DNA of 42,879 nt from a virus. The position numbers were made by a program, and so were the translations under genes. The DNA lies in IMG/VR virus record IMGVR_UViG_3300043256_000161, positions 1 through 42,879 of that record, one strand, 5' to 3'. Numbering within the stretch: the first letter of the stretch is position 1; the number at the start of each line of letters is the position of its first letter. Shown one piece after another: positions 1 to 42,879 of this stretch. The notes below the pieces were generated by a model. That model made no database searches. It was not told the origin of the DNA and saw nothing but the letters and a program-made list of their open reading frames with translations.

Positions 1-127
1 CAGCCCCCGCAAGGTGCCCCTCACCAACGCCGGTTCAAGGCCAGTTAGTAGAAGGTTAGACGCTATCTGCTCGGCCAGCCGCACGCCCGTAAGCCCCGCC
101 GTTCCCTGCATAGCAAACGGCGCGACA
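1..127. repeat. Direct terminal repeat, left copy (circular overlap)
   Basis: These 127 bases are identical to 42753-42879. The repeat lies inside one continuous reading frame. A 127-base exact overlap is what a de Bruijn assembler run at k=127 leaves on a circular contig, so this is most simply an assembly overlap of a circular or circularly permuted genome. A genuine short terminal repeat is less likely. Confidence 0.95.
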
Positions 128-1056
128 AGGGCGATGTTGACCGGATTGAAGATTTCGGTGGCGATGTCCTCGGCAATCTGAGAGCGGAGCTTATCGCTCA
201 CCACACCCTCAACACCAAGAGGGCGCTCTACCTCTTCAACGACCTCAGCGGCACCCCGTAGGACAGGCCTAACAAGGGGGCGGCTCACCGTTGCGCCCAA
301 TTCCTGTATTTCCGTGAATGATGGCGGCGCGGCGACCTCAACTCCAGTAGCGAATAGCGCCTGACGCCTCTGCTGCTCTGGGCTAGGTCGGCCCGTAATG
401 CCTGTAGGGGGCTGGAACGATTCTCCGGCCCGTCCGACTACCTGACCAGGATCGGTAACGAACTGAAACGCCTCGCCTGCTTTCGCTGCGATGTTCAGCA
501 ACCGGCCCGCCCCCCGCTCCAAGCGGCCACGGATGCCGCCTCTCTCTTCCGGTGTGAGAACACTTTGTATCGCTGGCCCCACCTCGGCCTCCGCTCTACC
601 CAATGCCTCCTCTACCGACAGACCCTCTTGTGTTAACTGGCCTGCACGGCGGAGCCACAGGTGCATTGCTTTGCGTTCGGGGGTTTCCAGGTTAAGCGGG
701 AACCCCCCCTCGAAAGAAGTCTGCTGCTCCGCTGCGGTCAGCCGCTGGAAGCCAACTGTGGGCTGGGGAGTGGTGCCAGGGACATCCTCGCCAGGGAATC
801 GAGTCTGGAACTGCCTGACGGACTCAGGCTGCTCCGCAATTCTGTCTACGAATATGCCACTAGGTGATGGGCTGGGCGGGAAGTCCCCTATAAGAGTGGG
901 GGGTTGCTGCCGCTGTTCTACCTCGCGAAACCGTCTCAGGTTCTCCGAGAGCAGCTCGTTGAACTCCAACACTTCGCCCGTGAGACGGCGGGTAGTGTCG
1001 CGTAGCCGCGCCTGACGCACCTGGGGGGGCTCGAACCGGAAGAAGTTATGTGGCAC
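1..1056 (-). CDS. Large internal/virion protein, N-terminal part (gene crosses the contig ends)
   Basis: This is the N-terminal 352 codons of a gene that continues from 42752 down to 39294. The whole gene is 4,515 nt, about 1,504 aa. The start is taken as GTG at 1056-1054. It has an AAGGA ribosome site 8 bases upstream, and the gene overlaps the end of the 105-aa gene by 11 bases. This part is rich in charged residues, Gln and Pro and looks like a flexible, partly helical leader, with no catalytic motif seen. Size and position in the head-gene cluster suggest a virion-internal or ejected protein; that is inference. No canonical ATG lies nearby in frame. Confidence 0.85.
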   Translation of the reverse strand, partial: MPHNFFRFEPPQVRQARLRDTTRRLTGEVLEFNELLSENLRRFREVEQRQQPPTLIGDFPPSPSPSGIFVDRIAEQPESVRQFQTRFPGEDVPGTTPQPTVGFQRLTAAEQQTSFEGGFPLNLETPERKAMHLWLRRAGQLTQEGLSVEEALGRAEAEVGPAIQSVLTPEERGGIRGRLERGAGRLLNIAAKAGEAFQFVTDPGQVVGRAGESFQPPTGITGRPSPEQQRRQALFATGVEVAAPPSFTEIQELGATVSRPLVRPVLRGAAEVVEEVERPLGVEGVVSDKLRSQIAEDIATEIFNPVNIALVAPFAMQGTAGLTGVRLAEQIASNLLLTGLEPALVRGTLRGL

Positions 1057-1363
1057 CAGTGACATCCTTCGCGCTGGAAACTATTTTGTCCACGAACTTC
1101 TCCCCGTCCTTGACGAACTCTAGGAGCATGGTTCGAGCTATGGGAGCGCCGTGTATCGCCTTCTGGGAGTCGTACCACGCTTTCAAGGCGTCCACGTCGC
1201 CCGCTATTGTGAGATATTCCTTACCTCTCTCCTCAACGGAGACAGGCTCGGCTGCAACCATGCGGTCGTAGGCCGTGGATAATCTCTCCTCGAAGCGGCG
1301 GACGGAGCGTTCCAGCGCCGCCTCCATGTTGGCGTCTATCCGCTTGATCGCCTCACCCGACAA
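1046..1363 (-). CDS. Small helical protein between portal and large virion protein
   Basis: A 105-aa protein, almost wholly alpha-helical and charged, with a predicted coiled coil over roughly residues 10-75. No enzymatic motif is seen. It overlaps the portal gene end by 11 bases and the following large virion-protein gene by 11 bases, so all three are probably translated together. Its place just after the portal suits a head-completion or portal-associated factor, but this is inferred from position only. Confidence 0.8.
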   Translation of the reverse strand: MSGEAIKRIDANMEAALERSVRRFEERLSTAYDRMVAAEPVSVEERGKEYLTIAGDVDALKAWYDSQKAIHGAPIARTMLLEFVKDGEKFVDKIVSSAKDVTGAT

Positions 1364-3191
1364 GTTCTCTTCCTTCCGTTTGCTGCCGTTGACCGCGTGA
1401 TGTCCTGGTGCGGTTCATCTGGCCTCGGATTAGCGTCCCCGTCTCAGCGTCCCCCTCTTCATCGAAGGATTGGGCCAGGACTTCCTGAATGTCAGGGGTC
1501 GAAGCCGCTGACTGGTCTATTAACTCTTGCGGATTCATCGCCCCGACCTGCTGGATGCCCGCCAATAGTCTCTGTTGAAGCCACTGGACAGTCCCTTCGT
1601 GAAGGACATCATCCAACTTCTCCTGCTTGACTTTATCCTCCTCGCCCAATGGGTCTTCGTGTCCCAGGTATCGCTCTCTGGCGGACTGCTTCGACAGCGC
1701 CCCCGAGCGGGTGGCGACGGCGTAGTTCGTCACGTTGGCCCCCTCGTCAACGGGGATGTTCTGGGAAATCTCGACGGAGATAAGCGGCTCCCAGTCCAAT
1801 AGGGGCTTGGGCTCAATACTTATCTCACGGGAGCCGTGCTCAGAGTCCGCAAACCTCACGGTCACGGCATCTGGTATGTCGGGGAACCGCTCAGACAAAG
1901 AGACAACAGACCTGAACAGGAGCTGGCATTCCTGAGCCGCCCCGTCCTGTAGTGAGGTCTGGCTCACGTTCAGCTCAGTTACCGCCCTCTGGGCAGCGGT
2001 GTTCAGCGCCACCGAGGACTGGCCGGAGAGGATTGACCCGATGAGAGAAGGCCGCGAGAGCGCGGTCTGGTCTAAGAGGGGTTTCAGGAACGACAAGAGG
2101 GTGACGATAGCCTGATTGAGCCCCGCTACCGACAACCGCTCTACGCTCTCCGACGTGAAGATGTTGATGGTATCCCAGAACTTGATTTTCAACTGTTCGG
2201 GCTTGCCAGCCGAAGCAGCCGCCCTTTTTTCGGGGTCTTGCTTCACCACCGTCGCCGCCGTGACCTCCATCCTTGAGGCCGTCCTGGCGTCCGAGAGAAG
2301 GTCGTTCATCGTCTCGACCATAGAGAGGACGTGGTAGGCCGCGCCCCGCCACCTCTCGCCTGGGTTGTCGGGGTCTTCGGGTAGGGGTTCCCCCTCGAAC
2401 AGAACGTCGGGGTGCCTACCTAAATGGTGATCCCAGACCTGTAACTCCTGCGATTCCTCTGGTTTATTGCTGGGAATCGTGATGGCGAACCACTGGTGGT
2501 TGGCGTACTCGATAATCTCCACTGGCTGGGAGGACTCAGGCAATTTAGCGTCGGGGAACTTGCTCTTGATGATCTCAGGGTCTACTTTCCTGATCTTGAT
2601 CGTCTCCGCCACGTCCCCGTTCTCGTCAAAGACGGGCCACGTCCCACGAGCGGACACCCAACTTTGAGTGATCGGGAAACGAGTCCTCTTCTGTTTCTCG
2701 ACTCTAGCGTTGTAGTCATCGTTGGATTCGTCTTTATTCTGGTCGAAGTCAGAACCGCCCCAGAGTTGAGGGGCGGGGAGGGTGGTAGTCCAGGCCCGAC
2801 CGTATAATCTCAAATCCTGGCGCTTCTTCACCTCCACCATCGCGTTATGCCTTGCCGCTTTCCTGGCCGCGACCAGCCAGGGCTCAGCGGTCTGGGAGGC
2901 CCATTTTTCCGCGTCCTGATTTCCGAACGGGTTGACACGGATCGTCTCTTCACCATTCAGGACGAACACATCCTGGTCAACGATGAACCCCACCAACCCA
3001 GCGTCCACGGACTTCAGCTCGAACTCGGCCTGGGATTTGTCCAGTTGAGGTTGACCCATCTCTTTCGGGTGAGAGAGCTTGTAGTGATCCAGCATCCTCT
3101 GGTCGAGTTTGTCCTGTAGACCGTAACGCGCCATCAGTTTCGTCTTGAGACGGGCGATGTGGGGGGCGTCGGGCTTTTTATTGAAACTCAC
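1353..3191 (-). CDS. Portal protein
   Basis: A 612-aa protein directly after the large terminase, the usual place for a portal. The portal forms the dodecameric ring through which DNA is packaged and ejected. The C-terminal third has the portal-type pattern of a helical, Gln-rich stretch (about residues 370-425), then a segment resembling 'LSKQSARERYLG' (about 500) followed by an acidic helix. The start is GTG at 3191, overlapping the terminase stop as GTGA. The length is typical of podovirus-like portals. No database comparison was possible, so the family is assigned by pattern and position. Confidence 0.85.
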   Translation of the reverse strand: MSFNKKPDAPHIARLKTKLMARYGLQDKLDQRMLDHYKLSHPKEMGQPQLDKSQAEFELKSVDAGLVGFIVDQDVFVLNGEETIRVNPFGNQDAEKWASQTAEPWLVAARKAARHNAMVEVKKRQDLRLYGRAWTTTLPAPQLWGGSDFDQNKDESNDDYNARVEKQKRTRFPITQSWVSARGTWPVFDENGDVAETIKIRKVDPEIIKSKFPDAKLPESSQPVEIIEYANHQWFAITIPSNKPEESQELQVWDHHLGRHPDVLFEGEPLPEDPDNPGERWRGAAYHVLSMVETMNDLLSDARTASRMEVTAATVVKQDPEKRAAASAGKPEQLKIKFWDTINIFTSESVERLSVAGLNQAIVTLLSFLKPLLDQTALSRPSLIGSILSGQSSVALNTAAQRAVTELNVSQTSLQDGAAQECQLLFRSVVSLSERFPDIPDAVTVRFADSEHGSREISIEPKPLLDWEPLISVEISQNIPVDEGANVTNYAVATRSGALSKQSARERYLGHEDPLGEEDKVKQEKLDDVLHEGTVQWLQQRLLAGIQQVGAMNPQELIDQSAASTPDIQEVLAQSFDEEGDAETGTLIRGQMNRTRTSRGQRQQTEGRELVG

Positions 3192-4471
3192 GAGAGCAGA
3201 TACCTCACGGTAGTTTTCTCTAGATCAAAGTAGCCACGGTCAATCCGCATCAAGGCGCTGGCACCGCCGTCGAAGGCGTGATCGGGGGAGCTCTGGGAGA
3301 ACCTGTCCGTCTCCATGTCTCTTCCCCTGCGCTCGGCCCACACTAACCCCGTGAGTTCCCTGATGAGAAACCCTGAGTTGATGTCTACCGTCAGCCGTCC
3401 TTCAGAGATAGGGGTCGTCCAAGCCTTCACCCTGCGCTCGATCTTGTTGCTTTCCGCCTTAACAGCGGGGATGCCCTGGCGGCACATCCAATCGATCCTG
3501 TCCTTGCCAGAGGGGTCGCAGATGAACTGCGTCACGCCGTCTTTCATCGCGTCCCCACAAGCCTTTACGAACGTCTCGTCGTCGCACTCTCTCTTGTACA
3601 GCCACTCCCGCACCCAGATGTGCCTGCCGGAGTTCATGGCGGTCTCTATGACGGTCGTGGGGCTTTGCGAACCGAAGTCCACACCGGCTAGCTTGTGAGT
3701 GAACAGTTCGTCCGGCCAGGGAGATGTCATCTTGGCGGCGTCAAACCCAGGTAGCACCAACCCCGACATCTGGACGAACTTGCCTAGGACGCGTTCGTCG
3801 TACATCGGAGTCCCCTCGACGTACTCCTGGGCCATCCTCTCGATATAGTCATCGGGGAGGTTTTTCTTGTTCTCAAAGGTGGAGCCTGTGAACAGGACGT
3901 GGCCCGGCTTGGGCTGGTCGACCCACTCCCTGTACAGCCAGTTGTAGCCAGCGGGAGTCGTGGCGACCCCCAACCAGTGAGGATAGTTTTTCTGGCGCAG
4001 GCGACCAATCAAGTTTAAGTAAGCCTGCTCCTGAGAGCCGTGCTCGGTCGAACCGGCCTCGTTCATCAACACCCAGGCCACCTCGAATCCGACTAATCTC
4101 TCAGGCGTCTCAGCGGCCTTGAGCATCCACAGACAGCCGTTGGCGAACTCAATCCGGTGGTTGGGGCCACCTTTCCCCTGCTCTTGCCAGAACGCCCCCT
4201 CATAGTCGCCGAAATACTTGTTCCCGTCTTCATCTGCGAGTTCACGGAGCGTCGGCAAAAGAGACTCGGCGAACATCGCCGCCACGGGCTCCGTCCAGAC
4301 CCCGCGAGAGCCAGGGTGTTGAACGGTGAACATCCAGGCTTTTATGACGCCCGCCGCCGTTTTCCCCGAACCCTGGCCTCCCATAAACGCGGGGAACTCA
4401 GCCTCGGAATGAACGAAGTCGGACTGAGCGCCTTTGTTCAGCGCGATGTCTACTTTGGTTTCAGTGACCAT
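3188..4471 (-). CDS. terL: Terminase large subunit (packaging ATPase/nuclease)
   Basis: A 427-aa DNA-packaging motor. The N-terminal ATPase has a Walker A motif GGQGSGKT (residues 31-38), a Walker B-like strand VAWVLMNEA (131-139) in which Asn precedes the catalytic Glu, and a coupling motif ATTPAG (170-175). The C-terminal RNase H-like nuclease has Asp265 in GVDFGS, Asp319 in FICDPSG and Asp397/Asp401 in SPDHAFDGG. The ATG at 4471 is preceded by a purine-rich ribosome site. A dispersed palindrome (4486-4499) lies 15 bases upstream. The portal follows by GTGA overlap. Length and motif order are normal for TerL. Confidence 0.97.
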   Translation of the reverse strand: MVTETKVDIALNKGAQSDFVHSEAEFPAFMGGQGSGKTAAGVIKAWMFTVQHPGSRGVWTEPVAAMFAESLLPTLRELADEDGNKYFGDYEGAFWQEQGKGGPNHRIEFANGCLWMLKAAETPERLVGFEVAWVLMNEAGSTEHGSQEQAYLNLIGRLRQKNYPHWLGVATTPAGYNWLYREWVDQPKPGHVLFTGSTFENKKNLPDDYIERMAQEYVEGTPMYDERVLGKFVQMSGLVLPGFDAAKMTSPWPDELFTHKLAGVDFGSQSPTTVIETAMNSGRHIWVREWLYKRECDDETFVKACGDAMKDGVTQFICDPSGKDRIDWMCRQGIPAVKAESNKIERRVKAWTTPISEGRLTVDINSGFLIRELTGLVWAERRGRDMETDRFSQSSPDHAFDGGASALMRIDRGYFDLEKTTVRYLLS

Positions 4472-4485
4472 TCTTCTTCACACGC

Positions 4486-4499
4486 CCATGACGTGATGG
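4486..4499. repeat. Palindromic element CCATNWCGWNATGG, copy upstream of terL
   Basis: Exact consensus match (CCATGACGTGATGG) in the 49-bp gap between the 45-aa zinc-ribbon gene and terL. It extends to 16 bp, CCCAT...ATGGG. The position just ahead of the terL ribosome site could let a bound protein or RNA hairpin affect terL expression. Confidence 0.6.
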
Positions 4500-4520
4500 G
4501 ACGCTCCCTGCAGCGGAGGC

Positions 4521-4658
4521 TCACGCAATTTCCGGCTCCCCCGTCATCTCGTGGCAGCGTGGGCACTCTAACTTCCCGACATTCCACGGCACAACCGCTT
4601 GCCACGTCTTACCACACGGGCACCGAGCCGTCCCAGTCCACCATCGCTGTTCTGTCAT
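4521..4658 (-). CDS. Zinc-ribbon microprotein (45 aa)
   Basis: A 45-aa protein with CPC at residues 13-15 and CPRC at 32-35, which forms a compact zinc ribbon. The ATG at 4658 has an AGGGAG ribosome site. It lies between the 26-aa ORF and terL in the same direction. Phage zinc ribbons of this size may bind nucleic acid or host proteins; the role here is unknown. Confidence 0.7.
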   Translation of the reverse strand: MTEQRWWTGTARCPCGKTWQAVVPWNVGKLECPRCHEMTGEPEIA

Positions 4659-4670
4659 TTGGAGCGCTCC

Positions 4671-4751
4671 CTAGAGTGGGCCATGCTGAGGGCACACCAA
4701 CGATTCGCTGTAATGCCACGAATTACCCAGCCAACATATCCACTTCGTCAT
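4671..4751 (-). CDS. Possible 26-aa peptide
   Basis: A very short frame with four Trp and two Cys residues. It starts at an ATG that overlaps the TGA of the 102-aa gene and has a strong AAAGGAG ribosome site. It ends just before the zinc-ribbon gene at 4658. The ribosome site and coupling are the only support, and the site might instead lie there by chance. Confidence 0.4.
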   Translation of the reverse strand: MTKWICWLGNSWHYSESLVCPQHGPL

Positions 4752-5056
4752 CCCCTGCTCCTTTCCCTGTAGGCCCGCTGGCGACAGGCGTTACACACCT
4801 TGCCGCGATTGTGTAACGGTTTGTTACACGCGTTACACGTTTTCTGTGTAACAGGCTCCACGTAGACCGTCTCGCGTGACTCTGCAGTGACCGTAACGCT
4901 CTCTGCTGGATTCGGGTCAGGGAAGGTGGTGATTCGCTTCTCCTGCCCCATCGCGCCCGACGCCATCTCCTCCACATACGCAGGAACCTCCCCTGTGTCG
5001 TGTGTCTCGTACGTCCAGTGAGCCTTCCTACAGAGCTTACAGATAGGAGGTTTCAC
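4748..5056 (-). CDS. Double zinc-ribbon protein (102 aa)
   Basis: A 102-aa protein with CKLC near the N-terminus (residues 6-9) and CNAC...CNAC near the C-terminus (about 74-92), followed by an Arg-rich tail. The pattern suggests zinc binding and nucleic-acid contact. The GTG start at 5056 overlaps the preceding stop (GTGA) and has a GGAGG ribosome site 8 bases upstream. It is one of the first genes of the late unit after the regulatory gap. Function unknown. Confidence 0.8.
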   Translation of the reverse strand: MKPPICKLCRKAHWTYETHDTGEVPAYVEEMASGAMGQEKRITTFPDPNPAESVTVTAESRETVYVEPVTQKTCNACNKPLHNRGKVCNACRQRAYRERSRG

Positions 5057-5169
5057 TTGCCAAGCCTCCGAACCTTCGCCTCAGAGAGGGTGTGACGCTT
5101 TACCGCCTCCCTGTAGGACAGCAGTAGGGAATTGACTTTCCCCAAACGGGCTTTGGTTATTTTAAGCAT
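5053..5169 (-). CDS. Small basic protein (38 aa)
   Basis: A 38-aa, Lys/Arg-rich, probably single-helix protein. The ATG at 5169 has a good AAAAGGAC ribosome site, and the stop overlaps the next gene's GTG. It is the first gene after the 279-bp non-coding gap, so it may be the promoter-proximal gene of the packaging block. No family recognised. Confidence 0.65.
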   Translation of the reverse strand: MLKITKARLGKVNSLLLSYREAVKRHTLSEAKVRRLGK

Positions 5170-5448
5170 GTCCTTTTCCCCTTCCTGATGTGTTCATTAT
5201 GTCAATGTCTCTAGATAGGGGCCGCGTCTGTCAGCTAACACCTAGACTGTTACAAGAGAAACGCGATCATGGAACCCGTGTTTGGTTCGCACTATATGTC
5301 ATATGTCAAGTAAATCCGTATCTAAAATACTTGACAGCCCAGTTATAGGGAGACTCTAGGGCCTGAGAACCTACCTAATAATACTCATGGACATGGCCTT
5401 AGGCCGCTGGGCCTTTTCTTTCTGCGCGTCTGCCGACGTTAACACCCT
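5170..5448. promoter_or_regulatory. 279-bp non-coding regulatory gap upstream of the packaging genes
   Basis: No convincing gene is present. The gap is AT-richer than its surroundings. It has TTGACA boxes on the minus strand at 5309-5304 and 5205-5200, both followed by ATA(A)TGA. A plus-strand TTGACA lies at 5331-5336. A tandem repeat of ATGTCAT lies at 5296-5308. None has a well-spaced TATAAT-like -10, so activator-dependent or phage-specific promoters are possible. The late packaging genes probably receive transcription here. Confidence 0.5.
5398..5421 (+). terminator. Rho-independent-like terminator reading rightward
   Basis: On the plus strand AGGCC-GCTG-GGCCT is followed directly by TTTCTTTC, a small textbook stem with a U-rich tail. 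An upstream segment GGCCTGAG (5360-5367) can pair with CTTAGGCC (5398-5405) and would compete with this stem. No rightward gene is seen upstream, so it may end a short RNA starting near 5360. Confidence 0.4.
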
Positions 5449-5619
5449 CTACCCGATAGGCCAGTGGTGAACAGGGCAGCAAGTACACCTAGGCATAGTC
5501 ACAGGCGACCTGTTCTCTAGCCTCACAGCCCATCGGTAGTCTTCCATCGCACGCGCTAGTCGCTCCACTAGCTCAGGGTCAGCCTCAGGCTCAAACGGCA
5601 CTGCCTTCTCTTCCTTCAT
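5449..5619 (-). CDS. Hypothetical acidic protein with Cys cluster (56 aa)
   Basis: A 56-aa protein. The N-terminal half is acidic and helical, and the C-terminus carries CTCC and a His pair that could bind metal. The chosen ATG at 5619 overlaps the TGA of the 35-aa gene. A longer in-frame start at 5667 would overlap that gene extensively. It precedes the large regulatory gap. Confidence 0.6.
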   Translation of the reverse strand: MKEEKAVPFEPEADPELVERLARAMEDYRWAVRLENRSPVTMPRCTCCPVHHWPIG

Positions 5620-5723
5620 TCCGTCACCCTCATTTGCTCCTCTTGCACCAGTCCCCACAGCGCCCACCAGTCGTACTGAGTAGGTAGACGCCGAGACAGG
5701 TTCAGGTACTTACCGTGGGCCAT
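5616..5723 (-). CDS. Hypothetical small protein (35 aa)
   Basis: A 35-aa protein rich in Trp and Tyr. It lies 25 bases after the HTH protein and its stop overlaps the next start (ATGA). The ribosome site is weak, so it may be expressed poorly. No family recognised. Confidence 0.5.
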   Translation of the reverse strand: MAHGKYLNLSRRLPTQYDWWALWGLVQEEQMRVTE

Positions 5724-5748
5724 GTTCAACAGTAGGAGCTGATACCAG

Positions 5749-6174
5749 CTATTCACGAGTCACCAAGTTAAACTGTACGTTCATCTGATTACCCTTGTTG
5801 CCGGTGTTCTCCCACTCTGAACGGCGCTGCATGGAGATACCATAGGGAACCATCACCTGGCCATGAGGGACGGCGTAGCTGCCGTCTTCCTTAAGGGCTA
5901 TAGCGGCCTCCAGCGCTCGCTGTCCCCAGGCTCTAACGGCGTCTGAGGCGATAGCGATCATCTCCTGTTTAGTGTCGGCGTGGACAATCTCCATCGCTTC
6001 CTTACTCTGCTGCGCCCATACCTGTAACGTGTTGTAAGCGGGCGGGCGGCGTCCTTCCGCCTCTAGCTCTTCCTTGAGAACACAATACGCTTGGTGTATG
6101 CTCCCTGAACCTATCACTAACGCTAGGGCGCGAGTGCGTACCTCGTTATCGAAGATGCGAGGCCTAACCATCAT
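5749..6174 (-). CDS. Putative terminase small subunit / HTH DNA-binding protein
   Basis: A 141-aa protein with an N-terminal helix-turn-helix-like segment (about residues 8-55, including a PAYNTLQVWAQQ recognition-helix pattern) followed by helices. This fits small terminase subunits that recognise the packaging site, and the gene lies upstream of terL in the same direction. The first of two adjacent ATGs (6174) is chosen because it overlaps a short leader ORF as ATGA. A transcription regulator is the main alternative, since it is separated from terL by several genes and a regulatory gap. Confidence 0.55.
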   Translation of the reverse strand: MMVRPRIFDNEVRTRALALVIGSGSIHQAYCVLKEELEAEGRRPPAYNTLQVWAQQSKEAMEIVHADTKQEMIAIASDAVRAWGQRALEAAIALKEDGSYAVPHGQVMVPYGISMQRRSEWENTGNKGNQMNVQFNLVTRE

Positions 6175-6197
6175 GAGATGTCGTTTGTGATAAACAT
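6171..6197 (-). CDS. Possible 8-codon leader peptide
   Basis: An 8-residue frame with an AGGAAAG ribosome site at good spacing. Its TGA overlaps the ATG of the HTH/TerS-like gene, which itself lacks a clear ribosome site. Translation of the leader could feed ribosomes into the gene. Such short frames also arise by chance. Confidence 0.35.
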   Translation of the reverse strand: MFITNDIS

Positions 6198-6224
6198 TGC
6201 AATCTTTCCTATCTGTCCAGGGGA

Positions 6225-6253
6225 TTGACAAGCCTTCTCTGAGGGTGTACTGT
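6225..6253 (+). promoter_or_regulatory. Sigma70-like promoter of the rightward operon
   Basis: A perfect -35 TTGACA (6225-6230), a 17-bp spacer and -10 TACTGT (6248-6253). The predicted start, near 6260, is about 30 bases before the first ATG (6291). It lies in the divergent gap between the rightward genes and the leftward HTH gene. Confidence 0.75.
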
Positions 6254-6290
6254 CAGTGTAGTCATGGTAGTAGTCAGGAGGAAAGACACG

Positions 6291-6467
6291 ATGACACACA
6301 TACCCGAAGCAGTCCGCAGAGCACAACTAGCACAGGAAGAAGCGGCCAGCGCCATCTCTTACAAACAACGTACCGGACGCTGGCCAGAAGGAATCAGCAC
6401 AAGGGCGTGGGCAGTCCTCCAAATGAAATGCCTAGTGCCACAACCACTCAGCCACCAAATAAGCTAG
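6291..6467 (+). CDS. Hypothetical protein, first gene of rightward operon (58 aa)
   Basis: A 58-aa protein with an Ala/Gln-rich N-terminal helix. The ATG at 6291 is set by an AGGAGG ribosome site (6276-6281). An in-frame GTG at 6264 would put the ribosome site inside the gene. Promoter-proximal early genes of phages are often host-takeover factors; that is inference only. Confidence 0.75.
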   Translation: MTHIPEAVRRAQLAQEEAASAISYKQRTGRWPEGISTRAWAVLQMKCLVPQPLSHQIS

Positions 6468-6477
6468 TCCCCCCAGC

Positions 6478-6504
6478 GTTGGCCCTGACTCGTTCGGGGC
6501 CAGC
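6478..6504 (+). other. Hairpin after first rightward gene
   Basis: GTTGGCCC pairs with GGGCCAGC around an 11-base loop (8 bp with one G-U). There is no U-tract, so it is more likely an mRNA-stabilising, processing or pausing structure than an intrinsic terminator. Confidence 0.4.
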
Positions 6505-6537
6505 ACCGGACGGATTAGAGAATGGAGGGAACAGATT

Positions 6538-6735
6538 GTGGAGAAATGTCCGAAAGACGGTAGCACCTTAACAGGATGGGAGGATCGTCCATTTTGTTCG
6601 ATCTTCCTGCCCTGCCCACAGTGTCACGTTGTATGGATTTACAGCGGGATCAACAAACCCCTAGAGGATGCTAGAGACGTACTTGATCCGGCTATCCCTT
6701 GGAACAAGCCAATCCTAGCAGGAGGAAAAGTATGA
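6538..6735 (+). CDS. Zinc-binding protein (65 aa)
   Basis: A 65-aa protein with C4, C20 and CPQC (26-29), a likely single zinc site. The GTG start at 6538 has a GGAGGG ribosome site about 8-9 bases upstream. The stop overlaps the next ATG (ATGA). Function unknown. Confidence 0.7.
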   Translation: MEKCPKDGSTLTGWEDRPFCSIFLPCPQCHVVWIYSGINKPLEDARDVLDPAIPWNKPILAGGKV

Positions 6736-6950
6736 GTCACCACTACGAGACTTGGCAGTTTAAGGCGGCTCGCCGCGAAAGCATCATTGGCATCCTTGAA
6801 GATGCGGTTGGCGCCCTAAAAGCAGCCCGTTGGGAGGATGCCCGAGATGGGGCATCTACCGCGGCTGGATGTATTAACTCTGAGTTTGTACAAGCACTTC
6901 GGGAGAAGCGACGCGACGCCAATTCACAGATAAGCCATCGGACGGATTAG
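6732..6950 (+). CDS. Hypothetical helical protein (72 aa)
   Basis: A 72-aa, mostly alpha-helical, charged protein of unknown function. The ATG at 6732 follows a GGAGGAAAAG ribosome site and overlaps the upstream TGA. An earlier in-frame start at 6699 would overlap the upstream gene by 37 bases and lacks such a site. Confidence 0.75.
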   Translation: MSHHYETWQFKAARRESIIGILEDAVGALKAARWEDARDGASTAAGCINSEFVQALREKRRDANSQISHRTD

Positions 6951-6966
6951 CAGGAGGGAAACCAGC

Positions 6967-7248
6967 ATGACAGACAAGCATACGCCTGGGCCGTGGGTAG
7001 GAAGTGCGAATGTTCACGGGTTAGTTCATCAGCGCAACAAGCCGTATAACATCGTCGTAGACTTGCAATGGCCTCAGTTGATGACAGCGACAGAAATCGA
7101 CGCTAACGCCCGCCTCATCGCCGCCGCACCAGAACTGCTAGAGGAGCTGGAGTACATCGTTGAAATGCTAGCAAACGGTGCAATGCCTTCAGGCTCCGAC
7201 ATCACCAATGGGCGCGCCGCCATTAAGGCCGCGAAGGGGGACGCATGA
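6967..7248 (+). CDS. Phage early protein with 'TPGPW ... LIAAAPELL' pattern
   Basis: A 93-aa protein opening with HTPGPW and holding a central NARLIAAAPELLEELE segment. Small proteins with these two blocks are very common in the early regions of tailed phages; their function is not established. A strong AGGAGGG ribosome site precedes the ATG. The downstream gene overlaps by ATGA. Confidence 0.85.
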   Translation: MTDKHTPGPWVGSANVHGLVHQRNKPYNIVVDLQWPQLMTATEIDANARLIAAAPELLEELEYIVEMLANGAMPSGSDITNGRAAIKAAKGDA

Positions 7249-7496
7249 ACAAGCCGCTAGTGGTAACAGATGGCCGCTACCTTTGGGTACACCATCGCGA
7301 CGGGCTGCCCTTAGGCCCACTCAACTATAACAGCCACCCCACCGAGGAAGGCCAGATAGACGTAGAAGTCAACAACCGCGACCCTTACGGCTGCCCTGTG
7401 AATCCTCGCGTTTGTGTTGGTGGCCGAGTGCATCTAGTAGAAAATCCCATGTTTCCACCAAACGACTTATGGAGCAAGGAAGAGGCACGCTCATGA
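7245..7496 (+). CDS. Hypothetical protein (83 aa)
   Basis: An 83-aa, probably beta-rich protein with Trp, Tyr and Pro scattered through it. It is translationally coupled on both sides (ATGA overlaps at 7245 and 7493). No motif identified. Confidence 0.75.
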   Translation: MNKPLVVTDGRYLWVHHRDGLPLGPLNYNSHPTEEGQIDVEVNNRDPYGCPVNPRVCVGGRVHLVENPMFPPNDLWSKEEARS

Positions 7497-7633
7497 CACA
7501 GCCCACCACCTACACCTGCCAGAAGTGCGGCTACGCCTGGACGCCCAGGCCCAAACGGTTTGAGCAGGGCCGCGATAAACCCGTCCAATGTCCTCACTGT
7601 CAAAGCAAGGACTGGGATAAGAAAGGAGACTGA
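7493..7633 (+). CDS. Zinc-ribbon microprotein (46 aa)
   Basis: A 46-aa protein with CQKCGYAW at the N-terminal knuckle and CPHC (about residues 34-37) at the second knuckle, the standard zinc-ribbon layout. The ATG overlaps the upstream stop. It may be an RNA/DNA-binding or RNA-polymerase-binding accessory factor, but no function is demonstrated. Confidence 0.8.
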   Translation: MTQPTTYTCQKCGYAWTPRPKRFEQGRDKPVQCPHCQSKDWDKKGD

Positions 7634-7636
7634 ACA

Positions 7637-7813
7637 ATGAGACGAAAGCGATGCGCTGGGTGCAACGGGCTACGAGACAAACTCCGCAAGTGCGAGCATT
7701 GTAACAAATTGTTCTGTACCGTCATTTGGCCTGGCATGACGTGCGGGGCCATCCACAGGGATACCGTCAAATGGGAAAGAAACCGCGCACGGGATCTTGC
7801 CACAATAAAATGA
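7637..7813 (+). CDS. Cys-rich zinc-finger protein (58 aa)
   Basis: A 58-aa basic protein with CAGC (6-9), CEHC (19-22), C27 and C36, enough ligands for two zinc sites in a B-box-like order. The ATG at 7637 is preceded by AAAGGAGA. It follows another zinc-ribbon gene by 3 bases. Function unknown. Confidence 0.75.
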   Translation: MRRKRCAGCNGLRDKLRKCEHCNKLFCTVIWPGMTCGAIHRDTVKWERNRARDLATIK

Positions 7814-7814
7814 C

Positions 7815-7967
7815 ATGGCTATCTACATTACCTACGACTGGCCCAATCAATGCACTACCCCTTGGAATTGGCTACTTTGCAGTTGGCACTTCATAAATCG
7901 AAACGGACTCTATGAATGGGGTTATCGGCTGTTCGGCTTAGTCATATCTAATTGGCGCGAGAAGTAA
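7815..7967 (+). CDS. Small Trp-rich protein (50 aa)
   Basis: A 50-aa protein with seven Trp and many aromatic or hydrophobic residues, which may associate with membrane. It starts 1 base after the previous stop and lacks a strong ribosome site, so it is probably coupled to the upstream gene. No family recognised. Confidence 0.55.
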   Translation: MAIYITYDWPNQCTTPWNWLLCSWHFINRNGLYEWGYRLFGLVISNWREK

Positions 7968-8023
7968 CCAAACGAAGGGGCCGCTGGTTAGAGCGACCCT
8001 GGACATGAAAGGAGTTAGCTACC

Positions 8024-8617
8024 ATGTCCAAGACAAGCGTAACACAGTCCCCCGAGATTAAGAACAGCGGCGACACCAAGCTGGTAGTCAGCGCCGGAAC
8101 CTGGCGAAAGAAAGGATACGTTGACATCCGTAACTACTGGCGCTCCCCTGACGGTGAGTGGCATCCTACCAAACGCGGCGTCCGCGTCGGCGAAGATGAC
8201 GCCCGCAACATCGTCTCTGCTATCTCTAACGTTCTCGGCATCCCTGCATCACGAAATGGCCGCAAGCCCGCTGCCGAGCGCCCCTACAAGCCACGTGTTC
8301 GCCATGAGCCCGATACGACCATCCGCCCACGCTACCTCATTCCTGGCAAGGATCACCGCACAACGCCTGGCAAAGCGACGTTCGGACGCAAGGGCGGCAT
8401 CGTGACCTGCAAGTCTACCGCCTACTGGGGGGAGCCCATACATGTCCCTCTAACGGCGGAGGAATGGGCTGTCTGCAGCGCCATCACCCAGACCGCCCAG
8501 CAGACCGGCACGATCATCAGCAAAGGCGACCCTCAAAGCGAGCAACTGATCCGCCCATCCGTATTGGTGCCTCCAAGAGTGTACCGGCCCAATAGCCTCA
8601 TAAGGCAGGCCGCCTGA
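8024..8617 (+). CDS. PC4-like single-stranded-DNA-binding protein
   Basis: A 197-aa protein. Residues about 26-70 match the PC4/Sub1 fold signature: a strand with KKGYVDIRNYW, a turn with DGEWHPTKRGV, then an amphipathic helix (EDDARNIVSAI). PC4 domains bind single-stranded DNA or melted duplex as dimers. Residues 75-197 are basic and not recognised. No other SSB is seen, so this may fill that role or act as a transcription coactivator; that is inference. A GAAAGGAG ribosome site precedes the ATG. The next gene overlaps by TGATG. Confidence 0.75.
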   Translation: MSKTSVTQSPEIKNSGDTKLVVSAGTWRKKGYVDIRNYWRSPDGEWHPTKRGVRVGEDDARNIVSAISNVLGIPASRNGRKPAAERPYKPRVRHEPDTTIRPRYLIPGKDHRTTPGKATFGRKGGIVTCKSTAYWGEPIHVPLTAEEWAVCSAITQTAQQTGTIISKGDPQSEQLIRPSVLVPPRVYRPNSLIRQAA

Positions 8618-8682
8618 TGTTAAACCTGATAGGCTACCTCATAGTTACCGCAGCCACCGTTGTCGCGCTGCTGAGTCTGTAG
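8617..8682 (+). CDS. Single-span membrane microprotein (21 aa)
   Basis: A 21-aa peptide that is almost entirely one hydrophobic helix. Its ATG overlaps the upstream TGA, and it is followed by an AGGAGG site for the next gene. Small size and tight packing support expression by coupling. The role is unknown. Confidence 0.5.
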   Translation: MLNLIGYLIVTAATVVALLSL

Positions 8683-8691
8683 GAGGAAACG

Positions 8692-8853
8692 ATGTTCTCA
8701 CCATCCGAAGCCCGCAAGCTAGCAGAAGCCATCCTCGAATACCTCGACTTCTATGGCATCAGCGAGATTGATGGGGTAGTTGATGTCCTCACCGGCGAGG
8801 TCTCAGCCGAAGACTTCATCGAAGAGATTGAGAGCGCCCTAAAGAAGTCCTAG
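8692..8853 (+). CDS. Small acidic protein (53 aa)
   Basis: A 53-aa acidic helical protein, with a net negative charge typical of small phage inhibitor or host-takeover proteins. Function is not determinable. The AGGAGGAAAC ribosome site is strong. Confidence 0.75.
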   Translation: MFSPSEARKLAEAILEYLDFYGISEIDGVVDVLTGEVSAEDFIEEIESALKKS

Positions 8854-8883
8854 CCCCATATCATCATGGAAAGGAAGGGGACA

Positions 8884-9177
8884 ATGAAAAAGGGAAAGTC
8901 CGTTCGACTCGTGAATCTGTTTGACTTAACGGATATACACGAAGGGCAGCATGGCTACGGATGCGCCCCTTGTGCCGAAACCCTACCTACTGAACTAGAA
9001 CGCCTCCGCGCCGTCAACACCCAGCTGCTGGAGGCGCTGGAGCCCCTCGCAAGGCTAGCTGGCGATTCGTCCCCCAATTCACCAGACGATCTTTGCCTCC
9101 ATGATGGAGCGTTTGAGAGCCTATCCCTCGGTGATGCTAGACGCGCCCGCGACGCCATTGAGGAGGCAAGGAAGTGA
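8884..9177 (+). CDS. Hypothetical early protein (97 aa)
   Basis: A 97-aa protein with CAPC near residue 28, then a helical block (LERLRAVNTQLLEALEPLA). A C-terminal DARRARDAIEEA resembles common phage early proteins of the 'LLEALE' type. The ATG at 8884 is chosen over 8866 because GGAAGGGG lies at ribosome-site distance. Confidence 0.75.
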   Translation: MKKGKSVRLVNLFDLTDIHEGQHGYGCAPCAETLPTELERLRAVNTQLLEALEPLARLAGDSSPNSPDDLCLHDGAFESLSLGDARRARDAIEEARK

Positions 9178-9311
9178 ACAAAGTTATTGCGGATGTAGAC
9201 ATTGAGTTCAACGTGAGTCTCAAGGAGCGCCTAGTCCTGATATGGGCGTGCCTTCGCGGTGGACACTTCCACCTCGTCTTGCCAGATTCAGTCGTGAACC
9301 TAAACAAATAG
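9174..9311 (+). CDS. Small protein ending the rightward operon (45 aa)
   Basis: A 45-aa protein with a GTG start overlapping the upstream TGA (GTGA) and a GAGGAGG ribosome site. It is probably helical then beta. It is the last rightward gene; the convergent leftward unit ends 35 bases downstream. Confidence 0.65.
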   Translation: MNKVIADVDIEFNVSLKERLVLIWACLRGGHFHLVLPDSVVNLNK

Positions 9312-9331
9312 AGCGCCCCGTACAGGACGCT
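9312..9331. terminator. Hairpin between convergent operons
   Basis: AGCGCCC and GGACGCT can pair with one internal mismatch around a 6-base loop in the 35-bp gap where two operons converge. There is no U-tract on either strand, so intrinsic termination is uncertain. Confidence 0.3.
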
Positions 9332-9346
9332 AACGATACTCTCATT

Positions 9347-9739
9347 CTAGGCAACGGCTATAGAATTGTCAACCGCGACTCCGTTGAGTGAGTCGCACAT
9401 CTCCTGAAGAGACTCGTCCACTATCTTGTTCACGTCCCCAGGGGTGATCCCCCACCAATCCGCAACTTGCGCCCGCCAATTGTACCGCTTCGTCCCGTTC
9501 CGCGAGCTTGACTCGCCCCTGCATACCACGTCCCAGAGTATCATCGCATGTTGAAATGGCAGCGCCCTCATCGCCTGCTCCAAGTCCAACCACAGACAGC
9601 TAGTGTTCGCCCACGGGGCCTCATCCAGTGGAGGGCGCTTAGTCCCCAACCTGTCCTCTGGGGGCCGCATACGCGCTCCCTGTGCCCTACGTTGATATTC
9701 TGACAAGAGCTTCCTGACCATCCCTACGGTGTAGGTCAA
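9347..9739 (-). CDS. Putative sigma-region-4-like / ArpU-like regulator
   Basis: A 130-aa protein. Residues about 50-120 have the layout of a sigma70 region 4 or ArpU-type HTH: a helix 'LEQAMRALPFQHAMILWDVV', then VADWWGITPGDVNKIVDESL as helix-turn-helix. Such small proteins control late transcription in some phages. It is the last gene of the leftward early operon, a suitable place for a late activator. The TTG start overlaps the preceding TGA (TTGA), matching the coupling seen throughout; an ATG lies six codons downstream. Regulatory function is inference. Confidence 0.55.
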   Translation of the reverse strand: MTYTVGMVRKLLSEYQRRAQGARMRPPEDRLGTKRPPLDEAPWANTSCLWLDLEQAMRALPFQHAMILWDVVCRGESSSRNGTKRYNWRAQVADWWGITPGDVNKIVDESLQEMCDSLNGVAVDNSIAVA

Positions 9740-9900
9740 GTCGTGCCCTCGCCCGACCTGTCGTCGCGGCCAACCTCAATCGTATTCGTGAACCTCTGCA
9801 CCTGCTTGTCTGTCATCACATCATTGGCGGTCAGGCCCACATCTTCAGACTGCAACTCTGTATACGGCTCGGTCTTCTTACGTCTCCCTGGAAACTTCAC
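9736..9900 (-). CDS. Hypothetical protein (54 aa)
   Basis: A 54-aa protein with a basic N-terminus (KFPGRRKK) and an acidic/Thr-rich remainder. The GTG start overlaps the stop of the XhlA-like gene and its stop overlaps the TTG of the next gene. It has no recognisable motif. It fills the only space between two solid genes, which supports it. Confidence 0.65.
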   Translation of the reverse strand: MKFPGRRKKTEPYTELQSEDVGLTANDVMTDKQVQRFTNTIEVGRDDRSGEGTT

Positions 9901-10136
9901 GCCAACACCGCCACCGCTATCGCCGTAAGTGGAATCAACACCGTCCCCCAGGCCACGGCTATCACCCCGTACACTGCCCTCTGCTGAACTCGGAACTTAC
10001 TGTTCTCAGCCACGTCGCCGTTCAACCTCCCCAGGTGCTCGTCAATCGACTTCCAGTGCCCCTCACAGACCTCCGTGTGCGCGACAAGCAGCGCCTCTGT
10101 CTTCGCTATCCTTTCGCCGACAGGCTTACCAGCCAT
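9897..10136 (-). CDS. XhlA-like membrane protein (holin accessory)
   Basis: A 79-aa protein with a charged helical N-terminus (about residues 5-52) and one C-terminal membrane span (about 55-78), the layout of phage haemolysin XhlA. XhlA-type proteins act with holin and amidase in lysis. It lies immediately after the holin candidate (TAATG overlap) and near the amidase, which supports the assignment. Confidence 0.65.
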   Translation of the reverse strand: MAGKPVGERIAKTEALLVAHTEVCEGHWKSIDEHLGRLNGDVAENSKFRVQQRAVYGVIAVAWGTVLIPLTAIAVAVLA

Positions 10137-10369
10137 TACGCAGACGGCAGCCTCGGCTTGCCAAACTTGTCCCAGAGCCCAAACAAGAGATACCCAGCCA
10201 TTGTCGTCACCGGCACCAGCAACACCACGTCATCCCCCGTGAGCGCGTCAACACGGAGGGCGACGAACGCCAGCCCTGCCTGGACTACAGCCACGAACAA
10301 CCCACGGCTTACTGAGTCGCTGACGGGGTTGCCTGTAGAGCCCGTCACCCTATCTATCATGTCGCTCAT
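10136..10369 (-). CDS. Putative holin
   Basis: A 77-aa protein with two predicted membrane spans (about residues 24-40 and 48-66) joined by a short loop, and a positively charged C-terminus. Size, topology and position between lysis genes fit a class II-like holin, which opens the inner membrane to the endolysin. The stop overlaps the next ATG. The exact class is not certain. Confidence 0.65.
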   Translation of the reverse strand: MSDMIDRVTGSTGNPVSDSVSRGLFVAVVQAGLAFVALRVDALTGDDVVLLVPVTTMAGYLLFGLWDKFGKPRLPSA

Positions 10370-10692
10370 TCTGCCTCCTCATGGGCGCATCCTTGATGCC
10401 ACTCTGCCGACTTGTCGCGTAGCTTGTAGCCGAAACAGCCCTTGCCGTCCTGGCCCCAGCATCCCGTCTCCAAACAAAGCACGCAGACTTCCTTGGAACA
10501 GGATTCGATTATCCCCGTCGAATCCACTGAGGCGTGTCCGTAATGCTCGGCGCGACGGCCACAACAGAGACAGACGTTACCGCCATTCGCGGCGCTGCTT
10601 GATGTCTCCATGGAATCGTATACCGCGTCATCGTTGTTGTCCCACAACTTCGCCAACACAGGATTATCTTCGGCAGTTAGGTACTTCATCAT
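10366..10692 (-). CDS. Cys-rich zinc-binding protein (108 aa)
   Basis: A 108-aa protein with CLCC (41-44), C65, CVLC (70-73), C78, C86 and a C-terminal His/Cys pair, which could bind two zinc ions. The first 40 residues are acidic. A CAGGAG ribosome site precedes the paired ATGs. It sits between a zinc-ribbon gene and the holin. Function unknown. Confidence 0.75.
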   Translation of the reverse strand: MMKYLTAEDNPVLAKLWDNNDDAVYDSMETSSSAANGGNVCLCCGRRAEHYGHASVDSTGIIESCSKEVCVLCLETGCWGQDGKGCFGYKLRDKSAEWHQGCAHEEAE

Positions 10693-10826
10693 CGCCTCTC
10701 CTGTCGCGTAAACGTCTTACAGCACGGACAAAGCACTCGGCGCGGACTGCAATCGTTGGGGTCGCCGCCAGACTCGATGAACTCAGTCTTGCAGCGCTCG
10801 CACCGCCACGTTGCTGTATCTGTCAT
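10689..10826 (-). CDS. Zinc-ribbon microprotein (45 aa)
   Basis: A 45-aa protein with CERC (9-12) and CPCC (33-36), a plain zinc ribbon. The start overlaps the previous stop (ATGA), and its TGA overlaps the following ATG pair. One of many similar small proteins in this genome. Confidence 0.75.
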   Translation of the reverse strand: MTDTATWRCERCKTEFIESGGDPNDCSPRRVLCPCCKTFTRQERR

Positions 10827-10971
10827 CGCCGCCTCCGTTTTACTTGCCTGTCTCGTTCCTTCCGAATCCTCGCAGCTTCTCGGTCAGCTTCTATGATGAG
10901 CCACAACCCCGCAGCGAAGATGATAGTGACCACTGCCACTGTGCCGATGAAGATGAGCCCGATCTCCCCAT
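10823..10971 (-). CDS. Small membrane protein, probably frameshifted start (spanin-like position)
   Basis: The frame encodes a hydrophobic span (GLIFIGTVAVVTIIFAAGLWL) followed by a strongly basic/charged tail ending KRRRR. This frame has no usable start after the amidase stop. An ATG overlapping the amidase TAA (10971-10969) is one frame off. Slipping back one base after ATG-GGG in the run GGGG would give a clean 48-49-aa protein. Either programmed -1 frameshifting or one missing G in the assembly would explain this. An N-terminal span with a charged tail next to the endolysin suggests an inner-membrane spanin, by position only. Confidence 0.5.
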
Positions 10972-11720
10972 TACGCCTTACCTGTCCTGCCGCGCAATGA
11001 GTGATCGTGTTCCGCCCCTTCGCCGTGCTTATGCTTGCCCTGGTTCTCCTGGTGAGCGCGGAATAGCTCCGTCCACCAGACCAGCGAGTGAGCGCCGGAG
11101 GTAGAGTTCCCGTCTGCATCCTGGGACGGGAAACCCACGTCCTCTACCGCCTGCTTGAACATCCTGTTGAACTCAGCTTGATTCATCTCGTCCTCCCATT
11201 CTGTGATGAGCGCGAACTTCGCTTCCCAGGGGTTGCGCCCCGAAGGGCAGCTCGTGGCCGAGAGCCATCGGTGCTCCCATTCGTTCAATCGAAGAGTCGG
11301 CGGGTTCGCCCCGAACACGGGACACAGCACACGCACCGCCACGTCTATCCTAGCGCTCCAGTACGTCTGATTCTCCGTCCATGGCTCGCCACGGGCGTTC
11401 GGCCCGCCGCCCTCATGTTCTTTGCCTATAAGCGTCAGATTCCCAATCAGAGAGGTGTCGTGCCGCCGGTCGCCAGGGAGCCCAGCGTGCCAGGGTATTT
11501 TCTCCAACGAGTAGTGCTGGATAGGCTCGCCCACCTTCGGGATCGAGAACGTCCACGAGGAATACGCGGGGCCGTCCAGCACGGAGTAGGCACCAGCCAA
11601 CGAGCCCTCCATCGAGTGGTCGCACACCCCTTCTATCTGCGCCAGGGTGCGATCTCCTGTGCCGTAGCCAGTTTTCCAACTCGGTGCTGGCCGTCTCGCA
11701 CAAAACGACAACCAAGTCAT
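10971..11720 (-). CDS. N-acetylmuramoyl-L-alanine amidase (endolysin)
   Basis: A 249-aa enzyme that cuts the bond between muramic acid and the peptide stem of peptidoglycan. The Amidase_2 layout is visible: a zinc-ligand His in CDHSMEG (His35), PWHAG (His78), NLTLIGKEHEG (about 94-104), and a second ligand region EWEHRW...SCPSGRNPW (His150, Cys158). No signal peptide is seen, so release depends on the nearby holin. The C-terminal 65 residues are His/Gln-rich and may be a binding or dimerisation tail. The ATG overlaps the upstream TGA. Confidence 0.9.
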   Translation of the reverse strand: MTWLSFCARRPAPSWKTGYGTGDRTLAQIEGVCDHSMEGSLAGAYSVLDGPAYSSWTFSIPKVGEPIQHYSLEKIPWHAGLPGDRRHDTSLIGNLTLIGKEHEGGGPNARGEPWTENQTYWSARIDVAVRVLCPVFGANPPTLRLNEWEHRWLSATSCPSGRNPWEAKFALITEWEDEMNQAEFNRMFKQAVEDVGFPSQDADGNSTSGAHSLVWWTELFRAHQENQGKHKHGEGAEHDHSLRGRTGKA

Positions 11721-12016
11721 CGTTGTCTCCTATAGGCGCAGAGGCAACAGTGGTCATCCTTACTCATAGGTGCGCCAGGGTGAACTTCAAATAGGCGGTC
11801 ATCTATGACTCGGTAGGTCACTGGGAGAACTGACTGCTCTAGGTCGAGCGCAATCGCAAACGCGTAGTCGCAGGCTAAGTTCCCGTGCTCAGGCTGTGAG
11901 CAGGACGGACAGTAGCGTGGCGTCACGTCCGCTGTGCCGCTGATGGGCCAGTGCAGGAAGCCCTCCTTGTCGTACCAAGCGCCTAACGATGTGGCGTAAT
12001 CAAGCGAGATGCTCAC
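11717..12016 (-). CDS. Zinc-binding protein (99 aa)
   Basis: A 99-aa protein with CPSC (36-39), C49, and CCLC near the C-terminus (about 90-93). It starts with GTG at 12016 after a GGGGGTGA stretch. The stop overlaps the amidase start. No known family; it might modulate lysis timing given its coupling to the endolysin, but that is speculation. Confidence 0.7.
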   Translation of the reverse strand: MSISLDYATSLGAWYDKEGFLHWPISGTADVTPRYCPSCSQPEHGNLACDYAFAIALDLEQSVLPVTYRVIDDRLFEVHPGAPMSKDDHCCLCAYRRQR

Positions 12017-12044
12017 GGCTCACCCCCAGGGGCACAGAGGGGAA

Positions 12045-12218
12045 TCAAGAGGGCACCCACACAGAGCTTGTGCTCGCTGTTGTAGTGAGACGTTCTTCTA
12101 GGACAGTGCCGCAAGTGGCGCACCACAACCTAGTGTAGACTTCACCCATGTGGCCCTTCGTGTCCCAGCGGTAGGCGACGTCGCGGTAGCATTTCGGGCA
12201 AAACCGCCAGTTGCTCAT
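12045..12218 (-). CDS. Zinc-ribbon protein (57 aa)
   Basis: A 57-aa protein with CPKC (7-10) and CATC (33-36) separated by a beta-rich spacer, a classic zinc ribbon, then a Ser/Thr-rich tail. It is coupled to the upstream 64-aa gene (ATGA). Function unknown. Confidence 0.75.
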   Translation of the reverse strand: MSNWRFCPKCYRDVAYRWDTKGHMGEVYTRLWCATCGTVLEERLTTTASTSSVWVPS

Positions 12219-12409
12219 CGCCTGCTCCGCACTACCCGCTCCGCCTCCCTAACCGCAGGCTCAGCACGAAGCCACTCAGGAATGTCCACTGGGGCGGGTG
12301 GTAGGCGCCGGACATGAGACTTGGAGTTCTCCGTAGGTAACTTGGAGTCCTCTGCCCCGTCGACGGGCGCAGGAAACCAGAACTCTAGCAAGTCCTCTAA
12401 CCAGCACAT
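12215..12409 (-). CDS. Hypothetical Pro-rich protein (64 aa)
   Basis: A 64-aa protein with a hydrophobic aromatic N-terminus (CWLEDLLEFWFPAPV) and an Arg-rich C-terminus. The ATG at 12409 lacks a clear ribosome site and follows a 98-bp gap containing a GCGGG/CCCGC hairpin. No family recognised. Confidence 0.55.
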   Translation of the reverse strand: MCWLEDLLEFWFPAPVDGAEDSKLPTENSKSHVRRLPPAPVDIPEWLRAEPAVREAERVVRSRR

Positions 12410-12507
12410 AACAGAAAACCAGCCCTAAACGGCTATCGCTTAGGCCGATTGCGGCGGGGCCTTTGTCCCGCTATTCCGTATTCGCCACTAGGGTAGCCCC
12501 AATCCGC
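12410..12507. other. 98-bp gap with hairpin
   Basis: No gene is seen. GCGGGG...CCCGC forms a short hairpin. No convincing promoter was found on the minus strand. It separates the lysis-proximal genes from the group upstream. Confidence 0.35.
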
Positions 12508-12687
12508 TTAACTGTCAACGCCCATACTCGCCTTGGCAATTGTGCTCCCTTGGTCGCTAACCAGTTTCCAGTACTGCCGCTTCACCGCACGGCAGTCAGG
12601 GCAAAATCGCATGTGGCGCTTGGAGCCGACGCGGGGCATCACCCCGCACCAAACACGGGCTACGTTGCGGCGCTCAATGCCGTACAT
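12508..12687 (-). CDS. Zinc-binding basic protein (59 aa)
   Basis: A 59-aa basic protein with C14 and a CPDC motif (29-32), probably one metal site. Its ATG overlaps the TGA of the 46-aa membrane protein gene (TGATG). No family recognised. Confidence 0.65.
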   Translation of the reverse strand: MYGIERRNVARVWCGVMPRVGSKRHMRFCPDCRAVKRQYWKLVSDQGSTIAKASMGVDS

Positions 12688-12827
12688 CAGCTCTCACGTG
12701 ATGGGCTCTCCCTGTCATCGTCATCTCGTAGATGCCTGTTGAGAAGCCAGTCGAAGGATTTGTAGATCGCCCATGCGACCAGCGGCATCAAGAGAATGCT
12801 GATCAGGAACGGGACTAGCGCTATCAT
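12687..12827 (-). CDS. Single-span membrane protein (46 aa)
   Basis: A 46-aa protein with one strong N-terminal membrane span (residues 2-21) and an acidic/charged tail (RDDDDRES). Coupled on both sides. It could belong to the lysis group or modify the host envelope; no direct evidence. Confidence 0.65.
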   Translation of the reverse strand: MIALVPFLISILLMPLVAWAIYKSFDWLLNRHLRDDDDRESPSRES

Positions 12828-13024
12828 TCCTTCTCCCCTGGGGCTAGAGCAACACGGGCATCGGCCTCAACGCGCCCTAACTTCCATCCATAATGGACAC
12901 CGAGCCCGACGCTACAAGCTACCAGAGCCCCTCCCGTTACGGGACTCATGCCGAACGCCCAAGCAAGCCCGCAAACAGTGCTCGAACAAACCGTCCAGAG
13001 AGTGCCGACGATGACCGGCCTCAT
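12824..13024 (-). CDS. Two-span membrane protein (66 aa)
   Basis: A 66-aa protein with two hydrophobic segments (about residues 3-24 and 30-46) and a charged C-terminus, a holin-like topology. The start overlaps the preceding stop (ATGA). A second holin or antiholin is possible, given that the lysis cassette lies further down this operon. Confidence 0.65.
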   Translation of the reverse strand: MRPVIVGTLWTVCSSTVCGLAWAFGMSPVTGGALVACSVGLGVHYGWKLGRVEADARVALAPGEKE

Positions 13025-13500
13025 TCCTTCTCCTCCCCGCTCAGGGCAGCACGAGCACGTTCACCGCCATCGTCTGCCGGAACCTCACAGTAGCACTCAG
13101 TCAAATGTACGGGCGTTGCCTGGCAGCCCCAATTGTCCTCGTCGGCGTAGAACTTTAGCGCTTCCCCCTGGGCCAGCAGCGCCGCAGCAGCCGAGGGGGT
13201 GTCGGCAAGGGCGTCGCGGCGCATATCATCTGCACACCCACGCGCTTCTTGGAGAGCTAGCATCGCATCGCTAAGCTCGTCTCCCTCAGCCACCTCAACA
13301 GTAACGAGCAAGCTGTCAACGTAATCGTACGCCCTCAACGCCTCCTCCAGCACCGCCTCCCGCGCTGCCGGTATGGGCTGGGCTAGGAAGGCACGGGCTG
13401 CACCTAGACGCTTGTCGGGCCTTGGGACGAAGCGATTGGTTGCCATCTCCTCAATGTACGCCACCAAGTCCTCCAGCAGCCTCAGCGCCTCATCGCTCAT
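13021..13500 (-). CDS. Phage early protein with 'AL.FYAD' block (159 aa)
   Basis: A 159-aa helical protein. The segment ALKFYADEDNWG followed by a terminal GGERARAAL block is a pattern often seen in small tailed-phage early proteins of unknown function. The N-terminal two thirds are acidic helices. The start and stop both overlap neighbours (ATGA). Confidence 0.75.
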   Translation of the reverse strand: MSDEALRLLEDLVAYIEEMATNRFVPRPDKRLGAARAFLAQPIPAAREAVLEEALRAYDYVDSLLVTVEVAEGDELSDAMLALQEARGCADDMRRDALADTPSAAAALLAQGEALKFYADEDNWGCQATPVHLTECYCEVPADDGGERARAALSGEEKE

Positions 13501-13706
13501 GAGCGGGCTCCCCTGAGACGCGCCACCACCTCGCTGTCTCCAGCTCGAATCAAGTCCTGCTGCCCCTTGTTCAGCCGCTCAAAAGTCTCTGACCAAGTAA
13601 GACATCCCAAACAACCACTCCAGTAAGCTATCGCTGGAGGTAGCCCATTCTCTATCCCACAACCCTGGTGTCTCCGCGTCCATCCCTGCGGCGGTACAAC
13701 TCTCAT
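13497..13706 (-). CDS. Hypothetical protein (69 aa)
   Basis: A 69-aa protein with three Cys residues (GCG, GCLGC) and a helical C-terminal half. The ATG at 13706 overlaps the stop of a 12-codon relic ORF. A longer in-frame start at 13868 would run through the upstream zinc-finger gene and is rejected. Confidence 0.65.
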   Translation of the reverse strand: MRVVPPQGWTRRHQGCGIENGLPPAIAYWSGCLGCLTWSETFERLNKGQQDLIRAGDSEVVARLRGARS

Positions 13707-13741
13707 CCGTTCTTCTCCTTCTCCCTCGCCTCTTCGCTCAT
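13703..13741 (-). CDS. 12-codon relic or linker ORF
   Basis: A 12-residue frame (SEEAREKEKNG) bracketed by ATGA overlaps. Its DNA (13715-13736) matches 14019-14040, the 3' end of the 100-aa gene, at 21 of 22 positions. It looks like a duplicated gene-end carrying a ribosome site rather than a functional peptide. Confidence 0.35.
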   Translation of the reverse strand: MSEEAREKEKNG

Positions 13742-14007
13742 GGGCTGGCCTCCTTAAGCACCTTCGTCCCTTGGCCGCTACACTTTGAGCATTTCTCGTA
13801 ATGTGTATCATCCTGGCTAACATGATGAGCGATGTCCCCCTGCCCTCCACAATCAGGGCAAGGTTCAAACCTCTGCAAAAGCTCTGTGTAGAAGTCTAGT
13901 TCCCTCTGCGCCTCTTCAACATCGTGGTGGGCCTCGTAGATGCAGCGTCGAAAGTGGTCGATGGCTCGCTTCTCGAACGGTTTAATGTGCTTGAAGATAG
14001 TTGCCAT
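13738..14007 (-). CDS. DnaJ-type zinc-finger protein (89 aa)
   Basis: An 89-aa protein with an N-terminal helix and two CxxCxGxG repeats, CPDCGGQG and CSKCSGQG, spaced 24 residues apart. This is the zinc-binding motif of DnaJ's Cys-rich domain. No J-domain is present. Such mini-proteins may bind unfolded protein or simply hold zinc structurally. Its ATG overlaps the preceding TAA (TAATG). Confidence 0.8.
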   Translation of the reverse strand: MATIFKHIKPFEKRAIDHFRRCIYEAHHDVEEAQRELDFYTELLQRFEPCPDCGGQGDIAHHVSQDDTHYEKCSKCSGQGTKVLKEASP

Positions 14008-14309
14008 TATCGCTTCCCCTCCTTCTCCCTAGCCTCTTCGGGCCTGCCTGCCGGTAGGTAAGGCGTGGCGTCGATGGCGGCACGGGCATTTTGGCAGGAC
14101 GTAGACGGACAAGACTCGCGGCCCTCTTTGTGCCCCTTGTGCGTGAATCCATGATGCAAACCCCACATATTAGACAGTTCCCCCCTCAGCCGCTCTGCCA
14201 GCGCCTCCCATTTTGCCGCTACATCTGCGTTGTCCTGCATTGTCTGCTCAATTCCGTCCCGCTCTTGTGTTAACTGCTCTGCCAGCGCCTTGGCCGCTTG
14301 GGGGTCCAT
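14007..14309 (-). CDS. Coiled-coil protein (100 aa)
   Basis: A 100-aa protein with a predicted coiled coil over about residues 3-48 and then a His/Cys-containing segment. The ATG overlaps the stop of the 35-aa zinc ribbon. The last part of the gene is the source of the duplicated junction at 13715-13736. No family recognised. Confidence 0.7.
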   Translation of the reverse strand: MDPQAAKALAEQLTQERDGIEQTMQDNADVAAKWEALAERLRGELSNMWGLHHGFTHKGHKEGRESCPSTSCQNARAAIDATPYLPAGRPEEAREKEGKR

Positions 14310-14416
14310 TACAGCTTCTTCCCGCAGCTACAGTACGGCTGTCCGCAGGATATGCTGTAACCACACTGGGGACAGAACCGACAGATGTGAATAGCCTTTG
14401 GTGTGCGTTTCATCAT
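14309..14416 (-). CDS. Cys-rich zinc microprotein (35 aa)
   Basis: A 35-aa basic protein with six Cys in order CxxC-PxC...C...CxC, enough for one or two zinc sites. It has two adjacent ATGs, and the first overlaps the RusA-like gene's TGA. Its stop overlaps the next ATG. Confidence 0.7.
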   Translation of the reverse strand: MMKRTPKAIHICRFCPQCGYSISCGQPYCSCGKKL

Positions 14417-15093
14417 TCCCCTCCATTTCGATATGGGCTCAACTCCACAATGACCTTCTTCTCCGGCCCCCGCTCCCACTTCGGCTCCGCTATCTTTAGC
14501 TTGTCGTGGGAGTCGTCCTCCAGCACACCCACCTCGACAAAGGCGTCAAAACACGGTTTTAGCATCGCCAAAAAATTATCCGTATCACGTCGCCGATCAT
14601 CAACCACCATAAACGTCACCTGGGCCTGAACGGGCGCGGCCAAGCGTGCCTCCGCACAAACGATCTTCTCTGGCATCCGCCGTCGCCGGTCATGCCATTT
14701 CGCAACAATGATCCACCCACAGTCTTCTCGATACTCCCGCCTTACCCGCGCTAGCGTCCGCCAATGCACCCTCGCGTTCGGGGACAATTCCTTTGGAGGC
14801 CAAGGGAACTCATATTTACTCACCTTTGCTTTCCTCATGGGCTTTATAGGCTCAGACCAGCGTGGGTCTCTCGTGGCGGCACCATCTTTCTTTCGCGCAG
14901 ATCGCCACGGCCCACCTTGCCCTAGTTTTCGCCACTGCTCCTCACAAACTGGATTCTGGCATTCCCACTCCCAAAACTCGTCGGCATCGATTGGAGGAGG
15001 GTCTGCTTCTGTGTGACTGGCAAACTGGGCCTTCCTGCCAGTCGGCTTGAGGGTATCTTGGTGGCAGTTAGGGCACCAATTAGGACTCTTCAT
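14413..15093 (-). CDS. RusA-type Holliday-junction resolvase with N-terminal zinc ribbon
   Basis: A 226-aa protein. Residues 96-220 match the RusA fold: LSPNARVHWR (103-112), a beta strand, then RRRDTDNFLAMLKPCFDAF (about 167-185) with Asp170 and Asp172, and LEDDSHDKL (191-199) with Asp193/194. These acidic residues are the metal-binding, catalytic ones in RusA. It would cut four-way junctions during phage recombination or debranch DNA before packaging. Residues 7-50 hold CPNC and C..C pairs, an added zinc ribbon not found in E. coli RusA. It overlaps the upstream gene by 14 bases. Confidence 0.85.
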   Translation of the reverse strand: MKSPNWCPNCHQDTLKPTGRKAQFASHTEADPPPIDADEFWEWECQNPVCEEQWRKLGQGGPWRSARKKDGAATRDPRWSEPIKPMRKAKVSKYEFPWPPKELSPNARVHWRTLARVRREYREDCGWIIVAKWHDRRRRMPEKIVCAEARLAAPVQAQVTFMVVDDRRRDTDNFLAMLKPCFDAFVEVGVLEDDSHDKLKIAEPKWERGPEKKVIVELSPYRNGGE

Positions 15094-15280
15094 CCCACAC
15101 TCGTTCTTGCTGATACTTAACCGGCACGCTCTGTAGCGTCTCCTTTATGTTGAAGCTGTAGAAGTCGCCGTTGGAGTACCACTTCACACGCCCACACTTC
15201 AGACAACCCGCGACGGACTCAGGGCCGTCCGGCGGCGCAATCCTGTCGTGGTGGATGCAAGGCGGGGCTTCGGTTGTCAT
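15080..15280 (-). CDS. Zinc-binding protein (66 aa)
   Basis: A 66-aa protein with CIHHD and CLKC (about 26-29), a likely Cys/His zinc site. The ATG at 15280 overlaps the lysozyme gene's TGA; another ATG two codons upstream is possible. Function unknown. Confidence 0.65.
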   Translation of the reverse strand: MTTEAPPCIHHDRIAPPDGPESVAGCLKCGRVKWYSNGDFYSFNIKETLQSVPVKYQQERVWDEES

Positions 15281-15888
15281 TGCCATCTACACGCCGGCCA
15301 CGGGCTTGTGTTCACTCCACCCCCCGATAATTCCCAGGCGACGAGGGTGTTGTTACGCGGCTCCTTAAGCCAGTCAGCTCCGTAGCCGTGGCCGAGCCAC
15401 ACTTGAAACAGACCCACATAACGGCCTCCATATCCAACGGCGTATGGTCGCAAGCCGCTCTCGCAATAGGCCACACCGATCCAGTAGGCGCATCCTTGCG
15501 GCCAGTCGAAGGAGCAGATGATGCCCCGAAGTGCCGCACCACTGTCCCTTGAGCCTTCTTCCTCCGATCCCGCTGCTCTTGTCGCCAAGCTTTCTTGGCT
15601 AGGAGTCGGTGTACGTCTTGGTGAGGGCAGAACAGGTGAAGGAAGCGGAACAAGGCGCGCATCAGCTAGTACCCAATAGGGGGAAACGGCTCCGCTTCCT
15701 TCAGAAACTTCGCTTGCTTGTCCTTTGGAAGCTGCTTGAATAGAAACATGACTATATCCGCCAAGCTCACCATCTTCTCGCCCGATTCCGTCTCGAACGT
15801 TATCGCTGTAACCATCATTCTCTCCCCTCAGCCCCAGCACCAGCCCCACAATCATCCCCGCCGTGAGGCAGGCCAGAAGCCACTTAAT
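15277..15888 (-). CDS. Membrane-anchored lysozyme/transglycosylase-like enzyme
   Basis: The C-terminal ~80 residues carry a lysozyme-like muralytic domain: AYCESGLRPYAVG with the catalytic Glu, YVGLFQVW, then NNTLVAWELSGGG and a terminal W.AC.W. The frame stays open upstream through a Pro/Ser-rich linker (PLPSPVLPSPRRTPTPS) to a hydrophobic segment (KWLLACLTAGMIVGLVLGL) that would be a signal-anchor. An ATT codon at 15888-15886 overlaps the upstream TAA and follows GAAGG at proper spacing; the first ATG (15855) cuts the anchor in half. Another frame inside this gene also looks coding (15666-15818), so the true N-terminus is uncertain. Confidence 0.6.
   Translation of the reverse strand: MKWLLACLTAGMIVGLVLGLRGENDGYSDNVRDGIGREDGELGGYSHVSIQAASKGQASEVSEGSGAVSPYWVLADARLVPLPSPVLPSPRRTPTPSQESLATRAAGSEEEGSRDSGAALRGIICSFDWPQGCAYWIGVAYCESGLRPYAVGYGGRYVGLFQVWLGHGYGADWLKEPRNNTLVAWELSGGGVNTSPWPACRWQ
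15666..15818 (-). CDS. Embedded small protein (50 aa)
   Basis: A 50-aa frame inside the linker region of the lysozyme gene in another reading frame. It encodes a plausible folded protein: a beta strand (TAITFETESGE) then amphipathic helices (SLADIVMFLFKQLPKDKQAKFLKEA). A strong GGGGAGAG ribosome site precedes the ATG pair. It looks more gene-like than the overlapping lysozyme linker, so either the two truly overlap or the lysozyme starts later than proposed. Confidence 0.5.
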   Translation of the reverse strand: MMVTAITFETESGEKMVSLADIVMFLFKQLPKDKQAKFLKEAEPFPPIGY

Positions 15889-16045
15889 GTGGTGTGGCCT
15901 TCTCCATCAGTAAGAGCGTTATCTTCGCCAAGCTGTCGCAGTGGATGCAGCGAATGCTATCCACGGTGTCGTCATCCAAGCGCAACCGCACAACCCACGT
16001 AGTTCCACCGCAGGGACACTTCAGCTTGCCAAAGGCTTTCGGCAT
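15884..16045 (-). CDS. Zinc-ribbon protein (53 aa)
   Basis: A 53-aa protein with CPC (10-12) and CIHC (33-36) around a beta-rich spacer. A GGAGGGTGA ribosome site precedes two adjacent ATGs; the second (16045) is chosen on spacing. The TAA overlaps the proposed ATT start of the lysozyme. Confidence 0.7.
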   Translation of the reverse strand: MPKAFGKLKCPCGGTTWVVRLRLDDDTVDSIRCIHCDSLAKITLLLMEKATPH

Positions 16046-16056
16046 CATTCACCCTC

Positions 16057-16070
16057 CCATCACGATATGC
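16057..16070. repeat. Palindromic element CCATNWCGWNATGG, early-operon copy
   Basis: CCATCACGATATGC, one mismatch to consensus. It lies in the 115-bp gap before the 53-aa zinc-ribbon gene, 8 bases from a separate hairpin. Confidence 0.5.
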
Positions 16071-16077
16071 ACCAACT

Positions 16078-16107
16078 TTCTCGTGAGATTGAAAATCGAA
16101 ACGAGAA
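16078..16107. promoter_or_regulatory. Nested inverted repeat
   Basis: TTCTCGT and ACGAGAA pair (7 bp). The loop holds a second small pair, GATT/AATC. It lies in the only sizeable gap (16046-16160) of this operon segment, with no U-tract. A minus-strand TATAAC about 25 bases upstream could be a -10, but no good -35 accompanies it. Confidence 0.4.
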
Positions 16108-16160
16108 ATTGGCTATTACCGTACGTACCGTTATAAGCAAGTCCATACCTAGTAACAGAA

Positions 16161-16544
16161 TTACGCACCGTTTCTGTCTCTGAGTCTGTTTTCTGTATCT
16201 GTATCTGGGGGTGTTTCTGTAACGTTTCCTGTAACACCCTTACGGTGTTTCTTTACGCGGGGGGTAACGTTGTCACTGGTGAACTGCCGGCCGTTCCAGT
16301 TGTGGGGAACCAGACCTGTAGGAGTCCTATCGAATAGGCCAGCACGACTCAAGGCAGCCATGTCTAAATCAACACGCGTACGCCCCATGCGCAGCGCGTA
16401 GGCAACCTGAGACACTGGAGGCACAACCCCTTTGTTCTTCGCAGCTAGGCAGAGCACGTTTATCCAGAGCTTGAAGAGCCGCGCTGGCAAGGTTTGCACC
16501 TTCGGGTCTTCCGCCACTTCGTAGTAGAACCGAAACCACTTCAC
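16161..16544 (-). CDS. Phage replication protein, DnaD/winged-helix type
   Basis: A 127-aa protein opening KWFRFYYEVAEDPKVQTL, the typical start of phage replisome-organiser N-terminal winged-helix domains. About residues 20-75 form the winged helix (PPVSQVAYALR...LSRAGLF), followed by HNWNGRQFTSDN and an Arg/Lys patch. The C-terminus ends in a PPDTDTE block, as seen in longer members before a C-terminal helicase-loader domain that is absent here. It probably marks the origin or recruits host replication proteins. The GTG start directly follows the upstream TAA with AAAGG at 10 bases. Confidence 0.75.
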   Translation of the reverse strand: MKWFRFYYEVAEDPKVQTLPARLFKLWINVLCLAAKNKGVVPPVSQVAYALRMGRTRVDLDMAALSRAGLFDRTPTGLVPHNWNGRQFTSDNVTPRVKKHRKGVTGNVTETPPDTDTENRLRDRNGA

Positions 16545-16694
16545 TTACCGCGCACCTTTGTTGCAGGGCTGGCTACGCTGCGCGCTGCACCCGCGCCGAC
16601 ACTTCTCACACCGAGGCGCGACGTTGCTACCCCTGAGAGGCCAGGGACACGGTTCCCCGCAACAGATGCAGAGCCGGTCAGTGTAGGTTGTCAC
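16545..16694 (-). CDS. Cys-rich zinc protein (49 aa)
   Basis: A 49-aa protein with nine Cys: CICC...C, then CEKC..GC...C, probably two zinc sites, on a basic background. The GTG start at 16694 overlaps the end of the 82-aa gene by 17 bases. Function unknown. Confidence 0.65.
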   Translation of the reverse strand: MTTYTDRLCICCGEPCPWPLRGSNVAPRCEKCRRGCSAQRSQPCNKGAR

Positions 16695-16926
16695 GCCTTT
16701 GTCCGCCCCATTTCTTTGCCATGCCTGGATGTCGGCTATGCATCTTCAGGGCAGCGGCTCTCATGCCAGCACTTATAAGCGCCTCCCCCTCTGCCCCCTC
16801 AATACACCACCGGACACACACCTCCCCCTCTTTTGTTACCTTACTCCCTTCCATGAACCGCATGAAGACTCGCGGCTGGCCCCAGGGGATATGGCGCTTA
16901 CATTCGCTACAGTAGGTGTGGGTCAT
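16678..16926 (-). CDS. Zinc-finger protein (82 aa)
   Basis: An 82-aa protein with CSEC (6-9) and C37/C41 as probable zinc ligands, then a helical region ending in basic residues. The ATG overlaps the stop of the winged-helix gene (ATGA). No family recognised. Confidence 0.7.
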   Translation of the reverse strand: MTHTYCSECKRHIPWGQPRVFMRFMEGSKVTKEGEVCVRWCIEGAEGEALISAGMRAAALKMHSRHPGMAKKWGGQRRDNLH

Positions 16927-17144
16927 CGCCCGTTCCTACGTCGCCAAAAATACGCCTTCCTACCCTGTTCGGTCTGCCCTTCAACCATCTCAATCAATCC
17001 CTCTGCCTCAGCAGCCCAAAGGTGCCCGATAGCCGTCTGGAAAGTAACACCAGCCTGCCCAGCTATCTCTTTCGCCATGATGCAATCGCATCCCACCTGA
17101 GCCAATACAGCCTCTCTTGCAGACCGCGCAGAGAACTTGCTCAT
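16923..17144 (-). CDS. Small winged-helix DNA-binding protein (73 aa)
   Basis: A 73-aa protein: helices (SAREAVLAQV), an HTH (AKEIAGQAGVTFQTAIGHLWAA), then a wing-like hairpin ending KAYFWRRRNG. This is the layout of a minimal winged-helix regulator. The start at 17144 is chosen because it overlaps the HNH gene's TGA; an upstream in-frame start at 17162 would lie inside that gene. It could regulate the early operon. Confidence 0.7.
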   Translation of the reverse strand: MSKFSARSAREAVLAQVGCDCIMAKEIAGQAGVTFQTAIGHLWAAEAEGLIEMVEGQTEQGRKAYFWRRRNGR

Positions 17145-18052
17145 CGCTGCTCTCCTAGCCAATCAAGGAAGAAATCAATTGCTTCGGTATAGGTAGACCG
17201 TGGCGGCTCAGGATAGCCATTAAGGAACTGCTCTGCCTTAGAAAGCAGCTCCTCTAGCATCCAGCGCTGGGTGCTCTTGGATGGGCCGTGCACCTGACGC
17301 CGAAACTCCGCGACCGACCATCCCTCGTCCTCGCACTCTTTCAACCTAAGCACTTGGTCTTCGCGGAGCAGTTGGTAGACCACGACGTGGTGGGAGTAGC
17401 GTAGGTTCCCATTTCGATATGGCGGCGGGATGGCCGCGCAGACACGCAGAATGTTCGCCAGGGATTCGTGGACGTAGCCGAAGTCAGAGAGGTACTGCTC
17501 CGCCTCTTCGCCCAACTCCGCTATCCAGGCGTTCCCCGTGTCGCCCGCGATCCACTGGCGGTTCCACTCCGCGTTCTTTATGTCCTGGGCGATTGCTACG
17601 CGCTGTTCGTGGGTTAGCCCAGCGCTGGGTGCTGCCGCCGAGGAGGGTTGAGGGGGCGGAGGCTGAGGATCATCCGCGCCCCTAGACAACAGGGCCTCAG
17701 CACCCTCGTCCGCTCCCCCCTCAGCAGCAGCACTCAGAACTGGATCGCTTTCCTCCTTGCTCAGTAGGACTCGCTCTACTACGGTTTTCCCATGCAGGTC
17801 GAAGTAGACGTAGGTCAGTCCGCGAGGAAGGTCAAGAATGTCATCAGAGCACTCGTGCAGCGTCACCATCTCGTGGTGAAAATGGCAGAGCGCGACTACA
17901 TTTAGTGGGTCGTCTCGTCGCTCCTTTGAGCCTCCCATGCCCCGCGACTTGACATGATGGTGCTCAATCGTGTTGTTCTGGCAGACAAAGCAGCGGTGCC
18001 AGTCAGGATCAGACGGCGCGGGACAGTAGGAGACGGTGCAGAGAGCGGTCAC
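17141..18052 (-). CDS. HNH nuclease fused to a ParB-like C-terminal region
   Basis: A 303-aa protein. Residues ~20-65 form an HNH/beta-beta-alpha-metal site: CFVC, EHHHVKSRGMGG, then NVVALCHFHH. A Pro/Ala-rich linker (about 115-145) leads to a C-terminal region with NILRVCAAIP, LRYSHHVVVYQL, and EGWSVAEFRRQVHG. This recalls the HTH part of ParB/KorB-like or DUF3102-like proteins. It may be a site-directed nuclease for recombination, packaging or host-DNA attack. The GTG at 18052 is chosen for its GTGA overlap; an ATG lies eight codons upstream at 18076. Confidence 0.75.
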   Translation of the reverse strand: MTALCTVSYCPAPSDPDWHRCFVCQNNTIEHHHVKSRGMGGSKERRDDPLNVVALCHFHHEMVTLHECSDDILDLPRGLTYVYFDLHGKTVVERVLLSKEESDPVLSAAAEGGADEGAEALLSRGADDPQPPPPQPSSAAAPSAGLTHEQRVAIAQDIKNAEWNRQWIAGDTGNAWIAELGEEAEQYLSDFGYVHESLANILRVCAAIPPPYRNGNLRYSHHVVVYQLLREDQVLRLKECEDEGWSVAEFRRQVHGPSKSTQRWMLEELLSKAEQFLNGYPEPPRSTYTEAIDFFLDWLGEQR

Positions 18053-18363
18053 GGCCCCTGCCCCGTTCTCACCCATTCAGCCCCGCGCTCAAATGCCGTT
18101 TGGGCTTCGGCGGGGTCGTCGGTTTCAACATCAGTTATCAAAGGGCCATAACCCTGCGGCAAGTTCATTTCTGGATGGAATCCAAGCCAAGAGCCACTTC
18201 GCCTAGTGAGGCTGGTAAAAACTATAAATCTCGGCGAGCCAAGATGGCTGCAAGGCTTGCGATCAATGAACCAAGCTCGGCGGCCATCAAAGCAGGCCAG
18301 TTGTAGGCACGGCGGCAGGCCCTCTGCGGGTGCGCGGACGTTGCTCACAACGGGGTCACTCAC
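18049..18363 (-). CDS. Hypothetical protein (104 aa)
   Basis: A 104-aa mixed alpha/beta protein of unknown function with a C-terminal helical acidic segment (DDPAEAQTAFERGAEW). The GTG start overlaps the preceding TGA and its own stop overlaps the HNH gene's GTG. It sits between the 235-aa protein and the nuclease. Confidence 0.75.
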   Translation of the reverse strand: MSDPVVSNVRAPAEGLPPCLQLACFDGRRAWFIDRKPCSHLGSPRFIVFTSLTRRSGSWLGFHPEMNLPQGYGPLITDVETDDPAEAQTAFERGAEWVRTGQGP

Positions 18364-19067
18364 TCGAGCGGCACTTCCTCTGGCTCAGCGAAACTCATTC
18401 CCTGGTACTCCGCCACCAGTTCCCGCATGATCTCCGCCGTGTCCTCTGGCAAGGGAGAGCCAGCCTTGAAGGTAATGGCGAACGCCGACCCCTTGGGGTA
18501 CTTCCGCTTCTCCGACCCGATGATGGTGGTGATGGAGTAAGCTGCGGTTCCCTGGCGCTGGCCTCTGGTGATGTAGCGCTTCCAGTCCCCACGACTCGCC
18601 CCGCCGACTCTCAGAAGGAACATCTCTGAGTCGTCCAGATCGTGGCAAAGCAAGCGATAGGAAAACTGACACGCCTGCCCCTTGCCATCCTTACCGCTGC
18701 CTAACGCTGCAAAGGGACAATCCTCACAAATGGGGCCAGTGTGTACCCCGTCCACGATGGCTGGATCACGCGGCTTGAGAGCATCGTCACTAGCACACCG
18801 TGGCCCTGAGTCAAGGTCGTCGCCAAATAAGGCCCGCTCGCGGTTCATCCAGATAATGGCGACGCGCAATTCTGACTTGTAGGAGTCCAACGTCTCATCC
18901 CAGAACTCGCCTGCTTTAGCCGTGTCTCCTCTGCGGGAGACGCCCTGCATAAGCTTCCTAACAGGCAAAACTAGATCGTCCTTGGTAGCCTGATGGAAAG
19001 CATCGTAGGGATCAGGCTCCCTCGTTGCAGGCAGCGTCGTTGCTCTGGGCTCTAGTTCAGTTTCCAT
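18360..19067 (-). CDS. Conserved-looking Cys-containing protein, possibly recombination-associated (235 aa)
   Basis: A 235-aa protein. The N-terminal part has LPVRKLMQGVSRRG and a helical block (EFWDET...SELRVAIIWM). The middle carries Cys residues (CAS, CEDCPFA, C, C) that could form a zinc site, and the C-terminal part is beta-rich (FLLRVGGASRGDWKRYIT; GSAFAITFKAGS). The neighbourhood (HNH, RusA, replication protein) suggests a DNA-metabolism role such as a single-strand annealing or binding factor. I do not recognise the family with certainty. Confidence 0.7.
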   Translation of the reverse strand: METELEPRATTLPATREPDPYDAFHQATKDDLVLPVRKLMQGVSRRGDTAKAGEFWDETLDSYKSELRVAIIWMNRERALFGDDLDSGPRCASDDALKPRDPAIVDGVHTGPICEDCPFAALGSGKDGKGQACQFSYRLLCHDLDDSEMFLLRVGGASRGDWKRYITRGQRQGTAAYSITTIIGSEKRKYPKGSAFAITFKAGSPLPEDTAEIMRELVAEYQGMSFAEPEEVPLE

Positions 19068-19085
19068 TCTTTTCTCCCTTCTCTC

Positions 19086-19271
19086 TCACTCTTTGAGTAG
19101 GCGTTGTTCCAATTTCGTGATGGCGGCGCGGGCTGGGTTGAGCACCTTCAAGACACGCAACTCTTGTACGGGCTCTAGGTTGTCATGATGTTTTCTGGCC
19201 TCAGTCCGCAACAAATCTGCCGCAGCCTCCAGCGCCTCTAGCGCCTCGCGCATTAGCTCTACGTCAGCCAC
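19086..19271 (-). CDS. Helical early protein (61 aa)
   Basis: A 61-aa helical protein with a REALEALEAAADLL block related in style to common phage early proteins. The GTG at 19271 has AAGGAG 9 bases upstream and overlaps the previous gene by only 8 bases. Longer in-frame ATGs (19325, 19361) would overlap a Cys-rich gene by 62-98 bases. Confidence 0.6.
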   Translation of the reverse strand: MADVELMREALEALEAAADLLRTEARKHHDNLEPVQELRVLKVLNPARAAITKLEQRLLKE

Positions 19272-19605
19272 AATAACAGGCTCCTTCACTATGGCATTGT
19301 CCGAGGCAGACACAGGCGCATTCATACTTCCCGTTCCAGCAGCGCTTCCCACAGCGCCCATGTTGTGATGTCCTTTCGGGAATTAAACACTCGCGACTCT
19401 CGCCTTCCCTGCCGCATTTCGAGCACGCCTGCCGCCCAGACAGGGTGACGACGCCGAGCATCGTCATCAACTCGCCTGAGACGGCATGGGGTACGATTCG
19501 GGTTCGGGGTGGCGTGGGGCCGCACTCTGAACAGTGAACCCAGATGGTGTATCTCTTGCCGTAGCGGATGCGGGCTACACAGCCGTTCTCAGCGATGATT
19601 GTCAC
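19264..19605 (-). CDS. Cys-rich metal-binding protein (113 aa)
   Basis: A 113-aa protein with a zinc ribbon (CSEC ... CSKC) in the first two thirds and a dense C-terminal cluster: CGKRC, CACVC, CHSEGACYC. The latter resembles a Cys/His knuckle seen in many phage and actinobacterial small proteins. The GTG start overlaps the TGA of an 18-aa membrane peptide ORF. Confidence 0.6.
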   Translation of the reverse strand: MTIIAENGCVARIRYGKRYTIWVHCSECGPTPPRTRIVPHAVSGELMTMLGVVTLSGRQACSKCGREGESRECLIPERTSQHGRCGKRCWNGKYECACVCLGQCHSEGACYCG

Positions 19606-19658
19606 AGCAGAATCCACATCGCCAGCCCAGGGGCGATGAACAGGAACGCTATCCACAT
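19602..19658 (-). CDS. Possible 18-aa membrane peptide
   Basis: An 18-residue, wholly hydrophobic frame starting at ATG 19658. Its TGA overlaps the next GTG. There is no good ribosome site, and the upstream gene ends 27 bases before, so support is limited to composition and coupling. Confidence 0.35.
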   Translation of the reverse strand: MWIAFLFIAPGLAMWILL

Positions 19659-19684
19659 GATGTGATGGAGGATACGGAGGGGTG

Positions 19685-19930
19685 TCAAGGCTTCTCCTCT
19701 ACTACCTGGTCGTACTGGAGTTGTAGATTGAGCCAGAATTCGTCGCCTGTTCCGAGTGCTTCACCCAACAGCATCGCCGCCACCCGCGTTATCCGATGCC
19801 CACCGTTGACAAGTGCACGGGCGTAGTGCTCGGCGCAATTCATTTCCCGCGCCAAGTCGGAAATTGTCCACTGGCGCTCCTCTAGCTCCTCTTGCAAAAA
19901 TTCACTCGGCGGAAACTTGAGGTCACTCAT
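19685..19930 (-). CDS. HigA/VapI-type XRE antitoxin-like protein
   Basis: An 81-aa protein with the HigA signature: PPSEFLQEELEERQWTISDLA, an XRE helix-turn-helix, then GGHRITRVAAMLLGEALG and FWLNLQLQYD at the C-terminus. In cellular systems HigA neutralises HigB and represses the operon. No HigB toxin lies next to it. It may be an orphan phage antitoxin that blocks host toxin-based defence, or a repressor of early genes. The ATG at 19930 has AAGGAG at good distance. Confidence 0.85.
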   Translation of the reverse strand: MSDLKFPPSEFLQEELEERQWTISDLAREMNCAEHYARALVNGGHRITRVAAMLLGEALGTGDEFWLNLQLQYDQVVEEKP

Positions 19931-19935
19931 AGCCC

Positions 19936-20139
19936 CTACTCCTTCACCCTCTTCTCCAGCCACTCTCGCCCCCTATCCTCTAGCGCCGCCTCAAACTCAG
20001 CGGTCAGTTCTTCAACCCATTTGAGCGGCAGTTCTTCGCAGGGAAGTTCGTCCCAATGTCTCTCCAGGTATGCCATAGCCAACATCCCTATCTCACGCCT
20101 TCCGTGTATCTGCCTGAGAAGTTCGGCTGTAGTATTTAT
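19936..20139 (-). CDS. Helical protein with possible ATA start (67 aa)
   Basis: A helical, charged protein (blocks TTAELLRQIHGRREIG and EELTAEFEAALEDRGREWLE). The frame between the upstream TAA and the first ATG (20085) is protein-like. An ATA codon overlaps that TAA and has GGAGGAGG 7 bases upstream. If only canonical starts are used, the protein is 49 aa from 20085, with a poorer ribosome site. It sits just before the HigA-like gene but does not resemble HigB. Confidence 0.55.
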   Translation of the reverse strand: MNTTAELLRQIHGRREIGMLAMAYLERHWDELPCEELPLKWVEELTAEFEAALEDRGREWLEKRVKE

Positions 20140-20300
20140 CTCGCCGCCTCCTCCATCTCTTCGCGCTCCATCACGTAGCCGCAATCCGCTGTCCCGCAAG
20201 AGCCGCAGAGGTAGCAGATCGCCTCCTCGTCGCACCTGGGGCAGCGCTTCTCCAACGTCTCACGGTCACAGTATCGACACCAATTAGACTTGTCGCTCAT
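20136..20300 (-). CDS. Double zinc-ribbon protein (54 aa)
   Basis: A 54-aa protein with CRYC, CPRC, CYLC..C and a further C, about eight Cys able to bind two zinc ions, then an acidic helical tail. AGGGAG precedes the ATG. It is the first gene after a 219-bp structured gap. Confidence 0.75.
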   Translation of the reverse strand: MSDKSNWCRYCDRETLEKRCPRCDEEAICYLCGSCGTADCGYVMEREEMEEAAR

Positions 20301-20519
20301 CTCATCTCCCTAATGGAGCCCACGAACGGCTGAGTTCCCAGGCTTCGTTGCTATTCATGAGCCCCATAAGAGGCAGGAGAGGACGGGGGAGCCGAACCCC
20401 TCCTGCTGCCATCACGAAATGCCCGCCTCCTTTCTACTCAATTCACCCAGCACGGCTCTCGTCTGGGGGTGCAGAGACGAGCCGTGCCCCGTTAGGGGAA
20501 AACGTGCTCGGGGAACGAG
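20301..20519 (-). ncRNA. Structured intergenic region (candidate non-coding RNA or leader)
   Basis: No solid gene is seen in these 219 bases. There are three stems: GCACGGCTCTCGTCT (20450-20464) pairs with AGACGAGCCGTGC (20475-20487) with a 2-base bulge; CCCC/GGGG (20487-20498); and GGCAGGA with TCCTGC..CC around an inner GGGG/CCCC (about 20371-20410). One dispersed palindrome copy lies at 20409-20422. A 37-codon minus-strand frame after AAAGGAGG is possible but its composition looks random. An mRNA leader, processing site or small RNA are all open. Confidence 0.4.
20409..20422. repeat. Palindromic element CCATNWCGWNATGG, copy in structured gap
   Basis: CCATCACGAAATGC, one mismatch to consensus, inside the 219-bp structured non-coding region. 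Confidence 0.5.
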
Positions 20520-20783
20520 TCAAAGCTTTTCCTTGTTGAGAGAGGCGAGGAGAATCTTCTTAATGCAGCCACCACAAAGCTCGACGCTGCTACGTTCGTA
20601 GGCGGCTCGCTGTATTCCAGGGCCTGCGTGCTCCGTTTGCGGCCCGTCAGCCGAATGGACAAACATGGTTGTTCGATAACGAACAAATCCCGCTTTCTTG
20701 TCGCAGACCTCTCTCTTAATCCAGTGTGATTCGTTGCCGTCAAAATATTCGCCGCAGTGGTCACACTGAAAAGCCCTGCTCAC
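20520..20783 (-). CDS. Zinc-binding protein (87 aa)
   Basis: An 87-aa protein with CDHC near the N-terminus (7-10), C27 and CGGC (about 74-77), a treble-clef-like spacing. The GTG at 20783 overlaps the preceding TGA and has CTGGAGG upstream. An ATG at 20807 would overlap the previous gene by 28 bases. Confidence 0.7.
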   Translation of the reverse strand: MSRAFQCDHCGEYFDGNESHWIKREVCDKKAGFVRYRTTMFVHSADGPQTEHAGPGIQRAAYERSSVELCGGCIKKILLASLNKEKL

Positions 20784-21094
20784 GCCAGCCTCCAGACTTC
20801 TATCCATCTGCCGTGTGCCTCTGGCCTCGTGCTCCGTACACGCTCGCCCGTTGCCCTGAACCGCTTGTCGTGGAAAATCGCCCCGTAGCAGTTGTCGTGG
20901 GGAGGTGTCCCCATGACGAGATGGAGGTCATCGGAGGTCAGTGTCTCTGGGAATGGATTAGGGAACTCGATGAGTTCAAGCAGCATCGTCTCAGCCGCAA
21001 GACGCGCATCGTCTACCCACCTAAAACGTTCCAGCGACTCTATCCCCTGTTCCTTGAGTTGTAGGCCGGTGAGGGGGAGCTGGAGGGTTGTCAT
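20780..21094 (-). CDS. Hypothetical early protein (104 aa)
   Basis: A 104-aa protein: an N-terminal helix (LQLKEQGIESLERF), a central FPNPFPETLTSDDLHLVMG and a C-terminal strand-rich part. It looks like a small globular DNA-binding or effector protein but carries no certain motif. A dispersed palindrome (20911-20924) lies within its coding sequence. Coupled on both sides. Confidence 0.75.
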   Translation of the reverse strand: MTTLQLPLTGLQLKEQGIESLERFRWVDDARLAAETMLLELIEFPNPFPETLTSDDLHLVMGTPPHDNCYGAIFHDKRFRATGERVRSTRPEAHGRWIEVWRLA

Positions 21095-21351
21095 GAGGAG
21101 TCTTTGTAGACATAGACGACGTTGCCGCGCTGAGTAGCACGTAGTCCCAAGCGTCGCCCCTTTCCCCCCGCGTGATTTATCAGTGTAACGAACTTTTCGG
21201 CGCTCTTTGAGTCATCGAATTTAGCGGGCAGGGCTTGGCCGTCCAGCGCCATAACCTGTTCATAGAAAGAGCGAAACTTGTGTGCCCCACCAACAACACC
21301 ACCTCTGCGCGGCGGAATCTTCTCTCGTGGTATCGGCTCTAGGATTTTCAC
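21091..21351 (-). CDS. Hypothetical basic protein (86 aa)
   Basis: An 86-aa basic protein with PPRRGG and a beta/alpha C-terminal half ending in a VVYVYKD strand. The GTG at 21351 overlaps the stop of the zinc-ribbon gene (GTGA); an upstream start at 21399 would lie inside that gene. No family recognised. Confidence 0.7.
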   Translation of the reverse strand: MKILEPIPREKIPPRRGGVVGGAHKFRSFYEQVMALDGQALPAKFDDSKSAEKFVTLINHAGGKGRRLGLRATQRGNVVYVYKDSS

Positions 21352-21500
21352 GCCTTCACCTCTTCGTCGCGGGGCTGCTCCCAATAGACTGACTGGCACT
21401 TAGGACACTTCCTTACGTCCTCCTTGCGGGGGAACCATAGGTGCCCACAGCGCCGACATTCCAGTTTGGGGATTCTAACCTTAACCACTGTTCTTAGCAT
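21348..21500 (-). CDS. Zinc-ribbon protein, first gene of the leftward early operon (50 aa)
   Basis: A 50-aa protein with CRRCGHLW and CPKC (about 32-35), a rubredoxin-like zinc-ribbon pair. The ATG at 21500 has AAGGT 7 bases upstream and lies about 40 bases after the predicted transcription start. As the first early gene it is a candidate host-takeover factor. Confidence 0.75.
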   Translation of the reverse strand: MLRTVVKVRIPKLECRRCGHLWFPRKEDVRKCPKCQSVYWEQPRDEEVKA

Positions 21501-21528
21501 GGGTTACCTTACGCTATGCGATATTGTT

Positions 21529-21534
21529 TGTCAA
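21529..21534 (-). promoter_or_regulatory. TTGACA box downstream of main early promoter
   Basis: A perfect TTGACA on the minus strand just after the predicted start site of the main promoter. No -10 fits at 16-18 bp before the first gene, so it may be an operator half or chance. Confidence 0.3.
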
Positions 21535-21548
21535 GGCTGTCGCAGAGA

Positions 21549-21577
21549 ATAATAAGACGTGAAAAGAGGGAAGTCAA
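21549..21577 (-). promoter_or_regulatory. Sigma70-like promoter of the leftward early operon
   Basis: On the minus strand TTGACT (21577-21572), a 17-bp spacer and TATTAT (21554-21549). Transcription would begin near 21542 and enter the 50-aa zinc-ribbon gene. It is the best promoter match in the window together with 6225-6253. Confidence 0.75.
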
Positions 21578-21646
21578 TCCCTTATTGGTCAACTTGGGGG
21601 GGAAGTTTTACGGGACGCGAGGCGGTCTACTTAGTGGACATGGATG

Positions 21647-21675
21647 GGCCTAGGCTATCACGAAATGGCTAGGCC
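21647..21675. terminator. Hairpin at the end of the late operon
   Basis: GGCCTAG (21647-21653) pairs perfectly with CTAGGCC (21669-21675). The loop is almost exactly one copy of the dispersed palindrome. No U-tract follows on the minus strand, so it may be a factor-dependent or protein-bound terminator separating the late from the early unit. Confidence 0.45.
21655..21668. repeat. Palindromic element CCATNWCGWNATGG, copy between late and early units
   Basis: CTATCACGAAATGG, one mismatch to consensus. It forms the loop of the 7-bp stem GGCCTAG/CTAGGCC. Confidence 0.5.
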
Positions 21676-21725
21676 AGCTTGTCCCGCTCGGCCTTAACCG
21701 CTTCCTGGCGACCAAGAAGGCTCAT
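21669..21725 (-). CDS. Possible 18-aa peptide at the end of the late operon
   Basis: An 18-residue charged frame starting at an ATG that overlaps the TGA of the 161-aa gene and ending in the terminal hairpin. Coupling is the only support. Confidence 0.3.
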   Translation of the reverse strand: MSLLGRQEAVKAERDKLA

Positions 21726-22207
21726 GTCAGCTTAGCCAATTCCTGAGTTATCCACCACTTAGCTGCGTCTCTTAGCGTTGCCATCGCATTCGCGGTCTGC
21801 TGCGCGGTCTCGTCGGCAACGGGGGCGGCGATGCTCCCGTCGGTCTCTACGCTGGTCGTATCAAGGAGCAGCTTGGTAAGACTTTCCGTCTGCGCAGTGA
21901 GGTCTTGGAGTATACGAAATAGCCGTCGCGGCTCTACCTGAATTTCGGCTACTTGCTTGAGGTCAGAGGTGCCAGTCTTGCCTGTGGGATTGGTTAGTGT
22001 ATCCGCGCCCGCTGTCAGCCTTGCTCCTAAAGTCTGAGCCTTGGTCTTTATCCCTGCCCTCTGCCCATTGGTTAGTGGCATCTCCTCTTCGGCGATGATG
22101 ACCTTGCCGAATTGATAGACGTTGACCATCACTTCCAATCGATGTAGGTGGTGCACCGCCGCCGATAGCCGGATTGTTATTTCGTTGAGGTCTCTGAGGT
22201 TCATCAT
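21722..22207 (-). CDS. Tail-fibre-associated helical protein (161 aa)
   Basis: A 161-aa protein, mainly helical with Gln/Thr-rich segments and an amphipathic C-terminus. It follows the large fibre gene, sharing ATGA at the junction, where fibre chaperones or small accessory baseplate proteins often lie. That role is inferred from position. A longer start at 22261 lies inside the fibre gene and is rejected. Confidence 0.75.
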   Translation of the reverse strand: MMNLRDLNEITIRLSAAVHHLHRLEVMVNVYQFGKVIIAEEEMPLTNGQRAGIKTKAQTLGARLTAGADTLTNPTGKTGTSDLKQVAEIQVEPRRLFRILQDLTAQTESLTKLLLDTTSVETDGSIAAPVADETAQQTANAMATLRDAAKWWITQELAKLT

Positions 22208-24765
22208 CCCTCCTGCTTCATCACGCCCGCGCCGCCCGCTTCGGCGTAACACCACATACATACTTGGAGGTGCTTACCCTGATTCTTGTTCGCCCACTCC
22301 AACACGAAGTCGTTGCCGCATTTAGGGCAGTGGGGCTCAGCGGCAGCTACCGTCGTCTTGGTGCCGGATGAACCTATGGCGAAGAGCGCGCCGGAGGCCG
22401 CCCACATAATCAACCCGCCGGTAGGGTTCGTAACCTCATCGGGGGCGGTGGCTGCGTCTCCCCAGCCCAATACCCCATCGCCCGCCTTGGCAGCGGTAGA
22501 GAGCCCCATGAAGTCGTCACCAGCTGTAATCGACTTGAACAGCACCAGGTTGGGTTCGTGGACGCTGTAGTGGTCTTGGTTGTCAGAACCTCCGTCAATG
22601 AACAAGGGGTAGACGTTTGTACCTACGGTGATGTCATCGTGGCGAAAGCCGTAGTAGGTTTCAATAGAAAGCGTCCCAGCGCCTGTAAGCACTGGTGCCT
22701 CGATATGCACTCCGTAGCCCTTGGTTACAGTCACGGTGACGCCCGCGTGGACACCCGCTGACTGTACGGTTACAACACCCCTGAATAGAGCGGCGTCCGC
22801 CACCGTAAGGACTGTATCGGTAGTTGTTTTTATCCCCAAAATACTTAAACCAACGTCAACCGCTACCGTTTCGTCAAACGAAGAGGTCTTGTTTAACGCC
22901 TGCGGGGAGGCTATAAACTGAAGTCCAAATACAACACCATCAGACGTATCGGCAGCTCTGACGCTTGCAAGCCCCTTGATGGCGAAGACATTCTGGCTCG
23001 CCGAATGAGTTATCGTAGGCGAAACGTCTATTCCTTGCCACACGCTGCCGGTAGTTTCCACGGTGTTCATAAGAAGCTTGGTAACGGCGACGGGACCCGA
23101 GGCGATTCCCATAAACTCACATCTAAAGCTGTCATCGATCTCAACATTAGGATCACTCGCGCTTGTCTTTAGAACCGTCGTGTCGGATGTGTTAGCAATG
23201 CCAGCAAGGGGAGGGGCCGCGCTCCACGAAGGGTCAGTTCCGTCACAAGCCAAAACCGTATGGTCTGCCCCTATAGAGAGGATGTCTGCGGTATCGTTAC
23301 CCGTGCCCTTCACCAGATCACCCTGCGCGGCCCAGAGAGTATCGGTGGCTAAGTCTTGGCCCCCACCCCCGCCGCCAGGGGCGTTTCCAAGCAAAGACTG
23401 CATCTGGAACTGCGTGCCGTCGTAGACGACCGTAACTATCTGTCCCGCCTCGATGTCCCCGTCCGAAAGAGCAACATCGTGTTCCTTCAGGATCGCCTTC
23501 GCGCCCTTACCGTTGACGTTGAGTGTCGCCGCGCCTGTGTTGACGGTCTGCGCCGTGAAGTGAAACATCTGCCCTGTGGCGTAGTCTGCGATTGCTGGAC
23601 TAGGAGCTATCAGGTAATCATCATCAGAAGCCGTGTCCGCCACAAAGATGTACTTGTTGTTCTGAATCTGAATAGGCAGGGCGACGACTGGAATTACCCT
23701 GTCGGTGTCCGTGCCTGTAGAGGTCTCGGCGGCTGTGGCGAGTTCGGCGATGCCCTTCTGGGCCGCGCTGGCGTCCTGTATGTCGTCGGTGCCGTCTGTG
23801 TGGTCTGAGGCGTGGGCTTGGGCGTGGTGTTTGGGGTGCTTATGGTCTTTGCGAGCCGCGCTGTCCTCCGTCCCATCCGCTGCTGAATCGGCATCCTGTA
23901 GTGGGTCGGAGGTTGCATCATCGTACTCTAGCTCGGCGAAGGGGACGCCCCCACTATGAGTGTCATAATCGTGGGATTCAGCGTGGTCGCTATCGTCCAC
24001 ATACTTCTTCGTCGCCGCGTCCTGGTCGGAACCTGGGTCAACGACGCTGGTCAATTTGTTCGTCCCCATCGACTGATCGCCCGTGAAGGCGCGGGAGCCA
24101 GCGGCTAGGATGTATAGGCTGTGGTCGTCGTCCCCCAGCCCCGTCAGACTACCGTGGTCGGTTCCTGGCGCTCCCCCACCAGATGTTCCCGCTGCGCCGA
24201 TACGGGCCATCATGAACTCAGGGCTAATGTTCGCTTCTACCTCCACATCAAGGTTTCCGCCTGAAGACTGATGAACCATACACTCTACGTAATCACCGAT
24301 TGCTAAGTCGTAATGTGTGCTGTGTTCCTGGTAGTCGAGACCAGCGGAGGCAGCGTTATGCTTATCCGCACTAATAAGGGTGGTGCCATTCACCCGAAAG
24401 AATAGAACGCGTATTCCTGTCGAGTTCGCCGCCCATCTTACATTGGCGTTGATGATGTATTTGCCCGCTGTAGTCGCCGTCAGTCTCCCCGTGTTGCTGG
24501 AGGTGCTGTGAATTGAATCGGTATCGAATCGCTCACTATCGAACGTGAGAGCGGTGTTCGTTGCGTTGGAGATAGTGAGATTGGCGCTGTTGTGAGCACG
24601 GGCCGCGATAACGCCTCCAGGGTGCTTCCCCAAGTCGTGAATGTGCCGCTCCCGACTAGCGCCAGCGGTTGTGGTGCTGCGGATGGGAAACTTGTCGTGG
24701 GCGTCCTCCGCCATGATGCGGACTTCCTCGATTCGGCGTTCGAGTTCGTCTAGCTCAACTGTCAT
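22204..24765 (-). CDS. Tail fibre with C1q-like domain and C-terminal zinc ribbon
   Basis: An 853-aa virion fibre. Residues ~1-50 are a helical attachment segment. Residues ~55-180 have a C1q/TNF-like jelly-roll pattern (GRLTATTAGKYIINANV, FRVNGTTLISA, GDYVECMVHQ). Then comes the phage-fibre repeat GLGDDDHSLYI...GSRAFTGDQSMGTNKLTSV...ATKKYVDD, Asp/His-rich low-complexity sequence, and beta-repeat regions. The last ~50 residues contain CPKC and CMWC, an unusual zinc ribbon that might aid trimer folding or receptor contact. It probably sets host range. The ATG overlaps the upstream TGA. Confidence 0.85.
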   Translation of the reverse strand: MTVELDELERRIEEVRIMAEDAHDKFPIRSTTTAGASRERHIHDLGKHPGGVIAARAHNSANLTISNATNTALTFDSERFDTDSIHSTSSNTGRLTATTAGKYIINANVRWAANSTGIRVLFFRVNGTTLISADKHNAASAGLDYQEHSTHYDLAIGDYVECMVHQSSGGNLDVEVEANISPEFMMARIGAAGTSGGGAPGTDHGSLTGLGDDDHSLYILAAGSRAFTGDQSMGTNKLTSVVDPGSDQDAATKKYVDDSDHAESHDYDTHSGGVPFAELEYDDATSDPLQDADSAADGTEDSAARKDHKHPKHHAQAHASDHTDGTDDIQDASAAQKGIAELATAAETSTGTDTDRVIPVVALPIQIQNNKYIFVADTASDDDYLIAPSPAIADYATGQMFHFTAQTVNTGAATLNVNGKGAKAILKEHDVALSDGDIEAGQIVTVVYDGTQFQMQSLLGNAPGGGGGGQDLATDTLWAAQGDLVKGTGNDTADILSIGADHTVLACDGTDPSWSAAPPLAGIANTSDTTVLKTSASDPNVEIDDSFRCEFMGIASGPVAVTKLLMNTVETTGSVWQGIDVSPTITHSASQNVFAIKGLASVRAADTSDGVVFGLQFIASPQALNKTSSFDETVAVDVGLSILGIKTTTDTVLTVADAALFRGVVTVQSAGVHAGVTVTVTKGYGVHIEAPVLTGAGTLSIETYYGFRHDDITVGTNVYPLFIDGGSDNQDHYSVHEPNLVLFKSITAGDDFMGLSTAAKAGDGVLGWGDAATAPDEVTNPTGGLIMWAASGALFAIGSSGTKTTVAAAEPHCPKCGNDFVLEWANKNQGKHLQVCMWCYAEAGGAGVMKQEG

Positions 24766-27287
24766 GACTCAACATCAAATCTGCGGAACATTATCTCGGT
24801 GAGATACGTCATATTCCCGCCCTCGTCGCGACGGGTCTCCAAGTCGCGGATGGAGACCACATCAGCTCTAAACTGTGTTCCCGACCAGGACTCCGTGAGG
24901 GTAACTGTCCCCCCGCCCTTCCGCTGGCGCAGTATCTTCCGCTCCGTGCGGGCCGAGTCGATGGAGCTGCCTGTCCGCATGACGGCACGGTAGATGTCAG
25001 GGGAACGTATGCCAAGTACAGCCCTCAGTATGCGAGGGTCGCTGGTGGAGAAGGCGTAGCTAGAGTTAGTCGTCAGGGTAAGCTGTAGCCGTGCCCGTCG
25101 CAGAAGGTCAGTCGTCCCTAGCGTAAAGTCTATCTGGTGGAAGTCGTCGCTGGTGATAGCACTTCCGATGGAGTCCTCCCCGGCGCCGTCCCTGTGAATC
25201 TTCATCTGTAAGGATGTCGTGCTGTCAAAATTCTCCGTTTCCACTCGGAGGAAGCGGGCTTGGACACGACGGCCAAATGGAATCTCACCCATGACATGCT
25301 CGTATATTGTGGACGCAACACCGCGATTCCGACCCAACGCAGTGCGCGGACTGCCGTCTAAACTGAGTTGGATATAGTTGAGATCGGCATCAGCCTGGCC
25401 CAGTGCTCCTGGCCGTAGGGAAGCACCGCAGAGAGTAAAGAATTGGCTTGCTCCCAGAGTCCAGTCCATAGCCACGCTGGCCGCTCCCGCCTCTGAGGAA
25501 CCTGCACCAGCAACCTCAGAACCAGTGGATATGTTCCATCGCTCGGCCTGACTTCCATCTACAGTTGGGGTCTCGCCGTTGTTCACCGTCAACACGTCTA
25601 CCACTACATCATTCGTCGCGCTTGTCACCGTTAGCGATGGGCTGGCGCTGTTGCCGTCCGTGCTGGTGGCGTTGCGGAGGGGCTGGCTCTGGTAAACACC
25701 TGTCCAGCTTGTCGCCCCACCCACACTTTCAATCATGGAGTTAGGGAACGTGACAGTAATTGTGTCCGTACCTACAGCCGGAGCAGCAAGTACCCACAGG
25801 CTACCCCTAACATCGCCCAGACCATCCTGGATGACCTGCGATAAACTTTGGCTCCCGAAAGTTATTGAGGAGGGCGGGTTCACAAAGCCAAGGCTTGTAC
25901 TTGACACACCCACTACCAGCGCCCGCTGAGTGCCCGCCGCCACCGTATGGTTCCAAGTCAAAGAGGTGCCGGAGCCAGAGGCGCTAGAGGCGGCGTCGAA
26001 CGTTACTGTACCCGCCGCCACGGCAGGGTCGTTAGGATTTTGCACAAACCACAGCCGTTTGTCCGAATCTATCTTGAGGCCGAGCAAGTCCTCATTGCGA
26101 GAAATGAGGGTGCGCCAAGTCAATTCTCTGGCCGATCCAGGCTGGTAGAAGGCCGACATGATGTTGCAGTTGACAGTGTTGGCAAAGCCTGGGGGTTTGT
26201 AGATGTTGTATATCCATCGACCTACAGCGTCGGTAGCGTAGTGCCGTAGCCTGATCGGGACACTACTCACACCAGGAACCTCACGATAGCCAGGGATGTT
26301 GTCGATGGAGAGGTTGTCTGCCCTCCCTGACCGATAGCGATGAAATCCGCTACGGTGGTTGTAGAGCACCGCCGCGCCGACTGTGGCCGACATGTGGCCG
26401 TCGAAGTCGTCGTAGGTCTGGAAGGGTTTATTTTTGCGCTCCGCTCTCATGTCCAGAAGGGGCCGCGCACTTGTAGGGTCTAGCTCGTAGAGGTTATCGG
26501 CCTTGCATGCATATACGAACCCGCCCGACTCTACTGACCAGAAGACGGGAGAGCCAGAGTCCCCGACTTCGAAGGCACCGGAGAAGTTCGCGTCTGTTTC
26601 GGGAGTCGTGGCAGCGGTGCGAAACGCATTACCGTCACATGATATGAACTTCGCTACCCCGTCCTCCTCAATGACAGCATGGGAGCTAGAGAAGTGGTCA
26701 CCCTCCGTGTAGGTGTCCGCCGTACCAGCGGAGATGTCCCCCACACCAATCTTGCGGATGTGGTTGGAGCCCGACTCGTCCCCCGCAGGGACAAAGCTGT
26801 TCCCCTCAAACGACACGACCCTCCCTATGCGGGGTGCGGTCTCGGTCGCCGCTCCTCCCTGGGTAGTGGAGACCTCGGTATCAACTAAAGTGTCGTCGGT
26901 GACACGGTACTTCTTGATGATAATGTCGGGAGTCGTGGTGGTGTCTCTGTACTCGATGTAGAACGCCCTGTCCCCGTCCGAGTCGAAGTCCTCCCACATC
27001 GTGATGGGGGTGTAGGCGATGTCCAGCGACGCGACGGTAGTGACGGCAGGAGGGAGTCTTAGCGTCCCGTCCGAGGTGTCGAACTGGGAGAAGAAGTAAT
27101 CGGGACACTGGCGGGGGTGACGGCATATGGTTTCCCCCATCGAACCCTCGAAGGTGAATTCATGCTCCTCCATCTCACCCGATTGGACGACGCGGTACGC
27201 AACCCCATCTTTGTCTTCGTCCAAATCGAAGCGGCGGGGATTAGAGGAGCCGTCAAGGTCGTGGATCGTGATAAAGGCGTCTTCCAT
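24762..27287 (-). CDS. Large tail protein with beta-propeller-like N-terminus and Ig-like insert
   Basis: An 841-aa virion protein. Residues 1-400 are beta-rich with repeated Asp/Gly turns, as in tail hub or tubular beta-propeller proteins. Residues ~425-640 look like a separate surface domain: SGTSLTWNHTVAAGTQRALVV, ITFGSQSL, APAVGTDTITVTF, a pattern found in bacterial extracellular beta-sandwich domains. The C-terminal 180 residues resemble a receptor-binding or adhesive jelly roll. It lies between the 411-aa connector and the fibre. Function is inferred from position. Confidence 0.75.
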   Translation of the reverse strand: MEDAFITIHDLDGSSNPRRFDLDEDKDGVAYRVVQSGEMEEHEFTFEGSMGETICRHPRQCPDYFFSQFDTSDGTLRLPPAVTTVASLDIAYTPITMWEDFDSDGDRAFYIEYRDTTTTPDIIIKKYRVTDDTLVDTEVSTTQGGAATETAPRIGRVVSFEGNSFVPAGDESGSNHIRKIGVGDISAGTADTYTEGDHFSSSHAVIEEDGVAKFISCDGNAFRTAATTPETDANFSGAFEVGDSGSPVFWSVESGGFVYACKADNLYELDPTSARPLLDMRAERKNKPFQTYDDFDGHMSATVGAAVLYNHRSGFHRYRSGRADNLSIDNIPGYREVPGVSSVPIRLRHYATDAVGRWIYNIYKPPGFANTVNCNIMSAFYQPGSARELTWRTLISRNEDLLGLKIDSDKRLWFVQNPNDPAVAAGTVTFDAASSASGSGTSLTWNHTVAAGTQRALVVGVSSTSLGFVNPPSSITFGSQSLSQVIQDGLGDVRGSLWVLAAPAVGTDTITVTFPNSMIESVGGATSWTGVYQSQPLRNATSTDGNSASPSLTVTSATNDVVVDVLTVNNGETPTVDGSQAERWNISTGSEVAGAGSSEAGAASVAMDWTLGASQFFTLCGASLRPGALGQADADLNYIQLSLDGSPRTALGRNRGVASTIYEHVMGEIPFGRRVQARFLRVETENFDSTTSLQMKIHRDGAGEDSIGSAITSDDFHQIDFTLGTTDLLRRARLQLTLTTNSSYAFSTSDPRILRAVLGIRSPDIYRAVMRTGSSIDSARTERKILRQRKGGGTVTLTESWSGTQFRADVVSIRDLETRRDEGGNMTYLTEIMFRRFDVES

Positions 27288-28523
27288 CTACCGCACGCTC
27301 ACTCTCTGAGGGGCGGCGATTACGGCCCCGCCAAGACGCTGTTGGCGCAGCACGCTTAGGTACTGCTCCGCTCTATCGGGATGAAGGACGAGGAAGGCCG
27401 CGTCCTCTACCACCGAATCCAGGTCGGCGTTGGAGGTGTCTTCAGTAGCGGACAATTCGGCGAAGGGGCGATGGGCGTAGATGTAGGGGCGGGTACTTGT
27501 GGATTCCACCCAGATGCGGAAGGGAACGTTAGCTCGCCTGTCCTCACGTTCGAGGTGCCAGTTGAGCGGAACCGAAGCTTTTTCATTAACTCGATAGTCG
27601 AAGTCCGAGGCAGGGCCTCCTGTGCCCTGCGGGAAGCCTCTTATGTCGATTATCTGCTCAGGCCACTCCAGCCAAGATGGGACGGGATAAACCCCGCTGC
27701 CATTGTGCCAGATTTGGAAGTCCTCAAAATAGGCGATGTCGCCGTTAGCCGTTCCCAGCATGAAGACATCCACCTGTTCACAGCCCGATGGGGGGGTGAA
27801 CGGGATGATAAGTTCTGTGAAAGAGGGCTCGTCGGTGGTGGCGTTGTCGTCTATCTGGGCGTCAGAGTTCTGCACGTTGACGATGCGGAAGTCGGCATCG
27901 TCGCCCTGCTTCACCGAACACGTAACGGCGGCGTAGTAGGGCTTTGTCTCATAGACAGAGATGTTCCCAGTGGAAGCGCCGCTCAGGGCCGCTCCCGCCG
28001 TTACTTTAAGCGACTGCGCCCCGTTATGCACGATGGTCGATTCCGTCGCCAGGGTGCCGCTATTCTCAGCGGTGTAGTCCGTCGCTATACTGGACGGCTC
28101 CATGTCGTTCGCGTCGTTCCCCATGACGTGAAGGGACAGCGGGAAGAATGATGGCTGATAGTTGTTGCGCAACAGACGGTTGATCGCGTCCTGAAGGAGT
28201 CTGGGCGGGTGCCTAGAGAGAACGTAAGTGTCGCCGGAGGCAGGAGTGGTGGAGAAAGAAGGGTCTACCGTAAGTGATCCCGTGACCGCCCAGCCCCCAC
28301 GAGTGACACGACCCACTCCGTTGTCAACGTCATCAGTCTGATTGATGAGTTGAACATACACTCCGTCGTAGAAGTTGACATCGCCATCAGAGTAGTTCAG
28401 GCTCCCCAGCAGGTCGGTAAGGGTCGTAGCGGTAGTGGAGGTGTTGGTGCCAGCGATTTGGGGAAGTTCGTGTTCATACAACCGGCGACAGAGTTCGCGC
28501 TGATAGTCGATGAGGGCAGGCAT
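27288..28523 (-). CDS. Tail/connector protein with carbohydrate-binding-like domain (411 aa)
   Basis: A 411-aa protein. The N-terminal helices (LIDYQRELCRRLYEHELPQ) and beta parts resemble neck or tail-tube adaptor proteins. A central beta-sandwich segment (about 160-280) has a CBM-like pattern (TESTIVHNGAQSLKVTAG), and the C-terminus resumes the connector-like region with AEQYLSVLRQQRLGGA. The gene is preceded by a dispersed palindrome and ends directly before the 841-aa tail protein ATG. Role inferred. Confidence 0.75.
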   Translation of the reverse strand: MPALIDYQRELCRRLYEHELPQIAGTNTSTTATTLTDLLGSLNYSDGDVNFYDGVYVQLINQTDDVDNGVGRVTRGGWAVTGSLTVDPSFSTTPASGDTYVLSRHPPRLLQDAINRLLRNNYQPSFFPLSLHVMGNDANDMEPSSIATDYTAENSGTLATESTIVHNGAQSLKVTAGAALSGASTGNISVYETKPYYAAVTCSVKQGDDADFRIVNVQNSDAQIDDNATTDEPSFTELIIPFTPPSGCEQVDVFMLGTANGDIAYFEDFQIWHNGSGVYPVPSWLEWPEQIIDIRGFPQGTGGPASDFDYRVNEKASVPLNWHLEREDRRANVPFRIWVESTSTRPYIYAHRPFAELSATEDTSNADLDSVVEDAAFLVLHPDRAEQYLSVLRQQRLGGAVIAAPQRVSVR

Positions 28524-28531
28524 ACGCTACT

Positions 28532-28545
28532 CCATTTCGTGATAG
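28532..28545. repeat. Palindromic element CCATNWCGWNATGG, copy before the 411-aa tail gene
   Basis: CCATTTCGTGATAG, one mismatch to consensus. It lies 9 bases upstream of the ATG (28523), so it overlaps the ribosome-site region. Confidence 0.5.
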
Positions 28546-28548
28546 GAA

Positions 28549-28680
28549 CTATTTACGGGGTTTACGGGCGTGTTCGCGTAGCTTCTTCTCGCTCATACCC
28601 GTGCGAGTCTTCTTACCTGCCCTCTTGCGGGCCAGCTCAGCGCCAAAGAATCGCTGTTGGCGGCGTGTCTTGGCGGGCAT
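28549..28680 (-). CDS. Small basic phage protein of the 'QQRFFGAELARKRAGK' type (43 aa)
   Basis: A 43-aa, strongly basic protein with blocks KTRRQQRFFGAELARKRAG, TRTGMSEKKL and REHARKPRK. Proteins of this exact layout are very frequent in tailed phages and metagenomes, function unknown. They may bind DNA or RNA. The ATG overlaps the preceding TAA (TAATG). Confidence 0.8.
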   Translation of the reverse strand: MPAKTRRQQRFFGAELARKRAGKKTRTGMSEKKLREHARKPRK

Positions 28681-28811
28681 TACCGCCCCCTGCGCGTAGA
28701 GGCCCCCACGTTGCGCCGCTTGGTAGCTCGGCCCGCTACTGTGTCCTTACGCCTCAGTCGCGCCCGCTCCTGCGCTACAGTCTCTCCAGGTCTCCGTGCG
28801 TGTCGTGCCAT
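28680..28811 (-). CDS. Small Arg-rich protein (43 aa)
   Basis: A 43-aa protein with about 30% Arg, likely to bind nucleic acid. AAGGGAG is the ribosome site. It is coupled to the next small basic gene; both lie between virion structural genes, so packaging in the head with DNA is possible. Confidence 0.65.
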   Translation of the reverse strand: MARHARRPGETVAQERARLRRKDTVAGRATKRRNVGASTRRGR

Positions 28812-28812
28812 G

Positions 28813-29013
28813 CTAGTGCTCCCTTCTCTCTAGCTCTTGGTTGAGTGCCCGCACTTTCTGTTTCAGGCGAACATTCAGGGCGCGGAGTTCGTCTTCTCTG
28901 ATGTATTTAGGTAGACTCAGCTTCCGAACACGTCGGCGCTGGAAGAAGCCCAGGATTCCGGAACTCTTAAGCTGTTCGATAAGTCTAGCCTGCTGCTGAA
29001 GCTGATGCTCCAC
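28813..29013 (-). CDS. Coiled-coil basic protein (66 aa)
   Basis: A 66-aa helical protein with two coiled-coil stretches (residues 3-16 and 40-65) around a basic loop (FQRRRVRKL). Its ATG overlaps the stop of the 493-aa protein. Function unknown. Confidence 0.75.
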   Translation of the reverse strand: MEHQLQQQARLIEQLKSSGILGFFQRRRVRKLSLPKYIREDELRALNVRLKQKVRALNQELERREH

Positions 29014-30494
29014 TAGAACAGCTCCACCCAGTTTATCGACACGTCTACCGTTGAGTTAGTCCCCGACGCTGTCTGCTGCGCCGAGACCGTGAATACCGTC
29101 CCAGGCCCCAGGATGAACTCCTCGCTGCTGAGGTCAACGAACTGCCTGTCCCCACTGTTCAGGGTAGAGGTAAACTGGGCCTCTCCGCCCGTTAGAGCCG
29201 TAGCCGTTGAATCCGTTGACACCACAGAATCATCAGCGTCAAGGGCAGCAAAGGCGGAACCCGTCAGGGTTGAGTTAAGGTCAATGCGAATCCTAACGGG
29301 CTTGTTGCCCGCCGAAGCCCCTACTTCTATAAACCGCACCCATATTCGAGTCCTGTTCTCCCGTCCCTGGTAGACAATATTGTTTCGGATTGAGGCGATT
29401 GGTTGTTCAGAGGCTTCGTCTACGTCCGTATCCTCAGCGGCAAACGAGTGCCTGACGGGCCAGATCGTCGTCTCTTTCCCCTCTATGAATCCCGCCATTG
29501 ACGAGGAGAACATAACCAAGTCGGACGTGTTGGCAGCGTTCCTCGCCATTATATGCAAGGGAAGAGTGGGGATGAGGATAGACGGCGTGGTATTGGCGTT
29601 GGCGTAGTCTATCGTATGGACTAACTCCAACTCCCCGTCAGTTTCGTGCTCAATAGAGAACCTTATCTGCCCAAAGCCCAGCCATTGGTACTGAATCTGG
29701 TAGACGTTCCCCTTGGTGGGGTCAAGCGTCATTCCCGATGCCCCCGTGCCGTCCATCTTATCAGTATTCCAAGAAGATTGAGCTACCCAGGTATCGGTGA
29801 CGGCAGCAGAGGCGACTGTTTGAGCAAACGTTCCTGCCGCGCTTGTGGCGTCGGTCAGTTCATAATCACCTGTATGAGTCGCGGTATCGTAGGATATGAA
29901 GATTACCGTATCGTTGTCTACGAATGTCCTCCAGCCTGTGCCGATGTTGGAGTAGTCTGCCCCAGCTATCTCATTCGCGGTGAGCGTCTTGTCTGCCGTA
30001 TTCGTCACAGTCACGGCCTTGGTATCACCGTCTAAAGTGATGGTGATACTATCCTCGTGGCTAGAGGCGGTTGCTATCGTGAGGGTTCTTATCTCAGACC
30101 TGCCGCCAGCCCTTCTAAGGATGCCGAACGCAGTACCGTTGTAGCCGAAGAAGTACCCATCTCCAGCGTCTCCCACGCCATGAAGTTGGGTGGAGTCGGA
30201 GACCCCTGCTGCATAGACCGTCGTGAACCTCACGAGCCCACCCTGGCCTGGGGCGTAGTGTAGGGCGTCTCTGGTCAGCACCATCGCCGTCTGGTTGGCG
30301 CCCCCACCAGTTGAGACTTTCACCCTACCGGTGTCCTGGGTGACAGTCCCACCGTTCGCCCGTACCTCTACCAGTCGGGAGTTGATGTTGTAGGGGAACT
30401 GAACCTGGACAAGCGGGGTTGGCTGTACTGAGGACAGTTCCCCGAAGGCTGATTTCTGGTCTTTCAAGACCGCTATGTTGCTTAGAGAAACCAT
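29013..30494 (-). CDS. Beta-rich virion surface or tail protein (493 aa)
   Basis: A 493-aa beta-rich protein with many Thr, Asp and Gly residues and no Cys. Features include FGYNGTAFGILRRAGG, VYQIQYQWLGFGQIRF and LVHTIDYANANT. This layout is typical of phage surface or fibre-head proteins that resemble concanavalin/LamG or fibre shafts. It lies between connector and fibre genes. Specific function not determined. Confidence 0.7.
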   Translation of the reverse strand: MVSLSNIAVLKDQKSAFGELSSVQPTPLVQVQFPYNINSRLVEVRANGGTVTQDTGRVKVSTGGGANQTAMVLTRDALHYAPGQGGLVRFTTVYAAGVSDSTQLHGVGDAGDGYFFGYNGTAFGILRRAGGRSEIRTLTIATASSHEDSITITLDGDTKAVTVTNTADKTLTANEIAGADYSNIGTGWRTFVDNDTVIFISYDTATHTGDYELTDATSAAGTFAQTVASAAVTDTWVAQSSWNTDKMDGTGASGMTLDPTKGNVYQIQYQWLGFGQIRFSIEHETDGELELVHTIDYANANTTPSILIPTLPLHIMARNAANTSDLVMFSSSMAGFIEGKETTIWPVRHSFAAEDTDVDEASEQPIASIRNNIVYQGRENRTRIWVRFIEVGASAGNKPVRIRIDLNSTLTGSAFAALDADDSVVSTDSTATALTGGEAQFTSTLNSGDRQFVDLSSEEFILGPGTVFTVSAQQTASGTNSTVDVSINWVELF

Positions 30495-30799
30495 CAGTTA
30501 ATCGGCACCACTACAAGCCTGTAAGCTGAATCTGTCCCTAAATGAGTGATCTTGACGATGGCCACACGAGACCTAGAAAGGCTTAGGGTCTCGCCAGATT
30601 TCAGCGTAAGGGCACCCCCGTACTCTGAGGGGGTTTCCGCGACTTCAATTTGGAGGCTCCCAGGCCCGTCACAGGTGATGTACCCCTCGGCAGTCCTGTA
30701 GCTCGTTCCAGCGGTGAGACTGGCAAATATGTCTATCTCGATGGGGCTGTCGCCCGCGACGAAGTTGTTGTCTTCTGCAGTTATCCAGAGGCCAGTCAA
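30494..30799 (-). CDS. Small beta-rich virion protein (101 aa)
   Basis: A 101-aa beta-sandwich-like protein. The TTG start at 30799 is set by an AGGAGG site inside a 15-bp module (30796-30810) identical to the one before the 76-aa gene. The stop overlaps the next ATG. Confidence 0.7.
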   Translation of the reverse strand: MTGLWITAEDNNFVAGDSPIEIDIFASLTAGTSYRTAEGYITCDGPGSLQIEVAETPSEYGGALTLKSGETLSLSRSRVAIVKITHLGTDSAYRLVVVPIN

Positions 30800-30808
30800 T
30801 ACAACCTC

Positions 30809-31039
30809 CTAGATGATAGTTGTCTTCAGTTTTCCCGACGGGAAGAAAACCAGCTCCTCTATGGGCCACTCAACGATGGCCGCTGGCCCTGGTTTTCGCC
30901 CATTCACTATGACTGCCCCGCTTTTCAACCATCGCCGGAGTTCGGCATTGGAAGGTAAACCAGTCTTTGCGCCTTCTTTGCTGGTAGGGCAACATTTGAC
31001 CACATCCCTGAGCCAAAACAGGAAGTTAATTGCTTTCAA
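30809..31039 (-). CDS. Hypothetical virion-region protein (76 aa)
   Basis: A 76-aa protein with a SNAELRRWLKSGAVIVNGRKP block and C-terminal FFPSGKLKTT, a layout common in small phage proteins of unknown role. It starts with TTG (31039) overlapping TGA, with AAGGAGG ahead. Confidence 0.75.
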   Translation of the reverse strand: MKAINFLFWLRDVVKCCPTSKEGAKTGLPSNAELRRWLKSGAVIVNGRKPGPAAIVEWPIEELVFFPSGKLKTTII

Positions 31040-31329
31040 TACAACCTCCTTCGCCCCGCTTTGCGAGCGTCCTGAAACTCCTTCATGTCCTTCAGGGCTT
31101 CCGCTACCTGCTTCTTAGTATAGCGCGGCCTGGGTGTGACGATGTCGGGGATTTTGGCCTTCTCCTCGCACATAGCCAAGATGTCCCGCAGTTGAGACAT
31201 CTCTATCATCTTCGGGTCGGTCGCCCCGATGACGTTATATTTGAGCTGCTGCAAGCGCATGATGATCGCCTGTCGCTCCGTCCTGGGGTTCCGCATCGCC
31301 GCCCCGATAGGAAGATAGAGACGGCTCAC
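31036..31329 (-). CDS. Helical basic protein (97 aa)
   Basis: A 97-aa, alpha-helical, basic protein (blocks ERQAIIMRLQQLKYNV and KKQVAEALKDMKEFQDARKAG). Coupled at both ends (ATGA/TTGA). Possibly a head-tail joining or assembly factor, by position only. Confidence 0.7.
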   Translation of the reverse strand: MSRLYLPIGAAMRNPRTERQAIIMRLQQLKYNVIGATDPKMIEMSQLRDILAMCEEKAKIPDIVTPRPRYTKKQVAEALKDMKEFQDARKAGRRRLY

Positions 31330-32135
31330 GCCAACCCCAAGAGAGTGTTGCCGAAGCCCTTTAGAGAATCCACGTTGGCCGCGGTCAGTTCCTTGCCACA
31401 GATGAAGGGGAGTGCAATCCTACCGTCCATCTCAATCGTCGGCGATGCGGTGTCGTCAGCCGCGCCGAGCATAATCGGGGTCGACCCAGCCTGCATGGCT
31501 GAGTACGAGCCGCTGCCCGATAATGTCTCGGTCTCACGCGTGGCGTCCAGGTAGAGCTTCAACCCCGCGTTGGCCGATGTTCCTCCGGCGCTGTCATAGG
31601 TGACGCAGAGGAACTGCCACTTGTTGAGTGTCAGGTTGGTGTCTCCCGTGGCGATCTCGGCAGCGTTAGCGCTGTCGTCGTAAAGCTCAAATCTCAATTT
31701 ATTGGAGCTGTCAACACTGAGTTTCCACTCACGGTCTGTACCTGCCACGTCGTACTTAGCTAGTACTGCCTGCTCTGAGCCAGCATTGTCTCGGGTTACC
31801 CAAGCACCGAAGCTGCACACGTTAGTACCAGAGTCATCGAACGAGAAGTCGGCGCTGTCTTCACCAGCTCCGTTCATGGAGTCCGTTCTGTCGAAGTGGT
31901 AGCTATTCACGCCGCCGACATGCCTGTACGGCATGAATCCTAGTGAGCCAGGGTCGGTCATGGTGAAGATGTGTACCGACTCCCCATACGAGCGAACTAT
32001 CTCGCCAGCTGCTAGGCTTCCACCTTCGATAAAAGGCCAAAAGGTTGTTGTGGTCGAGCCCAGAACCGTCAGAATCTGGTCAAGTAGGTCGAACGTCCTT
32101 ATTACTGGCTGCGGGGCACGAATGATTTTGGCCAT
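31326..32135 (-). CDS. LamG/concanavalin-like virion surface protein (269 aa)
   Basis: A 269-aa protein whose residues ~85-250 have the LamG-like jelly-roll pattern: SFGAWVTRDNAG...AVLAKYD, WKLSVDSSNKLRFELYDDS, LNKWQFLCVTYDS and KLYLDAT. Such domains bind sugars or decorate capsid or tail. It is coupled to the 96-aa gene. Specific ligand unknown. Confidence 0.8.
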   Translation of the reverse strand: MAKIIRAPQPVIRTFDLLDQILTVLGSTTTTFWPFIEGGSLAAGEIVRSYGESVHIFTMTDPGSLGFMPYRHVGGVNSYHFDRTDSMNGAGEDSADFSFDDSGTNVCSFGAWVTRDNAGSEQAVLAKYDVAGTDREWKLSVDSSNKLRFELYDDSANAAEIATGDTNLTLNKWQFLCVTYDSAGGTSANAGLKLYLDATRETETLSGSGSYSAMQAGSTPIMLGAADDTASPTIEMDGRIALPFICGKELTAANVDSLKGFGNTLLGLA

Positions 32136-32425
32136 TATCGCGCCCTCCCCGTTACCGTCCCCGTGCTGACTCGCAGAGTGGCGTCGGCGCCGTCTTTTCG
32201 TATGGCTTGGAAATTACCCAGCTCGCCCATGCCCCGAAGTTCCAGAACATCCCCCACCTCCAAGATGTGGCCCACCGTTGCCGTGGGAGCGGTGCCGTCT
32301 ACGCGGAACCTGACCGCTGCCGCCTCCACGGTAATGAGGGCGTCATCGGGGTGCTGGTCAATGATGCCGGCGCTTATAGACACTGCCCCCGTACTTATGG
32401 TTAGGCTCTCAAAATCAATCGCCAT
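32135..32425 (-). CDS. Small beta-barrel-like phage protein (96 aa)
   Basis: A 96-aa protein with VRFRVDGTAPTATVGHILEVGDVLELRG, a widespread phage pattern thought to be a head or tail accessory, perhaps decoration or a hub plug. No Cys. Its stop overlaps the LamG gene start by one base. Confidence 0.8.
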   Translation of the reverse strand: MAIDFESLTISTGAVSISAGIIDQHPDDALITVEAAAVRFRVDGTAPTATVGHILEVGDVLELRGMGELGNFQAIRKDGADATLRVSTGTVTGRAR

Positions 32426-32435
32426 AAGACACTTC

Positions 32436-33314
32436 CTAACTGATGGTGAGATAGACTAGAGCGAACTCCTCGCTCACACGCGGGTTGATGCAGTAGCCCA
32501 GAATCCGGCTGGGGATGGTCACCTTACCCGAAACGGTCGTCAGCACCTCGTCAGGTTCAGTACGCTGCGATTCATAGTCAAACCGCTGCTCGATGCCTGC
32601 CTGTTGATACTGATGGGCTTCGGTGTAAGCCTCTTGGGGTGGAGCCCCAACCCCAGCACGGGCGGCTGCTGCCGTTCTTTGCCTGATGGGGACTACCTGC
32701 TTGGCTACGGCTACCGAACCCTTCTTGTACTGGGAAGACTGCACACCCTGGCCCGCGAACAGCCCACCCTCTTGCTTGACGGCGGCAGGCCCCCTGACCT
32801 GGCACCAGAAGTAGGCGTTGGCCGCGACGGTGATCGGAACGACCCCCGCGATGATATTGGGGGGCTCACCCCAGGTAGGAGTGACGCCGCTATAGAGATT
32901 CTGAACCAGCGTGGCCTGAGATGAGGTGGTCAACGCCACTACTAATGGGTCTCTCAGCGTCACCTGAGCGGTCACAGCGTCGGTGGGTTCAGTGACGACG
33001 GCTCCTAGATGGGAGACTACATCGTACACGAACCCCTCTCCCGCCTCGTCGTTGATGTAGATATAGCCATCCTTGTACTCGTTGGCGATGACATTCTGAT
33101 CCATCGTCACCGTGATGATTTTTGTACCCGCTGCTGCAGCAGCACAGGTCATGTTGGAATGGGCGTCGTTAGGCCGTGCCGTCTGAACGACCTCGCCAGG
33201 GTTCAGAGGAATAACGCCGTTCTTGGCGTACCTATAGACGCGCTGCCGGAGCGCAAGTTCGTCGCCGAGCGGCACTCCCTGGACGGTTGCGGTGTCGTGA
33301 ATTAGGAGTGTCAT
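32436..33314 (-). CDS. Triplicated beta-rich virion protein, copy 3 (292 aa)
   Basis: A 292-aa protein aligning by eye with its two upstream neighbours (250 and 247 aa). Shared features include an N-terminal G.P.G/RY motif, an internal INDEAGEG region, an ITVAANAYFWCQVRGP block and a terminal ALVYLTIS strand. It carries a Gln/Ala-rich insert (about 190-245). The three are probably capsid decoration, head fibre or hub proteins derived by duplication. Confidence 0.75.
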   Translation of the reverse strand: MTLLIHDTATVQGVPLGDELALRQRVYRYAKNGVIPLNPGEVVQTARPNDAHSNMTCAAAAAGTKIITVTMDQNVIANEYKDGYIYINDEAGEGFVYDVVSHLGAVVTEPTDAVTAQVTLRDPLVVALTTSSQATLVQNLYSGVTPTWGEPPNIIAGVVPITVAANAYFWCQVRGPAAVKQEGGLFAGQGVQSSQYKKGSVAVAKQVVPIRQRTAAAARAGVGAPPQEAYTEAHQYQQAGIEQRFDYESQRTEPDEVLTTVSGKVTIPSRILGYCINPRVSEEFALVYLTIS

Positions 33315-33317
33315 AGC

Positions 33318-34070
33318 TTATTCGATCTGCAAGAAGATGTGGCCGAAGTCGGCAGTGGGCGCAGTATTCATGCAGAAACCCAGATGGGCAACATCAATCT
33401 CGGTCGCTATCTCATCGTGGAGGGACACGGCTCCCGCAACATCCAAGCTGGAGTGAACTCCATTGCCGACAAGGAGGGCCGAAGTGTCCGTCTCGATGAG
33501 GCAGGAACAAGGCCCTCTAGTCTGTGTCCAGCCGTAGGCGCTGACCGCGATGATGACGCGGGAAACTCCTGCATAGCCAGCGGTTGTAGCCGCTGTTGGT
33601 GTGATGATGGTCGCACTCCAGGGGTTCAGGATAAAGGTCATCACGTTGTTCGCCGCCACAGGCATCGTGACCTGGACGGTCACGCCGTCCTCAAACTGCA
33701 TAATGGTCTCGGTGGAGACCGTCACCGTGTTGGACTTGATCCGGTATATGCCGCCGAGGTCGCCCGTCTCCTCAAACAGAACAGTTCCCCCTGCCGCTTG
33801 GTTGACGGTGAAAGCGGTGCCGCCATCATCGAAGGAGATAGACGTGTCACCAGCGGTGGCCTCTACCGTGTGGGTCTGGGTTCTCCAGTCATCAGTGGGG
33901 ATAGCGGATTGGTACAGCTTGTTAGCCACACCGATAGTGCCGCCCATCAGCGTGTACCGGAAGATGCTACCAGAGGGGTCTTCCGCCTTCTGCCCGATGG
34001 GGTAGAGCTGGGTCGCCCCCGTTTCGTACGGGGCTGCGTAGTCGATTGCTAGATTCGCGGGGTAAGCCAT
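33318..34070 (-). CDS. Triplicated beta-rich virion protein, copy 2 (250 aa)
   Basis: A 250-aa protein related to the genes on both sides. The shared blocks are YPIGQKAEDPSGSIFRYTL near the N-terminus, VSRVIIAVSAYGWTQTRGPC (about 168-187) and a C-terminal GHIFLQIE strand. Relationship to the 247-aa copy is closest. It starts 1 base after the FmdB-like gene's TAA. Confidence 0.8.
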   Translation of the reverse strand: MAYPANLAIDYAAPYETGATQLYPIGQKAEDPSGSIFRYTLMGGTIGVANKLYQSAIPTDDWRTQTHTVEATAGDTSISFDDGGTAFTVNQAAGGTVLFEETGDLGGIYRIKSNTVTVSTETIMQFEDGVTVQVTMPVAANNVMTFILNPWSATIITPTAATTAGYAGVSRVIIAVSAYGWTQTRGPCSCLIETDTSALLVGNGVHSSLDVAGAVSLHDEIATEIDVAHLGFCMNTAPTADFGHIFLQIE

Positions 34071-34472
34071 TTACTTTACCTCTCTCTCTTTTCTCCTGGC
34101 TTTCCGTATGTGGGCGAGTTGCCGTTGTTGAGGATCAGGGCGTGGAGTCTGCTTGTGAATCTCCCTGGCCCCGACTTGGATGGCCTCTTCGGTGACAGGG
34201 TTAGGAGGGCGGTCACAGTCACGCTCGACTCTCTCCATTTCGCTCCTGTATTGGTTCGTCAACTGGGCCTTGGATTGGGTGTACGGGTCACGTCGGTACT
34301 CGTTGGCCTTTTCGTCCCAGTCGCGTTTAATGTCGTGCCTAGAGGGCGCAGTAACGCAGACGGACGCCGAGCGCCCACAGACGGGGCAGGGTCGTTCCCT
34401 AGGCACATTGAACGTCCTGGAGAACACGTCCTGCTTACCGTCCGTGGGACACTCATAGACGTAAATCGGCAT
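34071..34472 (-). CDS. FmdB-type zinc-ribbon protein (133 aa)
   Basis: A 133-aa protein. The N-terminal 45 residues match the FmdB regulatory zinc ribbon: MPIYVYECPTDGKQD...RPCPVCGRSAS, with ligands at C8 and the CPVC pair. The rest is a charged coiled-coil tail. FmdB-like ribbons are common in phage structural regions; the role is unclear. The ATG at 34472 overlaps the upstream TAA (TAATG). A longer start at 34511 lies inside the preceding gene. Confidence 0.85.
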   Translation of the reverse strand: MPIYVYECPTDGKQDVFSRTFNVPRERPCPVCGRSASVCVTAPSRHDIKRDWDEKANEYRRDPYTQSKAQLTNQYRSEMERVERDCDRPPNPVTEEAIQVGAREIHKQTPRPDPQQRQLAHIRKARRKEREVK

Positions 34473-34642
34473 TACTTGAAGGCGTCCTCTAAGGTCACGA
34501 CCTTGCCGCACTGGTCACAGGTGATGTCACCGTTGGGCTGAAGAGTGCCGACCCTGCGGTGCTCACAAGCATCCTGTTTCTCGCACTCGATCTTTGTCTC
34601 TTCATCTCTCACCCATTGGCGTATCTCTTCCTCTGTCGGCAT
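34472..34642 (-). CDS. Zinc-ribbon protein (56 aa)
   Basis: A 56-aa protein with C20, C26 and CDQC (42-45), one zinc site, on an acidic helical N-terminus. Both the start and the stop use TAATG overlaps with the 247-aa and FmdB-like genes. Confidence 0.7.
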   Translation of the reverse strand: MPTEEEIRQWVRDEETKIECEKQDACEHRRVGTLQPNGDITCDQCGKVVTLEDAFK

Positions 34643-35385
34643 TATTCGATGGTGAGCCAGAACAGGCCGTCCTCATTGGACGTCGCCCAGTGCATGAACT
34701 TGCCGACGACGGTGTCAGCCGCCGCTCCCTGCACCGTGATCTCGCCGGCAGCGCTGCCCGACGAAATGACGTGGGCAGTGATGACGGGGGAGCCGCTGGT
34801 CTGAACTTTGCATGGCCCCTGGGTCTGCAACCATCCGAACCCGCTGGCAGCAATGACCACTACAGACACACCAGCGACCAGTCCTGTTTCGGTCGAAGCG
34901 GGAGCGATGATGACATTCCGCCAGGTATTCCGGATGTAGGAGATCGTGTCGGAGTCGGCGGAGCCATTAAGGGCGATGGCCAGCGCGGTGTACGGGGTGA
35001 TCGTGCCGGTATTCGCGCCCTGGGTGATGAGGGTGTTGGCCTTAATTCTCTGGGCTGGCCCGAGCTGGGCAGGCTGCTCCGACCAGAAGTAGCCGTCGAT
35101 CAGGTCGTCAGCCGCCATGTCGGTGGTCGTAGCAGCGATGGTTTCAATCACTAGCGCCCCCGCCGCGTGGTCGTTGGAAACCGACTGGTCGCCGTACTTG
35201 GCGACTTCAGGGATCGCGCCCTGCTGCAAGTTGGCGACGATGATCGCGGTGCTGGAGTTGTTCAGGCAGTAGCGATAGATTCTGCCGTCCTCAATGACCA
35301 TCTTCTGGCCGATAGGAACGCCCTGAGTGGTAGTAGCGGTAAGCGTCTCCTCCTCAGAGCCGTTGACTACGTTTGGGAAACCCAT
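34642..35385 (-). CDS. Triplicated beta-rich virion protein, copy 1 (247 aa)
   Basis: A 247-aa protein, first of three related genes. Shared blocks: VPIGQKMVIEDGRIYRYCL, VSVVVIAASGFGWLQTQGPC (about 173-192) and a terminal GLFWLTIE strand. Placement two genes after the capsid suits a capsid cement or decoration protein. GAAAGGA precedes the ATG. Confidence 0.8.
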   Translation of the reverse strand: MGFPNVVNGSEEETLTATTTQGVPIGQKMVIEDGRIYRYCLNNSSTAIIVANLQQGAIPEVAKYGDQSVSNDHAAGALVIETIAATTTDMAADDLIDGYFWSEQPAQLGPAQRIKANTLITQGANTGTITPYTALAIALNGSADSDTISYIRNTWRNVIIAPASTETGLVAGVSVVVIAASGFGWLQTQGPCKVQTSGSPVITAHVISSGSAAGEITVQGAAADTVVGKFMHWATSNEDGLFWLTIE

Positions 35386-35440
35386 TTCAGTTCCTTTCTT
35401 CGGGGTACGATCAGTTCATGCCCCGTTTCCGACGCGCTGG

Positions 35441-35851
35441 TTAGGCGCGGTTACGTTTGCTCTTCTTACGCTTCTTTCTATCCGGCCCTCTCTTTCGCTT
35501 AGGCTCCACGCTGGCAACGTTGTCGCGAGCGTCTAGGGCCGCTAAAGCCTTCTCCAGCAGCCCTTCAAGACGCTCAATGGTCTGGGTAGTCGTCCCTGGG
35601 TCGGTGGCAGCGCCCTCTTGTCGCGTTGCGCTTATGGGGCCTTCGCTATTTGTGTCCCGTCTGCCAAAGTCGCCTTCTACCGGAGTCAGGGACTCAGGCG
35701 GTTTAAGCCTGAGCCCCTGACCCAAGTAGTGGTTTAAGGAATAGGGATCGGCAGGGAGAACCATCGCCTTGCCATGCCTGTTGTAGTAGGTGGTCTTCGG
35801 CTGGCCGTCAGGCAAGCCGTCTTCCCCCCACTGGGTTATCAGTTCTCCCAT
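35441..35851 (-). CDS. Head protein with basic C-terminal tail (136 aa)
   Basis: A 136-aa protein directly after the major capsid gene. The N-terminal part (KTTYYNRHGKAMVLPADPYS) resembles a small head accessory protein; residues 85-110 form a short helix; the last 25 residues are highly Lys/Arg-rich, suited to contact packaged DNA. Head-completion or DNA-contact roles are inferred. Confidence 0.7.
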   Translation of the reverse strand: MGELITQWGEDGLPDGQPKTTYYNRHGKAMVLPADPYSLNHYLGQGLRLKPPESLTPVEGDFGRRDTNSEGPISATRQEGAATDPGTTTQTIERLEGLLEKALAALDARDNVASVEPKRKRGPDRKKRKKSKRNRA

Positions 35852-35862
35852 GTATCTACTCC

Positions 35863-36744
35863 TTAGTTAACGGTCGAGGGTGCGCCGATCTCGTACTGGA
35901 TTCCCGCGCCGTAGCTGTCGTCTAGCTCGAATACGCCGTAGTCGGCGATGACGACAACCTCAGTAGCGCGGAGGGATTCGTCCCTCTCGTTTGCACGCTG
36001 GAACCCTACGCTCGTGAGAGCCGCCATCGCCTGCTCGGAGGCGATAACCCCAATACCGGAGTTCACGCCGGATTCCACCGCAATGTTAGCGTCCTGGAAG
36101 ACGCCCACGTTGTCGAAGCGCATCTTGTAGAAGTTCTTGAGGAGCTTCCCGCGCTCAGGATCGCTACCCGCCAGCGGGTCGCCTGCTGTCTCAGGAACGA
36201 TGGCCATTGAAGCCATCAACTGGTACACGGCGTTGGGGTGGTGGACGATATACACCGGATTGGGAAAGTTGTTGGCCCGTGCGAACGCGATGCAGGCAGC
36301 AGCGTTGATAATCTCGAAGTCGATATTATCGGTTCCGAGAACTGTGCCGCCGTTGAGGTTCTGGTACAGCGCGATGGAGTCCGTGTCCTTGATGCGAGCA
36401 AGACCGTCACCGAGCTGCTTGCCCACCATCATGAAGGCGCTGTCGTTCGCCTGCCTTACCAGCTTGTCCGTCAGGATGAACTTGGCACCCCTTTCTGCTG
36501 TCGTGAGGTCGGTAGTCGTCATCCCGATGTCTTGGGTGTCGGTCATGTCCACACCATCCGTCAGGAGGGAGAAGTTTGCCTGTCCCACCTTCGGGACTGT
36601 CACTGTCTTCGCACCTTGAGGAAGCGTGAACGGCTCCAAAAGCCCAAAGGCGACGGCGTTGTTCTCCGCTGTAAATCGCGCTTTAGTGAGGATGATGTTT
36701 TGAGCGTTCGCTAGGTTTCCTGTAGTGGCCGTCTGAATGGCCAT
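35863..36744 (-). CDS. Major capsid protein (HK97-fold type)
   Basis: A 293-aa protein in the place and size range of an HK97-fold coat protein. It opens AIQTATTGNLANAQNIILTKARF (N-arm). The beta/alpha segments include FTLPQGAKTVTVPKV, a helical spine around LVRQANDSAFMMVGKQL, NNFPNPVYIVHHPNAVYQL and a C-terminal VVVIADYGVFELDD. No protease domain or cysteines needed for cross-linking are evident. It follows the scaffold by 10 bases, with an AGGAGA ribosome site. Confidence 0.88.
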   Translation of the reverse strand: MAIQTATTGNLANAQNIILTKARFTAENNAVAFGLLEPFTLPQGAKTVTVPKVGQANFSLLTDGVDMTDTQDIGMTTTDLTTAERGAKFILTDKLVRQANDSAFMMVGKQLGDGLARIKDTDSIALYQNLNGGTVLGTDNIDFEIINAAACIAFARANNFPNPVYIVHHPNAVYQLMASMAIVPETAGDPLAGSDPERGKLLKNFYKMRFDNVGVFQDANIAVESGVNSGIGVIASEQAMAALTSVGFQRANERDESLRATEVVVIADYGVFELDDSYGAGIQYEIGAPSTVN

Positions 36745-36754
36745 GAAAATCTCC

Positions 36755-37609
36755 TTAGACTATGCCAAGCTTCTCCGCTTCAGCAGTCGTAATACTGCCA
36801 TCGATGTAGTCTTGGCGGGCTTTGTTTAAATCTGTAGTGCCCCCAGCACTCCCAGGCAGCTTCTCCGGCCCCTCTGTACGGGACTTACCCTTGGTCTGGT
36901 TCAACTGGGCTGTGAGCTTGGCGATCTCCTCGTCCTTCGGCTTGACGGCCTTCTCGATAGCCTCTTTGATTCGGCCACCCATGCGGGCCTCAGTTAGTCG
37001 GTCGAGGATTTCGCGGGCGAACCCCCTGTCCCCCAAGCCTGGGTCGTTCTTCAGCCGGAGATAAACGTCCGGCAGAAGATTGGGGTCGCCTGACTCATCG
37101 GCCAGCCTCCGTAGGGCCGCGTCCTGGCCTTGCCCATACATCGAACTGTTGACCACATCGATGAACCCAGGGTTATCGTCAATGACGCGCTGAATTGAAC
37201 GTTGCATCTGCCTCACGTCACCGCCCTCCCCCACGCTCTCGATAGCGTCACGAAGACTGCGGCCCATGCCCTGTCCAGTCTTCGCCAGGTCGCTGAGATG
37301 GGCCTCTGCTCGCTGATGAGAGGAATCGAACTCCCTCATGGCTGCCGACTTCGCTTCGCGGTGGATTTCAGGTCGCGCCTCTTCTATAAAGGCTGCCTTT
37401 CTCTCCGCCATCGCAGTCGAAAACCGCTCGGACTGCTCATACTCCTCGTAAGTGCTGGGAACCTTTGGCTCCTCCGTGCCCTCGCCCGTCACCGCTCCTT
37501 CTTTCGTCGCAGCGGGCTCCGCAGACTTTTCAGCCGCTTCAGCAGCGGCCTCAAATCCCTGCGTCACTTCAGGCTCTTGGACTATCGTTGCAGCCTTGTC
37601 GTCTTCCAT
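36755..37609 (-). CDS. Scaffolding protein
   Basis: A 284-aa acidic, helical protein just before the capsid gene, the standard scaffold position. The N-terminal 50 residues are Ala/Glu-rich, with long helices and a coiled coil at about 225-255 (IAKLTAQLNQTKG). It would guide capsid assembly and then leave. The ATG at 37609 has AGGAGGGA just upstream. An in-frame ATG at 37657 is rejected because a terminator hairpin lies between. Confidence 0.85.
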   Translation of the reverse strand: MEDDKAATIVQEPEVTQGFEAAAEAAEKSAEPAATKEGAVTGEGTEEPKVPSTYEEYEQSERFSTAMAERKAAFIEEARPEIHREAKSAAMREFDSSHQRAEAHLSDLAKTGQGMGRSLRDAIESVGEGGDVRQMQRSIQRVIDDNPGFIDVVNSSMYGQGQDAALRRLADESGDPNLLPDVYLRLKNDPGLGDRGFAREILDRLTEARMGGRIKEAIEKAVKPKDEEIAKLTAQLNQTKGKSRTEGPEKLPGSAGGTTDLNKARQDYIDGSITTAEAEKLGIV

Positions 37610-37623
37610 GTAGTCCCTCCTAA

Positions 37624-37649
37624 TCAGAAAAGCCCCCATTTTGGGGGCT
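37624..37649 (-). terminator. Rho-independent terminator between the 480-aa and scaffold genes
   Basis: On the minus strand AGCCCCC-AAAAT-GGGGGCT (7-bp perfect stem) is followed by TTTCTGATT. It ends transcripts of the preceding virion gene 12-15 bases before the scaffold ribosome site. Confidence 0.8.
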
Positions 37650-37653
37650 GCGT

Positions 37654-37667
37654 CCATGTCGTGATGG
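37654..37667. repeat. Palindromic element CCATNWCGWNATGG, copy next to the head-operon terminator
   Basis: CCATGTCGTGATGG, exact consensus, 2 bases after the 480-aa gene stop and 4 bases before the terminator stem. Confidence 0.6.
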
Positions 37668-37668
37668 G

Positions 37669-39111
37669 CTATCCGACTGCCGTAGCCCTCTGGGGAGTGA
37701 ATGAAAGTTGGGGTGCCGCTTGCAGATGCCTAAAGTCCGCCTCCGGCACCCCCGCAAGCCGGTAGGCGCTAATCAACGCCGTCTGTTCTGCGGGGAATAG
37801 TGACTGGAAGAATGAGGACGGTATCTTGAACGGGGCAGGAAGCTGCCCTATAAGGTTGGAAATCCTTAACGCCTCCGGCCCAGCTCTGGGAACGCCTTGG
37901 AAAGCCAGCGCTTCCTGTAGACCTCCGCGTATCCTCAAGGTAGGCCCCGCAAACGCCTGGAAGGGAGCGCTAGTCTCCTGTTCTTGTCCAACTGGAAGGA
38001 AACCTAACGCGCTCCTAAGCTCGTCCAAGCGACCCCCAGGGCCGGAAGCCCTTGCGCCAGCCAATACAGGGTCAACCCCCACAGACTGCCGCAGCCGCTC
38101 AAACAGCGGGCCAAACCCGCCGAGGTCGAACACCCCACCGCCCTGTGCGCTACCAGTTTCCGGCACCACCTCTACACTCCCATCAGGACGGAGAATGAGG
38201 ATTTCCGGCCCCGCCTCTCCAACCCTCACGGCTTGCGATCCCCCACCGAAACTGAACGGGCCACCGTCAGAGCCAGCAGCGGAAAGAACCCCGCCGTGGG
38301 CGAAGCCAAGCGTCGACGACCCCGTGGGGGTAATCGACTGAGACAGCTTGCCAATGACGCTTTCAAGGGCAGTGGAGTCCAACCCCGTGAGGTCGGGAGC
38401 CTCAAACTGCGCGGCCCCTCGTAGGTTTTGCTTGAACGCAGCTGACGGGGTTGTACCCGTAGGAGGTTGCAATCCTCTCGCTACCGCCAAGAAACGGAAC
38501 GGGTCTTGGCCCGCTAGGCTTGTTCCCTGGGTGCGGGCCTCTCGCGCCTCTGCGGAGCGGATGTTCACCAAATCACGGGCTGTGGAGAGTCGCGCTTCAC
38601 GCAGACGTAGTTCACGGTCTATCTCGGCCTGTTCCTCTGCGAAGGCGCGGGCGGCTTCTGCCGCCTCCTCTGCCCGCTGGTTGGCCAGTGCAGCTGCCCG
38701 CGCCGCTATCTCGGCGTCCCGCTGAGCCTGAGCCCGTGCAAACGCCTCAGCCTGCGTCTGTGCAGCCTGAGTGGCGGCGAAGGAGGGGGCGGAGCCGCCG
38801 GTGCCACCGTCGCCGCCAAAGAAGGCGCTAAGCTGGCTCTGGCTGAGCTGCCGATCTTCCGCAACTGTAAAGCCGCTGCCCAGAACGACCAAGCGACCGG
38901 CGGAACTCACGATACCCATACCGGAGGTAAGCCGCCTCTGCCTTCGTGGAGTCCCCCCTGCATCGATTACCCAGCCGCCGCCAGGGGTTTGCCGAAGGAT
39001 ACCGCTGAAGGTGGGGTCGCTGGCGTCGGTGACGCTGGTGCCCACGAAGTCGTTTAGGGAGATGGAGTCGGCGGTATCGCCTACCGCCACATGGCCTGGT
39101 ATATGAGTCAT
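37669..39111 (-). CDS. Virion protein with tape-measure-like GEAGPE motif (480 aa)
   Basis: A 480-aa protein. Residues 1-100 are beta-rich; 110-195 form a long Ala/Glu/Arg coiled coil; 270-320 contain FAHGGVLSAAG...FGGGSQAVRVGEAGPEILILRPDG. This GG...VGEAGPE pattern is the hallmark of the C-terminal part of lambda-H-type tape-measure proteins. The position, before the scaffold rather than among tail genes, is unusual. It may be an ejection or tail-lumen protein. GGAGAT precedes the ATG. Confidence 0.75.
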   Translation of the reverse strand: MTHIPGHVAVGDTADSISLNDFVGTSVTDASDPTFSGILRQTPGGGWVIDAGGTPRRQRRLTSGMGIVSSAGRLVVLGSGFTVAEDRQLSQSQLSAFFGGDGGTGGSAPSFAATQAAQTQAEAFARAQAQRDAEIAARAAALANQRAEEAAEAARAFAEEQAEIDRELRLREARLSTARDLVNIRSAEAREARTQGTSLAGQDPFRFLAVARGLQPPTGTTPSAAFKQNLRGAAQFEAPDLTGLDSTALESVIGKLSQSITPTGSSTLGFAHGGVLSAAGSDGGPFSFGGGSQAVRVGEAGPEILILRPDGSVEVVPETGSAQGGGVFDLGGFGPLFERLRQSVGVDPVLAGARASGPGGRLDELRSALGFLPVGQEQETSAPFQAFAGPTLRIRGGLQEALAFQGVPRAGPEALRISNLIGQLPAPFKIPSSFFQSLFPAEQTALISAYRLAGVPEADFRHLQAAPQLSFTPQRATAVG

Positions 39112-39140
39112 CTTATCTCCAAGGTGTATACTGTTTTGTT

Positions 39141-39290
39141 ATGGCGTGGTTGAACATCATGGCTGTTGTACCAGGGATGGTTGTGGGCGTTCTCGCAATC
39201 AGTTGGTTCGAAGCGTCACCATTTATCGCCGGAACGATTGGTTTTCTCGTCTATATCATTCATGGCATGATCTTGGCCCGTAATCCTTGA
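39141..39290 (+). CDS. Possible two-span membrane protein on the opposite strand (49 aa)
   Basis: A plus-strand frame of 49 codons in the 182-bp gap between two large minus-strand genes. It encodes two hydrophobic stretches (about 4-20 and 27-44). A TATACT box (39127-39132) lies close to the ATG, so an RNA from it would be almost leaderless; no good -35 is seen. The minus strand of this gap has no frame. It may be a small immunity or holin-like gene, or chance. Confidence 0.4.
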   Translation: MAWLNIMAVVPGMVVGVLAISWFEASPFIAGTIGFLVYIIHGMILARNP

Positions 39291-39293
39291 CGC

Positions 39294-42200
39294 TTACCTG
39301 ACTCCTGCTGGTTCCAACTGCCCAATTTCCTGTTCTGTCAATTCTCCCCTCTCTACATCGACAGGGAGTACGGTGTCAAAGAAATTGGGGAAGATGGTGA
39401 GCAATACCCGTCGGTTCTCTAGCGCCAAATCTATCCGTCCCTGCTCACGTATCGCCTTGCCTGAACTGACGGCGATGGCGTTCTCAGCGTCTAATTCGGT
39501 GATTTCACCTCGCCCCGCTAGCCACTCAGCGGTAGAACGGAACGTCACTCCGTCAGGGTCTAGCCCCTCACGAACAGACTGTGCCTTGAATCTCTGGACA
39601 TCAGCGCTAATGCGGCTCACGAGGCCATCCAATTTTTCACCCTCTTCCGCCGTAAGCCCCTGCCACTTGGGAAGTGCGGTGATCGCCCTAAGCGCGTCTA
39701 TCGCCTCTAGCCGCATCTCCTCTACTTCAATCACGCCAGGATCGGTAAAGAAGTTGCGCGGGTCTTTAATGGCTCGCTTGGAACCCGCGTTCATCTGGTC
39801 AAGAAGTTGACCCTGTGCATCGAAGAAGACCTCCATGTCTTCTTTGTCAATGAAACCGTTGCCGTTCGTGTCCTCCGGCTCTAGGGCGTAGTAGGCGTCT
39901 ACTAACCTCTGTTGCGTCGTCTCGGCTTCAAAGTCTTGCGGCTCAATACCCAAACGAGCCGTCTCTGATTCACTCACAGCTCTACGAGACGTAAAGAACT
40001 CTTTGCGGCCTTCATTGTAGGCATCAAGAGCTAACGGGTCGCCACTAAGCACGCCCTTCGCTGCCGGTACAAGCCGCTCAGTCTCGATTTGTGTAGCCGT
40101 TGTTGTTACCGCTTGGCGGCGCTCCTCAATAGGAGACTCAAACCGTTCACCCGAAATCTCTCTGCCTCTCTGCTGCAAAGCGCGAAGTCGTTGTATAGTC
40201 TCAACATCCGTCCCAAATCGTGTAGCCGCTGCCTGCTCGTCACCCTCAAACAAATCGAACCGCTCACCTGGGTCAAGGTCTTCCTCCTCCTTACCCGTGA
40301 TCTGTTGAACAAGAGCACGCCGACCCTCAAACGGTGTCTGCGCTGATGTACGAGCACCGGCAAGGGCAGCGGCAGTCGTGAACGGCCCCTCACCCTCAAG
40401 AAGCCCCTGGAGCGCAAAGGGTAAAGCCGAAGTGCCAAGATGTTTCACCAACTCAGGCAGGCTGTCGATATTCTCAAACTTCAGGACGTTGGCACCCGTA
40501 GCAGCTTCGGCAACTCCGCCGACGATATTCAGCGCGGGCGCTCCCCTTGACTCGTAGAACTGGAGTAGCGGGTTGTCGTTGGAGATCAAGTCGCTTGCGG
40601 GCCTACCACCAGGAGCAATCGCAGAGCCAGTCGCCGCTAAGAGTTGAGTAATCGCCCTAACCTGCCCCCCAATACCAATCCAGTCTCCGTTGACTTCAAA
40701 TGATAGAAACTTCTTACCGTTCAGGGGATTCAGGCCAGCTGCTATCTCCTCCCACGGCTTGCCTTGTGCAAGCCCCGCTGCCACATATACACCAACGCTG
40801 CCCGTAATCAGTGAACCCAATGCACGAAAGGCTTCTAGGCCCTTGGGATTTCGCAGCCCCAATCTCAAGTCGGACACAAGCGCCACAGTCGAGCGCAGCA
40901 GGCGAGGCGAGAACGCCAACCAGACAGATTCAAACCCGCGCTGGCTCGGCCCCACACCAAGAGCACGAGAGTCTAATCCACCCGTCATATTGCGGATGTG
41001 AGCCGCAAGATCATCAAGGCTCCCTCTCCAAGTTGGCTTCATCGCCTCCCACATCTGGGCGCGGGCGCTGCCCAGGAACATGTTGTAAGAAGCCTGGAAG
41101 CGTCCGAACGTCTGGCGACCCACTTGTTGAAAAACGGAACGCGCCGCCTTGCCCTTCGGCAGCACTTCTAGGAGACGCCCGACTGGGATACCGCCGCCCT
41201 CTTTCAGAGCAGCGAAGAACTCAGGGTCGCCAATCGGTACTCCGTGCCGCGCCATCTCCTGAAACGTCTCAATGTGATCGCGGATGAACCGCGCCTGTAC
41301 CGTAGGGTCAAAAAATGCTTGGTAATGCCGTAACGTCGCCCTAGACCACGCCACAGGGTTACGGGCTAGAAGAGGGAGACCCTGGATAAAAGGCGCAGCG
41401 AAGTCACCGATAGCGGAGAGGAAGCGGATGTGATTACCCAGAATCTCGACACCCCGTGAGAAAGGACTGGCCCTTTGCGGAGCAGTGAGGAACGTACCAA
41501 GCGATTCCTTTAGGAGATCGGCCTGTTCACGCGGAAAGAAGCGTCCCCGCCACTGCCCAATAGCGATAGTATCCTCAGTCTGCCCGAACAGTTTGCCAGG
41601 AGCTATCTCCGATCTTCGAGCAGACTCTATCGCTCTACGGTATGGCCCCTTCACCTTCTCGAACGCAGCAGCCGCAGTCTCTACTCTCTTAGTCGCTGCT
41701 CGCTGGGCTTGAGTCAGCTTGCCAGGCTTAAACTTGAATCCTGTCTCTGCCCTGAAGGCACGGCTCCGTAATGTACTAGACACTACTAAGGCTCGGCGCG
41801 CCCGAACGGCGGTAGTCAATTCCTTCGCCGCCACCTCAGTCCGCACCACTAACTGAGGGTTCTTCGCCCGCAGGATGTCGCTTGGTGTCACCGACAATGG
41901 AGTCAGCGCGTCATTGAGTTGCTGCTGGGCAATTTCGCGATAGGCGCTGCGGACATGCAATTCTAGTGTCGCTCTCGGATTGGTGTCGTAGCGCACACCT
42001 CTTGCCACGCCCTCCTGAGCCTCCTCAAAGACACGCTGTAAACCAGGACTGGAAGGACGGCGCAACTCGATCCCTCTTATCCCCTTCACCTGGCGCGGCA
42101 CATACCCCCATCCTTCAGGGCCAGTCTTCGCCCTCGGCTTCAGACCCGCTTCGACTCGAAGAGATTCAACCTCATCCACCACTTGGCGGAAATCGTCAAT

Positions 42201-42879
42201 GAAGGCACGCTGTTGCGATGTCAGAGGATAATCGTCGGGGCGGCTGAACACGTCCTGCCAGATACGCGACTGCCCCTCCTCAACACGCAATCCCTTAACT
42301 GCACCATCGTCGGCGATGTTAAACACGCCACCTGTCCGAGTGGTGAAGCGTTGCGCGTGTGGGTCTAACGCAGCGGATACCGCCACGTCCGTCAGCTCGG
42401 CAGCGGCAACACGCTGCCGAGCATAAGCTGTGAGTATCCGGCCCTCATTGGTATTCTCGGCTACGCTCGGATTGATACCACGAGTGAGGTTTCGCACTAA
42501 AGGACTCTCGCTGGTGACAACCTCGCTAGTGACTTGCTCAAACTCCCTGAGCGGTGCAGCGAAGCGATTGCCTGCCTCCTCCGCTGCTGCCTGAATAGTT
42601 GGTGTCGTGGGCGGAACCCTCTCAGGTAACGGACGGGCACCAGCCTCGCCTGCCTCACGGATGCCCCTAAGCGCCCGCTGGAATATCGGCGTCTCCTTCA
42701 CCGCCTTTGGGATAGTCCTAAGCGCCACTATGCCCCGTGTCCCAATGACACTCAGCCCCCGCAAGGTGCCCCTCACCAACGCCGGTTCAAGGCCAGTTAG
42801 TAGAAGGTTAGACGCTATCTGCTCGGCCAGCCGCACGCCCGTAAGCCCCGCCGTTCCCTGCATAGCAAACGGCGCGACA
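39294..42879 (-). CDS. Large internal/virion protein, C-terminal part (gene crosses the contig ends)
   Basis: This is the C-terminal ~1,150 codons of the 1,504-aa protein that begins at 1056 (-). Bases 42753-42879 repeat 1-127. The middle has helical blocks, including a VFQQVGRQTFGRFQASYNMF region, a glycine/hydrophobic stretch (GSLITGSVGVYVAAGLA) and a NDNPLLQFYESRGAPALNIVG segment. These recall large internal 'polyvalent' phage proteins ejected with DNA. Residues near 1,312-1,323 (DTNGNGFIDKED, 39840-39875) form a canonical EF-hand calcium loop. No lytic motif is found. It is co-directional with portal and scaffold. Confidence 0.85.
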   Translation of the reverse strand, partial: VAPFAMQGTAGLTGVRLAEQIASNLLLTGLEPALVRGTLRGLSVIGTRGIVALRTIPKAVKETPIFQRALRGIREAGEAGARPLPERVPPTTPTIQAAAEEAGNRFAAPLREFEQVTSEVVTSESPLVRNLTRGINPSVAENTNEGRILTAYARQRVAAAELTDVAVSAALDPHAQRFTTRTGGVFNIADDGAVKGLRVEEGQSRIWQDVFSRPDDYPLTSQQRAFIDDFRQVVDEVESLRVEAGLKPRAKTGPEGWGYVPRQVKGIRGIELRRPSSPGLQRVFEEAQEGVARGVRYDTNPRATLELHVRSAYREIAQQQLNDALTPLSVTPSDILRAKNPQLVVRTEVAAKELTTAVRARRALVVSSTLRSRAFRAETGFKFKPGKLTQAQRAATKRVETAAAAFEKVKGPYRRAIESARRSEIAPGKLFGQTEDTIAIGQWRGRFFPREQADLLKESLGTFLTAPQRASPFSRGVEILGNHIRFLSAIGDFAAPFIQGLPLLARNPVAWSRATLRHYQAFFDPTVQARFIRDHIETFQEMARHGVPIGDPEFFAALKEGGGIPVGRLLEVLPKGKAARSVFQQVGRQTFGRFQASYNMFLGSARAQMWEAMKPTWRGSLDDLAAHIRNMTGGLDSRALGVGPSQRGFESVWLAFSPRLLRSTVALVSDLRLGLRNPKGLEAFRALGSLITGSVGVYVAAGLAQGKPWEEIAAGLNPLNGKKFLSFEVNGDWIGIGGQVRAITQLLAATGSAIAPGGRPASDLISNDNPLLQFYESRGAPALNIVGGVAEAATGANVLKFENIDSLPELVKHLGTSALPFALQGLLEGEGPFTTAAALAGARTSAQTPFEGRRALVQQITGKEEEDLDPGERFDLFEGDEQAAATRFGTDVETIQRLRALQQRGREISGERFESPIEERRQAVTTTATQIETERLVPAAKGVLSGDPLALDAYNEGRKEFFTSRRAVSESETARLGIEPQDFEAETTQQRLVDAYYALEPEDTNGNGFIDKEDMEVFFDAQGQLLDQMNAGSKRAIKDPRNFFTDPGVIEVEEMRLEAIDALRAITALPKWQGLTAEEGEKLDGLVSRISADVQRFKAQSVREGLDPDGVTFRSTAEWLAGRGEITELDAENAIAVSSGKAIREQGRIDLALENRRVLLTIFPNFFDTVLPVDVERGELTEQEIGQLEPAGVR
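42753..42879. repeat. Direct terminal repeat, right copy (circular overlap)
   Basis: Identical to 1-127. See the left copy. The same reading frame passes through both. Confidence 0.95.

Follow-up and report, generated by a model that had tools for sequence, protein, structure and literature searches.

Can one stretch of phage DNA encode the linker of a lysis enzyme and, in another frame, small proteins that have nothing to do with it? This question was raised by a locus in a tailed-phage virus record of IMG/VR (labelled G000), the whole 42,879 bases of which are referred to here as the window. The locus belongs to a series of small minus-strand genes that is flanked by a replication-initiation-like gene (16161-16544) and a RusA-like gene (14413-15093). 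A preliminary description had listed a lysozyme frame of 204 codons, a 50-codon ORF with its own ribosome site, and a third frame from 15662, and had offered genuine overprinting, a lysozyme made from another start, or frameshifting as explanations. From sequence comparison, we consider it likely that this is same-strand overprinting, in which exchangeable small genes occupy the disordered linker of the lysozyme.

Four relatives with the same lysozyme gene were recovered, G001 (L002/L005), G002 (L070/L108), G008 (L086) and G015 (L072/L075), and these were reached through the virion protein and by local profile searches. When IMG/VR contigs were searched with the window lysozyme and with the product of a nested frame, C (see below), only a single match was found at first. 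No additional member was detected when 31-32 further related records were scanned with the catalytic domain and with the CPH block of C, none was found in bacterial and archaeal genomes scanned with the virion protein and an HNH protein, and lysozyme profile scans and a tail-protein scan returned no members beyond those known. Three DNA-pattern matches (L113, L115 and L116) represented an unrelated gene and were discarded. A pattern scan of viral contigs omitted G008 despite an exact match at L086 7769-7789, so that such scans can miss records. The comparison set consisted of five genomes only, and as these are related and mosaic, counts across the phages are not independent.

Several short conserved blocks were observed elsewhere in the window. 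The segments 14411-14476, 12011-12047, 12211-12265 and 17907-17965 (37-66 bp) are 78-95% identical to G001, several of them near gene borders, and the occurrence of such blocks in otherwise unalignable genomes suggests recombination borders or shared signals. A 66-bp block upstream of the small-gene run (16053-16118) is 87% identical to G001 and folds as a hairpin, in which matching changes on the two sides leave the stem paired (TTTCTCGT/ACGAGAAA vs TTTTTCGT/ACGAAAAA); it had no match in Rfam.

The lysozyme frame and its start

The lysozyme-like ORF (15277-15888, minus strand) is open from 15888 to its stop at 15279-15277, a length of 203 sense codons and not the 204 first counted (209 from stop to stop), and, as had been described, it carries anchor, linker and catalytic domain in a single frame. 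It begins with an N-terminal hydrophobic anchor, IKWLLACLTAGMIVGLVLGLRGE (15820-15888), a hydrophobic anchor occupying this position in each of the five phages, continues through a disordered, Ser/Gly/Pro-rich linker, and ends in an SLT/lysozyme-like catalytic domain with the signature CESG...YVGLFQV...PWPAC; a homologous layout was present in G001, G002, G008 and G015. A profile match (PF18896) covers residues 131-197 (15298-15498), and the CES triplet of the domain (15465-15457), which provides the context of the catalytic Glu, is invariant in the five phages, as is the downstream G-L-x-Q motif. Against Pfam SLT_3 the window domain gave only a weak match (E = 3.5e-4; 21.4 bits, below the gathering score of 27 bits), while the homologue of G008 scored 44.6 bits against the SLT profile, above its cut-off of 21.3. 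We read the protein as a putative lysozyme/transglycosylase that belongs to the lysis module and is held in the membrane by its anchor, with a linker that would lie outside the cytoplasm. The AlphaFold model (pLDDT 38) was confident only for a predicted helix, 2-19, and was too poor to be used for a fold search.

SAR endolysins are distinguished by an uncleaved N-terminal segment that is weakly hydrophobic, rich in Gly and Ala, and able to leave the membrane. The segment IKWLLACLTAGMIVGLVLGL is present at the N terminus of the lysozyme, and its signal-anchor is possibly of the SAR type.

How the frame is initiated is less obvious. It contains no ATG, GTG or TTG before 15855, and the ATG at that position lies inside the anchor, so either the full anchor requires a non-canonical start or half of it is lost; the earlier suggestion that the lysozyme is made from another start is thus probably right. 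The best-fitting candidate is the ATT at 15888-15886, which overlaps the TAA of the upstream gene (CATTAAG) and is preceded by GGAGAAGG, and it is probably here that the lysozyme begins. Across the phages the non-canonical start is not one conserved codon, and its Shine-Dalgarno (SD) sequence is only moderate. Initiation at ATT may be coupled to the stop within CATTAAG, and a weak lysozyme start combined with the strong start of the nested ORF B would yield less lysozyme than B, which would be sensible for a lysis enzyme.

Nested reading frames in the lysozyme linker

ORF B (15666-15818, minus strand) comprises 50 codons in the +1 frame relative to the lysozyme. The ribosome site reported for it is indeed there: just upstream of its ATG is the SD sequence AGGGGAGA (15821-15828), embedded in lysozyme codons, and the start position that is conserved across the phages corresponds to the second ATG of the window ORF, at 15815. 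The end of the anchor, the SD and the B start together form conserved block 1 (15812-15873), in which 62 bp of DNA are 92% identical to G002. The codon usage of B is like that of the long genes of the phage, with a score above those of all 3000 lysozyme-preserving shuffles (0/3000, P < 1/3000), and across the same segment the codon usage of the lysozyme frame is not gene-like. AlphaFold, run on the single B sequence, predicted a hairpin and two helices (pLDDT 75), which offers weak support for a real protein. The supposed third frame from 15662 is the frame of B itself, resumed as ORF C after an intervening TAG CTG. Numerous stops close the one frame left over, and the locus is one in which two frames compete, not three.

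Judged from the window alone, a single nested SD-ORF is not beyond chance. Synonymous shuffling gave an expectation of 5.1 nested SD-ORFs against 6 seen, the probability that the B frame is open given the lysozyme peptide was 0.31 in the window (0.16-0.53 per genome), and the C frame was open in 8% of shuffles. Over the five genomes, 38 nested ORFs were seen against about 25 expected, but only G001 exceeded all of its own shuffles (10 against a maximum of 9), and a genome-wide excess was rejected as a basis for the argument. Significance rests on the comparison with relatives, and the case on the conserved slots.

This comparison revealed a layout common to all five phages, with the anchor followed by a nested SD and ATG in the +1 frame, then the linker, and then the catalytic domain. 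In each case GGAG and, a few bases later, the ATG stand directly after the anchor: AGGGGAGAGAATGATG in the window, AGAGGAGAGAACGATG in G002, ATTGGAGGGACGGATG in G001, ATAGGAGGGAACGATG in G008 and GCAGGAGGAAGCGATG in G015. Read in the lysozyme frame, these bases specify GENDG (window and G002), GGTDG (G001), GGNDG (G008) or GGSDG (G015). The probability of an SD-like tetramer plus ATG, given the peptide and the codon usage, was 0.09 for the window, 0.10 for G002, 0.03 for G001, 0.035 for G008 and 0.06 for G015, making a joint probability of 6e-7 for all five, or about 7e-5 for the distant relatives G001, G008 and G015 alone. The start signal of the slot has been kept beyond what the lysozyme peptide requires.

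What follows this start is not conserved. The B proteins are unrelated between phages, and neither that of the window nor those of the relatives had relatives in the databases. The window product (50 aa) corresponds in position to one of 31 aa in G002, resembling a RanBP2-like zinc ribbon at a sub-threshold level (E = 0.05), one of 40 aa in G008 that is rich in Cys and His, one of 44 aa in G001, and one of 109 aa in G015 with a single membrane segment, the transmembrane (TM) character of which is unlikely given the host frame (P = 0.0016). Within the slot of G001 it was the lysozyme frame that appeared coding-like (P = 0.002) and not the B frame, so that B may be weak or spurious there, and codon usage showed no significant preference for B in G002 and G015. 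The preliminary description had proposed that relatives be checked for stops or frameshifts, and the lysozyme frame was found to be open across the slot in every one of the five phages, including 109 codons in G015; the probabilities of an open lysozyme frame given the B protein were 0.023, 0.13, 0.34, 0.50 and 0.016. Two comparison lysozymes, from G003 and from the Manatee Spring phage MW202577 (lyZ1), have the same anchor-linker-domain plan and no nested ORF, showing that the plan alone does not create one. The proposal of genuine overprinting is, for B, supported by the nested start conserved in five phages, the codon usage in the window, and the existence of lysozymes without a nested ORF.

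For ORF C (15312-15662, minus strand; 116 codons open), overprinting is only moderately supported. Its N terminus, FxFLHxxCPHxDxH, is conserved, the remainder being uncertain: the window, G001 and G002 all have F-x-F-L-H...C-P-H-x-D-x-H, G008 has a form close to it and G015 is without C, and the DNA of the motif was absent from all other related records searched (n = 31). In four of the five phages B ends in a TAG by the ATG of C, adjoining it in three and three bases apart in the window. The CPHxDxH part of the motif falls within block 2 (15604-15650), 47 bp with 96% identity to G001, which encodes Pro-rich linker in the lysozyme frame and CPHQDVH in frame C. When conserved lysozyme residues were compared pairwise, the codon was unchanged in 27 of 32 cases in this block and in 55 of 123 for the catalytic domain. 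The two positions of the 47 bp at which the window and G001 differ are both silent in frame C and non-silent in the lysozyme frame. This fits selection on the N terminus of C, but a conserved recombination signal, or some other signal at the DNA level, would give the same pattern, hence the moderate grading. Where C overlaps the catalytic domain, no convincing conservation was seen. The distance from the B start to the Cys codon of C is 186, 123, 189 or 144 nt, a multiple of three in all four phages that have both blocks.

A linker that tolerates nearly any sequence could, then, also carry one or two small genes in its +1 frame. B would initiate at its own strong SD, set into the Gly-Gly/Glu-Asn/Ser/Thr-Asp-Gly codons of the lysozyme just past the anchor, and C directly after the B stop (TAG-ATG), probably by translational coupling; both are presumably translated. 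The B segment appears to have been swapped for small genes unrelated to one another, with both flanking blocks, the start signal of B and the open lysozyme frame retained, which would make the linker an exchange slot. A variable B between conserved flanks suggests recombinational exchange, presumably at the flanks themselves, which are short; the genomes are mosaic and have other conserved blocks of 37-71 bp at gene borders.

A second slot and the competing explanations

A comparable arrangement was found in the linker of an HNH-type protein. G002 has a 49-aa, two-helix membrane ORF (L108 13175-13026, minus strand) and G008 a 26-aa, one-helix membrane ORF (L086 5291-5371, plus strand), both in the +1 frame of this linker, and both beginning at GAGGAGGAAAGCGATG, where the host peptide reads EEESDG. 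From the host peptides alone, products as hydrophobic as these would not be expected (P = 0.004 for G002; 0 of 5000 for G008). These small TM genes recall holins, and no family match was found for them. The window homologue (17141-18076) seems to hold a relic of the slot, AAGGAGGAAAGCGATC (17743-17758, minus strand), in which the SD persists, ATC stands for the ATG of the relatives, and a stop follows three codons on. Nested small genes thus appear to have occupied linkers at two places in this phage group, with one of them decayed in the window.

A further possible nested membrane ORF, MTPIDEMIATIPVWVRLLFALPTAFGLAWGVWSTRHDFS, with the SD GAGGGAGG, was noticed in G015 (L075 about 6868-6749, minus strand), inside a putative host frame (6638-7199).

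The leading alternative is that the lysozyme is the sole gene here, with nested ORFs that are chance frames in a GC-rich linker and with blocks 1 and 2 kept for the peptide or through recent recombination. The chance expectations given above are in keeping with this, nested SD-ORFs in the window being as common as in shuffles and B frames being readily open in each genome, as are B proteins without relatives. We nevertheless judge it unlikely, because the SD and ATG are retained beyond the needs of the peptide, the TAG-ATG junction is present in four of the five, the codon usage of B in the window resembles that of genes, TM ORFs occur in both slots, and the comparison lysozymes have no slot. 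The converse would be that B and C are genuine genes and that the linker is open in the lysozyme frame only by accident, with the anchor and catalytic domain made separately by an internal start, reinitiation or frameshift. A B segment that, in the window, is gene-like in its own frame and not in that of the lysozyme, together with an anchor that has no canonical start ahead of it, could be explained in this way, but the long open frame in all five slots (109 codons in G015), its low to middling probability given B (0.016-0.5), block distances in multiples of three, the better coding score of the lysozyme frame in the G001 slot, and comparison lysozymes that carry anchor, linker and domain as one protein make it very improbable.

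Least probable of all is a joining of the frames by programmed frameshifting or by readthrough of TAG, either from the upstream gene into the lysozyme by a +1 shift or as a B-C fusion. In four of the five phages the lysozyme frame does stand at +1 relative to the upstream gene and run across the stop of that gene, and B and C always share a frame. Against this, the upstream genes are unrelated between phages, the frame relation differs in G015, no common slippery heptamer was apparent on inspection by eye, and C has its own ATG. Amber suppression was rejected, as the window has no tRNA gene and TAG serves as a normal stop codon (6 of 28 long ORFs). The frameshift offered initially is in any case not needed: each of the five phages has a single uninterrupted frame from the anchor through the linker to the catalytic domain, and in the four with both blocks these stand a multiple of three apart.

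Overprinting of the lysozyme linker, the favored reading, invites a broader and more tentative one, that disordered linkers of two-domain proteins may serve as standing exchange slots in at least two host genes (lysozyme and HNH), with a fixed out-of-frame SD and start, a changing set of small genes (zinc-ribbon, membrane, helical), and a host frame that stays open. If true, a fixed start with replaceable contents would allow small genes to be gained without a longer genome. Nested ORFs are dropped by gene callers, and small phage proteins in linkers would then be systematically missed. A prediction is that linkers of multi-domain phage proteins are enriched in out-of-frame SD-ATG slots compared with their own synonymous shuffles.

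Relation to known overlapping-gene systems

The classic case from a lysis module is the spanin pair of phage lambda, also known from its relatives, where Rz1 sits within Rz at +1 (PMC6139136). B is similar in being entirely nested, again at +1, in a lysis-module gene for a membrane-anchored protein and in having its own start, in five of five phages. However, o-spanins of the Rz1 type are lipoproteins and have an i-spanin as host and partner, whereas the host in the present locus is an enzyme and its nested products differ in kind. No lipobox was found in the nested products on inspection, and B was rejected as an o-spanin for this reason.

In the ShiLan domain, an out-of-frame ORF is concealed within an insertion across which the frame of the host protein remains open (PMC11855218). 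The two are alike in having a phage host protein, a tolerated place within it, and a separate ORF in another frame; a stop-free host frame across the insertion was observed in all five lysozymes. The ORF concealed in ShiLan is for a homing endonuclease, and ShiLan has homing-element behavior, whereas the slot described here has varied tiny proteins, a conserved strong SD and ATG, and a position in a linker; profile searches found no nuclease (HNH) match for the products of B or C.

The host protein itself, in which one hydrophobic segment at the N terminus precedes a muralytic domain, resembles SAR endolysins and SLT/lysozyme-like muramidases, but it differs from plain anchored endolysins, such as those of G003 and MW202577 (lyZ1), in that the linkers of the latter are without a nested gene. 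Having neither lipobox nor nuclease, the locus is a member of neither the Rz/Rz1 nor the ShiLan type, but in its working it resembles them both.
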